A stretch of DNA of 64,000 bases from Armigeres subalbatus (taxonomy: Eukaryota; Arthropoda; Insecta; Diptera; Culicidae). Every line of letters begins with the position of its first letter. The stretch's first letter is position 1. Made by a program: the position numbers and the translations under genes. Where the stretch lies: contig NC_085140.1 in assembly GCF_024139115.2 (NCBI RefSeq), positions 464,163,506 to 464,227,505 on the forward strand. The letters are read 5' to 3'. The notes beneath the pieces are model-generated. The model was not told where the DNA came from. It saw only the letters and a program-made list of their open reading frames with translations, and made no database searches. Shown in pieces: positions 1 to 64,000 of this stretch.

Positions 1-175
1 ATCAATCAATCAACCAACCAATTAACCAATCAACCATTCAAGCAACCAACAAAACAACTAATCAACTAACAAGCCGACCAACCAAATAACCCACCAATTA
101 ATCAAGCAGTCAACCAATTAACCAACTAACAAATCAAGCAACCAACCAGTCAACCAATCAAGGAACTCACCATTC
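1..175. repeat. CAAC/CAAT-rich low-complexity DNA
   Basis: The first 175 bases are an imperfect tetranucleotide run built from CAAT, CAAC and CAAG steps with almost no G-C pairs in a row. It is open at the left edge of the window, so its full length is unknown. No coding potential is seen. Confidence 0.85.
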
Positions 176-191
176 TACACGCTTACTTCAG

Positions 192-350
192 TTCACCCAA
201 ATATGGGTGAAGGGTACCCATAATCGCTAAAAAGTGCACGTATTTATGGGTGAATTGACATTTACCTATTTATAGGTAAACCGATTTCACTCATATTTAG
301 GTACTTGCATAGGGGAGATTTATAGGTTAATTTCACCCATATTTGGGTGA
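192..350. mobile_element. MITE-like element with palindromic TTCACCC ends
   Basis: The left end reads TTCACCCAAATATGGGTGAA and the right end TTTCACCCATATTTGGGTGA. They are inverted relative to each other, and each is itself nearly palindromic. Between them lie related GGGTGAA and TAGGTAAA motifs. The size (about 160 bp), terminal symmetry and lack of an ORF fit a small non-autonomous DNA element. No clear target duplication was found, so the exact ends are uncertain. Confidence 0.5.
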
Positions 351-645
351 TTTTTTGGTGCTTTCATTTGGTGTGACATTAAAATGTTTTGCAATTATTT
401 CAATCTCGAATATTTATAAATTTATTTCCATAAACACGTTAAATAATACATTAATATAAAATTTACATATGAAACAAGACGAGCTGCTTGTTCTGAAACA
501 CTGAGTCATGAGAATTATGTTCGACGTTATCTTCTTGTTGAGATTTCGATGTGGAGGGATCAACGAAAAATTTTGTGTAGGGTAAGACGGTATAATATGC
601 CCCCCCTAAGGCAATACTTTTCAACGTACAAACTTTGTGTTATTT
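351..645. other. AT-rich spacer, nothing recognised
   Basis: AT-rich DNA with a short C-homopolymer (around 600) and no ORF, RNA gene or repeat that I can recognise. Confidence 0.6.
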
Positions 646-1856
646 GGTAGTTCAACAAGTCGCAAATGCATTACATGTGAGTATTCATATAAAAATATTA
701 CTGAGAACACGTGGTGGTGGCTGGCCCAATTATTACTTCCGGTCTTTTACTGTACTTAGTATAGTAAAAGTCAAGCATTCGTTCTACATATTACTAATAT
801 GGGGGTAAGCGTGGTGAATTGTTATAGGATTTAAAAAGAAAACGAATGCTAACACCAAGTGCCACTGGATGACTCCAAACGGGCTAGTATAATGTGGGGT
901 AGTCAGGGTTTAACTAAATTAGCTAATAGTATAACTTATTTTGCCACGCACCAATTTCAGTATAATTTGATTCTACGAATCAAATTCCTAGAAGTTCGGT
1001 TTTCAGCATTACTTAGCGCAAGAGAGGGTTTAAACTCTGCGTTAAACTGAATTTTATCGGCCGATTCGGGGCGTTATCATGAGTGATCAGCACTCATGGA
1101 ACACATTGTTTAACGCGAATGTCAGCCGGGTTCGATCAAAAGTGTAAGATTTAGTGTAATTAGTTTAATTATTTTTATTTTTAGGCATCAAACGTTAGGA
1201 GCATGTTTTCAGCGTCGCACAGCCCAGGAGAGGGTGTAAGCTCACAACGGTATGGTAGTTCAACAAGTCGCAAATGCATTACATGTGAGTATTCATATAA
1301 AAATATTACTGAGAACATGTGGTGGTGGCTGGCCCAATTATTACTTCCGGTCTTTTACTGTACTTAGTATAGTAAAAGTCAAACATTCGTTCTACATATT
1401 ACTAATATGGGGTAAGCGTGGTGAATTGTTATAGGATTTAAAAGAAAACGAATGCTAACACCAAGTGCCACTGGATGACTCCAAACGGGCTAGTATAATG
1501 TGGGGTAGTCAGGGTTTAACTAAATTAGCTAATAGTATAACTTATTTTGCCACGCACCAATTTCAGTATAATTTGTTTCTACGAATCAAATTCCTAGAAG
1601 TTCGGTTTTCAGCATTACTTAGCGCAAGAGAGGTTTAAACTCTGCGTTAAACTGAATTTTATCGGCCGATTCGGGGCGTTATCATGAGTGATCAGCACTC
1701 ATGGAACACATTGTTTAACGCGAATGTCAGCCGGGTTCGATCAAAAGTGTAAGATTTAGTGTAATTAGTTTAATTATTTTTATTTTTAGGCATCAAACGT
1801 TAGGAGCATGTTTTCAGCGTCGCACAGCCCAGGAGAGGGTGTAAGCTCACAACGGT
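646..1856 (+). repeat. 608-bp tandem duplication at the left edge of the array
   Basis: The segment starting GGTAGTTCAACAAGTCGCAA at 646 is repeated at 1254. Each copy has about 330 bp of non-array sequence followed by about 270 bp identical to the start of the 2.385-kb unit. The joint falls at CGAATCAAATTCCTAG, where flank and unit share sequence. Flank and unit also share ATATTACTGAGAACACGT. The two copies differ mainly by single-base indels. Short ORFs here (for example 859-1050) show no resemblance to a known protein and are probably chance. Confidence 0.9.
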
Positions 1857-2268
1857 ATAGTGTAGGCCGTCCTCGATTGGGGTCCTGTGGGTCGCATGTA
1901 GTGGTTGTGCTCGGGGCAGTTATGTGTTGAAAGCGGTTTCGGGCAGTTAGGATTGAGTTTTAATATAAACAGATGTAGGATTGAACAAAGTTATAACCTT
2001 TAAGGTTCATATTGTGGAGACTATTGACAGCCAAAGCGTTGAGGATAAGCTTTTAGTTAGCAACTGAATTAATTTATCCGATTGGGAATCCTAGATTGAA
2101 TAGTAGGTATATATGGACAATAATAGAAACTATATACAGTTATCATTTTATTAAGTATTGAGGATATGTTTTTGGTTGAGTATCAGATGGGCATGTGTGA
2201 TATCCATTAATAAGACAGAATTATTAGAACTGTATTTTTGTCTTTGTAGTAAGATTAATTACTTACTA

Positions 2269-2490
2269 ATGTTTTGCGGGCCGGCGAGTGAAAGCGGCCC
2301 AATTCTTTTATCTACCTCTTTCCAGACGACCAGTGATGAAGAAAATCTTATTGTTCCGGTATCAGCAGTGGTATTCATATTCATAACAACCACCGTCAAT
2401 ACAGGAAGTCTGTGTTCACAACGTGATTACTTCAAGGACAATCCCAACATCTTCTGTGAATTGCAGATAAGTATTGCGTTTATATTTTAA
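2269..2490 (+). other. 73-codon open frame repeated in the array, possible fossil exon
   Basis: ATG frames start at 2269, 4656, 7041, 9427, 14194, 16577, 18963, 21338, 23724, 26109, 28494, 30878 and 33259. In unit 5 (ATG at 11808) the frame is broken near its start by a 2-bp insertion. In several units the frame extends upstream without a canonical ATG. The peptide has a hydrophobic stretch (IVPVSAVVFIFITTTV) and a Cys-containing tail ending IFCELQISIAFIF. A pyrimidine-rich CTACCTCTTTCCAG ahead of ACGACC resembles a 3' splice site, and CAGATAAGT after the frame resembles a 5' splice site with GT changed to AT. I do not recognise the protein. Conservation may only reflect array homogenisation. 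Confidence 0.3.
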
Positions 2491-2626
2491 TTGCACTGTG
2501 CTCGTTCTAATCTGATCGATGAATGAATTCACTTGTCACTAATCAATATCATTAGTAAATTTAAATATTCCCGTAGATTAGAAAAGCAAGTGCATATATT
2601 TCTATTTTATGGCAACATATCACAAC

Positions 2627-3046
2627 TAGGGATCCTACATTCAGAGATATGCGAAAGCGGCCATGTTGAGCCAATCGAACATTGAGAGCTGTCAGAAGCT
2701 GAGCCAAATGAACATTGTTATTGCTGCGGATTGAAAGGTATTGCGATTATAATGAACAAAAAAATACGAAAAGTTTTGTCGAATAAACAATTTGTTTTAC
2801 ATTGGCAAGATGAAGTCGTCTAGTTTATGCATGGTACTTTGTTCATTTGTATTGTACTTTTATTCTAGTGATAATGCACTGTTGGACGTTAGATAACGAA
2901 ATCTGAAAATGCCATTATGCGCAAAGTCATGTTCGAGCTCCAACATTTTGCGCCACGGCAAGTGCTGGCAGCGTTTGTTTACGAAAGTACAGCGTTGCTA
3001 AATTGTCTGGAAAAGTATTCGCACATCTCTTAATATAGGATCCCTA
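2627..3046. mobile_element. hAT-like MITE inside every array unit (unit 1 copy shown)
   Basis: The left end TAGGGATCCTACATTCAGAG and the right end (reverse complement TAGGGATCCTATATTAAGAG) form terminal inverted repeats of about 25 bp. The element is flanked on both sides by ATCACAAC (2619-2626 and 3047-3054), a perfect 8-bp target duplication. An 8-bp duplication and a TAGGG start are typical of hAT-superfamily elements. It is 420 bp with no transposase ORF. The same insertion lies about 1.04 kb into each of the 14 units. Confidence 0.85.
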
Positions 3047-3089
3047 ATCACAACGAAACGGACCCTTGGGAGCCTTAAGTGAGATCTCG

Positions 3090-3133
3090 GTCCGGTTGCA
3101 TCTAAGGAGATCTTAGTGCAGTGCACACCGGAC
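3090..3133 (+). other. Compound hairpin in each unit (unit 1 copy)
   Basis: GTCCGGT (3090) pairs with ACCGGAC (3127), TGCA with TGCA, and CTAAG with CTTAG around a GAGAT loop, with one 6-nt bulge (GTGCAC). The same 44 nt recur in all units just after the MITE. It could act as RNA or as a cruciform; no function is shown. Confidence 0.55.
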
Positions 3134-3172
3134 GTGTTGCCCAGTAGACGTATCGCTCAGCGGTATTTAAAT

Positions 3173-3196
3173 ACAACGCAGATAGGCTATGGTCAG
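3173..3196 (+). promoter_or_regulatory. TATA/Inr-like core promoter candidate in each unit (unit 1 copy)
   Basis: The palindrome GTATTTAAATAC (3173-3184) contains a TATA-like TATTTAAA. About 31 bp downstream is GGTCAGAG, an insect Inr-like TCAG with its A at 3195. The spacing matches usual TATA-Inr geometry. The motif recurs in every unit. An AATAAA lies only about 50 bp further on, inside a palindrome. No transcription evidence is available. Confidence 0.3.
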
Positions 3197-3961
3197 AGGG
3201 TGCGTTGATATTACAATATTACAAGATTACAAAATATTACTGAGAACACGTAATAAAGCTTTATTGAAAAGTCGTGAAAAACTGGATTTCAAAAAGTGCC
3301 TGGGCAATACGCCCCACCGTAATCAAACACGTTTCAAAGCCCTTCATTAGTATTTTATCAATCCCATAATAAAAAGGTTACAAATCCTTATGTGCTTGAC
3401 ATTAAAAACCAACATAAGTCCATTTAAGCAGGAGTGAATTACATTTCAATATTGTCCATACAATTTGGAAGCAACTGCTGCAGGCTCGCTTCGCTTGTGT
3501 ACAGTTGATAAGGGCATACAATCCTGCCTACGCTGGGGCGTTTTGGCCAGTGAAACATGTTTTCGAAAATTGTACATTTTTGAAGATGGAAGCAATTTTA
3601 TATCATGTTAACCACTGAGAAAAGTTATTTTGTTGCCCAACTAAGTGTTCCAGTGCAAGTTTTTCGGACAGTATGCTAGTATTGCTCCAGAATGTTGAGC
3701 AAACAAACATGAAAAGTTATTGCGCTTTTTGCACTTTTGCTGTTCCCCAAACACACGCGACGCGACAGTCGCGACGCGATTCTATCGCTTGGCGACAGCC
3801 CTGCCGTCCTGTTTAGTCACGCTTAGTCGACATCTAAGAAGCTTTCCCCTAAAGCAAAAATTTGTGTTGGTCTATTTTAGCTCATTAAAACTCATATTCG
3901 CCTATATGGGTCTCAGTATGATAGTTACTATAAACTGTGTGTACAAAAATAGTAAACCAAT

Positions 3962-6348
3962 CGAATCAAATTCCTAGAAGTTCGGTTTTCAGCATTACTT
4001 AGCGCAAGAGAGGGTTTAAACTCTGCGTTAAACTGAATTTTATCGGCCGATTCAGGGCGTTATCATGAGTGATCAGCACTCATGGAACACATTGTTTAAC
4101 GCGAATGTCAGCCGGGTTCGATCAAAAGTATAAGATTTAGTGTAATTAGTTTAATTATTTTTATTTTTAGGCATCAAACGTTAGGAGCATGTTTTCAGCG
4201 TCGCACAGCCCAGGAGAGGGTGTAAGCTCACAACGGTATAGTGTAGGCCGTCCTCGATTGGGGTCCTGTGGGTCGCATGTAGTGGTTGTGCTCGGGGCAG
4301 TTATGTGTTGAAAGCGGTTTCGGGGCAGTTAGGATTGAGTTTTAATATAAACAGATGTAGGATTGAACAAAGTTATAACCTTTAAGGTTCATATTGTGGA
4401 GACTATTGACAGCCAAAGCGTTGAGGATAAGCTTTTAGTTAGCAACTGAATTAATTTATCCGATTGGGAATCCTAGATTGAATAGTAGGTATATATGGAC
4501 AATAATAGAAACTATATACAGTTATCATTTTATTAAGTATTGAGGATATGTTTTTGGTTAAGTTGAGTATCAGATGGGCATGTGTGATATCCATTAATAA
4601 GACAGAATTATTAGAACTGTATTTTTGTCTTTGTAGTAAGATTAATTACTTACTAATGTTTTGCGGGCCGGCGAGTGAAAGCGGCCCAATTCTTTTATCT
4701 ACCTCTTTCCAGACGACCAGTGATGAAGAAAATCTTATTGTTCCGGTATCAGCAGTGGTATTCATATTCATAACAACCACCGTCAATACAGGAAGTCTGT
4801 GTTCACAACGTGATTACTTCAAGGACAATCCCAACATCTTCTGTGAATTGCAGATAAGTATTGCGTTTATATTTTAATTGCACTGTGCTCGTTCTAATCT
4901 GATCGATGAATGAATTCACTTGTCACTAATCAATATCATTAGTAAATTTAAATATTCCCGTAGATTAGAAAAGCAAGTGCATATATTTCTATTTTATGGC
5001 AACATATCACAACTAGGGATCCTACATTCAGAGATATGCGAAAGCGGCCATGTTGAGCCAATCGAACATTGAGAGCTGTCAGAAGCTGAGCCAAATGAAC
5101 ATTGTTATTGCTGCGGATTGAAAGGTATTGCGATTATAATGAACAAAAAAATACGAAAAGTTTTGTCGAATAAACAATTTGTTTTACATTGGCAAGATGA
5201 AGTCGTCTAGTTTATGCATGGTACTTTGTTCATTTGTATTGTACTTTTATTCTAGTGATAATGCACTGTTGGACGTTAGATAACGAAATCTGAAAATGCC
5301 ATTATGCGCAAAGTCATGTTCGAGCTCCAACATTTTGCGCCACGGCAAGTGCTGGCAGCGTTTGTTTACGAAAGTACAGCGTTGCTAAATTGTCTGGAAA
5401 AGTATTCGCACATCTCTTAATATAGGATCCCTAATCACAACGAAACGGACCCTTGGGAGCCTTTTAAGTGAGATCTCGGTCCGGTTGCATCTAAGGAGAT
5501 CTTAGTGCAGTGCACACCGGACGTGTTGCCCAGTAGACGAATCGCTCAGCGGTATTTAAATACAACGCAGATAGGCTATGGTCAGAGGGTGCGTTGATAT
5601 TACAATATTACAAGATTACAAAATATTACTGAGAACACGTAATAAAGCTTTATTGAAAAGTCGTGAAAAACTGGATTTCAAAAAGTGCCTGGGCAATACG
5701 CCCCACCGTAATCAAACACGTTTCAAAGCCCTTCATTAGTATTTTATCAATCCCATAATAAAAGGTTACAAATCCTTATGTGCTTGACATTAAAAACCAA
5801 CATAAGTCCATTTAAGCAGGAGTGAATTACATTTCAATATTGTCCATACAATTTGGAAGCAACTGCTGCAGGCTCGCTTCGCTTGTGTACAGTTGATAAG
5901 GGCATACAATCCTGCCTACGCTGGGCGTTTTGGCCAGTGAAACATGTTTTCGAAAATTGTACATTTTTGAAGATGGAAGCAATTTTATATCATGTTAACC
6001 ACTGAGAAAAGTTATTTTGTTGCCCAACTAAGTGTTCCAGTGCAAGTTTTTCGGACAGTATGCTAGTATTGCTCCAGAATGTTGAGCAAACAAACATGAA
6101 AAGTTATTGCGCTTTTTGCACTTTAAGGTTCCCCCAAACACACGCGACGCGACAGTCGCGACGCGATTCTATCGCTTGGCGACAGCCCTGCCGTCCTGTT
6201 TAGTCACGCTTAGTCGACATCTAAGAAGCTTTCCCCTAAAGCAAAAATTTGTGTTGGTCTATTTTAGCTCATTAAAACTCATATTCGCCTATATGGGTCT
6301 CAGTATGATAGTTACTATAAACTGTGTGTACAAAAATAGTAAACCAAT
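3962..6348 (+). repeat. Array unit 2
   Basis: Private variants include GATTCAGGG (about 4050), AAGTATAAG (about 4127), GCCTTTTAAGTG (about 5459) and GACGAATCGC (about 5538). It has the TAAG form of the 4-bp marker at about 4557. Confidence 0.9.
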
Positions 6349-8735
6349 CGAATCAAATTCCTAGAAGTTCGGTTTTCAGCATTACTTAGCGCAAGAGAGG
6401 GTTTAAACTCTGCGTTAAACTGAATTTTATCGGCCGATTCGGGGCGTTATCATGAGTGATCAGCACTCATGGAACACATTGTTTAACGCGAATGTCAGCC
6501 GGGTTCGATCAAAAGTGTAAGATTTAGTGTAATTAGTTTAATTATTTTTATTTTTAGGCATCAAACGTTAGGAGCATGTTTTCAGCGTCGCACAGCCCAG
6601 GAGAGGGTGTAAGCTCACAACGGTATAGTGTAGGCCGTCCTCGATTGGGGTCCTGTGGGTCGCATGTAGTGGTTGTGCTCGGGGCAGTTATGTGTTGAAA
6701 GCGGTTTCGGGGCAGTTAGGATTGAGTTTAATATAAACAGATGTAGGATTGAACAAAGTTATAACCTTTAAGGTTCATATTGTGGAGACTATTGACAGCC
6801 AAAGCGTTGAGGATAAGCTTTTAGTTAGCAACTGAATTAATTTATCCGATTGGGAATCCTAGATTGAATAGTAGGTATATATGGACAATAATAGAAACTA
6901 TATACAGTTATCATTTTATTAAGTATTGAGGATATGTTTTTGGTTAAGTTGAGTATCAGATGGGCATGTGTGATATCCATTAATAAGACAGAATTATTAG
7001 AACTGTATTTTGTCTTTGTAGTAAGATTAATTACTTACTAATGTTTTGCGGGCCGGCGAGTGAAAGCGGCCCAATTCTTTTATCTACCTCTTTCCAGACG
7101 ACCAGTGATGAAGAAAATCTTATTGTTCCGGTATCAGCAGTGGTATTCATATTCATAACAACCACCGTCAATACAGGAAGTCTGTGTTCACAACGTGATT
7201 ACTTCAAGGACAATCCCAACATCTTCTGTGAATTGCAGATAAGTATTGCGTTTATATTTTAATTGCACTGTGCTCGTTCTAATCTGATCGATGAATGAAT
7301 TCACTTGTCACTAATCAATATCATTAGTAAATTTAAATATTCCCGTAGATTAGAAAAGCAAGTGCATATATTTCTATTTTATGGCAACATATCACAACTA
7401 GGGATCCTACATTCAGAGATATGCGAAAGCGGCCATGTTGAGCCAATCGAACATTGAGAGCTGTCAGAAGCTGAGCCAAATGAACATTGTTATTGCTGCG
7501 GATTGAAAGGTATTGCGATTATAATGAACAAAAAATACGAAAAGTTTTGTCGAATAAACAATTTGTTTTACATTGGCAAGATGAAGTCGTCTAGTTTATG
7601 CATGGTACTTTGTTCATTTGTATTGTACTTTTATTCTAGTGATAATGCACTGTTGGACGTTAGATAACGAAATCTGAAAATGCCATTATGCGCAAAGTCA
7701 TGTTCGAGCTCCAACATTTTGCGCCACGGCAAGTGCTGGCAGCGTTTGTTTACGAAAGTACAGCGTTGCTAAATTGTCTGGAAAAGTATTCGCACATCTC
7801 TTAATATAGGATCCCTAATCACAACGAAACGGACCCTTGGGAGCCTTAAGTGAGATCTCGGTCCGGTTGCATCTAAGGAGATCTTAGTGCAGTGCACACC
7901 GGACGTGTTGCCCAGTAGACGTATCGCTCAGCGGTATTTAAATACAACGCAGATAGGCTATGGTCAGAGGGTGCGTTGATATTACAATATTACAAGATTA
8001 CAAAAATATTACTGAGAACACGTAATAAAGCTTTATTGAAAAGTCGTGAAAAACTGGATTTCAAAAAGTGCCTGGGCAATACGCCCCACCGTAATCAAAC
8101 ACGTTTCAAAGCCCTTCATTAGTATTTTATCAATCCCATAATAAAAAGGTTACAAATCCTTATGTGCTTGACATTAAAAAACCAACATAAGTCCATTTAA
8201 GCAGGAGTGAATTACATTTCAATATTGTCCATACAATTTGGAAGCAACTGCTGCAGGCTCGCTTCGCTTGTGTACAGTTGATAAGGGCATACAATCCTGC
8301 CTACGCTGGGGCGTTTTGGCCAGTGAAACATGTTTTCGAAAATTGTACATTTTTGAAGATGGAAGCAATTTTATATCATGTTAACCACTGAGAAAAGTTA
8401 TTTTGTTGCCCAACTAAGTGTTCCAGTGCAAGTTTTTCGGACAGTATGCTAGTATTGCTCCAGAATGTTGAGCAAACAAACATGAAAAGTTATTGCGCTT
8501 TTTGCACTTTAAGGTTCCCCCAAACACACGCGACGCGACAGTCGCGACGCGATTCTATCGCTTGGCGACAGCCCTGCCGTCCTGTTTAGTCACGCTTAGT
8601 CGACATCTAAGAAGCTTTCCCCTAAAGCAAAAATTTGTGTTGGTCTATTTTAGCTCATTAAAACTCATATTCGCCTATATGGGTCTCAGTATGATAGTTA
8701 CTATAAACTGTGTGTACAAAAAATAGTAAACCAAT
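6349..8735 (+). repeat. Array unit 3
   Basis: TAAG-type unit. It has a one-base shorter GAGTTTAATAT (about 6724) and CTGTATTTTGTC (about 7003), the latter shortening the open frame to its 73-codon core. Confidence 0.9.
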
Positions 8736-11113
8736 CGAATCAAATTCCTAGAAGTTCGGTTTTCAGCATTACTTAGCGCAAGAGAGGGTTTAAACTCTGC
8801 GTTAAACTGAATTTTATCGGCCGATTCGGGGCGTTATCATGGAGTGATCAGCACTCATGGAACACATTGTTTAACGCGAATGTCAGCCGGGTTCGATCAA
8901 AAGTGTAAGATTTAGTGTAATTAGTTTAATTATTTTTATTTTAGGCATCAAACGTTAGGAGCATGTTTTCAGCGTCGCACAGCCCAGGAGAGGGTGTAAG
9001 CTCACAACGGTATAGTGTAGGCCGTCCTCGATTGGGGTCCTGTGGGTCGCATGTAGTGGTTGTGCTCGGGGCAGTTATGTGTTGAAAGCGGTTTCAGGGC
9101 AGTTAGGATTGAGTTTTAATATAAACAGATGTAGGATTGAACAAAGTTATAACCTTTAAGGTTCATATTGTGGAGACTATTGACAGCCAAAGCGTTGAGG
9201 ATAAGCTTTTAGTTAGCAACTGAATTAATTTATCCGATTGGGAATCCTAGATTGAATAGTAGGTATATATGGACAATAATAGAAACTATATACAGTTATC
9301 ATTTTATTAAGTATTGAGGATATGTTTGGTTAAGTTGAGTATCAGATGGGCATGTGTGATATCCATTAATAAGACAGAATTATTAGAACTGTATTTTGTC
9401 TTTGTAGTAAGATTAATTACTTACTAATGTTTTGCGGGCCGGCGAGTGAAAGCGGCCCAATTCTTTTATCTACCTCTTTCCAGACGACCAGTGATGAAGA
9501 AAATCTTATTGTTCCGGTATCAGCAGTGGTATTCATATTCATAACAACCACCGTCAATACAGGAAGTCTGTGTTCACAACGTGATTACTTCAAGGACAAT
9601 CCCAACATCTTCTGTGAATTGCAGATAAGTATTGCGTTTATATTTTAATTGCACTGTGCTCGTTCTAATCTGATCGATGAATGAATTCACTTGTCACTAA
9701 TCAATATCATTAGTAAATTTAAATATTCCGTAGATTAGAAAAGCAAGTGCATATATTTCTATTTTATGGCAACATATCACAACTAGGGATCCTACATTCA
9801 GAGATATGCGAAAGCGGCCATGTTGAGCCAATCGAACATTGAGAGCTGTCAGAAGCTGAGCCAAATGAACATTGTTATTGCTGCGGATTGAAAGGTATTG
9901 CGATTATAATGAACAAAAAAATACGAAAAGTTTTGTCGAATAAACAATTTGTTTTACATTGGCAAGATGAAGTCGTCTAGTTTATGCATGGTACTTTGTT
10001 CATTTGTATTGTACTTTTATTCTAGTGATAATGCACTGTTGGACGTTAGATAACGAAATCTGAAAATGCCATTATGCGCAAAGTCATGTTCGAGCTCCAA
10101 CATTTTGCGCCACGGCAAGTGCTGGCAGCGTTTGTTTACGAAAGTACAGCGTTGCTAAATTGTCTGGAAAAGTATTCGCACATCTCTTAATATAGGATCC
10201 CTAATCACAACGAAACGGACCCTTGGGAGCCTTAAGTGAGATCTCGGTCCGGTTGCATCTAAGGAGATCTTAGTGCAGTGCACACCGGACGTGTTGCCCA
10301 GTAGACGTATCGCTCAGCGGTATTTAAATACAACGCAGATAGGCTATGGTCAGAGGGTGCGTTGATATTACAATATTACAAGATTACAAAATATTACTGA
10401 GAACACGTAATAAAGCTTTATTGAAAAGTCGTGAAAACTGGATTTCAAAAGTGCCTGGGCAATACGCCCCACCGTAATCAAACACGTTTCAAAGCCCTTC
10501 ATTAGTATTTTATCAATCCCATAATAAAAGGTTACAAATCCTTATGTGCTTGACATTAAAAACCAACATAAGTCCATTTAAGCAGGAGTGAATTACATTT
10601 CAATATTGTCCATACAATTTGGAAGCAACTGCTGCAGGCTCGCTTCTGCTTGTGTACAGTTGATAAGGGCATACAATCCTGCCTACGCTGGGGCGTTTTG
10701 GCCAGTGAAACATGTTTTCGAAAATTGTACATTTTTGAAGATGGAAGCAATTTTATATCATGTTAACCACTGAGAAAAGTTATTTTGTTGCCCAACTAAG
10801 TGTTCCAGTGCAAGTTTTCGGACAGTATGCTAGTATTGCTCCAGAATGTTGAGCAAACAAACATGAAAAGTTATTGCGCTTTTGCACTTTAAGGTTCCCC
10901 AAACACACGCGACGCGACAGTCGCGACGCGATTCTATCGCTTGGCGACAGCCCTGCCGTCCTGTTTAGTCACGCTTAGTCGACATCTAAGAAGCTTTCCC
11001 CTAAAGCAAAAATTTGTGTTGGTCTATTTTAGCTCATTAAAACTCATATTCGCCTATATGGGTCTCAGTAAGATAGTTACTATAAACTGTGTGTACAAAA
11101 ATAGTAAACCAAT
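8736..11113 (+). repeat. Array unit 4
   Basis: TAAG-type unit with an extra G in CATGGAGTGATC (about 8838) that disturbs the CATGAGTG hairpin, GCTTCTGCTTG (about 10643) and CTCAGTAAGATAG (about 11066). Confidence 0.9.
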
Positions 11114-13501
11114 CGAATCAAATTCCTAGAAGTTCGGTTTTCAGCATTACTTTAGCGCAAGAGAGGGTTTAAACTCTGCGTTAAACTGAATTTTATCGGC
11201 CGATTCAGGGCGTTATCATGAGTGATCAGCACTCATGGAACACATTGTTTAACGCGAATGTCAGCCGGGTTCGATCAAAAGTGTAAGATTTAGTGTAATT
11301 AGTTTAATTATTTTTATTTTTAGGCATCAAACGTTAGGAGCATGTTTTCAGCGTCGCACAGCCCAGGAGAGGGTGTAAGCTCACAACGGTATAGTGTAGG
11401 CCGTCCTCGATTGGGGTCCTGTGGGTCGCATGTAGTGGTTGTGCTCGGGGCAGTTATGTGTTGAAAGCGGTTTCGGGGCAGTTAGGATTGAGTTTTAATA
11501 TAAACAGATGTAGGATTGAACAAAGTTATAACCTTTAAGGTTCATATTGTGGAGACTATTGACAGCCAAAGCGTTGAGGATAAGCTTTTAGTTAGCAACT
11601 GAATTAATTTATCCGATTTGGAATCCTAGATTGAATAGTAGGTATATATGGACAATAATAGAAACTATATACAGTTATCATTTTATTAAGTATTGAGGAT
11701 ATGTTCTGGTTAAGTTGAGTATCAGATGGGCATGTGTGATATCCATTAATAAGACAGAATCATTAGAACTGTATTTTTGTCTTTGTAGTAAGATTAATTA
11801 CTTACTAATGTTTTGCGGGCCGAAGCGAGTGAAAGCGGCCCAATTCTTTTATCTACCTCTTTCCAGACGACCAGTGATGAAGAAAATCTTATTGTTCCGG
11901 TATCAGCAGTGGTATTCATATTCATAACAACCACCGTCAATACAGGAAGTCTGTGTTCACAACGTGATTACTTCAAGGACAATCCCAACATCTTCTGTGA
12001 ATTGCAGATAAGTATTGCGTTTATATTTTAATTGCACTGTGCTCGTTCTAATCTGATCGATGAATGAATTCACTTGTCACTAATCAATATCATTAGTAAA
12101 TTTAAATATTCCCGTAGATTAGAAAAGCAAGTGCATATATTTCTATTTTATGGCAACATATCACAACTAGGGATCCTACATTCAGAGATATGCGAAAGCG
12201 GCCATGTTGGAGCCAATCGAACATTGAGAGCTGTCAGAAGCTGAGCCAAATGAACATTGTTATTGCTGCGGATTGAAAGGTATTGCGATTATAATGAACA
12301 AAAAATACGAAAAGTTTTGTCGAATAAACAATTTGTTTTACATTGGCAAGATGAAGTCGTCTAGTTTATGCATGGTACTTTGTTCATTTGTATTGTACTT
12401 TTATTCTAGTGATAATGCACTGTTGGACGTTAGATAACGAAATCTGAAAATGCCATTATGCGCAAAGTCATGTTCGAGCTCCAACATTTTGCGCCACGGC
12501 AAGTGCTGGCAGCGTTTGTTTACGAAAGTACAGCGTTGCTAAATTGTCTGGAAAAGTATTCGCACATCTCTTAATATAGGATCCCTAATCACAACGAAAC
12601 GGACCCTTGGGAGCCTTAAGTGAGATCTCGGTCCGGTTGCATCTAAGGAGATCTTAGTGCAGTGCACACCGGACGTGTTGCCCAGTAGACGTATCGCTCA
12701 GCGGTATTTAAATACAACGCAGATAGGCTATGGTCAGAGGGTGCGTTGATATTACAATATTACAAGATTACAAAAATATTACTGAGAACACGTAATAAAG
12801 CTTTATTGAAAAGTCGTGAAAAACTGGATTTCAAAAGTGCCTGGGCAATACGCCCCACCGTAATCAAACACGTTTCAAAGCCCTTCATTAGTATTTTATC
12901 AATCCCATAATAAAAGGTTACAAATCCTTATGTGCTTGACATTAAAAACCAACATAAGTCCATTTAAGCAGGAGTGAATTACATTTCAATATTGTCCATA
13001 CAATTTGGAAGCAACTGCTGCAGGCTCGCTTCGCTTGTGTACAGTTGATAAGGGCATACAATCCTGCCTACGCTGGGGCGTTTTGGCCAGTGAAACATGT
13101 TTTCGAAAATTGTACATTTTTGAAGATGGAAGCAATTTTATATCATGTTAACCACTGAGAAAAGTTATTTTGTTGCCCAACTAAGTGTTCCAGTGCAAGT
13201 TTTTCGGACAGTATGCTAGTATTGCTCCAGAATGTTGAGCAAACAAACATGAAAAGTTATTGCGCTTTTTGCACTTTAAGGTTCCCCCAAACACACGCGA
13301 CGCGACAGTCGCGACGCGATTCTATCGCTTGGCGACAGCCCTGCCGTCCTGTTTAGTCACGCTTAGTCGACATCTAAGAAGCTTTCCCCTAAAGCAAAAA
13401 TTTGTGTTGGTCTATTTTAGCTCATTAAAACTCATATTCGCCTATATGGGTCTCAGTATGATAGTTACTATAAACTGTGTGTACAAAAATAGTAAACCAA
13501 T
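11114..13501 (+). repeat. Array unit 5
   Basis: TAAG-type unit with ATGTTCTGGTTAAG (about 11701), a substitution in CAGAATCATTAG (about 11757) and a 2-bp insertion in GGGCCGAAGCGAG (about 11818). This is the only unit in which that change breaks the shared 73-codon frame near its start. Confidence 0.9.
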
Positions 13502-15886
13502 CGAATCAAATTCCTAGAAGTTCGGTTTTCAGCATTACTTAGCGCAAGAGAGGGTTTAAACTCTGCGTTAAACTGAATTTTATCGGCCGATTCGGGCGTT
13601 ATCATGAGTGATCAGCACTCATGGAACACATTGTTTAACGCGAATGTCAGCCGGGTTCGATCAAAAGTGTAAGATTTAGTGTAATTAGTTTAATTATTTT
13701 ATTTTTAGGCATCAAACGTTAGGAGCATGTTTTCAGCGTCGCACAGCCCAGGAGAGAGGTGTAAGCTCACAACGGTATAGTGTAGGCTGTCCTCGATTGG
13801 GGTCCTGTGGGTCGCATGTAGTGGATGTGCTCGGGGCAGTTATGTGTTGAAAGCGGTTTCGGGGCAGTTAGGATTGAGTTTTAATATAAATAGATGTAGG
13901 ATTGAACAAAGTTATAACCTTTAAGGTTCATATTGTAGAGACTATTGACAGCCAAAGCGTGGAGGATAAGCTTTTAGTTAGCAACTGAATTAATTTATCC
14001 GATTTGGAATCCTAGATTGAATAGTAGGTATATATGGACAATAATAGAAACTATATACAGTTATCATTTTATTAAGTATTGAGGATATGTTTTTGGTTAA
14101 GTTGAGTATCAGGTGGGCATGTGTGATATCCATTAATAAGACAGAATTATTAGAACTGTATTTTGTCTTTGTAGTAAGATTAATTACTTACTAATGTTTT
14201 GCGGGCCGGCGAGTGAAAGCGGCCCAATTCTTTTATCTACCTCTTTCCAGACGACCAGTGATGAAGAAAATCTTATTGTTCCGGTATCAGCAGTGGTATT
14301 CATATTCATAACAACCACCGTCAATACAGGAAGTCTGTGTTCACAACGTGATTACTTCAAGGACAATCCCAACATCTTCTGTGAATTGCAGATAAGTATT
14401 GCGTTTATATTTTAATTGCACTGTGCTCGTTCTAATCTGATCGATGAATGAATTCACTTGTCACTAATCAATATCATTAGTAAATTTAAATATTCACGTA
14501 GATTAGAAAAGCAAGTGCATATATTTCTATTTTATGGCAACATATCACAACTAGGGATCCTACATTCAGAGATATGCGAAAGCGGCCATGTTGAGCCAAT
14601 CGAACATTGAGAGCTGTCAGAAGCTGAGCCAAATGAACATTGTTATTGCTGCGGATTGAAAGGTATTGCGATTATAATGAACAAAAAAATACGAAAAGTT
14701 TTGTCGAATAAACAATTTGTTTTACATTGGCAAGATGAAGTCGTCTAGTTTATGCATGGTACTTTGTTCATTTGTATTGTACTTTTATTCTAGTGATAAT
14801 GCACTGTTGGACGTTAGATAACGAAATCTGAAAATGCCATTATGCGCAAAGTCATGTTCGAGCTCCAACATTTTGCGCCACGGCAAGTGCTGGCAGCGTT
14901 TGTTTACGAAAGTACAGCGTTGCTAAATTGTCTGGAAAAGTATTCGCACATCTCTTAATATAGGATCCCTAATCACAACGAAACGGACCCTTGGGAGCCT
15001 TAAGTGAGATCTCGGTCCGGTTGCATCTAAGGAGATCTTAGTGCAGTGCACACCGGACGTGTTGCCCAGTAGACGTATCGCTCAGCGGTATTTAAATACA
15101 ACGCAGATAGGCTATGGTCAGAGGGTGCGTTGATATTACAATATTACAAGATTACAAAAAATATTACTGAGAACACGTAATAAAGCTTTATTGAAAAGTC
15201 GTGAAAACTGGATTTCAAAAGTGCCTGGGCAATACGCCCCACCGTAATCAAACACGTTTCAAAGCCCTTCATTAGTATTTTATCAATCCCATAATAAAAG
15301 GTTACAAATCCTTATGTGCTTGACATTAAAAACCAACATAAGTCCATTTAAGCAGGAGTGAATTACATTTCAATATTGTCCATACAATTTGGAAGCAACT
15401 GCTGCAGGCTCGCTTCTGCTTGTGTACAGTTGATAAGGGCATACAATCCTGCCTACGCTGGGGCGTTTTGGCCAGTGAAACATGTTTTCGAAAATTGTAC
15501 ATTTTTGAAGATGGAAGCAATTTTATATCATGTTAACCACTGAGAAAAGTTATTTTGTTGCCCAACTAAGTGTTCCAGTGCAAGTTTTTCGGACAGTATG
15601 CTAGTATTGCTCCAGAATGTTGAGCAAACAAACATGAAAAGTTATTGCGCTTTTGCACTTTAAGGTTCCCCCAAACACACGCGACGCGACAGTCGCGACG
15701 CGATTCTATCGCTTGGCGACAGCCCTGCCGTCCTGTTTAGTCACGCTTAGTCGACATCTAAGAAGCTTTCCCCTAAAGCAAAAATTTGTGTTGGTCTATT
15801 TTAGCTCATTAAAACTCATATTCGCCTATATGGGTCTCAGTATGATAGTTACTATAAACTGTGTGTACAAAAAATAGTAAACCAAT
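13502..15886 (+). repeat. Array unit 6
   Basis: TAAG-type unit. A cluster of real substitutions lies between about 13750 and 14110: TAGGCTGTCC, GTGGATGTGC, AAATAGATG, ATTGTAGAG, GTGGAGGAT, GATTTGGAA and ATCAGGTGGG. Confidence 0.9.
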
Positions 15887-18271
15887 CGAATCAAATTCCT
15901 AGAAGTTCGGTTTTCAGCATTACTTAGCGCAAGAGAGGGTTTAAACTCTGCGTTAAACTGAATTTTATCGGCCGATTCAGGGCGTTATCATGAGTGATCA
16001 GCACTCATGGAACACATTGTTTAACGCGAATGTCAGCCGGGTTCGATCAAAAGTGTAAGATTTAGTGTAATTAGTTTAATTATTTTTATTTTTAGGCATC
16101 AAACGTTAGGAGCATGTTTTCAGCGTCGCACAGCCCAGGAGAGGTGTAAGCTCACAACGGTATAGTGTAGGCCGTCCTCGATTGGGGTCCTGTGGGTCGC
16201 ATGTAGTGGTTGTGCTCAGGGCAGTTATGCTGAAAGCGGTTTCGGGGCAGTTAGGATTGAGTTTTAATATAAACAGATGTAGGATTGAACAAAGTTATAA
16301 CCTTTAAGGTTCATATTGTGGAGACTATTGACAGCCAAAGCGTTGAGGATAAGCTTTAGTTAGCAACTGAATTAATTTATCCGATTGGGAATCCTAGATT
16401 GAATAGTAGGTATATATGGACAATAATAGAAACTATATACAGTTATCATTTTATTAAGTATTGAGGATATGTTTTTGGTTAAGTTGAGTATCAGATGGGC
16501 ATGTGTGATATCCATTAATAAGACAGAATTATTAGAACTGTATTTTTGTCTTTGTAGTAAGATTAATTACTTACTAATGTTTTGCGGGCCGGCGAGTGAA
16601 AGCGGCCCAATTCTTTTATCTACCTCTTTCCAGACGACCAGTGATGAAGAAAATCTTATTGTTCCGGTATCAGCAGTGGTATTCATATTCATAACAACCA
16701 CCGTCAATACAGGAAGTCTGTGTTCACAACGTGATTACTTCAAGGACAATCCCAACATCTTCTGTGAATTGCAGATAAGTATTGCGTTTATATTTTAATT
16801 GCACTGTGCTCGTTCTAATCTGATCGATGAATGAATTCACTTGTCACTAATCAATATCATTAGTAAATTTAAATATTCCCGTAGATTAGAAAAGCAAGTG
16901 CATATATTTCTATTTTATGGCAACATATCACAACTAGGGATCCTACATTCAGAGATATGCGAAAGCGGCCATGTTGAGCCAATCGAACATTGAGAGCTGT
17001 CAGAAGCTGAGCCAAATGAACATTGTTATTGCTGCGGATTGAAAGGTATTGCGATTATAATGAACAAAAAATACGAAAAGTTTTGTCGAATAAACAATTT
17101 GTTTTACATTGGCAAGATGAAGTCGTCTAGTTTATGCATGGTACTTTGTTCATTTGTATTGTACTTTTATTCTAGTGATAATGCACTGTTGGACGTTAGA
17201 TAACGAAATCTGAAAATGCCATTATGCGCAAAGTCATGTTCGAGCTCCAACATTTTGCGCCACGGCAAGTGCTGGCAGCGTTTGTTTACGAAAGTACAGC
17301 GTTGCTAAATTGTCTGGAAAAGTATTCGCACATCTCTTAATATAGGATCCCTAATCACAACGAAACGGACCCTTGGGAGCCTTAAGTGAGATCTCGGTCC
17401 GGTTGCATCTAAGGAGATCTTAGTGCAGTGCACACCGGACGTGTTGCCCAGTAGACGTATCGCTCAGCGGTATTTAAATACAACGCAGATAGGCTATGGT
17501 CAGAGGGTGCGTTGATATTACAATATTACAAGATTACAAAAATATTACTGAGAACACGTAATAAAGCTTTATTGAAAAGTCGTGAAAAACTGGATTTCAA
17601 AAAGTGCCTGGGCAATACGCCCCACCGTAATCAAACACGTTTCAAAGCCCTTCATTAGTATTTTATCAATCCCATAATAAAAAGGTTACAAATCCTTATG
17701 TGCTTGACATTAAAAAACCAACATAAGTCCATTTAAGCAGGAGTGAATTACATTTCAATATTGTCCATACAATTTGGAAGCAACTGCTGCAGGCTCGCTT
17801 CGCTTGTGTACAGTTGATAAGGGCATACAATCCTGCCTACGCTAGGGCGTTTTGGCCAGTGAAACATGTTTTCGAAAATTGTACATTTTTGAAGATGGAA
17901 GCAATTTTATATCATGTTAACCACTGAGAAAAGTTATTTTGTTGCCCAACTAAGTGTTCCAGTGCAAGTTTTTCGGACAGTATGCTAGTATTGCTCCAGA
18001 ATGTTGAGCAAACAAACATGAAAAGTTATTGCGCTTTTTGCACTTTAAGGTTCCCCCAAACACACGCGACGCGACAGTCGCGACGCGATTCTATCGCTTG
18101 GCGACAGCCCTGCCGTCCTGTTTAGTCACGCTTAGTCGACATCTAAGAAGCTTTCCCCTAAAGCAAAAATTTGTGTTGGTCTATTTTAGCTCATTAAAAC
18201 TCATATTCGCCTATATGGGTCTCAGTATGATAGTTACTATAAACTGTGTGTACAAAAAATAGTAAACCAAT
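15887..18271 (+). repeat. Array unit 7
   Basis: TAAG-type unit. It shares GCTCAGGGCAG and the shorter GAGAGGTGTAAG with unit 8, and has a private deletion in GTTATGCTGAAAGC (about 16225) and GCTAGGGCG (about 17840). Confidence 0.9.
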
Positions 18272-20654
18272 CGAATCAAATTCCTAGAAGTTCGGTTTTC
18301 AGCATTACTTAGCGCAAGAGAGGGTTTAAACTCTGCGTTAAACTGAATTTTATCGGCCGATTCGGGGCGTTATCATGAGTGATCAGCACTCATGGAACAC
18401 ATTGTTTAACGCGAATGTCAGCCGGGTTCGATCAAAAGTGTAAGATTTAGTGTAATTAGTTTAATTATTTTTATTTTTAGGCATCAAACGTTAGGAGCAT
18501 GTTTTCAGCGTCGCACAGCCCAGGAGAGGTGTAAGCTCACAACGGTATAGTGTAGGCCGTCCTCGATTGGGGTCCTGTGGGTCGCATGTAGTGGTTGTGC
18601 TCAGGGCAGTTATGTGTTGAAAGCGGTTTCGGGGCAGTTAGGATTGAGTTTTAATATAAACAGATGTAGGATTGAACAAAGTTATAACCTTTAAGGTTCA
18701 TATTGTGGAGACTATTGACAGCCAAAGCGTTGAGGATAAGCTTTTAGTTAGCAACTGAATTAATTTATCCGATTGGGAATCCTAGATTGAATAGTAGGTA
18801 TATATGGACAATAATAGAAACTATATACAGTTATCATTTTATTAAGTATTGAGGATATGTTTTTGGTTGTTGAGTATCAGATGGGCATGTGTGATATCCA
18901 TTAATAAGACAGAATTATTAGAACTGTATTTTTGTCTTTGTAGTAAGATTAATTACTTACTAATGTTTTGCGGGCCGGCGAGTGAAAGCGGCCCAATTCT
19001 TTTATCTACCTCTTTCCAGACGACCAGTGATGAAGAAAATCTTATTGTTCCGGTATCAGCAGTGGTATTCATATTCATAACAACCACCGTCAATACAGGA
19101 AGTCTGTGTTCACAACGTGATTACTTCAAGGACAATCCCAACATCTTCTGTGAATTGCAGATAAGTATTGCGTTTATATTTTAATTGCACTGTGCTCGTT
19201 CTAATCTGATCGATGAATGAATTCACTTGTCACTAATCAATATCATTAGTAAATTTAAATATTCCTGTAGATTAGAAAAGCAAGTGCATATATTTCTATT
19301 TTATGGCAACATATCACAACTAGGGATCCTACATTCAGAGATATGCGAAAGCGGCCATGTTGAGCCAATCGAACATTGAGAGCTGTCAGAAGCTGAGCCA
19401 AATGAACATTGTTATTGCTGCGGATTGAAAGGTATTGCGATTATAATGAACAAAAAAATACGAAAAGTTTTGTCGAATAAACAATTTGTTTTACATTGGC
19501 AAGATGAAGTCGTCTAGTTTATGCATGGTACTTTGTTCATTTGTATTGTACTTTTTATTCTAGTGATAATGCACTGTTGGACGTTAGATAACGAAATCTG
19601 AAAATGCCATTATGCGCAAAAGTCACGTTCGAGCTCCAACATTTTGCGCCACGGCAAGTGCTGGCAGCGTTTGTTTACGAAAGTACAGCGTTGCTAAATT
19701 GTCTGGAAAAGTATTCGCACATCTCTTAATATAGGATCCCTAATCACAACGAAACGGACCCTTGGGAGCCTTAAGTGAGATCTCGGTCCGGTTGCATCTA
19801 AGGAGATCTTAGTGCAGTGCACACCGGACGTGTTGCCCAGTAGACGTATCGCTCAGCGGTATTTAAATACAACGCAGATAGGCTATGGTCAGAGGGTGCG
19901 TTGATATTACAATATTACAAGATTACAAAAATATTACTGAGAACACGTAATAAAGCTTTATTGAAAAGTCGTGAAAAACTGGATTTCAAAAGTGCCTGGG
20001 CAATACGCCCCACCGTAATCAAACACGTTTCAAAGCCCTTCATTAGTATTTTATCAATCCCATAATAAAAGGTTACAAATCCTTATGTGCTTGACATTAA
20101 AAACCAACATAAGTCCATTTAAGCAGGAGTGAATTACATTTCAATATTGTCCATACAATTTGGAAGCAACTGCTGCAGGCTCGCTTCGCTTGTGTACAGT
20201 TGATAAGGGCATACAATCCTGCCTACGCTAAGGCGTTTTGGCCAGTGAAACATGTTTTCGAAAATTGTACATTTTTGAAGATGGAAGCAATTTTATATCA
20301 TGTTAACCACTGAGAAAAGTTATTTTGTTGCCCAACTAAGTGTTCCAGTGCAAGTTTTCGGACAGTATGCTAGTATTGCTCCAGAATGTTGAGCAAACAA
20401 ACATGAAAAGTTATTGCGCTTTTTGCACTTTAAGGTTCCCCAAACACACGCGACGCGACAGTCGTGACGCGATTCTATCGCTTGGCGACAGCCCTGCCGT
20501 CCTGTTTAGTCACGCTTAGTCGACATCTAAGAAGCTTTCCCTAAAGCAAAAAATTTGTGTTGGTCTATTTTAGCTCATTAAAACTCATATTCGCCTATAT
20601 GGGTCTCAGTATGATAGTTACTATAAACTGTGTGTACAAAAATAGTAAACCAAT
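18272..20654 (+). repeat. Array unit 8
   Basis: First unit of the block with GGTTGTTGAG (about 18865). It also has GCAAAAGTCACGTTCG (about 19615), GCTAAGGCG (about 20227) and CAGTCGTGACGCG (about 20458), the last shared with unit 12. Confidence 0.9.
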
Positions 20655-23032
20655 CGAATCAAATTCTTAGAAGTTAGGTTTTCAGCATTACTTAGCGCAA
20701 GAGAGGATTTAAACTCTGCGTTAAACTGCATTTTACTCGTCGATTCGGGGCGTTATCATGAGTGATCAGCACTCATGGAACACATTGTTTAACGCGAATG
20801 TCAGTCGGGTTCGATCAAAAGTGTAAGATTTAGTGTAATTATTATTATTTTTTAGGCATCAAACGTTAGTAGCATGTTTTCAGCGTCGCACAGCCCAGGA
20901 GAGGGTGTATGCTCACAACGGTATAGTATAGGCCGTCCTCGATTGGGGTCCTGTGGTCGCATGTAGTGGTTGTGCTCGGGGCAGTTATGTGTTGAAAGCG
21001 GTTTCGGGGCAGTTAGGATTGAGTTTTAATATTAACAGATGTAGGATTGAACAAAGTTATAACCTTCAAGGTGCATATTGTAAAGACTATTGACAGCCAA
21101 AGCGTTGAGGATAAGCTTTTAGTTAGGAACTGAATTAATTCATCCGATTTGGAATCCTAGATTGAATAGTAGGTATATATGGACAATAATAGAAACTATA
21201 TACAGTTATCATTTTATTAAGTATTGAGGATATGTTTTTGGTTGTTGAGTATCAGATGGGCATGTGTGATATCCATTAATAAGACAGAATTATTAGAACT
21301 GTATTTTTGTCTTTGTAGTAAGATTAATTACTTACTAATGTTTTGCGGGCCGGCGAGTGAAAGCGGCCCAATTCTTTTATCTACCTCTTTCCAGACGACC
21401 AGTGATGAAGAAAATCTTATTGTTCCGGTATCAGCAGTGGTATTCATATTCATAACAACCACCGTCAATACAGGAAGTCTGTGTTCACAACGTGATTACT
21501 TCAAGGACAATCCCAACATCTTCTGTGAATTGCAGATAAGTATTGCGTTTATATTTTAATTGCACTGTGCTCGTTCTAATCTGATCGATGAATGAATTCA
21601 CTTGTCACTAATCAATATCATTAGTAAATTTAAATATTCCCGTAGATTAGAAAAGCAAGTGCATATATTTCTATTTTATGGCAACATATCACAACTAGGG
21701 ATCCTACATTCAGAGATATGCGAAAGCGGCCATGTTGAGCCAATCGAACATTGAGAGCTGTCAGAAGCTGAGCCAAATGAACATTGTTATTGCTGCGGAT
21801 TGAAAGGTATTGCGATTATAATGAACAAAAAAATACGAAAAGTTTTGTCGAATAAACAATTTGTTTTACATTGGCAAGATGAAGTCGTCTAGTTTATGCA
21901 TGGTACTTTGTTCATTTGTATTGTACTTTTATTCTAGTGATAATGCACTGTTGGACGTTAGATAACGAAATCTGAAAATGCCATTATGCGCAAAGTCATG
22001 TTCGAGCTCCAACATTTTGCGCCACGGCAAGTGCTGGCAGCGTTTGTTTACGAAAGTACAGCGTTGCTAAATTGTCTGGAAAAGTATTCGCACATCTCTT
22101 AATATAGGATCCCTAATCACAACGAAACGGACCCTTGGGAGCCTTAAGTGAGATCTCGGTCCGGTTGCATCTAAGGAGATCTTAGTGCAGTGCACACCGG
22201 ACGTGTTGCCCAGTAGACGTATCGCTCAGCGGTATTTAAATACAACGCAGATAGGCTATGGTCAGAGGGTGCGTTGATATTACAATATTACAAGATTACA
22301 AAATATTACTGAGAACACGTAATAAAGCTTTATTGAAAAGTCGTGAAAAACTGGATTTCAAAAAGTGCCTGGGCAATACGCCCCACCGTAATCAAACACG
22401 TTTCAAAGCCCTTCATTAGTATTTTATCAATCCCATAATAAAAAGGTTACAAATCCTTATGTGCTTGACATTAAAAAACCAACATAAGTCCATTTAAGCA
22501 GGAGTGAATTACATTTCAATATTGTCCATACAATTTGGAAGCAACTGCTGCAGGCTCGCTTCGCTTGTGTACAGTTGATAAGGGCATACAATCCTGCCTA
22601 CGCTGGGGCGTTTTGGCCAGTGAAACATGTTTTCGAAAATTGTACATTTTTGAAGATGGAAGCAATTTTATATCATGTTAACCACTGAGAAAAGTTATTT
22701 TGTTGCCCAACTAAGTGTTCCAGTGCAAGTTTTTCGGACAGTATGCTAGTATTGCTCCAGAATGTTGAGCAAACAAACATGAAAAGTTATTGCGCTTTTT
22801 GCACTTTAAGGTTCCCCCAAACACACGCGACGCGACAGTCGCGACGCGATTCTATCGCTTGGCGACAGCCCTGCCGTCCTGTTTAGTCACGCTTAGTCGA
22901 CATCTAAGAAGCTTTCCCCTAAAGCAAAAATTTGTGTTGGTCTATTTTAGCTCATTAAAACTCATATTCGCCTATATGGGTCTCAGTATGATAGTTACTA
23001 TAAACTGTGTGTACAAAAAATAGTAAACCAAT
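20655..23032 (+). repeat. Array unit 9, with a divergent first 500 bp
   Basis: From 20655 to about 21160 it carries many true substitutions and small indels absent from all other units, for example TTAGAAGTTAGG, ATTTTACTCGTCGATT, CAGTCGGGTTCG, a shortened TTATTATTATT tract, CCTTCAAGGTGCATATTGTAAAGAC and AGTTAGGAACTG. The rest of the unit matches the consensus, so it is a mosaic. Confidence 0.9.
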
Positions 23033-25417
23033 CGAATCAAATTCCTAGAAGTTCGGTTTTCAGCATTACTTAGCGCAAGAGAGGGTTTAAACTCTGCGTT
23101 AAACTGAATTTTATCGGCCGATTCGGGGCGTTATCATGAGTGATCAGCACTCATGGAACACATTGTTTAACGCGAATGTCAGCCGGGTTCGATCAAAAGT
23201 GTAAGATTTAGTGTAATTAGTTTAATTATTTTTATTTTTAGGCATCAAACGTTAGGAGCATGTTTTCAGCGTCGCACAGCCCAGGAGAGGGTGTAAGCTC
23301 ACAACGGTATAGTGTAGGCTGTCCTCGATTGGGGTCCTGTGGGTCGCATGTAGTGGTTGTGCTCGGGGCAGTTATGTGTTGAAAGCGGTTTCGGGGCAGT
23401 TAGGATTGAGTTTTAATATAAACAGATGTAGGATTGAACAAAGTTATAACCTTTAAGGTTCATATTGTGGAGACTATTGACAGCCAAAGCGTTGAGGATA
23501 AGCTTTAGTTAGCAACTGAATTAATTTATCCGATTGGGAATCCTAGATTGAATAGTAGGTATATATGGACAATAATAGAAACTATATACAGTTATCATTT
23601 TATTAAGTATTGAGGATATGTTTTTGGTTGTTGAGTATCAGATGGGCATGTGTGATATCCATTAATAAGACAGAATTATTAGAACTGTATTTTTGTCTTT
23701 GTAGTAAGATTAATTACTTACTAATGTTTTGCGGGCCGGCGAGTGAAAGCGGCCCAATTCTTTTATCTACCTCTTTCCAGACGACCAGTGATGAAGAAAA
23801 TCTTATTGTTCCGGTATCAGCAGTGGTATTCATATTCATAACAACCACCGTCAATACAGGAAGTCTGTGTTCACAACGTGATTACTTCAAGGACAATCCC
23901 AACATCTTCTGTGAATTGCAGATAAGTATTGCGTTTATATTTTAATTGCACTGTGCTCGTTCTAATCTGATCGATGAATGAATTCACTTGTCACTAATCA
24001 ATATCATTAGTAAATTTAAATATTCCCGTAGATTAGAAAAGCAAGTGCATATATTTCTATTTTATGGCAACATATCACAACTAGGGATCCTACATTCAGA
24101 GATATGCGAAAGCGGCCATGTTGAGCCAATCGAACATTGAGAGCTGTCAGAAGCTGAGCCAAATGAACATTGTTATTGCTGCGGATTGAAAAGGTATTGC
24201 GATTATAATGAACAAAAAATACGAAAAGTTTTGTCGAATAAACAATTTGTTTTACATTGGCAAGATGAAGTCGTCTAGTTTATGCATGGTACTTTGTTCA
24301 TTTGTATTGTACTTTTATTCTAGTGATAATGCACTGTTGGACGTTAGATAACGAAATCTGAAAATGCCATTATGCGCAAAGTCATGTTCGAGCTCCAACA
24401 TTTTGCGCCACGGCAAGTGCTGGCAGCGTTTGTTTACGAAAGTACAGCGTTGCTAAATTGTCTGGAAAAGTATTCGCACATCTCTTTATATAGGATCCCT
24501 AATCACAAACGAAACGGACCCTTGGGAGCCTTAAGTGAGATCTCGGTCCGGTTGCATCTAAGGAGATCTTAGTGCAGTGCACACCGGACGTGTTGCCCAG
24601 TAGACGTATCGCTCAGCGGTATTTAAATACAACGCAGATAGGCTATGGTCAGAGGGTGCGTTGATATTACAATATTACAAGATTACAAAAATATTACTGA
24701 GAACACGTAATAAAGCTTTATTGAAAAGTCGTGAAAAACTGGATTTCAAAAGTGCCTGGGCAATACGCCCCACCGTAATCAAACACGTTTCAAAGCCCTT
24801 CATTAGTATTTTATCAATCCCATAATAAAAAGGTTACAAATCCTTATGTGCTTGACATTAAAAAACCAACATAAGTCCATTTAAGCAGGAGTGAATTACA
24901 TTTCAATATTGTCCATACAATTTGGAAGCAACTGCTGCAGGCTCGCTTGCTTGTGTACAGTTGATAAGGGCATACAATCCTGCCTACGCTGGGGCGTTTT
25001 GGCCAGTGAAACATGTTTTCGAAAATTGTACATTTTTGAAGATGGAAGCAATTTTATATCATGTTAACCACTGAGAAAAGTTATTTTGTTGCCCAACTAA
25101 GTGTTCCAGTGCAAGTTTTTCGGACAGTATGCTAGTATTGCTCCAGAATGTTGAGCAAACAAACATGAAAAGTTATTGCGCTTTTTGCACTTTAAGGTTC
25201 CCCCAAACACACGCGACGCGACAGTCGCGACGCGATTCTATCGCTTGGCGACAGCCCTGCCGTCCTGTTTAGTCACGCTTAGTCGACATCTAAGAAGCTT
25301 TCCCCTAAAGCAAAAATTTGTGTTGGTCTATTTTAGCTCATTAAAACTCATATTCGCCTATATGGGTCTCAGTATGATAGTTACTATAAACTGTGTGTAC
25401 AAAAATAGTAAACCAAT
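23033..25417 (+). repeat. Array unit 10
   Basis: TGT-type unit with TAGGCTGTCC (about 23316), TCTCTTTATATAGG (about 24481), CACAAACGAAAC (about 24505) and GCTCGCTTGCTTG (about 24942). The T substitution removes a stop and opens a chance 66-codon frame at 24372-24572. Confidence 0.9.
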
Positions 25418-27800
25418 CGAATCAAATTCCTAGAAGTTCGGTTTTCAGCATTACTTAGCGCAAGAGAGGGTTTAAACTCTGCGTTAAACTGAATTTTATC
25501 GGCCGATTCGGGGCGTTATCATGAGTGATCAGCACTCATGGAACACATTGTTTAACGCGAATGTCAGCCGGGTTCGATCAAAAGTGTAAGATTTAGTGTA
25601 ATTAGTTTAATTATTTTTATTTTTAGGCATCAAACGTTAGGAGCATGTTTTCAGCGTCGCACAGCCCAGGAGAGGGTGTAAGCTCACAACGGTATAGTGT
25701 AGGCCGTCCTCGATTGGGGTCCTGTGGGTCGCATGTAGTGGTTGTGCTCGGGGCAGTTATGTGTTGAAAGCGGTTTCGGGGCAGTTAGGATTGAGTTTTA
25801 ATATAAACAGATGTAGGATTGAACAAAGTTATAACCTTTAAGGTTCATATTGTGGAGACTATTGACAGCCAAAGCGTTGAGGATAAGCTTTAGTTAGCAA
25901 CTGAATTAATTTATCCGATTGGGAATCCTAGATTGAATAGTAGGTATATATGGACAATAATAGAAACTATATACAGTTATCATTTTATTAAGTATTGAGG
26001 ATATGTTTTTGGTTGTTGAGTATCAGATGGGCATGTGTGATATCCATTAATAAGACAGAATTATTAGAACTGTATTTTTGTCTTTGTAGTAAGATTAATT
26101 ACTTACTAATGTTTTGCGGGCCGGCGAGTGAAAGCGGCCCAATTCTTTTATCTACCTCTTTCCAGACGACCAGTGATGAAGAAAATCTTATTGTTCCGGT
26201 ATCAGCAGTGGTATTCATATTCATAACAACCACCGTCAATACAGGAAGTCTGTGTTCACAACGTGATTACTTCAAGGACAATCCCAACATCTTCTGTGAA
26301 TTGCAGATAAGTATTGCGTTTATATTTTAATTGCACTGTGCTCGTTCTAATCTGATCGATGAATGAATTCACTTGTCACTAATCAATATCATTAGTAAAT
26401 TTAAATATTCCGTAGATTAGAAAAGCAAGTGCATATATTTCTATTTTATGGCAACATATCACAACTAGGGATCCTACATTCAGAGATATGCGAAAGCGGC
26501 CATGTTGAGCCAATCGAACATTGAGAGCTGTCAGAAGCTGAGCCAAATGAACATTGTTATTGCTGCGGATTGAAAGGTATTGCGATTATAATGAACAAAA
26601 AATACGAAAAGTTTTGTCGAATAAACAATTTGTTTTACATTGGCAAGATGAAGTCGTCTAGTTTATGCATGGTACTTTGTTCATTTGTATTGTACTTTTA
26701 TTCTAGTGATAATGCACTGTTGGACGTTAGATAACGAAATCTGAAAATGCCATTATGCGCATGTAAGTCATGTTCGAGCTCCAACATTTTGCGCCACGGC
26801 AAGTGCTGGCAGCGTTTGTTTACGAAAGTACAGCGTTGCTAAATTGTCTGGAAAAGTATTCGCACATCTCTTAATATAGGATCCCTAATCACAACGAAAC
26901 GGACCCTTGGGAGCCTTAAGTGAGATCTCGGTCCGGTTGCATCTAAGGAGATCTTAGTGCAGTGCACACCGGACGTGTTGCCCAGTAGACGTATCGCTCA
27001 GCGGTATTTAAATACAACGCAGATAGGCTATGGTCAGAGGGTGCGTTGATATTACAATATTACAAGATTACAAAAATATTACTGAGAACACGTAATAAAG
27101 CTTTATTGAAAAGTCGTGAAAAACTGGATTTCAAAGTGCCTGGGCAATACGCCCCACCGTAATCAAACACGTTTAAAAGCCCTTCATTAGTATTTTATCA
27201 ATCCCATAATAAAAGGTTACAAATCCTTATGTGCTTGACATTAAAAACCAACATAAGTCCATTTAAGCAGGAGTGAATTACATTTCAATATTGTCCATAC
27301 AATTTGGAAGCAACTGCTGCAGGCTCGCTTCGCTTGTGTACAGTTGATAAGGGCATACAATCCTGCCTACGCTGGGGCGTTTTGGCCAGTGAAACATGTT
27401 TTCGAAAATTGTACATTTTTGAAGATGGAAGCAATTTTATATCATGTTAACCACTGAGAAAAGTTATTTTGTTGCCCAACTAAGTGTTCCAGTGCAAGTT
27501 TTTCGGACAGTATGCTAGTATTGCTCCAGAATGTTGAGCAAACAAACATGAAAAGTTATTGCGCTTTTTGCACTTTAAGGTTCCCCCAAACACACGCGAC
27601 GCGACAGTCGCGACGCGATTCTATCGCTTGGCGACAGCCCTGCCGTCCTGTTTAGTCACGCTTAGTCGACATCTAAGAAGCTTTCCCCTAAAGCAAAAAT
27701 TTGTGTTGGTCTATTTTAGCTCATTAAAACTCATATTCGCCTATATGGGTCTCAGTATGATAGTTACTATAAACTGTGTGTACAAAAATAGTAAACCAAT
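25418..27800 (+). repeat. Array unit 11
   Basis: TGT-type unit with GCGCATGTAAGTCATG (about 26757), a variant also seen in unit 13, and GTTTAAAAGCCC (about 27171). Confidence 0.9.
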
Positions 27801-30183
27801 CGAATCAAATTCCTAGAAGTTCGGTTTTCAGCATTACTTAGCGCAAGAGAGGGTTTAAACTCTGCGTTAAACTGAATTTTATCGGCCGATTCGGGGCGTT
27901 ATCATGAGTGATCAGCACTCATGGAACACATTGTTTAACGCGAATGTCAGCCGGGTTCGATCAAAAGTGTAAGATTTAGTGTAATTAGTTTAATTATTTT
28001 TATTTTTAGGCATCAAACGTTAGGAGCATGTTTTCAGCGTCGCACAGCCCAGGAGAGGGTGTAAGCTCACAACGGTATAGTGTAGGCCGTCCTCGATTGG
28101 GGTCCTGTGGGTCGCATGTAGTGGTTGTGCTCGGGGCAGTTATGTGTTGAAAGCGGTTTCGGGGCAGTTAGGATTGAGTTTTAATATAAACAGATGTAGG
28201 ATTGAACAAAGTTATAACCTTTTAAGGTTCATATTGTGGAGACTATTGACAGCCAAAGCGTTGAGGATAAGCTTTTAGTTAGCAACTGAATTAATTTATC
28301 CGATTGGGAATCCTAGATTGAATAGTAGGTATATATGGACAATAATAGAAACTATATACAGTTATCATTTTATTAAGTATTGAGGATATGTTTTTGGTTG
28401 TTGAGTATCAGATGGGCATGTGTGATATCCATTAATAAGACAGAATTATTAGAACTGTATTTTTGTCTTTGTAGTAAGATTAATTACTTACTAATGTTTT
28501 GCGGGCCGGCGAGTGAAAGCGGCCCAATTCTTTTATCTACCTCTTTCCAGACGACCAGTGATGAAGAAAATCTTATTGTTCCGGTATCAGCAGTGGTATT
28601 CATATTCATAACAACCACCGTCAATACAGGAAGTCTGTGTTCACAACGTGATTACTTCAAGGACAATCCCAACATCTTCTGTGAATTGCAGATAAGTATT
28701 GCGTTTATATTTTAATTGCACTGTGCTCGTTCTAATCTGATCGATGAATGAATTCACTTGTCACTAATCAATATCATTAGTAAATTTAAATATTCCCGTA
28801 GATTAGAAAAGCAAGTGCATATATTTCTATTTTATGGCAACATATCACAACTAGGGATCCTACATTCAGAGATATGCGAAAGCGGCCATGTTGAGCCAAT
28901 CGAACATTGAGAGCTGTCAGAAGCTGGAGCCAAATGAACATTGTTATTGCTGCGGATTGAAAGGTATTGCGATTATAATGAACAAAAAAATACGAAAAGT
29001 TTTGTCGAATAAACAATTTGTTTTACATTGGCAAGATGAAGTCGTCTAGTTTATGCATGGTACTTTGTTCATTTGTATTGTACTTTTTATTCTAGTGATA
29101 ATGCACTGTTGGACGTTAGATAACGAAATCTGAAAATGCCATTATGCGCAAAGTCATGTTCGAGCTCCAACATTTTGCGCCACGGCAAGTGCTGGCAGCG
29201 TTTGTTTACGAAAGTACAGCGTTGCTAAATTGTCTGGAAAAGTATTCGCACATCTCTTAATATAGGATCCCTAATCACAACGAAACGGACCCTTGGGAGC
29301 CTTAAGTGAGATCTCGGTCCGGTTGCATCTAAGGAGATCTTAGTGCAGTGCACACCGGACGTGTTGCCCAGTAGACGTATCGCTCAGCGGTATTTAAATA
29401 CAACGCAGATAGGCTATGGTCAGAGGGTGCGTTGATATTACAATATTACAAGATTACAAAAATATTACTGAGAACACGTAATAAAGCTTTATTGAAAAGT
29501 CGTGAAAAACTGGATTTCAAAAGTGCCTGGGCAATACGCCCCACCGTAATCAAACACGTTTCAAAGCCCTTCATTAGTATTTTATCAATCCCATAATAAA
29601 AGGTTACAAATCCTTATGTGCTTGACATTAAAAACCAACATAAGTCCATTTAAGCAGGAGTGAATTACATTTCAATATTGTCCATACAATTTGGAAGCAA
29701 CTGCTGCAGGCTCGCTTCGCTTGTGTACAGTTGATAAGGGCATACAATCCTGCCTACGCTGGGGCGTTTTGGCCAGTGAAACATGTTTTCGAAAATTGTA
29801 CATTTTGAAGATGGAAGCAATTTTATATCATGTTAACCACTGAGAAAAGTTATTTTGTTGCCCAACTAAGTGTTCCAGTGCAAGTTTTTCGGACAGTATG
29901 CTAGTATTGCTCCAGAATGTTGAGCAAACAAACATGAAAAGTTATTGCGCTTTTGCACTTTAAGGTTCCCCAAACACACGCGACGCGACAGTCGTGACGC
30001 GATTCTATCGCTTGGCGACAGCCCTGCCGTCCTGTTTAGTCACGCTTAGTCGACATCTAAGAAGCTTTCCCTAAAGCAAAAATTTGTGTTGGTCTATTTT
30101 AGCTCATTAAAACTCATATTCGCCTATATGGGTCTCAGTATGATAGTTACTATAAACTGTGTGTACAAAAATAGTAAACCAAT
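27801..30183 (+). repeat. Array unit 12
   Basis: Last TGT-type unit. It has CCTTTTAAGGTT (about 28219), AAGCTGGAGCC (about 28921) and the CAGTCGTGACGCG variant (about 29987) shared with unit 8. Confidence 0.9.
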
Positions 30184-32567
30184 CGAATCAAATTCCTAGA
30201 AGTTCGGTTTTCAGCATTACTTAGCGCAAGAGAGGGTTTAAACTCTGCGTTAAACTGAATTTTATCGGCCGATTCGGGGCGTTATCATGAGTGATCAGCA
30301 CTCATGGAACACATTGTTTAACGCGAATGTCAGCCGGGTTCGATCAAAAGTGTAAGATTTAGTGTAATTAGTTTAATTATTTTTATTTTTAGGCATCAAA
30401 CGTTAGGAGCATGTTTTCAGCGTCGCACAGCCCAGGAGAGGGTGTAAGCTCACAACGGTATAGTGTAGGCCGTCCTCGATTGGGGTCCTGTGGGTCGCAT
30501 GTAGTGGTTGTGCTCGGGGCAGTTATGTGTTGAAAGCGGTTTCGGGGCAGTTAGGATTGAGTTTTAATATAAACAGATGTAGGATTGAACAAAGTTATAA
30601 CCTTTAAGGTTCATATTGTGGAGACTATTGACAGCCAAAGCGTTGAGGATAAGCTTTTAGTTAGCAACTGAATTAATTTATCCGATTGGGAATCCTAGAT
30701 TGAATAGTAGGTATATATGGACAATAATAGAAACTATATACAGTTATCATTTTATTAAGTATTGAGGATATGTTTTTGGTTAAGTTGAGTATCAGATGGG
30801 CATGTGTGATATCCATTAATAAGACAGAATTATTAGAACTGTATTTTTGTCTTTGTAGTAAGATTAATTACTTACTAATGTTTTGCGGGCCGGCGAGTGA
30901 AAGCGGCCCAATTCTTTTATCTACCTCTTTCCAGACGACCAGTGATGAAGAAAATCTTATTGTTCCGGTATCAGCAGTGGTATTCATATTCATAACAACC
31001 ACCGTCAATACAGGAAGTCTGTGTTCACAACGTGATTACTTCAAGGACAATCCCAACATCTTCTGTGAATTGCAGATAAGTATTGCGTTTATATTTTAAT
31101 TGCACTGTGCTCGTTCTAATCTGATCGATGAATGAATTCACTTGTCACTAATCAATATCATTAGTAAATTTAAATATTCCCGTAGATTAGAAAAGCAAGT
31201 GCATATATTTCTATTTTATGGCAACATATCACAACTAGGGATCCTACATTCAGAGATATGCGAAAGCGGCCATGTTGAGCCAATCGAACATTGAGAGCTG
31301 TCAGAAGCTGAGCCAAATGAACATTGTTATTGCTGCGGATTGAAAGGTATTGCGATTATAATGAACAAAAAATACGAAAAGTTTTGTCGAATAAACAATT
31401 TGTTTTACATTGGCAAGATGAAGTCGTCTAGTTTATGCATGGTACTTTGTTCATTTGTATTGTACTTTTATTCTAGTGATAATGCACTGTTGGACGTTAG
31501 ATAACGAAATCTGAAAATGCCATTATGCCATGTAAGTCATGTTCGAGCTCCAACATTTTGCGCCACGGCAAGTGCTGGCAGCGTTTGTTTACGAAAGTAC
31601 AGCGTTGCTAAATTGTCTGGAAAAGTATTCGCACATCTCTTAATATAGGATCCCTAATCACAACGAAACGGACCCTTGGGAGCCTTAAGTGAGATCTCGG
31701 TCCGGTTGCATCTAAGGAGATCTTAGTGCAGTGCACACCGGACGTGTTGCCCAGTAGACGTATCGCTCAGCGGTATTTAAATACAACGCAGATAGGCTAT
31801 GGTCAGAGGGTGCGTTGATATTACAATATTACAAGATTACAAAAATATTACTGAGAACACGTAATAAAGCTTTATTGAAAAGTCGTGAAAAACTGGATTT
31901 CAAAAGTGCCTGGGCAATACGCCCCACCGTAATCAAACACGTTTCAAAGCCCTTCATTAGTATTTTATCAATCCCATAATAAAAGGTTACAAATCCTTAT
32001 GTGCTTGACATTAAAAACCAACATAAGTCCATTTAAGCAGGAGTGAATTACATTTCAATATTGTCCATACAATTTGGAAGCAACTGCTGCAGGCTCGCTT
32101 CGCTTGTGTACAGTTGATAAGGGCATACAATCCTGCCTACGCTGGGGCGTTTTGGCCAGTGAAACATGTTTTCGAAAATTGTACATTTTTGAAGATGGAA
32201 GCAATTTTATATCATGTTAACCACTGAGAAAAGTTATTTTGTTGCCCAACTAAGTGTTCCAGTGCAAGTTTTTCGGACAGTATGCTAGTATTGCTCCAGA
32301 ATGTTGAGCAAACAAACATGAAAAGTTATTGCGCTTTTTGCACTTTAAGGTTCCCCAAACACACGCGACGCGACAGTCGCGACGCGATTCTATCGCTTGG
32401 CGACAGCCCTGCCGTCCTGTTTAGTCACGCTTAGTCGACATCTAAGAAGCTTTCCCTAAAGCAAAATTTGTGTTGGTCTATTTTAGCTCATTAAAACTCA
32501 TATTCGCCTATATGGGTCTCAGTATGATAGTTACTATAAACTGTGTGTACAAAAATAGTAAACCAAT
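30184..32567 (+). repeat. Array unit 13
   Basis: Returns to the TAAG form (about 30779) and has ATGCCATGTAAGTCATG (about 31525), related to the unit 11 variant. Confidence 0.9.
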
Positions 32568-34209
32568 CGAATCAAATTCCTAGAAGTTCGGTTTTCAGCA
32601 TTACTTAGCGCAAGAGAGGGTTTAAACTCTGCGTTAAACTGAATTTTATCGGCCGATTCGGGGCGTTATCATGAGTGATCAGCACTCATGGAACACATTG
32701 TTTAACGCGAATGTCAGCCGGGTTCGATCAAAGTGTAAGATTTAGTGTAATTAGTTTAATTATTTTTATTTTAGGCATCAAACGTTAGGAGCATGTTTTC
32801 AGCGTCGCACAGCCCAGGAGAGGGTGTAAGCTCACAACGGTATAGTGTAGGCCGTCCTCGATTGGGGTCCTGTGGGTCGCATGTAGTGGTTGTGCTCGGG
32901 GCAGTTATGTGTTGAAAGCGGTTTCGGGGCAGTTAGGATTGAGTTTTAATATAAACAGATGTAGGATTGAACAAAGTTATAACCTTTAAGGTTCATATTG
33001 TGGAGACTATTGACAGCCAAAGCGTTGAGGATAAGCTTTTAGTTAGCAACTGAATTAATTTATCCGATTGGGAATCCTAGATTGAATAGTAGGTATATAT
33101 GGACAATAATAGAAACTATATACAGTTATCATTTTATTAAGTATTGAGGATATGTTTTTGGTTAAGTTGAGTATCAGATGGGCATGTGTGATATCCATTA
33201 ATAAGACAGAATTATTAGAACTGTATTTTGTCTTTGTAGTAAGATTAATTACTTACTAATGTTTTGCGGGCCGGCGAGTGAAAGCGGCCCAATTCTTTTA
33301 TCTACCTCTTTCCAGACGACCAGTGATGAAGAAAATCTTATTGTTCCGGTATCAGCAGTGGTATTCATATTCATAACAACCACCGTCAATACAGGAAGTC
33401 TGTGTTCACAACGTGATTACTTCAAGGACAATCCCAACATCTTCTGTGAATTGCAGATAAGTATTGCGTTTATATTTTAATTGCACTGTGCTCGTTCTAA
33501 TCTGATCGATGAATGAATTCACTTGTCACTAATCAATATCATTAGTAAATTTAAATATTCCCGTAGATTAGAAAAGCAAGTGCATATATTTCTATTTTAT
33601 GGCAACATATCACAACTAGGGATCCTACATTCAGAGATATGCGAAAGCGGCCATGTTGAGCCAATCGAACATTGAGAGCTGTCAGAAGCTGAGCCAAATG
33701 AACATTGTTATTGCTGCGGATTGAAAGGTATTGCGATTATAATGAACAAAAAATACGAAAAGTTTTGTCGAATAAACAATTTGTTTTACATTGGCAAGAT
33801 GAAGTCGTCTAGTTTATGCATGGTACTTTGTTCATTTGTATTGTACTTTTATTCTAGTGATAATGCACTGTTGGACGTTAGATAACGAAATCTGAAAATG
33901 CCATTATGCGCAAAGTCATGTTCGAGCTCCAACATTTTGCGCCACGGCAAGTGCTGGCAGCGTTTGTTTACGAAAGTACAGCGTTGCTAAATTGTCTGGA
34001 AAAGTATTCGCACATCTCTTAATATAGGATCCCTAATCACAACGAAACGGACCCTTGGGAGCCTTAAGTGAGATCTCGGTCCGGTTGCATCTAAGGAGAT
34101 CTTAGTGCAGTGCACACCGGACGTGTTGCCCAGTAGACGTATCGCTCAGCGGTATTTAAATACAACGCAGATAGGCTATGGTCAGAGGGTGCGTTGATAT
34201 TACAATATT
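32568..34209 (+). repeat. Array unit 14, proximal part, interrupted
   Basis: TAAG-type unit matching the consensus for 1,642 bp, then breaking off after GATATTACAATATT. The next unit bases (ACAAGATTAC) reappear at 34993 after foreign DNA and a gap. Confidence 0.9.
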
Positions 34210-34967
34210 GTAGTTACGTATTGCTAAAGTTATTGTTCTTTTTTTTTTTTTTTTTTTTCAAAGTGAGTCAAATTGACTCACTTTGAGTAGATTCAAATGA
34301 GCGTAGACGAACCACAGAACAACAGACGTATCACTTAAATTCAATCCATCGATGGATCGTTCAGGAGATAAAACAACACAAATTTTAGTTGTTTTCGATC
34401 TGGCAACTCTTTCATTCCATCCTTTGATATTGTTAGATTTTCTGGATTTGATACACTGCAGAAAAGATATTTTAGTTACTAGATAAAGATTGTCGCTTCG
34501 GTTCCTTTGTTCTCACTTTGACTCACTTTGAAAAAAGTGGAAAAGCTCACTTTTGAGTAACCGTATGTTTACTCACTTATGAGTAATGTAGCATCATGTC
34601 AAATTAGAGTAGCTCTTACTCACTTTTTTCAACAAAAGTGAGTAGATCTTACTCACTTTAGGAAATGCTAGCTGTTTTGCGCTTCATTATGGAATGGCAT
34701 TTTATTTTGATGAAAGAAAGGCTACCCGCCTCGCTAGATCAAATATATAATATTATTAAATATAAATGTAAAATTTAAAAAATGGTTGGTAGTCGCAAAA
34801 ATCATCGTCTTGGCGCAAGAGTAATGTCTTCCTCGACAGATTCTATCGCGTTCGTCGCCAAGGAACAAGACAATGTAACGCCCATAATTTGACGGGGGTA
34901 TCTTCTTCCGATTATGCGTACGCCTATAAAATAAGAGTCGAGGAGAAATTATAACACAATCAAAACA
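34210..34967. mobile_element. Foreign repeat DNA inserted in unit 14
   Basis: After a poly-T run (34239-34258) come repeated AGTGAGT/ACTCACT motifs, including the palindrome AAAGTGAGTCAAATTGACTC at 34258. Then comes a segment (34281-34516) paralogous to 47872-48112 that carries the first part of the AAAAGATATTTTAG MITE, and more ACTCACTT motifs to about 34670. The segment separates two parts of one array unit, so it entered, or was misassembled, after the array formed. Confidence 0.7.
34874..34967 (+). mobile_element. Possible start of an LTR, cut by the assembly gap
   Basis: TGTAACGCCCATAATTTGAC begins with the TG expected of an LTR. CCTATAAAATAAG (TATA at 34925) follows about 50 bp later, then the sequence runs into 25 N. 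This looks like a U3/TATA region of an LTR element whose body is missing from the assembly. Weak evidence without the other LTR. Confidence 0.3.
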
Positions 34968-34992
34968 NNNNNNNNNNNNNNNNNNNNNNNNN
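34968..34992. other. Assembly gap (25 N)
   Basis: Twenty-five N. The uniform size, shared with the second gap, suggests an arbitrary placeholder. Confidence 1.
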
Positions 34993-35700
34993 ACAAGATT
35001 ACAAAAATATTACTAGAACACGTAAAAGCTTTATTGAAAAGTCGTGAAAAACTGGATTTCAAAAGTGCCTGGGCAATACGCCCCACCGTAATCAAACACG
35101 TTTCAAAAGCCCTTCATTAGTATTTTATCAATCCATAATAAAAGGTTACAAATCCTATGTGCTTGACATTAAAAACCAACATAAGTCCATTTAAGCAGGA
35201 GTGAATTACTTTCAATATTGTCCATACAATGGTTAACATGCTAGGCTCGCTTCGCTTGTGTACAGTGATAAGGGCGCAATCCTGCCTACGCTGGGCGTTT
35301 TGGCCAGTGAAACATGTTTTCGAAAATTGTACATTTTGAAGATGGAAGCAATTTTTATATCATGTTAACCACTGAGAAAAGTTATTTTGCTCCAACCATG
35401 TTCGTGCAGTTTTTCGGGATATGCTAGTATTGCTCCAGAATGTTGGAGCAAACAAACATGAAAAGTTATTGCGCTTTTGCACTTTAGGTTCCCCAACACA
35501 CGCGACGCGACAGTCCGATGGATTTCATCTTTGGCGACAGCCCTGCCGTCCTGTTTAGTCACGCTTAGTCGACAACTAAGAAGCTTTCCCCAAAGCAAAA
35601 ATTTGTTTTGGTCTATTTTAGCTCATTAAAACTCAGAGTCGCCTATAGGTCTCAGTATGATAGTTACTATCAACGTGTGTACAAAAATAGTAAACCAATC
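34993..35700 (+). repeat. Array unit 14, distal part, decayed
   Basis: Resumes at ACAAGATTACAAAAATATTACT and stops at the unit end CCAATCG. It differs from the other units by many deletions and substitutions, such as CAATGGTTAACATGCTAGGC, CAGTCCGATGGATTTC and ACTCAGAGTCGCC. This could be an old edge unit that escaped homogenisation or poor consensus next to the gap. Confidence 0.85.
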
Positions 35701-35734
35701 GGTTTTAAATGTCCCACCCTTCCTCCCATGGCTG

Positions 35735-35806
35735 CCTCTTGGATTCGAACCAAGAGCACCAACAAATCGCCAGAATGATGCGTGTACGCTAGCCACTCTT
35801 ACGGTT
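35735..35806 (-). mobile_element. tRNA-derived SINE head or tRNA-like sequence
   Basis: On the minus strand there is a perfect B box GGTTCGAATCC (35741-35751) inside a T-arm (CTTGG stem, TTCGAAT loop, CCAAG stem). A tolerable A box (GTGGCTAGCGTA, about 35784-35796) lies the right distance upstream. The sequence flanking the T-arm does not form an acceptor stem, so a functional tRNA is unlikely. It directly abuts the right end of the macrosatellite. Confidence 0.45.
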
Positions 35807-35819
35807 ACTGTGTAAATTA

Positions 35820-38290
35820 TTGCTGTTATTGAATGATGCCTCTCTTGTCTGAAGTCGGTGAGCACTACTGCGCTTCCACCCTCATTCGTGCTATTTGTTT
35901 CGGAAGTGAGCTACATGGTTTAAAGAGAGCGAGTTCGCGAAAACGATGTTGTATTACAGCTCGTCACCACGCGATGCAAAGTTTAATATTAAGAGCTTGT
36001 AGTACAAGCTCTGTTCTAAAAATATAAAATGAGTTTGCTTTCCTTTGAGGCAATATAACTCCTGAACGGATGGTCTTTTCACTATCGGTTCGATTGTGGA
36101 TTTGGCATTGCAAGAAAAAGAAGCAGAATATTGAAAATAAGCACGGAAATGGAAAAAAAAAAGACTCTCCATATTTTAGAGGTAATTTATTTAAAACGGT
36201 TGTCAGTACAGAGGTTGGAAATATTTAATACTGTGAATAAAACGAAAATCAAAACAAAATTTTGAAATCTAAATTATTCGTCTATTACGCAGTGCAAGAG
36301 AATTCCAAGAACGCGCTGATAACTGTTTTAATTAAATTACATACTTTAGAATTTTTAGAAGGGTTTGAAAAATTTTCCTGATTTAAGCGTGAAAATATTT
36401 CGAAAACTGTAAAGTATTTTTAATTCACTGAGCCCATGCTACCGTACAAAGGTTATTGGAAAAGCTGGAAGACACAAAGCACACATCGACAGGATCAGAA
36501 GCGCATTATTCGGAATGGCAGCCGTCCAGTGGTCATGTGATACTTGGTAAGATTAAACCACCACCGTCGGTGATTAACTACGCTGCCATGGACTATGTTA
36601 TTATTCATTAATCTGAGTTTGAAGACTAAGGTCAACTCTCACATATGAGATTGAAATGTACTTCGTTGTAATTTTATTCCCAAGCCATTATTCCTGTGGC
36701 TAATATTGGCCACTGTGTTACCTTTAAATACATAAACAGCTTCTTATCATGTAGTGTTTTAGACGAAGATATTTGCAATGAATCATACCTCTGCAATATA
36801 GCTATTAACAAACTCTATAGTCACATTTACATTTAGGAGATTTTAAGTTTTATCTTTCTAAAGTTTCATACATCTGGGAGATATAATATTTTTTTTAATG
36901 ATATTGTTTCTGTAGAAAATAACGATTGATGGAAACATAAGAGAATTTATTTTCATAATCCCTTGATTCTAAATTATCATATTTTCTACTATTTTAGGTA
37001 ACCAAAAACTGGATAATTGGAACAGCCCATGAACGCATTACTTAGGTGACCGTCAGAGTAAAAGCGACGTGCGATAATTACAATTATTACTTCAATTATC
37101 TGTCAAATTGTCAATGCATTCAGAAATACAAATAGGTAGACGATTGATGAAAAAGTGTATCCCCTAGTGCTACTTCGATTTCAAATGTGGTTTCCCAATT
37201 GGCTAATTTAGATACACGAGAAAGGTACCATCTCCGCAGGTTTTTATTTTTCAATAAAGGATAATTTATTCGCTATACAAATACCTGGTGAGCATGCATA
37301 ACGTATATTTTAAAATAATCTAAGAATTTAAATAAAAATCATATAATCAATGTTGAATGTATTACGACACATTATAAACATAACTCACGATAACTAAACG
37401 CCAATCAGCGGTACCGCTGTGGCATTGGGTGTTCTAGAATTCCAACGATGCTGCCATGCCGCCACACCACCGACAAATGATCATCTGACGAATTGATGGA
37501 TCAAGCAGTCAGCTAGACAAAATAGAAAATTTCCAATTTAAGCACTTTGGCAATACTTCTGACAATCACTGCTCGTACAATTAGTTAATTTATCTCTTTT
37601 CGAACTCTCCTGAGAAATTCTTTTGATCAAACTTATGCGCAAGCGATAACGTTTTCACACACTAATCTAGGGACCATATTCTTTTGCCAACAAAGCAGAA
37701 ATTACTCTATGCACTTCTTCATCTCTTCATCGAACTGAGAGGTGCCAAGTTGATAGCACGTTTTGGTGAGTACTTTTAGGCTATTCTTTAAACCTCTTTT
37801 TATCGGAAATTGTGTACCGAACATCAAAGTCAGAGATTGCACGATTTGCAAAACATCAGTAAAGACATTTCGGTATTATTCTTCGAGCTAGTATCAACCA
37901 CCAACACACTTTTGGTATCGATCTGCTTCATTATTAATACTTTGTCTATCACGTTAAACTGAATAATGAAACGCATCACCATATATAAGTAAAATCAAAA
38001 ATCAGCTGAACAAAACATTGTTAACTCTTTTCACATTCCAAGTGATGACTACCGGAACGAATTTCAACTGACAACCCGGAAATCATATTTCGTTAAAAGA
38101 ACTTAAAATTACTTCTCCCACACTCTGTTTTTCTTGATCGAACTGGATCGAAAACAACTCTTCCTACTTTCTTCAACAGGCAGACGAAATGGCAAATTCT
38201 AAGTCGTACCTGTTATCGCTCAAAAATGCGTGTCAAGTACGAAATCGTTGTAATGCAATTTGCAAACGACTTATCTGCTTTTGTAAAACA
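35820..38290. other. Intergenic AT-rich DNA, no gene recognised
   Basis: About 2.5 kb with only short overlapping frames on both strands. I see no conserved domain, RNA gene or terminal-repeat element. ORFs at 35626-36172 look like chance. Confidence 0.6.
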
Positions 38291-38299
38291 TAGACCGAC

Positions 38300-39770
38300 G
38301 CGGTCCCAGCTCTCTTACCCAGCAACTCCTATCCCTACCGCCTCGTAGCGCTGGCCGACATAAGCAAGGGAAGACCGGATAACCAACCCCTGGTGGGAAC
38401 TATGGTCAAAGTGCCGAGGGAAGGTGGATTTGCGGAGGTGCAAATCTGATCGAGCGTCTGTTCCCCATAATATAAGTGGCTGATCATCGTCCTAGTGCCA
38501 GCGAGGGACTTTTTAAGCAAAATCCGCACACCATACCGCATCGTGTCAGCATTGAGAAGGAAGCGATGTAGGTAGCGCAACCCTGGTAAGGTAGCCGCCA
38601 AATTTTAAAAGATTCTACAGTTACAAAGAAAGGCAAAAGTAGAGCAAACGGATTGATTCAACGGCAACATATCCGTCAACGAATAAAGGACAACGATTAG
38701 AAAGTCGGATCTTGAACGTGAGAACTTTTGAATGAACTCCCGCAATATGTTGCCTTCCAGGCTAGGAAGCTGCAGAAGATCGGCGGAGGGTGAATTCAGA
38801 GAACGAATCTCCGGGCGGTGAATTCCATAGCTACCACTGCATTAAAGCGCACCACATCTACTTTATTATAGCGCGGTGATGAGCAGAACGTGGAGTTGGC
38901 TTACAGCCGGGAAGCAGATGAAGCGTGTTATCCGGTGGAAATGATAATCGACCACATTTGCGTTGAGAATGAAGGGCAAATTCTTCAACTATAGGCCTAT
39001 TCAGCATCTATCCCCCAACGAATGATGTGAGCCTCATGACGTGAAGATGGCAATCAGTACTCACTTACTTGCATCGTAAGAGAATGTCTGCAAACGCACG
39101 CGACAGACCACGTGCTAATCGACGGATGACATTTCTCGAAGTTATGGATGGTCCTTTAGAGGCCTGAAATTGACAAGGATTACTACTCGTAGTTTCTGTA
39201 ATTCAGCGACTTTCCAGCCACGAAGTTCATACAAAATAACAGAACGATGCGTTTCAATATCCAATGCTTGTCGCTGAAGGAGATGCTGAACAGCATCATC
39301 AGAAGCTGGAAGAGTACAGAAATGCCACTCGATCATATTTCAATAGATTAGGGGACGAAATGATTGGTTTGATGAGGAGGCTAAGGAGTGATTTAATGAG
39401 AGAAAAGCTGCTAGGAGTCGAATGCAAGTGGCTCGTACCCGTTCCAACAGAAACGGTAGAAAAAACAGGGAATTTGTTGACAGACTAGACTATGGAAAGT
39501 GGCGTCGTTGTGGAACCATCAACGCTGGACGAGGTAAAGTGAAGGCTCACCCTTCTGAGCTCGGTAAAATTTGGTTTGCATATGTTTAACAGACTGAGAC
39601 CGGATTGAGAGTGCTTCTTGTCGGCGAATACCAGGCAGGTTTTTTGAGGGCTGACTAATGAGCTGAAAACAATATTCAACAGAGAACTGCACGCGGTGAA
39701 GTGGGTTCTGAGGACTTGAGTGGAACACCCCCAAGACTGATGATTATAGAGCTCTACAAAAACGCCAGCA
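38300..39770 (+). pseudogene. Decayed RTE-type non-LTR retrotransposon (5' region, endonuclease, start of RT)
   Basis: The forward strand shows fragments in shifting frames typical of RTE-clade elements. LNVRTF near 38713 matches the start of the apurinic endonuclease domain. A stretch near 38850-39030 encodes ELAYSREAD..ACYPVE and DHICVENEGQI, resembling the middle of that domain. Near 39350 NDWFDEEAKE fits the inter-domain region. VGEYQAGF near 39625 matches the conserved RT block. Stops and frameshifts are frequent and parts are missing, so it is inactive. The 38300-38690 part resembles RTE 5' UTR but with less certainty. Confidence 0.55.
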
Positions 39771-42165
39771 TATGTGTATCGACGCTTGCCTCAATGAATT
39801 AAACCTATAGCAGAAAAATCACAGCAAAGAATACCATGAAAAGTTGTCTAATGTTTTCAGGGCTGTGCACACACATTCACACATGCAACATACGAACAGA
39901 CAGACATTTGGTTCAGCTCTGCTTATTGAGTCGATTGGTATAACACTATGGGTTTCGGAGGCTTCTAAGGAGTTATCGTTTTCGAGGAAATGATATCAAA
40001 TAAACTTTGCTGTACGAGAGGCAAAATGTCAAAAAATATAGCCTTCAGTTGAAAGTATCATATATTGTCAAATGCAAGTTTTAACAGTATTATTCATGTA
40101 TGAGTGAATAATGTTTACAAATGGTATATCAGAAGCAGTCGCCAACATAAAGTATCACCCAGCCAGCGACCAAAACGAAAACAATGCATAAAGCAATATT
40201 AAAAATACTTTTTTGCGCAAAACAATCAACATACCTCCAGATATATTTGAAAATAAGCATGAAATAAGCCCAATTCGACATTCGCGGTCATTGCTAAAAT
40301 CAGGCCGAACTGCCAGCAAATTATAGCAAATTAAAAAACACAACTTGGTTTGCTAGTTGATCCATATGATGCACAAAGGAAATTTTCACCCAATCTTCAC
40401 ATTACAAATTTTGGGATGTGTACTTTCAGATTCTTTTACGCAAAAATCTTATGCCATTTTTTGAGAAACGTAAGGATTTTGAAATAGTGTCATTCTACTA
40501 TAATAACGTTTATTCCTATTCCTTCTTGATACGTGCAAAGGCAAATTCGATGTGTCGTTTAAAATTTATTTATTTAGTCAAAACATTAGGTCACTTTTTA
40601 AGTTTAATTCTCCAAATGAGACAGAGCTCAATAACATTTCCTGCGACAACATTAAAAACATCTTTGCCTCGAAAAGAAGTCCGCCAGTTTGTATATGGAG
40701 CCCCAGTGCGCCACCGACAACATTTTAATTGGCACACAGGTCTGTTTAATTTACCATCTCAATGAGAAATAAATACTATGGAACCTATATTGTGTGGGCG
40801 TGCCTTTCGTGTAGCGCAAAAAGCTTACTCACTATTATACCTTGAACCAGTCCCCAAGAAGCCGTGAAATATGCACCGTCACCATGTTTGTTGCTTCTAC
40901 TTTCATCATCCAGCCAATACACTTGCATTGGTCGTCTCTTTCCTCTCACTCATCTATTTCTCATTGCACTATATACTATTAAACGTCCCGCGACGACTAA
41001 ACAACCTCACGTGTGGTAGCCTGGTGGTTTCCCCTGCGCACGACCAATGATCAGCGCGATTCGCAGTACATTAGCATTGTTTTAAACTTGTTTATATCGC
41101 GACGAAAAAGAAAAACTCCACACAAACACACTGCACAATAAATTATTTTTCTTGTCGGAGCAAAAAAATAAACGCATGCACGCGACATTCAAAAATCGTA
41201 CTGGCGGGCAAAACAAAAACATCGCACTAGGGTAGTTAAATTAATAACCTAGATATCTGTTTGAAGAAAATAGTACGGAATAAGTTTATCTAATCCCTAA
41301 CCTATACGTCAGTTATAAGTCTTCTTCCCTACCTTACATGTTTTACTTTAGTAAATGTATGGATTTTATACCAAAACCTTAGGTTATATTACAAAATGTT
41401 GTATTACAGAATCATTATTACTATTGTCGTAGTTCCAAAAAACTAACTAAGGAAAATGTTAAACCTTAGAACTGCATAAGACGGCACAATGTTGTAAATG
41501 ATGCTGAAAACATAGTTATACATATACCAGTTATTGAGCAAGGCAAGTAATTTAGCTATTCAGGTTGATTTTTAAATTGAATATCTTTTGAATACAAAAG
41601 AGTACATCCAGCTCAGATGATATTGCAATAGCCAAGCTTCAACCGATGCTGTTCATCGTTTTGATATCCATCAAAACAAATGGATGAGTAGTAATTTCAG
41701 CCGTCAGTACGACGAAACTGGTATTCAATAGTTTATTTATCATCCTTGATTACTTTGAGTGCCATTTACTGGTACACCGACCCCAACGATAACAAAAAAC
41801 GAACCCGGAGTAAATGCACCCACAGTTGCACTGACATGACGTCTTCCCAACTGCTGAAAGATGTCCGCTGCCGTCGCCATCACCATCGACGATACATTAA
41901 TGAGAGAGTGACCACCCGCAAGAGAGTGAGAGCCGCAACACGCCGAACAATGCGTGAGTGGTAGTGAGCTTTACCGCCGCATGAGATATTGTCGGCGTAG
42001 CACTATCTTAGGGAATTCGGAAGTCGGGACTTCCGAACTGAACTTTCTTCCGAAGTTTTATCTGTCAAACTGCTGATTGATGCGTTGTTTAGCGCATCTT
42101 TAGGGCGAATCTAGCGCACTCATTTCCGAAGTTGGGAAAGTTGCCTGCATCTGGAGAAAATCCAA
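39771..42165. other. Intergenic DNA, no gene recognised
   Basis: AT-rich sequence with isolated short ORFs (40418-40765 + and 40155-40343 - are the longest), none with a recognisable domain. A perfect 8-bp-arm palindrome TCGGAAGTCGGGACTTCCGA lies near 42015. Confidence 0.55.
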
Positions 42166-42171
42166 CTTCGG

Positions 42172-42207
42172 TATAAAAAAGCGGTCTAACTTTATTCCGG
42201 AATATCA
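42172..42207 (+). promoter_or_regulatory. Possible TATA/Inr core promoter
   Basis: TATAAAAAA at 42172 is followed by AATATCAGCATC with a potential Inr A at 42207, then CATCATCAACAGCAAAAC, which resembles an insect 5' leader. The spacing of 35 bp is slightly long and no coding exon follows before a MITE at 42293. Possibly an orphan promoter. Confidence 0.2.
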
Positions 42208-42292
42208 GCATCATCAACAGCAAAACGCGTTGCGCTTCGAAAACACCACGTGCATCTCTCCATCTCGATAACTCTTGGCTTTAGACATAGGG

Positions 42293-42473
42293 AAAAGATA
42301 TTTTAGTTACCAGATAAAGATTGTCGCTGTCCGGAACATCTTTTGCGGAGGATAGGGGACTAAATATCAAAGAAGGAAAATCCATAGATTTGATTGCGTT
42401 GGTACTAACATGTTCGGACAGCAGAACAAAGGAACGAAGCGACAATCTTTATCTAGTAACTAAAATATCTTTT
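42293..42473. mobile_element. MITE, AAAAGATATTTTAGTTAC family, complete copy 1
   Basis: Ends AAAAGATATTTTAGTTACCA and its reverse complement form terminal inverted repeats of about 36 bp that include AGATAAAGATTGTCGCT. The 181-bp element has no ORF. The flanking 8-mers (ACATAGGG and CGTTAGGG) share only their last five bases, a decayed or doubtful target duplication. A second full copy lies at 48060 and a truncated one at 34462. Confidence 0.8.
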
Positions 42474-42479
42474 CGTTAG

Positions 42480-43700
42480 GGTATGAATATACCTTCGCCA
42501 GGCAAGTGAATTGAAAGTCGCTCGATTTGAACCCGAATTCGAAGTCTCTGCAACACGTTTTTTTCAACTCCTAAAAAACAGCAAGTTGAACATGTTTATC
42601 TTTCTGACAGGCCAATTGAGGTATTGTTTAGGACCTTGTTTTAACACCTTCGCATAGGACTTAAACCAAGTTTGAGCAGATGAATAAACCCGCTTAAGAG
42701 CATAAGCAGAAAGTGAAGAAATAGACTGTAAGTTGTACATATAAATGGGAATTATCTAAATAAAAAAATGTTATATTTCCTTTATCACGGTTTATAAAAA
42801 TCTTATTCATACAATCCGCCTTTGTGTTCATTACAGAAGAGAATGTAAAGTTTACATAGAGTAACCCTGAAATTTACAACATGTGAAATGACGGAAGAGT
42901 TGTATTAGATGTTTGTCTTAAAACTTGCTGAATTTGTAAATAATGCGGCGCCAAAACAGTTGACAAAAAGGAAAAACCATGAATATGTAGAAAAGTAATG
43001 CGAGAGCTTAGTCCTTGTTATACGAGTTTAAAAGCATCCCATTTTATTCTTACCTTTGATTTTTAACTTTAAAGGTTTGAATCTGAATTAATCGCTCGCT
43101 TTGAGCGTGCTTTGGCAGCGGCACACAAGGAGTTAACTTTCTAAATCAGTATGGCTAAAGGCATCTAAGGTCTGATTTCTCAAAATTAAGCGGACACCAT
43201 CCTTCATAACCGGTACCGATTAGTTTTCATGAAAATTCTAGTTTTAAGAAAACCCGCTGCTCGGTTCCGCATCATTCACCACCAGTTGAACTTTTGTTGT
43301 TTCCTGTTTCAGACAAGCCTACAGTACTGCCAATTTTTCAAATGTCCATTATTCAGAAACAAACAAGTATACTGGATATGTTCCTGAAACCGTTCCCTAA
43401 CCCGGATCTCCGCATGATGTCTTTTAGTGCATTTTTTTCTATTAAGAGGCACCTGGTCAGTTTCCGGCGGATTTAAACGAGCTGGTGGGGTTCGTCAGAA
43501 ATTTGCACAATTTTCCATACCATCTATCGTTGCTTTTGTTAACTTATAAGACTCCCGGGAAATCAAATCTATCCATTATTTTCCACAGCTCTACGCGAAT
43601 TCATGCTGTCGAGCAGCCGCCTTGTAAGCTATAAACAGATGAAGCAGGCAGGTACATTCGTCTTCAAAACGCCATACGCTCAAATATCAATTAAATAGAA
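42480..43700. other. Intergenic DNA, no gene recognised
   Basis: Mixed-composition sequence. A pyrimidine-rich TTTCCTGTTTCAG at about 43300 resembles a 3' splice site before a 60-codon frame (43294-43476), but the peptide is not recognised and no matching donor is evident. Confidence 0.5.
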
Positions 43701-43734
43701 GCTTTTTGCCAACCATCCGTATCCAATCGTAAGC

Positions 43735-43965
43735 TTAGGGCGAAACGTTCGGCAACAGTGGAGTCAGCAAAATGACGTTGATTTCTACTGATTTTAGCGC
43801 CCCTATGACGATGGACGGAAATACCTGCTGTGTCCTTATATTATGACCCGACCTTCGCGGATTTTCTACGGGTTTGCCATACAGTAAAGATCTGGTCCTT
43901 GTCGAGCGGTCGTCAATAAAGCCGGCTTGATAACTTCTTCCAAAACATCTGTTTGATAGTGACAT
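43735..43965 (-). pseudogene. Fragment of an RTE-type reverse transcriptase
   Basis: The 76-codon minus-strand frame contains SYQAGFIDDRSTRT, a good match to the conserved YQ(A/C)GF..RST(T) RT block of RTE-like non-LTR elements. NPRRSGHN follows where such RTs have the helix before the palm. No catalytic YADD-type block is in frame nearby. Orientation is opposite to the remnant at 38300-39770, so this is a separate insertion or a rearranged one. Confidence 0.5.
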
Positions 43966-43999
43966 ATGGCGGAAGATAATCTTTTTGATATTTCACTTT

Positions 44000-44850
44000 T
44001 TACAGGCGATACTTAGGTTGGTGATCGCTTAAATGTTCTCATCTTTTTAGATTATTTTCCTGTTGTGGTTCAGTTTCCAAGATTCTGACTACTGCGTCTG
44101 TGAAGACAGATAGACAGTTTTTCCGGGACCCGTCTTGATGAGTTCGCCCGATATAATCCTACCAGCTTCATCAATGCTATTGAGCGGATGGATGCATCCC
44201 TCAACCAGTCCTCAAAGTCATGGGCTGTCCCGCATCCAACTTTCGATCACCACACTTTCGTCCGTACAGTTCTATCCTGATCCCTGCATATCTCGAATTA
44301 CATACAAAACTTATGTGGATGTGGTAAGCCTCTGATAGCACTTGCGAGTTTCAAAAAGGCGTAGCTGTTTATCTCATCGCACCTGCGTTTCATTGGATGC
44401 GTTGATTATACTGAAGTTGAGGAACAGCAGGCCGACCACGCACCCTTTGCATATCGTCATTCACTATGAAACTGTTCTTAGCTGGTGTGGTATGCCCTAT
44501 TTCCGCTGTATTTCAATACATTGACGAGTATGCGTGTGCTCCTTTATAAAAGTTGAGATACTTGCGTCTCCACGAACCAAGCTTCCAACCTTAGCCCACA
44601 GAAATTCTTAGTTTTCGAATGCGCGCCCTTTGAAAGGCCTTTATTGTGTTAACGCCCCCTTTAAAATAGGCGGCTGGCACCCATATTTTACGACGATAGG
44701 CTGCTTAAGGACAACGATTCTGTCGCCATTGGTATAGAAGCGTAAATAGAATATTGCCCGCAGCGACCTAACGATAGAATCGCGACTAGTTGTCGCTGTC
44801 GCGGCGATGAAATCAAGTAGGTCTGGGGGAGCCTTACAAGAGTTTTAGTA
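44000..44850. other. Intergenic DNA, possibly more RTE remnant
   Basis: Short plus-strand frames (44135-44335 and 44342-44524) have no recognisable domain. If the RT fragment at 43735-43965 extends, its upstream part would lie here on the minus strand, but I cannot follow it through the stops. Confidence 0.4.
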
Positions 44851-44854
44851 GATT

Positions 44855-44995
44855 TTTTTTCTCAGCCATTCTTTTCTCACACTCAATACACCTATAAAAG
44901 TTTGATTTTCCGTGTATAATTTTGTGTGAGTTCTCCAATCTGAAAACAAATAGACGTCAAATCATGGCGGAATCGATTTGTGTACACGCTTATAT
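44855..44995 (-). repeat. Copy of a dispersed repeat lacking the nested MITE
   Basis: The reverse complement of this stretch aligns with 48560-48673 plus 48894-48970: CACATATAAGCGTGTACAC, GCCATGATTTGACGTC, TATTTGTTTTCAGATTG and the TTGAGTGTGAG site. It lacks the 213-bp insert found at 48681-48893, so it is close to an unoccupied-site relative. Confidence 0.7.
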
Positions 44996-45260
44996 GTGAC
45001 TAAGATTGTTTATTGGTAAGTTTCGTTAAAAATACTGAGTGTTACAACTGAAATGAGTGAGGGGATTAAATAATGAATGCCCGGCAAATCACAATCCACA
45101 CATAACTCTTCAAATTGTGAATCTATAATACATCAAATTGTACTTTTTACTTTGCTATTATTTTTATTGTGTAATAGAAAAATACTTCCAAATTCACATA
45201 GTATAATGGCTTTACAAATATTTTATAGGTTCCAAACTGATTTTCACCTTAGTTAGGTAA
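44996..45260. other. AT-rich spacer up to gap
   Basis: Very AT-rich, nothing recognised, ending at the second 25-N gap. Confidence 0.6.
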
Positions 45261-45285
45261 NNNNNNNNNNNNNNNNNNNNNNNNN
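45261..45285. other. Assembly gap (25 N)
   Basis: Second placeholder gap. The sequence on either side does not obviously join. Confidence 1.
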
Positions 45286-45341
45286 ATGATTCTATCTAAA
45301 CTAAACATTCTAACCTGTATCTAATCGCTTTCTGCTTATTG

Positions 45342-45487
45342 TATAGCTTGGTCGGGATCTGGATTTTTACTTGAACGTAAGGTTGCCGCCTCAACTGTTG
45401 ATACGGTTAAAACCTTTGTCAGGGAAATGTGTCCGTCGGTGTGCACATCGGCACCGCCTTGGCAGAAGTAGCGACTATTGTCTAGAA
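45342..45487 (-). CDS. Possible terminal exon of an unknown gene
   Basis: On the minus strand TTTATTCACATTCTAG at the upstream side looks like a 3' splice site. It is followed by an open frame beginning ACAATAG..., read as DNSRYFCQGGADVHTDGHIS and so on, about 48 codons to a stop. The composition is protein-like rather than repetitive and base use is less AT-rich than its surroundings. I do not recognise the domain. The rest of the gene, if any, would lie to the right on the minus strand. It could also be a chance frame. Confidence 0.25.
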
Positions 45488-45528
45488 TGTGAATAAATAT
45501 AAAATCAAAACATAGGCTAACGATCCCA

Positions 45529-45822
45529 CCCAAGTAACCATGAAGCTATATATGCTTGTAAAAAACACAGCCCTAAAAGTTGACTTAAAGTGGAAAAGGG
45601 CAATTATAAGACCGAATTAATGGTTCATTACTTTGATATGCTGAAATAAAGCATCAGTAATGCATCGCTGCATTCCTAATGCTGATTCAGAGTATCGTAG
45701 TCTGACAGTTGATAAATAAATGCAACTTCACATCGTTAAAACTGATCTAATGCAATTAGCATTTAGCATGCCGATTTGTGATTGATATATGCGCAATATT
45801 GTAATGCTTGGTGTTACTTGGG
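45529..45822. mobile_element. MITE with CCCAAGTAAC ends
   Basis: Starts CCCAAGTAACCATGAAGC and ends GTTACTTGGG, giving 10-bp terminal inverted repeats over 294 bp. A CA dinucleotide flanks each side. The same left end recurs at 50765, where it is interrupted by another element. No ORF. Confidence 0.6.
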
Positions 45823-46193
45823 CAGTTCTTAGCAACTTACTTGGATGTAATGAACAGCTCCTTTTTTCCCACGATCATTTACACCGTCTGCCCTTCCTTA
45901 ACGCCGGCCGGCACTGATGGGATGGCTACTCAATTTCGATGAACCATCTATCATTTGAAGACGTGTTCCTCATTTGGGGCATATATCCACAACGTGATCG
46001 TATATGTATTAATATACAATTGTTGAAACTGCAAGACAAAATTCTAGTTCCTGGGCGTCATCAATGCAATACCGCTAATCGGAGAATTCACGGAATCGGC
46101 CTTGAATCCTCCTTCACCGACAATCTAACGGAACAGCACCTCCGGATCGATCGTGGTGTGGAACTACCAGATTAGTGAGAATCCTTGCGGGCC
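45823..46193. other. Spacer with an unrecognised 78-codon frame
   Basis: A plus-strand frame (45939-46175) encodes a peptide with no domain I can name. It ends just before the foldback element. No splice sites or repeats are evident. Confidence 0.35.
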
Positions 46194-46201
46194 ATATACA
46201 G

Positions 46202-47555
46202 TAGACCTCTTCATGTTTTCAAAAAGTATCAAAAAATCAACCGGTCAGCCCAAAATCACAGTTCTTATGCTAAAATAAGTCTCCTGTCAAATTTTCAGCT
46301 AATTCGGATAAAATTTCGAGGTGGCTCAAGTCAATTTAGTGTTTTTGGGTTATTTTCAATTTTGGAAAAAATCTAACAAGAGATATAAACGTCGAAAACT
46401 ATCACAACAACATCTATACGGAAGCTTTTGGTTTGTTTTACAAGTCTTGTGAACATTGCGATTCGTTCCGTTCACGTTTTGTCCATGTTAAAGTGATTTT
46501 TAAGCTTTTAAGTGCATAAAAATACTATTTCCCCCAAAAGTCGTTGTTCTATAAAATTCTTAAGTTTATGACAAATGATTGTTAATTTATTATATTATTA
46601 TTTCTCCTTTTCCCCTGGAAATTTGAGTAATATAATTGCCCATGTGCGATTTATACTAAAGACACACTGGTGGTACAAGTACCACGGTTATATACCCTAG
46701 TACATATTGTACCATGGTTTTCCACGTTGTACCAGCATGGTACAAGGTGACACACTAGTGGTACAACTTGTACCATGGTACGAATACCACCAGTGTGTCA
46801 TTAGTATTACCGTTAAATTCTTAAAAATCAGAAGCTGAACATTTGTCATAAATTTGCACGTTAGGATTTCTTCAAGCAAGTTGTTCGAACAAAACATAAA
46901 TCAAATCATATGATATTTGATACTTACAACAAACAACATCCAAATTTTGTTAATTTCACCATATGTCTGCATGCTTTTAACATTGAGTGCATCGTAGTAA
47001 CAAGTGAAATCAAAGCTTCTTTGGTTGAACAACTTGTTTGAAGAAATCTCAGCGTGCAAATTTATGACAAATGTTCAGCTTCTGATTTTTAAGAATTTAA
47101 CGGTAAATCGCACATGGGCAATTATATTACTCAAATTTCCAGGGGAAAAGGAGGAATAATAATATAATAAATTAACAATCATTTGTCATAAACTCAAGAA
47201 TTTTGTAGAACAACGACTTTTGGGGGAAACAGTATTTTCATGCACTTAAAAGCTTAAAAATCACTTTAACATGGACAAAACGTGAACGGAACGAATCGCA
47301 ATGTTCACAAGACTTGTAGAGCACACCAATAGCTTCCATATAGAGGTTGTTGTATTAGTTTTTGACGTTTATATCTCATGTAAGATTTTTTCCAAAATTG
47401 AAAATAGCCCAAAAACACTAAATCGACTTGAGCCACCTCGAAATTTTATCCGAATTGGCTGAAAATTTGACAGGAGACTTATTTTAGCCTAAGAATTGTG
47501 ATTCTGGGCTGACCGGTTGAATTTTTGATACTTTTTGAAAACATGAAGAGGTCTA
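46202..47555. mobile_element. Foldback-type DNA element with about 530-bp inverted arms
   Basis: The arms begin TAGACCTCTTCATGTTTTCA and run inward to about 46889 (left, including a nested MITE) and from about 47036 to 47555 (right), with a loop of about 145 bp. Both sides are flanked by ATATACAG (46194-46201 and 47556-47563), a perfect 8-bp target duplication. An 8-bp duplication suggests hAT-like transposition. No transposase is encoded. Arms differ at scattered sites, so the element is not brand new. A 66-codon frame in the left arm is only arm sequence. Confidence 0.88.
46654..46806. mobile_element. MITE nested in the foldback arm, TTA target duplication
   Basis: The left end TACTAAAGACACACTGGTGG and the right end (reverse complement TACTAATGACACACTGGTGG) flank a 153-bp insert rich in GGTAC and GTACC palindromes. 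TTA is duplicated on both sides (46651-46653 and 46807-46809). The uninterrupted sequence GCGATTTACCGTTAAA is present in the right arm as its reverse complement, so the boundaries are proved internally. Confidence 0.9.
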
Positions 47556-47563
47556 ATATACAG

Positions 47564-47740
47564 CGAGATCACCATCGCCAAATCCGCTCACATGCTCCGA
47601 TATTTTTTAAGTGTCGTACTTACACGTCCGTAACATTTCTGAGTCGATAGAAATACGAGTTTTTCGGCTTTTTTATTTTTTTTCAAAAACGCGAATATTT
47701 TTCACGGAAAACTTTCAAACTGTTTGACAGTTGAGATGAA
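47564..47740. other. Spacer, nothing recognised
   Basis: Short AT-rich stretch between the foldback element and the ACTCACT-rich repeat. Confidence 0.6.
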
Positions 47741-48059
47741 CAATTACGCAAAAGTGAGTAAACCCTAAAATTATAAGAATTGAGTGAAAATTGACTCACT
47801 TGCTAAATATAATGTTACTCACTTTTTGACATTTCCATTAAAATTTTAAAGTGAGTCATTTTGACTCACTTTTGAGTAGATTCAAATGAGCGTGGCAGAC
47901 CGAACCACAGACAAACAGACGTATAACTTAAATTCAATCCATCGATGGATCGTTCACGGGTAGATAAAACAACACAAATTTTTAGTTGTTTTCGATCTGG
48001 CAACTCTTTCATTCCATCCTTTGATATTGTTAGATTTTCTGGATTTGATACACTGCATG
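47741..48059. repeat. ACTCACT/AGTGAGT-rich repeat, paralogue of the insert in unit 14
   Basis: Contains dispersed and inverted GTGAGT/ACTCAC motifs to about 47880. From about 47872 onward it aligns with 34281-34461 (GTAGATTCAAATGAGCG, ATCCATCGATGGATCGTTCA, ATTCCATCCTTTGATATTG). A dispersed element of unknown class. Confidence 0.65.
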
Positions 48060-48257
48060 AAAAGATATTTTAGTTACTAGATAAAGATTGTCGCTTCGGT
48101 TCCCTTTGTTCTGCTGTCCGGAACATGTTGGGTACCAAGCTGTCAAATCGTATGGATTTTCCTTCTTTGATATTTAGCTCCCCTATCCTCGCCAGCAAAA
48201 GATGTTCCGGACAGCGACGACAGCGACAATCTTTATCTGGTAACTAAAATATCTTTT
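48060..48257. mobile_element. MITE, AAAAGATATTTTAGTTAC family, complete copy 2
   Basis: 198 bp with the same terminal inverted repeats as 42293-42473, in the orientation shared by the truncated copy at 34462. It is flanked by ACTGCATG and ACTGCACG, an 8-bp target duplication with one mismatch, which supports a hAT-like origin. Confidence 0.82.
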
Positions 48258-48554
48258 ACTGCACGGCGATTGTAATATTTCCAAATGAGTACTTGCACAA
48301 AACTTCACGCAGCGAATGACTGTCGAAAGGTACGGCCGCGTTAAACGATACACCGCAATGCTATTCACCCATAAGAATCAAGTAAATGGGGTGCAGAAAG
48401 CGCGGTGGTACCTTTCCTGAAGGGTACGCCGCGTGCAATTTTAAGAAAATCAGACAATAAGCCATTTTATCCAGCTTTTTAAGCCGGCCTTGCTATAAAA
48501 TTTGAATCACCCCTTTTGACATTTACGTTGTACACTATAATTTTTAAAATTGGA
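48258..48554. other. Spacer, nothing recognised
   Basis: No gene or repeat recognised. Confidence 0.55.
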
Positions 48555-48970
48555 TCAAAGAATGATCACATATAAGCGTGTACACAAAATCGATTCCCGC
48601 CATGATTTGACGTCTATTTGTTTTCAGATTGAGCACTCACACAAAAATATTATACACGGAAAATCAAACTTTTTTGAGTGTACACACTTAACTCATTTCA
48701 CCGTATTCGGTAAATTTTACCGAAATCTCAACAGCAGAACTGTTCGGTAATTTATTTTACAGATTTTTTGTAATTTTGTCCATTGCTCAACTGTCAAAAT
48801 CACCGAAAATCAGTTAAATTATTTACCGAACAGTTCTGCTCTTGAGATTTCGGTAAAATTTTACCGAATTCGGCGATTTATTTTAAGTGTGTATTGAGTG
48901 TGAGAAAAAGATGACTGTGAGAAAAAAATGTCGCAAAACTCTTATAAAGTGCAAAAAGCGCAATATATCC
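48555..48970. repeat. Dispersed repeat interrupted by a MITE
   Basis: Inverted paralogue of 44855-44995, split by the 213-bp element at 48681-48893. The 66-codon frame at 48550-48750 crosses the junction and is not a gene. Confidence 0.7.
48681..48893. mobile_element. MITE with TACACACTTAA ends and 7-bp target duplication
   Basis: The two ends fold on each other over about 80 bp (GGTAAAATTTTACCGAAATC and GCAGAACTGTTCGGTAA in both arms). TTGAGTG is duplicated at 48674-48680 and 48894-48900. The related site at 44855-44995 has a single TTGAGTG and no insert. Confidence 0.85.
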
Positions 48971-49350
48971 AGAATGGACTATTTAAACACTACCGCAACA
49001 TTATGACATACCACAACGATAGGACCCCGCATGGAAGGATGTCTAAAAGCGAACAGGAATCTACCTCGAAAAGACGCAAACCGTCTTAGTCAAGATTCAT
49101 TTATACTTGGGCCCGTATAATAGTACTTTCGGCTATTTACAATTGTGTGTGTATCTACCGGTGCACTCGTCGAAACGTCGTCGAAACTGCAGTTGAATCG
49201 GTTTAGTCCAGTTTTTTCGCGCTTCGATTGTCGCCATCTTTTTTCCTTTCACTTGCGTGTTTCGGATTGGAAAGGAACTAAAGGAGAAAAATCTCAGTTT
49301 AATCCTTTAATCCCAGTTTAATTAACGATTGCCGTGTGTCTGTTCAATCC
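48971..49350. other. Spacer upstream of the SSRP1 pseudogene
   Basis: Contains GTCGCCATCTTTTTTCC and TTTAATC repeats that look 5'-leader-like, but the coding homology that follows begins in the middle of SSRP1, so no real leader is demonstrated. Confidence 0.4.
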
Positions 49351-49384
49351 GACGATCTTGCGAACCCGGGTATTAACAAGGTGG

Positions 49385-50135
49385 AGGACATCAAACAAAG
49401 GTGGAGCACATCAACGCATTGGATATCGACCTGAACTACTGAAATTTGTGGGAAGCTACGGATTGAGAGTGTTTATGAAGAATGAGTTGCTGCACAGGTT
49501 TATTGGGTTCACGGGAGACGAACAGATAATTGCGGACTTTGTTAAGAATGTCAGAATTTCCGATTGAACATGCTGGAGAAGGAACTGCCAACGCGAGGCT
49601 GGAATTGGGGAACGATTCACTTCAAGGGCAGTGTGCTGTCATTCGATGTGGAAAGCAGAACCAACATTGAGATTCCGCTGAGCCACGTTTCGAAGTGCAA
49701 CAATGGCAAGAACGAAGTGACCGTGGAGTTCTATCGGAACGATGATGCACCGGTCAGCCTAATGGAGATGCGCTTCCACATTCCTATGACGGAGTCGGCT
49801 GAAACGGATCCGGTCGAGGTATCCCCGGACCAGGTCATGAAGCAAGCTTCGGTCATTTCCGCCACTTGCGATGCCATTGCTATCTTCCGGGAGATTCATT
49901 GTCTTACGCCGGGTGGTCGCTACGACATTAGGGTGTTGCAGTTTCTTCCAGCTGCACGGTAAAACACACGATTTCAAAATTCCCACGTCACCGGTGTTGC
50001 GGTTGTTCCTGCTTCCGCACAAGGATAATCGACAGATGTTCTTTGTCATTTCGTTGGACCCACCGATCAAGCAAGGTCAAACTCGGTACCACTTTCTGGT
50101 TGCGCTGTTCCAGACAATCAGTCCACCTTCCATGG
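49385..50135 (+). pseudogene. Ssrp: SSRP1 (FACT complex subunit) processed pseudogene fragment
   Basis: Three successive frames together match the PH-like and middle domains of SSRP1, the FACT histone-chaperone subunit. VEHINALDID leads into KFVGSYGLRVFMKN; after a shift near 49565 comes LEKELPTRGWNWGT, then CNNGKNEVTVEFYRNDDAPV and [17 protein letters not shown]; after another shift near 49945 comes [24 protein letters not shown] and [17 protein letters not shown]. Homology fades after about 50130. The acidic region and HMG box are absent. No introns interrupt it, and it has at least three frameshifts, so it is a retrocopied, 5'- and 3'-truncated pseudogene. An AATAAA lies at about 50241. 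Confidence 0.9.
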
Positions 50136-50302
50136 AACCGGAGTACCGGAACTGGATAACCGATTTGATTGGACATGATGCAGCGATTCCCAGATGCGAG
50201 CGCTCACAATTCTCGATATATATGTATATTATTATTTCTAAAATAAATGTAAAGAGAAAAAATGAAATTTTTCAACTATATTTTTGTATGTATGTATTTT
50301 AA

Positions 50303-50782
50303 ATATGTTTTTTACAAATTCGAAATGTAATATAAACATTTATAAAAAATAAAAAGAAGAATCGAGGATCCGTATCTCCATAATGTCTAGTAAAAATCTA
50401 AGAGAACTGTGGTACCCATGTCTTTAGATTTCTCTGCGTTATCTAAGAGAACTGATATGTCAAATCCCTTTCGGTTCAAACGGTTTACTCGTCTAAAATT
50501 TGAAGTAGACACCGGTTTAAACGGTTGTTGCATTTGAGGCGGATTTGAGGTGTGACAGGTTCTAGACATCGAAGAAAAATATCTAGGAGACTCAACATTT
50601 TGTCTCAGAGATATCGCGGAGATGTCTAGAACAAATTTCCGAGCGGGGTTTTACCCTACATTTGTTGCATGGCCGATACCTCGAATTACTCACCACTATA
50701 GACACTATAGATTCCATAGACGAGCTGAGGCGAAGGCGAGTGTAGCCAAACGAACTGTCAGTTACCCAAGTAACCATGAAGC
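50303..50782. repeat. TGTCTAGA-containing repeat remnants and left part of a CCCAAGTAAC MITE
   Basis: GGTTCTAGACATC (about 50559) and GATGTCTAGAAC (about 50621) are inverted around about 50 bp, with further TGTCTAG motifs at about 50385, suggesting a small MITE. CCCAAGTAACCATGAAGCTA at 50765 repeats the left end of the 45529 element. Confidence 0.4.
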
Positions 50783-51014
50783 TATCCAGCTTTCCACGCT
50801 CGGTAATGGCGGCTTGTCGATGTGCAAAAATCAATCGGTCACTGTACTTTTTGACACTAGCTGGAGGAAAACTCACTGGCGAAAAGGCCTTTTTCCCCTT
50901 CCCCTCACCCAGGAATGCCAGTGAGCTTTCCTCCAGCTAGTGTCAAACAGTACAGTGACGGATGGATTTTTACACACCGACAAGCCGCCATTACCGAGCG
51001 TGGAAAGCTGGATA
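50783..51014. mobile_element. Long-hairpin element inserted in a CCCAAGTAAC MITE
   Basis: Two arms of about 95 bp (starting TATCCAGCTTTCCACGCTCG and ending with its inverse) flank a 35-bp pyrimidine-rich loop. Arms share GGTAATGGCGGCTTGTCG, CACTGTAC and GACACTAGCTGGAGGAAA. The site relates to GAAGCTATATATGC at 45545, so the insertion may have used a TA target. Arms are about 90 percent complementary. Confidence 0.8.
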
Positions 51015-51425
51015 TACAAGGGGTGGGACGCTGAGCACAATGTGCCTAGCACACTTTTTTACCATACATTGGAACACTGTTCGCTAACAATGAACAATCA
51101 ATTCACAATTTGTGGCACACTTTGGCACACTTTAGACATTGACATTTGCAGAATGTCAGAAATCGGCAACCTTGCCAACTGTTGTCATTCTTTTCCCGCT
51201 TTTCCCAAACATGCAAAGTAAACACCGTTGATAAAATATTTTTGTTTCTGGACTGGACAGCTTTGTTATTTTATTGCGAATCGTTTGTTTTTAAGCAAAC
51301 AGGGATGCAAGTGTCAATTTATTTAGACTAACTTACGTAAATTAAAACCAGATATCGAAACACAGAAACTATGAATAAGGATCTACTTGTTGGTGGTTTA
51401 AGTTTGCATGGGTCTGAGGATTCGA
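51015..51425. other. Spacer, nothing recognised
   Basis: Contains tandem GGCACACTTTGGCACACTTT at about 51113. No gene recognised. Confidence 0.5.
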
Positions 51426-51434
51426 TGGGGTGAT

Positions 51435-51810
51435 GGAACGTACACACGGTCAAGCAGTTCGACCAACATTGACTCCACCTCCCGTTTATTCAAACATTCA
51501 TCAATTTTTATCAACACCGACACGAACAATCAATTTATTCGACCAACAATATCACACACGAACGACCGAAGCACCATCTCGAGCACCAACCATCAAAAAA
51601 TATATGGGGGTTTGTGCAACTTCACTACAAATGCTCAAACATGTTCGGCGAACATTGACTCCACCCCCGACAACTCAAACCAAAATCAAACCGTTTTAAT
51701 TTTTTCCAACCGAGCCGCCAACTGTCAAATGGTTGTTCGAACAACTTCACACACGTTCCAACAAAGCAGCAACCGAAGCGTTTTCTTGGGAGTGGAGTCA
51801 ATGTTTGTTA
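51435..51810. mobile_element. MITE-like element with ATTGACTCCAC inverted repeats
   Basis: GGAACGTACACACGG and AACATTGACTCCACC on the left are mirrored by GGAGTCAATGTT and CACACACGTTCC on the right. A third, direct copy of AACATTGACTCCACC lies at 51651. CAAACATT and TTCGACC motifs recur. Frames across it (51408-51842) are low-complexity Asn/Thr/Ser-rich and not genes. Confidence 0.45.
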
Positions 51811-52191
51811 AAAACGCGACTATCAGGAGCGTACGCTCATAGTGTAATCAATTAATATGATTAGCGATAGATTTCAATATCGAAATCTAATTTTGCATTT
51901 ATTAATTAACAGCCGTTAGAATTCATTGAACCCTCAGAAACAGAAAATAAACTCCCTCACCCCGGGGAACATAGGCAACAGATACCTGAAAGTGAAAACT
52001 GTCATAAACAATCACCCGCACAGCATAACAGTACCACGCACGCAGGGCTAGATACGAACGATGCGAGAGTAGCTAGAAGAAATAAATTTACGACCATCCA
52101 GCTCTCGCTGCATACGATCACGACGAGCGCTAGCCAGGGCAGAAAATGTAAACATTAGAAAAAGGATCACGTAGACGCCGATGCGCAGGCA

Positions 52192-52420
52192 CGATCATAG
52201 AAGAGCTACAACATAGAATGTTTACGTAACAGATAGGGCGCATATGTATTTCCCTACAGCGCCGATCACCGCTCGTGTGAGATAAGCATTAGGGAAACAA
52301 CCCCCGTACAGGCGCGGTCGTAAAAGGGCTGCAACATAGAATGTTTATGTAACAGATAGGCAGCATAGAATTTCCTTACAGCACCGATCGTCGCCTGGGT
52401 GAGATAAGTGCACCAGGCAT
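52192..52420 (+). repeat. Diverged tandem duplication of about 122 bp in U3
   Basis: AACATAGAATGTTTACGTAA (52211) recurs at 52333 as AACATAGAATGTTTATGTAA. Each is followed by CAGATAGG, then ACAGC(G/A)CCGATC and GTGAGATAAG. Repeated U3 blocks are often enhancers; function here is inferred only from position. Confidence 0.75.
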
Positions 52421-52643
52421 ATGGCACCACAGCGGTAGGAATAGGACTTAGAAGGGGCACATGTAGGCACCGATGCATTAGACATCCGGTCGTAAAATTG
52501 AGAATTTTCGTCTCTAAGAATTGAATGATTGTAACGACGGCAATGCAAGCCGCCGAGAAACGAAACCCTACGTGGGAATCCTAGAAGGCATCCTTTCTCT
52601 TTTACTCTTTAGGCTTAAGTTAAATTGTTAATCCAAAATCATG

Positions 52644-52651
52644 TATAAAAG
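52644..52651 (+). promoter_or_regulatory. TATA box of the retroelement
   Basis: TATAAAAG preceded by ATG. A TTGAGTATTG about 33 bp downstream (52675) could be the start region. It lies downstream of the U3 duplication and about 100 bp upstream of the first hairpin. Confidence 0.5.
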
Positions 52652-52752
52652 AACCTTCCCGAAATACAAGAATTTGAGTATTGTTTTAACCACGGAACGG
52701 ATCGGACCCTTTTCTTTTCGAGAACACTCCTTTGGTAAGTTAACATTTCGAG

Positions 52753-53340
52753 GTCTCCACTGCCAAGTACTGGACTGTACAGCTTGGTCGTCTGGAGACT
52801 TAGAAAAGTTTAACTGGTAAAACACTTGGCGAAATCTTCACTTGCCAATGCTTCCCACCGTCAGGTACTGGACTGTACAGCCTGCCGGTCTGGAAGCAGA
52901 ACACAAGTGTTGAGTTCTCGTAAGAGCCAAGTCATCTCAGACGTCAATTTCCCACCACCAGGTACTGGACTGTACAGCCTGGTCGTCTGGAAATTTGACT
53001 AAGTGCATGACTTAGCTTGTAGATCTCCAACTAGCCTATGATTCCTACTATCAGGTACTGGACTGTACAGCCTGCCAGTCTGGAATCAGAAAACTAGTGT
53101 CAGATCTCGACGAAGCCAACAGTTACCACAAACATTGGATTTCCCACTGCCAGGTACTGGACTGTACAGCCTGGCCGTCTGGAATTCCGATCAAGTGTGT
53201 AGCTTGACTCCCCCTTACAAGCAAACAGCGTCTTGAGCCGTCAACTCGACGGAACAAGACCCTGTTAGAAGAAGCGAAGGGCGCTGCTTAGACTTTCCAC
53301 TGTCAGGTACTGGAATGTACAGCCTGACCGTCTGAAAGTC
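52753..53340 (+). ncRNA. Array of six covarying RNA-type hairpins in R/U5 or leader
   Basis: Six 47-52-nt hairpins lie at 52753-52799, 52849-52898, 52946-52995, 53039-53088, 53137-53188 and 53291-53340. Each has a conserved apical segment TACTGGACTGTACAG (copy 6 has TGGAATG). An inner stem is CCAAG/CTTGG in copy 1, CCAGG/CCTGG in copies 3 and 5, and CAGG/CCTG in the others. The outer stems differ in sequence but keep pairing: GTCTCCA/TGGAGAC, TGCTTCC/GGAAGCA, AATTTCC/GGAAATT, TGATTCC/GGAATCA, GGATTTCC/GGAATTCC (one mismatch) and GACTTTC/GAAAGTC. Spacers are unrelated or only loosely similar. The apical segment contains the self-complementary CTGTACAG. Position between TATA and primer-binding site suggests an RNA role such as dimerisation or packaging. 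Confidence 0.8.
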
Positions 53341-53436
53341 GACAGCACACCACCCGTAGCTTACGTTCGTGATTTGGCCGTCCGAACCGCGATCTGGACT
53401 TCGCGCAGCTACGCGGATTTGGACCCCAAATTAACA

Positions 53437-53454
53437 TGGTGGCTCCAGAGAGGA
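53437..53454 (+). promoter_or_regulatory. Putative primer-binding site
   Basis: TGGTGGCTCCAGAGAGGA directly follows ...TTAACA. A TGG start complementary to a tRNA CCA end is expected right after a 5' LTR. The tRNA was not identified, and confirmation needs the 3' LTR. Confidence 0.4.
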
Positions 53455-53889
53455 AGTTACAAAAACCGCGTTCGTGTCGACGTAACTTCACGCGATCGTA
53501 CTCGCAGGGCGTAATCGTCGCCTAAAGAACGGTTAACGGCAGTCTTCAAGGTGCAACATGTGTGAGATGTTCACCTAAGTTTGTGCACCCAATCAAACAT
53601 TGCTTGCTATGTTCGAACTTGCACATAGCAATCTGAACACGAGCCTGAACTCCGATACACCCAGGCGCAATGTACAATGTTCAAACATCGAGTTTAAACT
53701 TGGGTTCAAACATGTGCGCTTGCACACGAGAATGCTACGCTTGGGCAAATGAACGGGTTGCTAGGGAAACTATTGTTGATTCTCCACGTTTCCCAGCTTT
53801 GTTATTCATATCTCGAATAAGAGAATTCAATGAAGGTATGATTGAAAAATTGAAACATGTTGTGCACATCTTTCGCACTTGCATAACGA

Positions 53890-53971
53890 AGCGTTTACAG
53901 AGGTGAGGTCTTGATTCAGGCCTTTCATTCAGGACGTCTTAGGTTCGAATCTGCTCTGAGTGGAGCTTTTT
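53890..53971 (+). mobile_element. tRNA-like fragment with B box
   Basis: AGGTTCGAATCT (53941-53952) is a good pol III B box, followed by TTTTT at 53967. An A box is unclear (GGTGAGGTCTTGATTC). Possibly a SINE head. Confidence 0.3.
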
Positions 53972-54928
53972 GTTCGATTTTCGAGGTTCTGAAAGCAATT
54001 CTTCTTAGGATTTCGGGATTTTGCAACCATCAAAAAACTGATTAGTTCATATTTCTAAAATTTTGGGATAAGATTTTTCTGACACGTTTATATGGGGATA
54101 ATTCATTCTACTTACTTTGCAGTAGGTAGTACTTGATAAATATACCGAGAATCTGAAGCGAAGTTCTGGGTTGCATAGATATTTCTTTATTCCAGGGAGA
54201 GGGTTTTCGACCTGTTTGAAGAACCTTATGATCAACGGGGCTTTAATTCCAGTTTTGTAATTTTTTAGATTGTCATAATTGGAGATTTTATCTTTTATGA
54301 GAGCCATGTAGTTTATAAGACTTTTATGTTTAAGGATTTGTGGGCTCATTTCTGACCTGGAGCTCCATCGTTTGTGAATTTTCTCTGTATTGCATAATGT
54401 CATCGGCGTATTATTTATACATAGCAATATAGAATACATTATGAACAGACCCCCTACTATCTTTTTAAATTTCTATCAATTTGAATTTTTGGTTAACAAC
54501 CTCCCTCCCCCACTAAAAGTGTGTCTTAGAACTTTTTGGAATCAACATCTATATTTTATTCATGATATGCAAATCTCATCGTATCTAACAGAACAAAATG
54601 CATGCTTGCATATGTAACGGATATAAAATAATTAGGGCTACATTTTAGACAGACGAACAGAGACTTATGTATTTTACCTCGTTTAGAACATAAACGCAAG
54701 GACACTTTAAATAATCATTACATTGGAGGCTGCCGGTTGTCTTACCGGGAAAATGCACATAATATTCAGTTGTTATGAACATTAAGAATAATATCTGAAG
54801 ATTGTATGCAAAATGTTGAGTAAACAAATTGTTGTGATATTGAGATATCTGTGCAACTAAGTGCAAACTACCTGACAAGGGCTGAAAAGTGGCATTTATA
54901 AAACTAAAACTATTCATGTGCCATTCCT

Positions 54929-55008
54929 AAAAAAATCCAAAGACAAGGATTCAAACACTAGTGCCCTGAGTGAACGCCAAACGAGTTACCACTAGGCCAT
55001 CACCGCTA
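54929..55008 (-). mobile_element. tRNA-derived SINE head or decayed tRNA
   Basis: On the minus strand a perfect A box TGGCCTAGTGG (54989-54999) is followed by a B-box-like TGTTTGAATCC (54947-54957) and a run of seven T (54929-54935) that could end pol III transcription. The D-arm resembles Asp/Glu/Gly tRNAs, but no acceptor stem forms. Confidence 0.5.
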
Positions 55009-55092
55009 CTGAAGAAGAGAAACTACTTGACCAATATGAACAGATGAACAGCATGCTGTGTGTAAACTGATGTTTAAATTTCCATGTTCAAA

Positions 55093-55511
55093 CCCGAATA
55101 AAAAAGTCCAATAGAGTTGCAATAGAAATTATTGTAACAATACAATAAATTAAATTGTAATTACAATAAACTCTATTGTTGCTGACAATAGAATAACAAT
55201 TAAGAATATTGTTTTCCACCATAAATCCTATTGTAAATGGCAGTTTTACAATAGAAAATAGGGGTTGTTAGTTACCGTAACAATAAAAAAATCGTTTTTT
55301 TCTCAAACAATTTTTTTACATTACAATAGAATTTATTGTAATTCTATTGTCAACATTTTTCTGTCAATAGATTTTATTGTACGTTTATTGGAACAACAAT
55401 AAGGCAATTTAATTGGTACAATAGAAGAACAATATAATTGAATGTTCATCAATAAAATGTATTGTAATTTTATGATATTCTAATGTAACTCTATTGTAGT
55501 TTCTATTCGGG
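55093..55511. mobile_element. CAATAG-rich MITE
   Basis: Ends CCCGAATA and TATTCGGG are inverted, and the next bases (CAATAGAGTT on the left, its complement on the right) extend the symmetry. The 419-bp interior is full of ATTGTAATTCTATTGT-type inverted motifs and has no ORF. Confidence 0.75.
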
Positions 55512-55896
55512 AACCCGTGTGTTTGAACTTGGGCGCACACTCGTGTTCAAACCGGGTGCGATTTTGGTTCGGTTTATGATGAACTCGGTTTGGATCTAGT
55601 ATGCATGTTTGAGTGCGAACTTGCACACGGGAAAACTGCACTTGTTTAAACGCGGTTCATGTTTTCGTGAAGACTGGTTAACGGTCGAACTAAGTGACAA
55701 GTGAATAGTGAAAAAACAGCACGCCTACTGTGAAGAAACTCCAAATTGCTAGGACTTGAAAAAATCTCCGGATTTTGAGCCGTAATCAGGAAAGCTCTAT
55801 TTTTGTCGGAATCGCAGGGACCCCTATGTATTACTGAAGAAATAGTGTGTGTATCGTGTGTGAATAGAATCGCAAGCTCTAAGTGTTTTTTCGATA

Positions 55897-56139
55897 ATGT
55901 CAAATCTTGAAAGAGAGATTGACGAGCTTGTCGATTACTTCAACGAACTAGAAGTTCAGGTACAACGAGCTAGGCAGGGAAGAAGTTTCCAGAGGTGGAG
56001 GAAATCACAACTCCCCAAGAATAGAGTGTGTGAAACGAAGGAAGTTGAAGTAGTTCTTTGGCCAAACACACCCAAAGAGAGAGTTGTAATTCAGAAAATT
56101 ACAAAATACGTTCACAGCACATACCCGAAGAAACCGTGA
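55897..56139 (+). CDS. 80-codon leader ORF of the retroelement, unknown function
   Basis: The ATG has A at -3. The first 25 residues have coiled-coil-like hydrophobic spacing (LEREIDELVDYFNELEVQVQ) and the C-terminal half is basic. It ends about 1.2 kb before the main ORF and before the 143-bp repeats, in a different frame, with no overlap. It could be an accessory protein or a regulatory upstream ORF. No family is recognised. Its codon and base use resemble the main ORF more than the AT-rich insertions before it. Confidence 0.4.
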   Translation: MSNLEREIDELVDYFNELEVQVQRARQGRSFQRWRKSQLPKNRVCETKEVEVVLWPNTPKERVVIQKITKYVHSTYPKKP

Positions 56140-56449
56140 GCAAACGGTCAATAGTGCTATAGTGCTTGGGAACAGTAGCTAGACAATTCTCACTTCTGAG
56201 ACAGTATTAGTGAAGTGAAAACAAGTGTAAGCCAACTGGAATACTTGATTACTTGCGGCATTTTCGAGGTAACATCCCTAGAGGTTGAAGGCACGTCAGC
56301 GATTTGGTAAGTCGAAAATTTCATTCACTTTGTCATACTTGCTATTTATTTTCGGCCGTGATCAAGTGTTACGATACGAAAGTACGATCTCGCAGGGACG
56401 TACTGTATCAAGGTATATGAATAAATCTGAGGAACGGGAATTCCCGGAA

Positions 56450-57200
56450 AAAGATTCAACAGTCCATTGGGACGCGAAGTGATCGGAAGGATCACAGTGT
56501 GAATTCTCTGAGGAGGTTCACCAGTCCAGTAGGACACTTTCTCGCCTAATAGAGGTGGGAGTGATCAAAGGATCACAAAGAGAATCTTCGGACAAGATTC
56601 AACAGTCCATTGGGACGCGAAGTGATCGGAAGGATCACAGTGTGAATTCTCTGAGGAGGTTCACCAGTCCAGTAGGACACTTTCTCGCCTAATAGAGGTG
56701 GGAGTGATCAAAGGATCACAAAGAGAATCTTCGGACAAGATTCAACAGTCCATTGGGACGCGAAGTGATCGGAAGGATCACAGTGTGAATTCTCTGAGGA
56801 GGTTCACCAGTCCAGTAGGACACTTTCTCGCCTAATAGAGGTGGGAGTGATCAAAGCATCACAAAGAGAATCTTCGGACAAGATTCAACAGACCATTGGG
56901 ACGCGAAGTGATCGGAAGGATCACAGAGTGAATTCTCGGAGGAGGTTCACCAGTCCAGTAGGACACTTTCTCGCCTAATAGAGGTGGGAGTGATCAAAGC
57001 ATCACAAAGAGAATCTTCGGATAAGATTCAACAGTCCATTGGGACGCGAAGTGATCGGAAGGATCACAGAGTGAATTCTCGGAGGAGGTTCACAAGTCCA
57101 GTAGGACACTTTCTCGCCTAATAGAGGTGGGAGTGATCAACGATCACAAGGGAATCTTCGGAAAAGATTCAACAGTCCATAGGGACATAATCTCTTCTAA
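56450..57200 (+). repeat. Five 143-bp tandem leader repeats
   Basis: The marker CAGTCCATTGGGACG recurs at 56460, 56603, 56746, 56889 and 57032, then at 57173 (141 bp on) as a partial sixth. Each repeat carries two short hairpins, GTGATC-GGAAG-GATCAC (56479-56495 in the first) and GTGATC-AAAG-GATCAC (56561-56576), plus CAGTCCAGTAGGACAC. Copies differ at a few sites. A strong 5' splice donor-like TTGGTAAGT lies upstream at 56305. Function unknown; repeat blocks in retroelement leaders can be insulators or enhancers. Confidence 0.92.
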
Positions 57201-57320
57201 AAGAGGCGTGAGTGGTAGACAGAGTCGCTAAAGACAGCAGTAAAGTGACCAAGGGGTCAGCTAAGGAATATATCCATCACAGGAATTACTTGTGAAGAAC
57301 AACGAAGCTATAGAATCAGA

Positions 57321-60300
57321 ATGTCTAACCCATTCGTAGAAAACAAAAACGGTCATTGCCGTTTGTGTCATGACAGCGATGATAAAGACGAATATATGGT
57401 CGCATGCACAGAATGCGACAGATGGTTCCATCCATCATGTGCTAAGCTGGTTACTAAACCATTACCAGAAGAAACATTCCTCTGCATAAAATGTAAGTCT
57501 ATTGAGAAGGAGTTCAATCGACTGAAACAGGCATCGAAACCCAAACCTACCACCTCAACGGAGGCGTTCTTTGAAAAAATGTTGAGTGGTCAACAAAAAT
57601 CGATGAGCGATATTACCCAAGCATTGGTAGGGCTTGGTGTAAAAAAGGACAACGAAACTAAGGAGGATTGGACGATCTACCTGAAAAGACAGGCGCTATC
57701 ACGATTACCTAGATTTGGAGGAGCTCCGAAGGAATGGCCGAATTTTAAAAGATCCTTCGAAAGAACTACCGAAGAAGGAGAGTTCACCCACCTGGAAAAT
57801 TTACATAGACTCCAACAAGCTCTATACGGTACTGCCGCTAAAAGCGTGCAGCAGCTTATGATGGACTCGGAAAATGTTCCGAAGATTATGTCCAGATTGG
57901 AAGAGTACTATGGAAGATCAGATCAAATTTACAGAGAACTATTGGGCGACCTAAATAAATTGAGAAGAGAGTCTAAAACAATCGTCATCGAAATGGCAGC
58001 CGCCCTAGAAAATCTCGTAAGTATCATAAGGTTGATAGAAAAGGAAGAGTACTTATCGGACCACAGGTTGGTCGAGGAGTTGGTAAAAAAGCTTCCCTAT
58101 AATATCCAGGTTAAAAGGGCAGAGTATTATCTAAATGCTCCGAATCAGCTAGCCTTGCAAACGTTGGACGATTTAGAAGCATGGCTTGTGCCATTCGCTA
58201 GGACAGCAAGGGCAATGATGCTAGTGGCACCGCAACCTCAAAAAATGTCCATAAATCATCATGAGCAAGCAACTAAAGAGGATAAGATTGTTAATTGGGC
58301 ATGTCCAGCTTGCAAGAAAACCGTTCCTCATAAGATTTTTAACTGTACTTCCTTTAAAAAAATGAAGGTAATCGACAGAACATCGGTAGCTCAGAAACTA
58401 CGATTGTGTTTCAGTTGCCTGAAAACCTCAAATCACAACATGTTCAACTGTCCGGATAAGAGAAATTGCAATGTCAAGGGGTGCAAGAAAAGGCACAACA
58501 GATTGTTACATCCCGAAGCAGAACATTCTCGTTTGGATACCCAGGCAATTAACAACCACAACGAAAACACAGGTCCGTCAATGGTTTACTACCAAATCGT
58601 CCCAGTAACTCTGAGAAATAAGGATAAGGTCGTCAATACATACGCGTTTTTAGACCCGGGATCATCGTTATCTTTATTGGAAGCTGAAGTGGCACGGGAA
58701 CTTAATTTGGTGGGAAATTTAAAACCGCTTCAACTTACCTGGACCCAAGACATGGTTTCAGATCATAACGCAAGTAGAAGCGTGCAACTGACCGTTAGGG
58801 GGGCTACGAAAAAGAGTTATATTTTGAAAGACGTCAGAACGATTAAAAACCTTAATCTACCGATGCAATCGATGAACGTCGAGAAGCTATGTCAACGTTA
58901 TTCTCATCTACGCGGGCTTCCTTTACGCGGTTTTGAAAAAATAAGACCAACCTTGATGTTAGGATTAACTCATAATTATCTACTTATAGGTCACGAACAT
59001 CGTTTGGGAAATCCAGGAGAACCGGTCGCTATGAAAACGAAACTTGGATGGTTGGTTTATGGTAAAATAACCGGGAACGACGAAATGAACCACTCCATGA
59101 TAGTACACGAAGAGGATCCTCTTCGTAAGATCATGGAAGACTATTTCTCGGTAGAGAACTTCGGTGTTAAACCCGTGAAGGAACTACCAAGTTCAATCGA
59201 GGAGAAGAGAGCCAATGAGATCATAAAGAGAACCTTAAGATATAACGAAGGAAGGTATGAAATTGGCTTACTATGGAAACAGGACTCTTACGAGTTTCCA
59301 AACAGCATTGATATGGCTAGAAAGAGGTTAATAAATCTAGAGGACAAACTCTTAAGAAATCCACCTCTAAAGAATTGGGCTATTGAAACCATGAAGGACT
59401 ACGTGAACAAGGGCTATGCAAGGAAGTTGAAACCAGCTGAACTGATTGCCGAAAGCAAGTCAACTTACTATTTGCCACACTTCATAGTCATTAATGAGAA
59501 CAGGCATCCACCTAAGCCTAGACTGGTCTTCGACGCAGCCGCCAAGATACAGGGAAAATCTTTTAACTCGGCACTCTTATCTGGACCGGATAGTACAACA
59601 TCACTATTTGGCCTTCTAATAAGATTTCGAGAAGGACGTTACGCGGTCTGCGGAGACATAAAGGAAATGTTTCATCAGGTGAAAATAAGAACTGAAGACC
59701 AAAACGCGCAAAGATTTCTTTGGAGAGATTGCAATAGAAATCAACACTACCCGGATGTATACGTTATGCAAGTAATGACGTTCGGCTCGACCTGTTCACC
59801 ATCATGCGCTCAAGCCGTGAAGAATCATAACGCCGAGCGCTTGAAGGACAAGTACCCATTAGCCCTTCAACCAATAACTAATCAACATTATGTGGATGAT
59901 TACGAGGATAGCTTCAATTCCTTGGAAGACGCCGTAAACACCGTTGACCAGGTAATCAAGGCACACGGTGAAGGTGGATTCTTCATAACCAAATTCTGCA
60001 CGAATAGCAAGGAATTATTGGATACAATTCCGAAAGACAGACGCGATCCCGAATCCATTAAGCTCTTGGAGGATAAGGAAGATGAATCCACCAAGATCCT
60101 CGGCATCTATTGGAATGCCAAAAAGGATAGCATTGGTTATAATGTGAAGCTAGACAGATTACCGAAGGAAGTACGTCTTAAGATGAGACGACCAACGAAA
60201 CGAGAAGTTCTATCCTTCGTAATGAGCGTCTTTGATCCTCTAGGACTGATATCGCACGTCACGATTCACGGCAGAATACTCCTACAAGAACTACATAAGG

Positions 60301-63300
60301 AAACATCGGAATGGGATGTGGTGATATCGGAAAAATCGGAGAAGCTTTGGGGACAATGGCTTGAAAGAATCGAGTCCACCAAGCACATAAGAATACCCAG
60401 ATGGCTACTAGAGAATGCAGGAAATCAAGTAGAAATGCACGTTTTTGTCGACGCGTCAGAGAAGGCTTTCGCAGCCGTTATCTATTTCAGAACTAACACA
60501 GGGGGAATACCCTGTGTAAGATTAACCGCTGCTAAATCAAGAGTTGCTCCGATTAAGGCTCTGTCTATTCCAAGACTAGAATTACAAGCCGCATTACTCG
60601 GAGTTAGATTGGCCGATACCGTTAAAGCCGAAACCAGACTAAGAGTAATTAAGTCCGTTTTCTGGTCAGATTCAAAAACGGTGTTGGCCTGGATAAACTC
60701 AGAACATAGAAAATATAAACCCTTCGTCGCACATCGAATTGGAGAAATCCTCGATTCAACTACTATGGATCAATGGAGGTGGGTACCATCCGGCAAAAAC
60801 CCAGCAGACGAAGCTACGAAACCAGCTCCTAATCAATCGATATGGATATCAGGTCCTGAATATCTAAAACTTGAACCAAAGGAATGGCCAGAAGCCGAAA
60901 TTGAAAAAACGACCGAAGAAGAACGGTTCACAGGAATTCATGACGAAAGACAGGACTATATCAATGAAGGGAATTTCTCGAGTTGGTGGAAATTACTTTT
61001 TCGCATATGCATGATAATGAAGATAATTCAGTTCGGCTTAAGAAGATCTAGTTTTTCCAAGGCATTCACAATGCGAGATCGTTGCCAGGCAGAGAATATT
61101 CTGTATCGAAAGGCTCAAAACGATATTTATCCCGATGAAGTAAAGGACCTGAAGAAGAATAAAACCGTCACGATTATTGGGCCCCTTTGCAAGTTATCAC
61201 CCCTCCTGGACGACAACGGAGTAATGCGTACTCGAAGCAGATTAGAATACGCGCAAAATATCCCAACAAGTGCAAGGACACCAATTATTCTTCCAAGAAA
61301 CCACCACATCACGAATTTGATTATACAATGGTATCACGAAATGTTCAATCATCATGCAGATAAGGCGGTATTAGCAGCATTACAACAAAAATTCTTTATA
61401 GTAGGCCTGAATTCCGCTTTTAACTACGTCAAGGCACGGTGCCAGAAATGCATGAACGCCAGAGCTAATCCAAAGGCACCGATGATGGCAGCATTACCAG
61501 CTTGTAGAACCGACTCGCACATATATCCTTTCACTCATACGGGAGTGGATTACTTCGGACCCTTCGAAGTAACCATTCGTCGGTCAAGGGAGAAGCGATG
61601 GGGCGTAATATTCACCTGCATGAGCACAAGGGCATCACATATTGAATTAGCTAACAAACTAGACACCGATGCCTTTCTACTATGTTTCATGAACTTCCAA
61701 AATAGAAGAGGTAAAGTTTTGCATCTTTACAGCGACAACGGAACTAACTTCGTTGGAGCTGAGAATGAGCTAAAGGAAGTCGTAAGAGGAATAAATTCAA
61801 GGATGGAAAAAGGAGAAGCAATGAAGCTCGAGTTATCTTGGCATTTCAATCCACCAAGGGCACCACATTTCGGAGGCGCCTGGGAAAGGCTAATAAGAAT
61901 AATCAAGGATAACCTGAAGGATATGATTGATGCTCGGAAAAACAGGCCACCTCCGACGGAGGACGTTCTGAGAGGAGTACTGATCCAGATAGAATATTTC
62001 CTAAATTCACGACCTCTAACTCACATCCCACTAGATTGCGATGAGGACGAAGTACTTACTCCCTTCCACATCCTTATTGGAAGAGCAGGTCGATCGTCAA
62101 TACCGCTCGCCTTCAAAACTCATGAATTAGAACGAAAACATTGGCGTCTGGCAACCTATTACGCCAAATATTTTTGGAATCGTTGGAAGACAGAATATCT
62201 GCCACTTATTGCACAACGGCCAAAGTGGAACGCCAAGGTAGAACCAATACAAGTTGATGACATAGTCTTGATTGCCGACAGAGACGTCGACAGATTTGAA
62301 TGGCTCAAGGGACGCGTCATCGAGGTCATAGAAGGACGAGATCACCAGGTTAGGTCCGTAAAAATAAAAACAGCCCACGGAATCTTTCTACGACCAGCAA
62401 TCAACGTCGCAGTGCTGGACGTATACAAAAAGAAACACAAGAAGGAAGACAACAACGAGAATGTAGTCAACCAAGAGACTTGCATGCTAACCACTGAGTA
62501 CAACCCATCGATTTTTAGCGACGAGGACTTAGAAATCATGGCATCAGAAATCGAGAAAAACATAAGGGAATCGTCTGACGACGTTGACGAAATAGCACCA
62601 ATCATCGAGGCAACGTTCATCGAAGAAGCGTCGAGCAACGGCACAGAAGCAGCGCACATCCGAAAGGCGCAGAGCAGCAGCACTGCAAAATTCAACGAAG
62701 TAGCGCCAATCATCGAGACAACGTTCATCGAAGAAGCGTCGAGCAGCGGCACAAAAGCAGCGCACATCCAAGGGGCGCAGAGCAGCAGCACTGCGGAATT
62801 CAACGAAGTAGCGCCAATCATCGAGACAACGTTCATCGAAGAAGCATCGAGCAACGGCACAGAAGCAGCGCGCATCCAAAAGGCGCAGAGCAGCAGCAAA
62901 ATTGAAGGATTCATCGAAGGGGAACAGATCAACGAGACAGCGTTCGTCAAGGACGCATTGATCATCAAAGAGGCATCACTGAACAAGGAGATCTTGTTCA
63001 CTGAAAAGAGACTACCCAACAAGACAACAGGGATAAAAAACCATTCAGTCGAATCAGAAGGGGCCATCGAGCCGGTAACGAGGAATAAAACCAATTGGAA
63101 ACTCCCTGGAAGACACAAAAGAAGAAGCAGAAAAAGAGTAGCACCATGTACATGGGCGAGTAGCGGCTTAACGGCAACAACAAAACACGTAACCATGAAA
63201 ACGGATGGATCACTAAACAAGGTCCTGACGGAAAATCAACGCCAAGCGAAAAGACCCTGTACTATTAACTTAAATCTCTGGTCGCTAACTATCATCATGC

Positions 63301-64000
63301 TTATGATATGCCTTGGACAAGTTTTTGGAAGTGAGTTAAAAGGCCTTATAGCCTACGATTGCGCTAGTAATGATGTAAATATTACTAGTTACTCACTAAT
63401 GGATGTAGCGTCGTGTATTCCACCAGCCAGGAATCTTACGACGGAACAGAAGCACATCCAAGTTTTACAACGAAGCCCAAAGGTACTTATACACGTACAC
63501 CAATGCAAGGTCATAATGAAACGATCCATTAGGCATTGTGGCGCATTTTCTCATACATCGGACTACGAATACGGTTACGCGTATATCGTCAAAGAATTTA
63601 CACCAGACGAATGTAAACTAGCTCAATTACTAGGAACAGTAGCGCTATCCGAAGGACATCGAATTCGAGAACTCCGCCGTAATAGTACAACCAGAGGAGA
63701 GACCTTGATCGTGGGCAGTATAAGAGGAACTTCTTGCAATGGAGGAACTTACAGAACGCCAACATATACATGGGAAGGAGCCTTAGTCTATTACGAATAC
63801 GAGATAAGCATGTACGATTACACAGCAATAGTTGACATCGAAAATGATCAAGTCACATTGAGGAACGGAATAATATGTCCTTACAACTCCGGATGGTGTC
63901 TCGACTCCGAATTTGGATATATGACTTGGGAAGTCGATCTAAGACGGCAATGTGAAGAAACAGAATTCGAAGTTATTTATCAAGGGACAGTCAATAAAAC
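57321..64000 (+). CDS. BEL/Pao Gag-Pol-Env polyprotein, open at window end
   Basis: One frame stays open from ATG 57321 (A at -3; in-frame TGA upstream at 57246) to the window edge, 2,226 codons. Domains by residue: PHD finger with C13, C16, C29, C32, H37, C40, C55, C58; DUF1759-type Gag region about 120-300; Cys/His knuckles about 328-397, including C363-C366-H372-C377; aspartic protease with D445 in LDPGSS; reverse transcriptase with RLVFDAAAK (734) and YVDD (857-860); RNase H with D1044, E1087, D1117, D1163; integrase HHCC (H1339, H1344, C1374, C1377) and D1410, D1472, E1522; a DUF5641-like C-terminal domain about 1590-1700. A linker with 36-residue repeats and an Env-like domain follow. 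The set of Pol domains and their order identify BEL/Pao. All expected catalytic residues are present, implying recent insertion and possible activity. The 3' end is outside the window. Confidence 0.97.
62589..62903 (+). repeat. Three in-frame 108-bp (36-residue) repeats between integrase and Env
   Basis: APIIE(A/T)TFIEEASS followed by GT(E/K)AA(H/R)I and AQSSS recurs with a 108-bp period (starts about 62589, 62697 and 62805, the last partial). The period keeps the frame. The segment is acidic and Ser/Ala-rich, so probably a flexible linker. The long antisense frames on this stretch (62342-63220) are shadows of its low-complexity codons. Confidence 0.9.
63120..64000 (+). other. Envelope-like domain fused in frame to Pol
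   Basis: After a basic stretch RRSRKR (residues 1934-1939, furin-like) and a hydrophobic segment (about 1983-2003, [15 protein letters not shown], signal- or anchor-like) comes a Cys-rich region that starts YDC at 2012-2014 and has NIT, NLT, NST and NKT glycosylation sequons. The spacing YDC...NIT..SLMDV..C resembles arthropod chuvirus (Jingchuvirales) glycoproteins, which I recall being reported in mosquito BEL/Pao elements. That assignment is by pattern only. The domain is cut off by the window edge, so any transmembrane anchor or fusion loop is not visible. Confidence 0.6.

What the first reader, a model, noticed from the sequence alone, without database searches (positions are those of the whole stretch)
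52753..53340. Six tandem hairpins with compensatory stem changes upstream of the putative primer-binding site of a BEL element
The six hairpins share an apical TACTGGACTGTACAG and have outer stems of 7-8 bp that differ completely in sequence yet pair in every copy, with one mismatch in one copy. Inner stems also covary (CCAAG/CTTGG versus CCAGG/CCTGG versus CAGG/CCTG). Spacers do not show this. Direct duplication would preserve sequence, not pairing, so selection on RNA or cruciform structure is the simplest reading. The self-complementary CTGTACAG in the apex suggests kissing-loop dimerisation or packaging. I do not know of a described element of this kind; novelty is inference.
Basis: partly seen in the sequence, partly recalled or inferred. 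Interest (0 to 1): 0.95.

Follow-up and report, generated by a model that had tools for sequence, protein, structure and literature searches.

The report
RNA hairpin array in retrotransposon LTR
A virus-like jumping gene, probably in a mosquito genome, carries six repeated RNA hairpins near the start of its transcript whose tips stay the same while their stems change sequence but keep pairing, and a related family carries similar hairpins with different tips, which suggests a built-in label by which the element's own proteins could recognise its genome.

Summary
The hairpins are real. Six tandem hairpins (52753-53340) share a tip (15 of 15 nt in five copies, 14 of 15 in the sixth). Their outer arms differ but pair best with their own partner (1 of 720 arm permutations), and RNAalifold finds the same structure unprompted. 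The location needs correcting: the array lies inside the LTR (51806-53436, both LTRs, TSD ATGTT), downstream of a TATA box, so presumably in U5, between a conserved donor-like GTAAGT (52735) and the PBS. The element is a BEL/Pao retroelement with a chuvirus-type glycoprotein. A sister family (66-69% gag identity) keeps the hairpin frame and, in three loci, a donor-like motif, but has GNRA-type tips (GAAA, GAGA, GTGA) in place of CUGUACAG. That supports the structure and argues against the palindrome as the general function. A third LTR type has two U5 hairpins with its own shared tip and different pairing arms; a fourth is weaker; five others show none. Best reading: a multivalent recognition signal in unspliced genomic RNA, most likely for Gag (packaging). 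Binder, splicing and U5 borders are inferred. My searches of open-licence papers listed no paper whose title or abstract start suggested such an array.

The parts
51801..51805 (.). 5-bp target-site duplication ATGTT
   Evidence: the same 5 bases follow the 3' LTR in L009
51806..53436 (+). 5' LTR (TGTTAAAA...TTAACA)
   Evidence: 98.96% identical over 1637 columns to the 3' LTR in L009, about 13.8 kb downstream
52644..52649 (+). TATA box
   Evidence: TATAAAAG or TATATAAGACG at the same place in the 9 aligned sequences that hold the stretch, one of them the element's own 3' LTR
52663..52668 (+). AATACA, possible poly(A) signal; would put the end of R just downstream and the array in U5 (inference)
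   Evidence: read; not tested
52735..52740 (+). putative 5' splice site GTAAGT (cut 52734|52735)
   Evidence: GGTAAGTTAAC in the 9 aligned sequences that reach it (window, its 3' LTR and 7 other loci) although the bases before it differ; CAG|GTAAATAT upstream of hairpin 1 in three sister-family loci
52753..52799 (+). hairpin 1
52849..52898 (+). hairpin 2
52943..52999 (+). hairpin 3
53039..53088 (+). hairpin 4
53134..53191 (+). hairpin 5 (one T-T mismatch in the outer stem)
53291..53340 (+). hairpin 6 (tip with one change)
53437..53454 (+). primer-binding site TGGTGGCTCCAGAGAGGA, directly after the LTR
   Evidence: the same 18 nt stand upstream of gag in other BEL loci of this genome
57321..64000 (+). 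polyprotein frame (2665 aa open, runs past the window): PHD, DUF1759, RT, Peptidase_A17, DUF5641, Monjiviricetes glycoprotein
58302..58451 (+). two CX2CX5HX4C zinc-knuckle-like motifs (the canonical CX2CX4HX4C spacing did not match)

Best explanation
The array is a multivalent RNA recognition signal of a BEL/Pao retroelement. The element's LTR writes six hairpins into the 5' part (U5) of every full-length transcript. Each hairpin is a spacer stem whose sequence is largely free as long as it pairs, lifting a fixed tip: a 2-nt 5' bulge, a 3-4 bp upper stem and a loop. The array lies between a splice-donor-like site and the PBS, so spliced RNA would lack it and only the genomic RNA would carry it. 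The most likely partner is the element's own Gag, which has two nucleocapsid-like zinc knuckles; several tips would give avidity and so select genomic RNA for packaging. Shown: structure, repetition, covariation, LTR location, the donor-like motif and PBS next to it, different tips in different families. Inferred: transcription start and U5, use of the donor, the binder, packaging.
For: Own-arm pairing best of 720 permutations; unprompted consensus fold with 7 of 17 pairs doubly changed and kept; 5 of 23 structure pairs against 2 of 1688 others in a tree-based null; model R1 hits in the sister family at E 1.6e-6 to 2.6e-8, a third hairpin weaker, with different tips and compensated upper stems (u1 C-G to A-T in 3 rows, u3 G-C to A-T in 7 rows). 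Donor-like motif just upstream of hairpin 1 in both families. L065/L066 have two U5 hairpins with their own shared tip and different pairing arms; L043/L051 likewise, more weakly. The tip is nearly constant within an element but changes between families, which fits a partner that evolves with the element. Knuckle-like motifs in the gag part. [quoted passage not shown]
Against: No RNA, binding or packaging data. Splice use is not shown and no acceptor was identified. Among window-type copies spacers are almost as conserved as stems, so conservation alone does not single out the hairpins. Two of five measures did not exceed shuffles (pairs changed on both sides 9, reached by 58 of 500; further pair types 18, reached by 480 of 500). 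Five LTR types with this PBS or a near form of it show no shared-tip array (L026, L031, L032, L039, L052/L053), and L026 is a 67% gag relative; so Gag of this kind does not always go with an array. L058/L059, with a window-like LTR end, keep only the 3' half of hairpin 6.
Confidence: 0.42

Rival explanations
1. Nuclear-export element (CTE/RTE-like): the tips recruit a host export factor so that intron-containing genomic RNA leaves the nucleus.
For: Lies downstream of a conserved donor-like motif, so an unspliced RNA would need export; retroviruses use cis-acting export elements for unspliced RNA (abstract starts in the listing; that they are repeated structured motifs is recalled).
Against: A host factor should keep its binding site, but the tip changes between families with 66-69% gag identity and again in other families.
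Confidence: 0.18
2. Genome dimerisation through kissing of the self-complementary tip CUGUACAG.
For: The 8-nt palindrome is in five of six window tips; a two-strand fold of hairpin 2 is 5 kcal/mol better than two monomers.
Against: Sister-family tips have GAAA, GAGA or GTGA loops without the palindrome; hairpin 6 breaks it; three of its eight bases are upper stem in the supported structure.
Confidence: 0.12
3. Control of translation or stability of the long leader (IRES, Gag feedback, TAR-like activation): tips bind a regulator unrelated to packaging.
For: The leader is long and highly structured; bulge plus short stem plus loop resembles retroviral TAR (recalled).
Against: No transactivator or IRES evidence was sought or seen; Rfam has no match at gathering threshold (3 weak unrelated matches at E up to 5).
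Confidence: 0.15
4. DNA-level element: cruciform or repeated protein-binding site in the LTR, comparable to the insulator array of gypsy (recalled).
For: Wobble states do not favour the RNA strand (8 against 8 distinct states); repeated tips could be a DNA site.
Against: A duplex-DNA site would not need compensated arms; position downstream of the TATA box; the + strand has the better fold z-score.
Confidence: 0.08
5. By-product of tandem duplication without function.
For: h2/h4 and h3/h5 are relics of a 190-nt duplication; decaying copies have lost hairpins by deletion.
Against: Duplication keeps sequence, not pairing; three recombinant hairpins have mismatched arms (left out), which the six-hairpin arrays of window, L009, L010 and L020 do not show; the array is more conserved than U3.
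Confidence: 0.05

Closest known systems
Anakin elements (BEL/Pao retroelements with a chuvirus glycoprotein, PMC7642597)
   Same: Same protein make-up: BEL/Pao polyprotein plus Monjiviricetes fusion glycoprotein; mosquito genomes in that paper (passages).
   Different: Its main text has no occurrence of 'hairpin', 'untranslated' or 'primer binding'; it gives 100-900 bp for BEL/Pao LTRs, here 1631 bp.
Retroviral packaging signals (MLV DIS-2, SL-C, SL-D; HIV-1 psi)
   Same: Small hairpins near the 5' end of genomic RNA; [quoted passage not shown]
   Different: Here upstream of the PBS and inside the LTR; six near-identical tips on different stems; binder not shown.
CTE of MPMV and RTE of IAP (recalled; search listing)
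   Same: Structured motifs for unspliced RNA.
   Different: No host-factor motif identified; tips differ between families.
MS2 coat-protein sites (PMC8472981, figure legend among the passages)
   Same: Several RNA sites offered to one protein.
   Different: Here clustered in tandem in one LTR, not spread over the genome.

Membership tests
BEL/Pao LTR retroelement | LTRs with TG...CA ends and short target-site duplication | tested here: met
   98.96% identical LTRs, ATGTT on both sides
BEL/Pao LTR retroelement | Peptidase_A17 (Pao), DUF1759 and RT in one polyprotein | tested here: met
   Peptidase_A17 and DUF1759 above cut-off, RT 27.4 bits against a cut-off of 29.6, probably because my piece ended inside it at 59900
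Anakin (chuvirus env capture) | chuvirus-type glycoprotein within the LTRs | tested here: met
   Monjiviricetes_fusion 184.7 bits at about 63291-63998; the 3' LTR lies further downstream
Retroviral packaging signal | lies downstream of a splice donor, so absent from spliced RNA | tested here: inconclusive
   conserved donor-like motif just upstream; use not shown
Retroviral packaging signal | bound by Gag/NC and needed for packaging | not testable with these tools
   only knuckle-like motifs in the gag part
Kissing-loop dimer initiation site | palindrome in the loop kept across relatives | tested here: not met
   absent from sister-family tips
TAR | at the very 5' end of R and bound by an element-coded activator | tested here: inconclusive
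   hairpin 1 begins about 80 nt downstream of the start guessed from the TATA box; start not mapped; activator not looked for
CTE/RTE export element | recruits a host export factor | not testable with these tools
   none
Any Rfam family | score above the family's gathering threshold | tested here: not met
   over 51806-57320: 3 weak unrelated matches at E up to 5, none at threshold

The most novel reading that the evidence does not exclude
BEL/Pao retroelements carry a modular address label in U5: tandem hairpins whose tip is uniform within an element and is replaced as a set when families diverge, with stems evolving under pairing alone. The tip and the element's Gag would evolve as a matched pair that keeps families of one genome from packaging each other's RNA.
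Probability: 0.28. Interest if true: 0.82.

Novelty: new variant of a known kind. Interest (0 to 1): 0.62.

Why it matters
RNA signals for genome recognition are well studied in retroviruses, but I found none described for BEL/Pao in the papers searched (0 papers hold both 'Bel-Pao' with hyphen and 'packaging signal'; the spelling with a slash cannot be searched). Here the code seems visible in sequence: repeated tip, free stem, tips changing between families living in one genome. It would make packaging specificity, and its evolution, testable with short synthetic RNAs and Gag fragments.

Tried and rejected
GUAC/GUAC alternative for the tip: low in the ensemble (0.02-0.25) and impossible for the sister tips. 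Wobble asymmetry as proof of the RNA strand: inconclusive. Stem against spacer conservation among window-type copies: not discriminating. MAFFT alignment of the two families misregisters the tip by one base, so one search uses a hand-made register and a null that I wrote (60 null alignments), not R-scape. Viral contigs: 0 exact matches to the core pattern. Leader junction in L011/L012 (donor 56306|56307 joined to sequence matching about 58994): a reverse-transcribed splice or a deletion; left open. Rows dropped before counts: 7 of 40 distinct hairpins left out of A1 by eye, because one arm was lost, replaced or recombinant; 3 of 40 recombinant hairpins left out after I had seen them. The pattern that gathered the hairpins for demands parts of the middle and inner stem and, for sister-type tips, limits the upper stem, so invariance there is partly built in. 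Absence of arrays in other LTR types rests on folding by eye, repeated 11-mers and a self-comparison; the 11-mer test also missed L030/L051, so absence is weak evidence.

Full report
What the element is. The window is part of a 1.336-Gb genome of 2076 contigs, three of them 319, 465 and 430 Mb. The hairpins belong to an LTR element. Its 5' LTR is 51806-53436, the 3' LTR lies about 13.8 kb downstream (98.96% identity over 1637 columns), and ATGTT flanks both ends. The LTR begins TGTTAAAA and ends TTAACA, followed at once by TGGTGGCTCCAGAGAGGA (53437-53454). One frame from 57249 runs past the window end (2665 aa open). It holds a PHD finger, DUF1759, RT (below cut-off, at the end of my piece), Peptidase_A17, DUF5641 and a Monjiviricetes fusion glycoprotein, and two CX2CX5HX4C motifs behind DUF1759; the canonical CX2CX4HX4C spacing did not match. 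This make-up is that of the Anakin elements of PMC7642597 (passages read).

The observation. Six tips are present, spaced 98, 97, 93, 99 and 153 nt in register. In the fold of the whole 606-nt stretch all six hairpins take the same shape: outer stem, internal loop, short AC/GU helix, mismatch, inner stem, two-base 5' bulge UA, CUG/CAG, loop GACUGUA. The energy is z -7.98 against 20 shuffles; the reverse strand gives z -5.65. Ensemble pair probabilities are 0.93-1.0 for inner stems and near 1 for outer stems apart from the h5 mismatch and the far end of h3; the upper CUG/CAG is weaker, 0.45-0.68. Outer arms choose their own partner over all others (1 of 720 permutations). Between the six copies the 15-nt tip is 93-100% identical and the outer arms 32-82%.

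Copies in the genome. The 23-nt core has 42 exact matches, with 0 for the reversed control. From 15 fetched loci and the window I read 65 tips with up to 3 mismatches and 40 distinct 58-nt hairpins at up to 2 mismatches. Seven of these 40 had lost or exchanged an arm and were left out; 33 entered alignment A1. On A1, 91.1% of cells pair against 82.3% in shuffles (0 of 500 as high), and 78 cells changed on both sides against 26 (0 of 500); but pairs with a double change (9; 58 of 500) and further pair types (18; 480 of 500) did not exceed shuffles. RNAalifold, given no structure, returned the same hairpin with 7 of 17 pairs doubly changed and kept. One clear case between orthologues is hairpin 1: GTCTCC/GGAGAC in the window, GTTTCC/GGAAAC in L010 and others. 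A counter-example is hairpin 2: L010, L013, L020, L022 and L023 have GGAAACA where the window has GGAAGCA, with the other arm unchanged, a C-A mismatch.

Age and conservation. In L019, L020, L021 and L023 the array is 91-96% identical to the window while U3 is 79-86% (L010, L018 and L022 give 54-61% for U3 because part of it is missing or rearranged, compare). Spacers (90-96%) are nearly as conserved as stems (91-98%) over the seven loci, so at this depth the whole array region is constrained or young, and only the comparison between the six copies and between families isolates the hairpins. Copies in decay have lost hairpins by deletion (L012, L021, L022, L023), and L058/L059 keep only the 3' half of hairpin 6.

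The sister family. A 326-aa gag piece found 135 matches, with 123 of 3975 candidates scored. Of the 30 loci returned, three had model R1 hits below E 0.01 (L027, L028 and the window-type L049); the 1.5-kb flanks of many do not reach an LTR. With further upstream pieces, elements with 66-69% gag identity (L027/L054, L028/L055, L025/L056) show hairpins at E 1.6e-6 to 2.6e-8, and a third hairpin only at 0.03-0.5. The frame CCACTGTCAGG...CCTGATTGGTCTG and the two-base bulge are kept, but the tips are TA-CTAG-GAGA-CTAG, TA-CTAG-GTGA-CTAG, TA-ATAG-GAAA-CTAT and CA-ATAG-GAAA-CTAT. The loops fit GNRA. Outer arms again differ and pair (AAATTCTC/GAGAATTT; GTCTTC/GAAGAC), with one mismatch in L055 and poorer pairing in the third hairpin. 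In a combined test on 37 of 40 distinct hairpins (30 window-type, 7 sister-type; 3 recombinants left out), pairs o5, o6, o7, o10 and m5 pass E 0.05 under a tree-based null that I wrote, against 2 of 1688 other column pairs; o8 is borderline (0.052), and 17 pairs are not significant, partly because they hardly vary. Upper-stem pairs change in step (C-G to A-T in 3 rows, G-C to A-T in 7 rows), which supports CUG/CAG; the GUAC/GUAC alternative is not possible for the sister tips. One relative with 67% gag identity, L026, has another LTR end and no array in the 760 nt before its PBS, of which the first 300 or so are pol-like, so its leader may be a mosaic.

Position in the transcript. A TATA box lies at 52644. 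Just upstream of hairpin 1 stands G|GTAAGTTAAC (donor-like GTAAGT at 52735-52740). It is kept in the 9 aligned sequences that reach it (the window, its own 3' LTR and 7 other loci) although the preceding bases differ in sequence and length. Three sister loci have CCCAG|GTAAATAT before hairpin 1 (C1544, C1:266.94M, C2:438.12M); in L027, L050/L063, L061 and L062 the stretch is missing or replaced. A more distant family has GTGCAG|GTAAATAG about 250 nt before its PBS. AATACA close to the expected start would make R very short and place the array in U5; that is inference. If the donor is used, spliced RNA loses both array and PBS.

Primer site. The 18-nt PBS is identical in several other BEL loci. 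In the sister family L028, L050 and L062 have it exactly, while L027 and L056 read TGGTGACCTTCCAGAGAGG.

Other LTR types. Besides the window and sister types I could read seven further LTR types before this PBS or a near form of it. L065/L066 (near gag matches) carry two hairpins 115 nt apart with a shared tip region (80-84% identity) and different long arms: own arms -22 to -24 kcal/mol against -6 to -8 for exchanged arms, 0 of 2000 shuffles as good in each of 4 tests, self-similarity reached by 0 of 60 shuffles. L030/L043/L051 carry two with a common tip shape, own arms -19 to -22 against -8 to -14, 0 to 47 of 2000 shuffles as good in 6 tests; self-similarity passes in L043 (0 of 60) and L051 (2 of 60) but not in L030 (60 of 60), whose second tip also does not fold as expected. 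L026, L031, L032, L039 and L052/L053 show no shared-tip array (shuffles as good in 15 to 60 of 60, with L053 standing for the last type). So shared-tip arrays are seen in 4 of 9 LTR types, two of them related to each other, one weak.

Interpretation. The tip is nearly uniform within an element, differs between families, and stands on stems mainly under pairing constraint. That is expected of binding sites for one partner that changes with the element; Gag is the natural candidate and packaging the natural use, by analogy with MLV, where packaging stem-loops lie downstream of the splice donor (PMC8472981, passages). Host-factor export elements should not change tips so readily. Self-kissing through CUGUACAG cannot be general.

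Print. In searches (open-licence PMC only) no listed title or abstract start suggested such an array; I did not read the listed papers apart from passages of two and a term search of a third. PMC7642597 and PMC3118150 have no occurrence of 'hairpin' in the main text. Subscription papers were not searched, and 'BEL/Pao' with a slash cannot be searched.

Noticed in passing
53540-55681: Insert of about 2.1 kb in the leader between PBS and gag, with CAGTCTTCA...TGAAGACTG ends and GTTAACGG on both sides (hAT-like, name recalled); in L010, L021 and L022 homology stops at 53539 and resumes at about 55670.
   Followed up: partly
56451-57186: About five tandem 143-nt repeats in the leader; the copies folded form multi-hairpin domains with GTGATC/GATCAC and GTCC..GGAC hairpins.
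   Followed up: partly
L011:2420, L012:2520 against window 56306 and 58994: Leader joined at a second donor-like site (TTTG|GTAAGT, 56307) to sequence that follows an acceptor-like TTATAG in the window: possible reverse-transcribed splice product or deletion.
   Followed up: partly
L027, L028, L056, between the hairpins: A second repeated hairpin type in the sister family (GTAGACTACCCGCTGAGCGGCGTGTC) alternates with the main one.
   Followed up: no
L054 and L026: Another BEL LTR type with the same 18-nt PBS but a different LTR end and no array seen.
   Followed up: partly
L055, L063: Upstream of or inside sister-family LTRs lies a long array of CGTGTTTGGAGGACCGCC-type repeats.
   Followed up: no
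46197-47560: Inverted repeat with 457-nt arms, 95% complementary: possibly another mobile element.
   Followed up: no
53437-53454: The tRNA that the PBS would match was sought with a pattern but the search did not complete.
   Followed up: no
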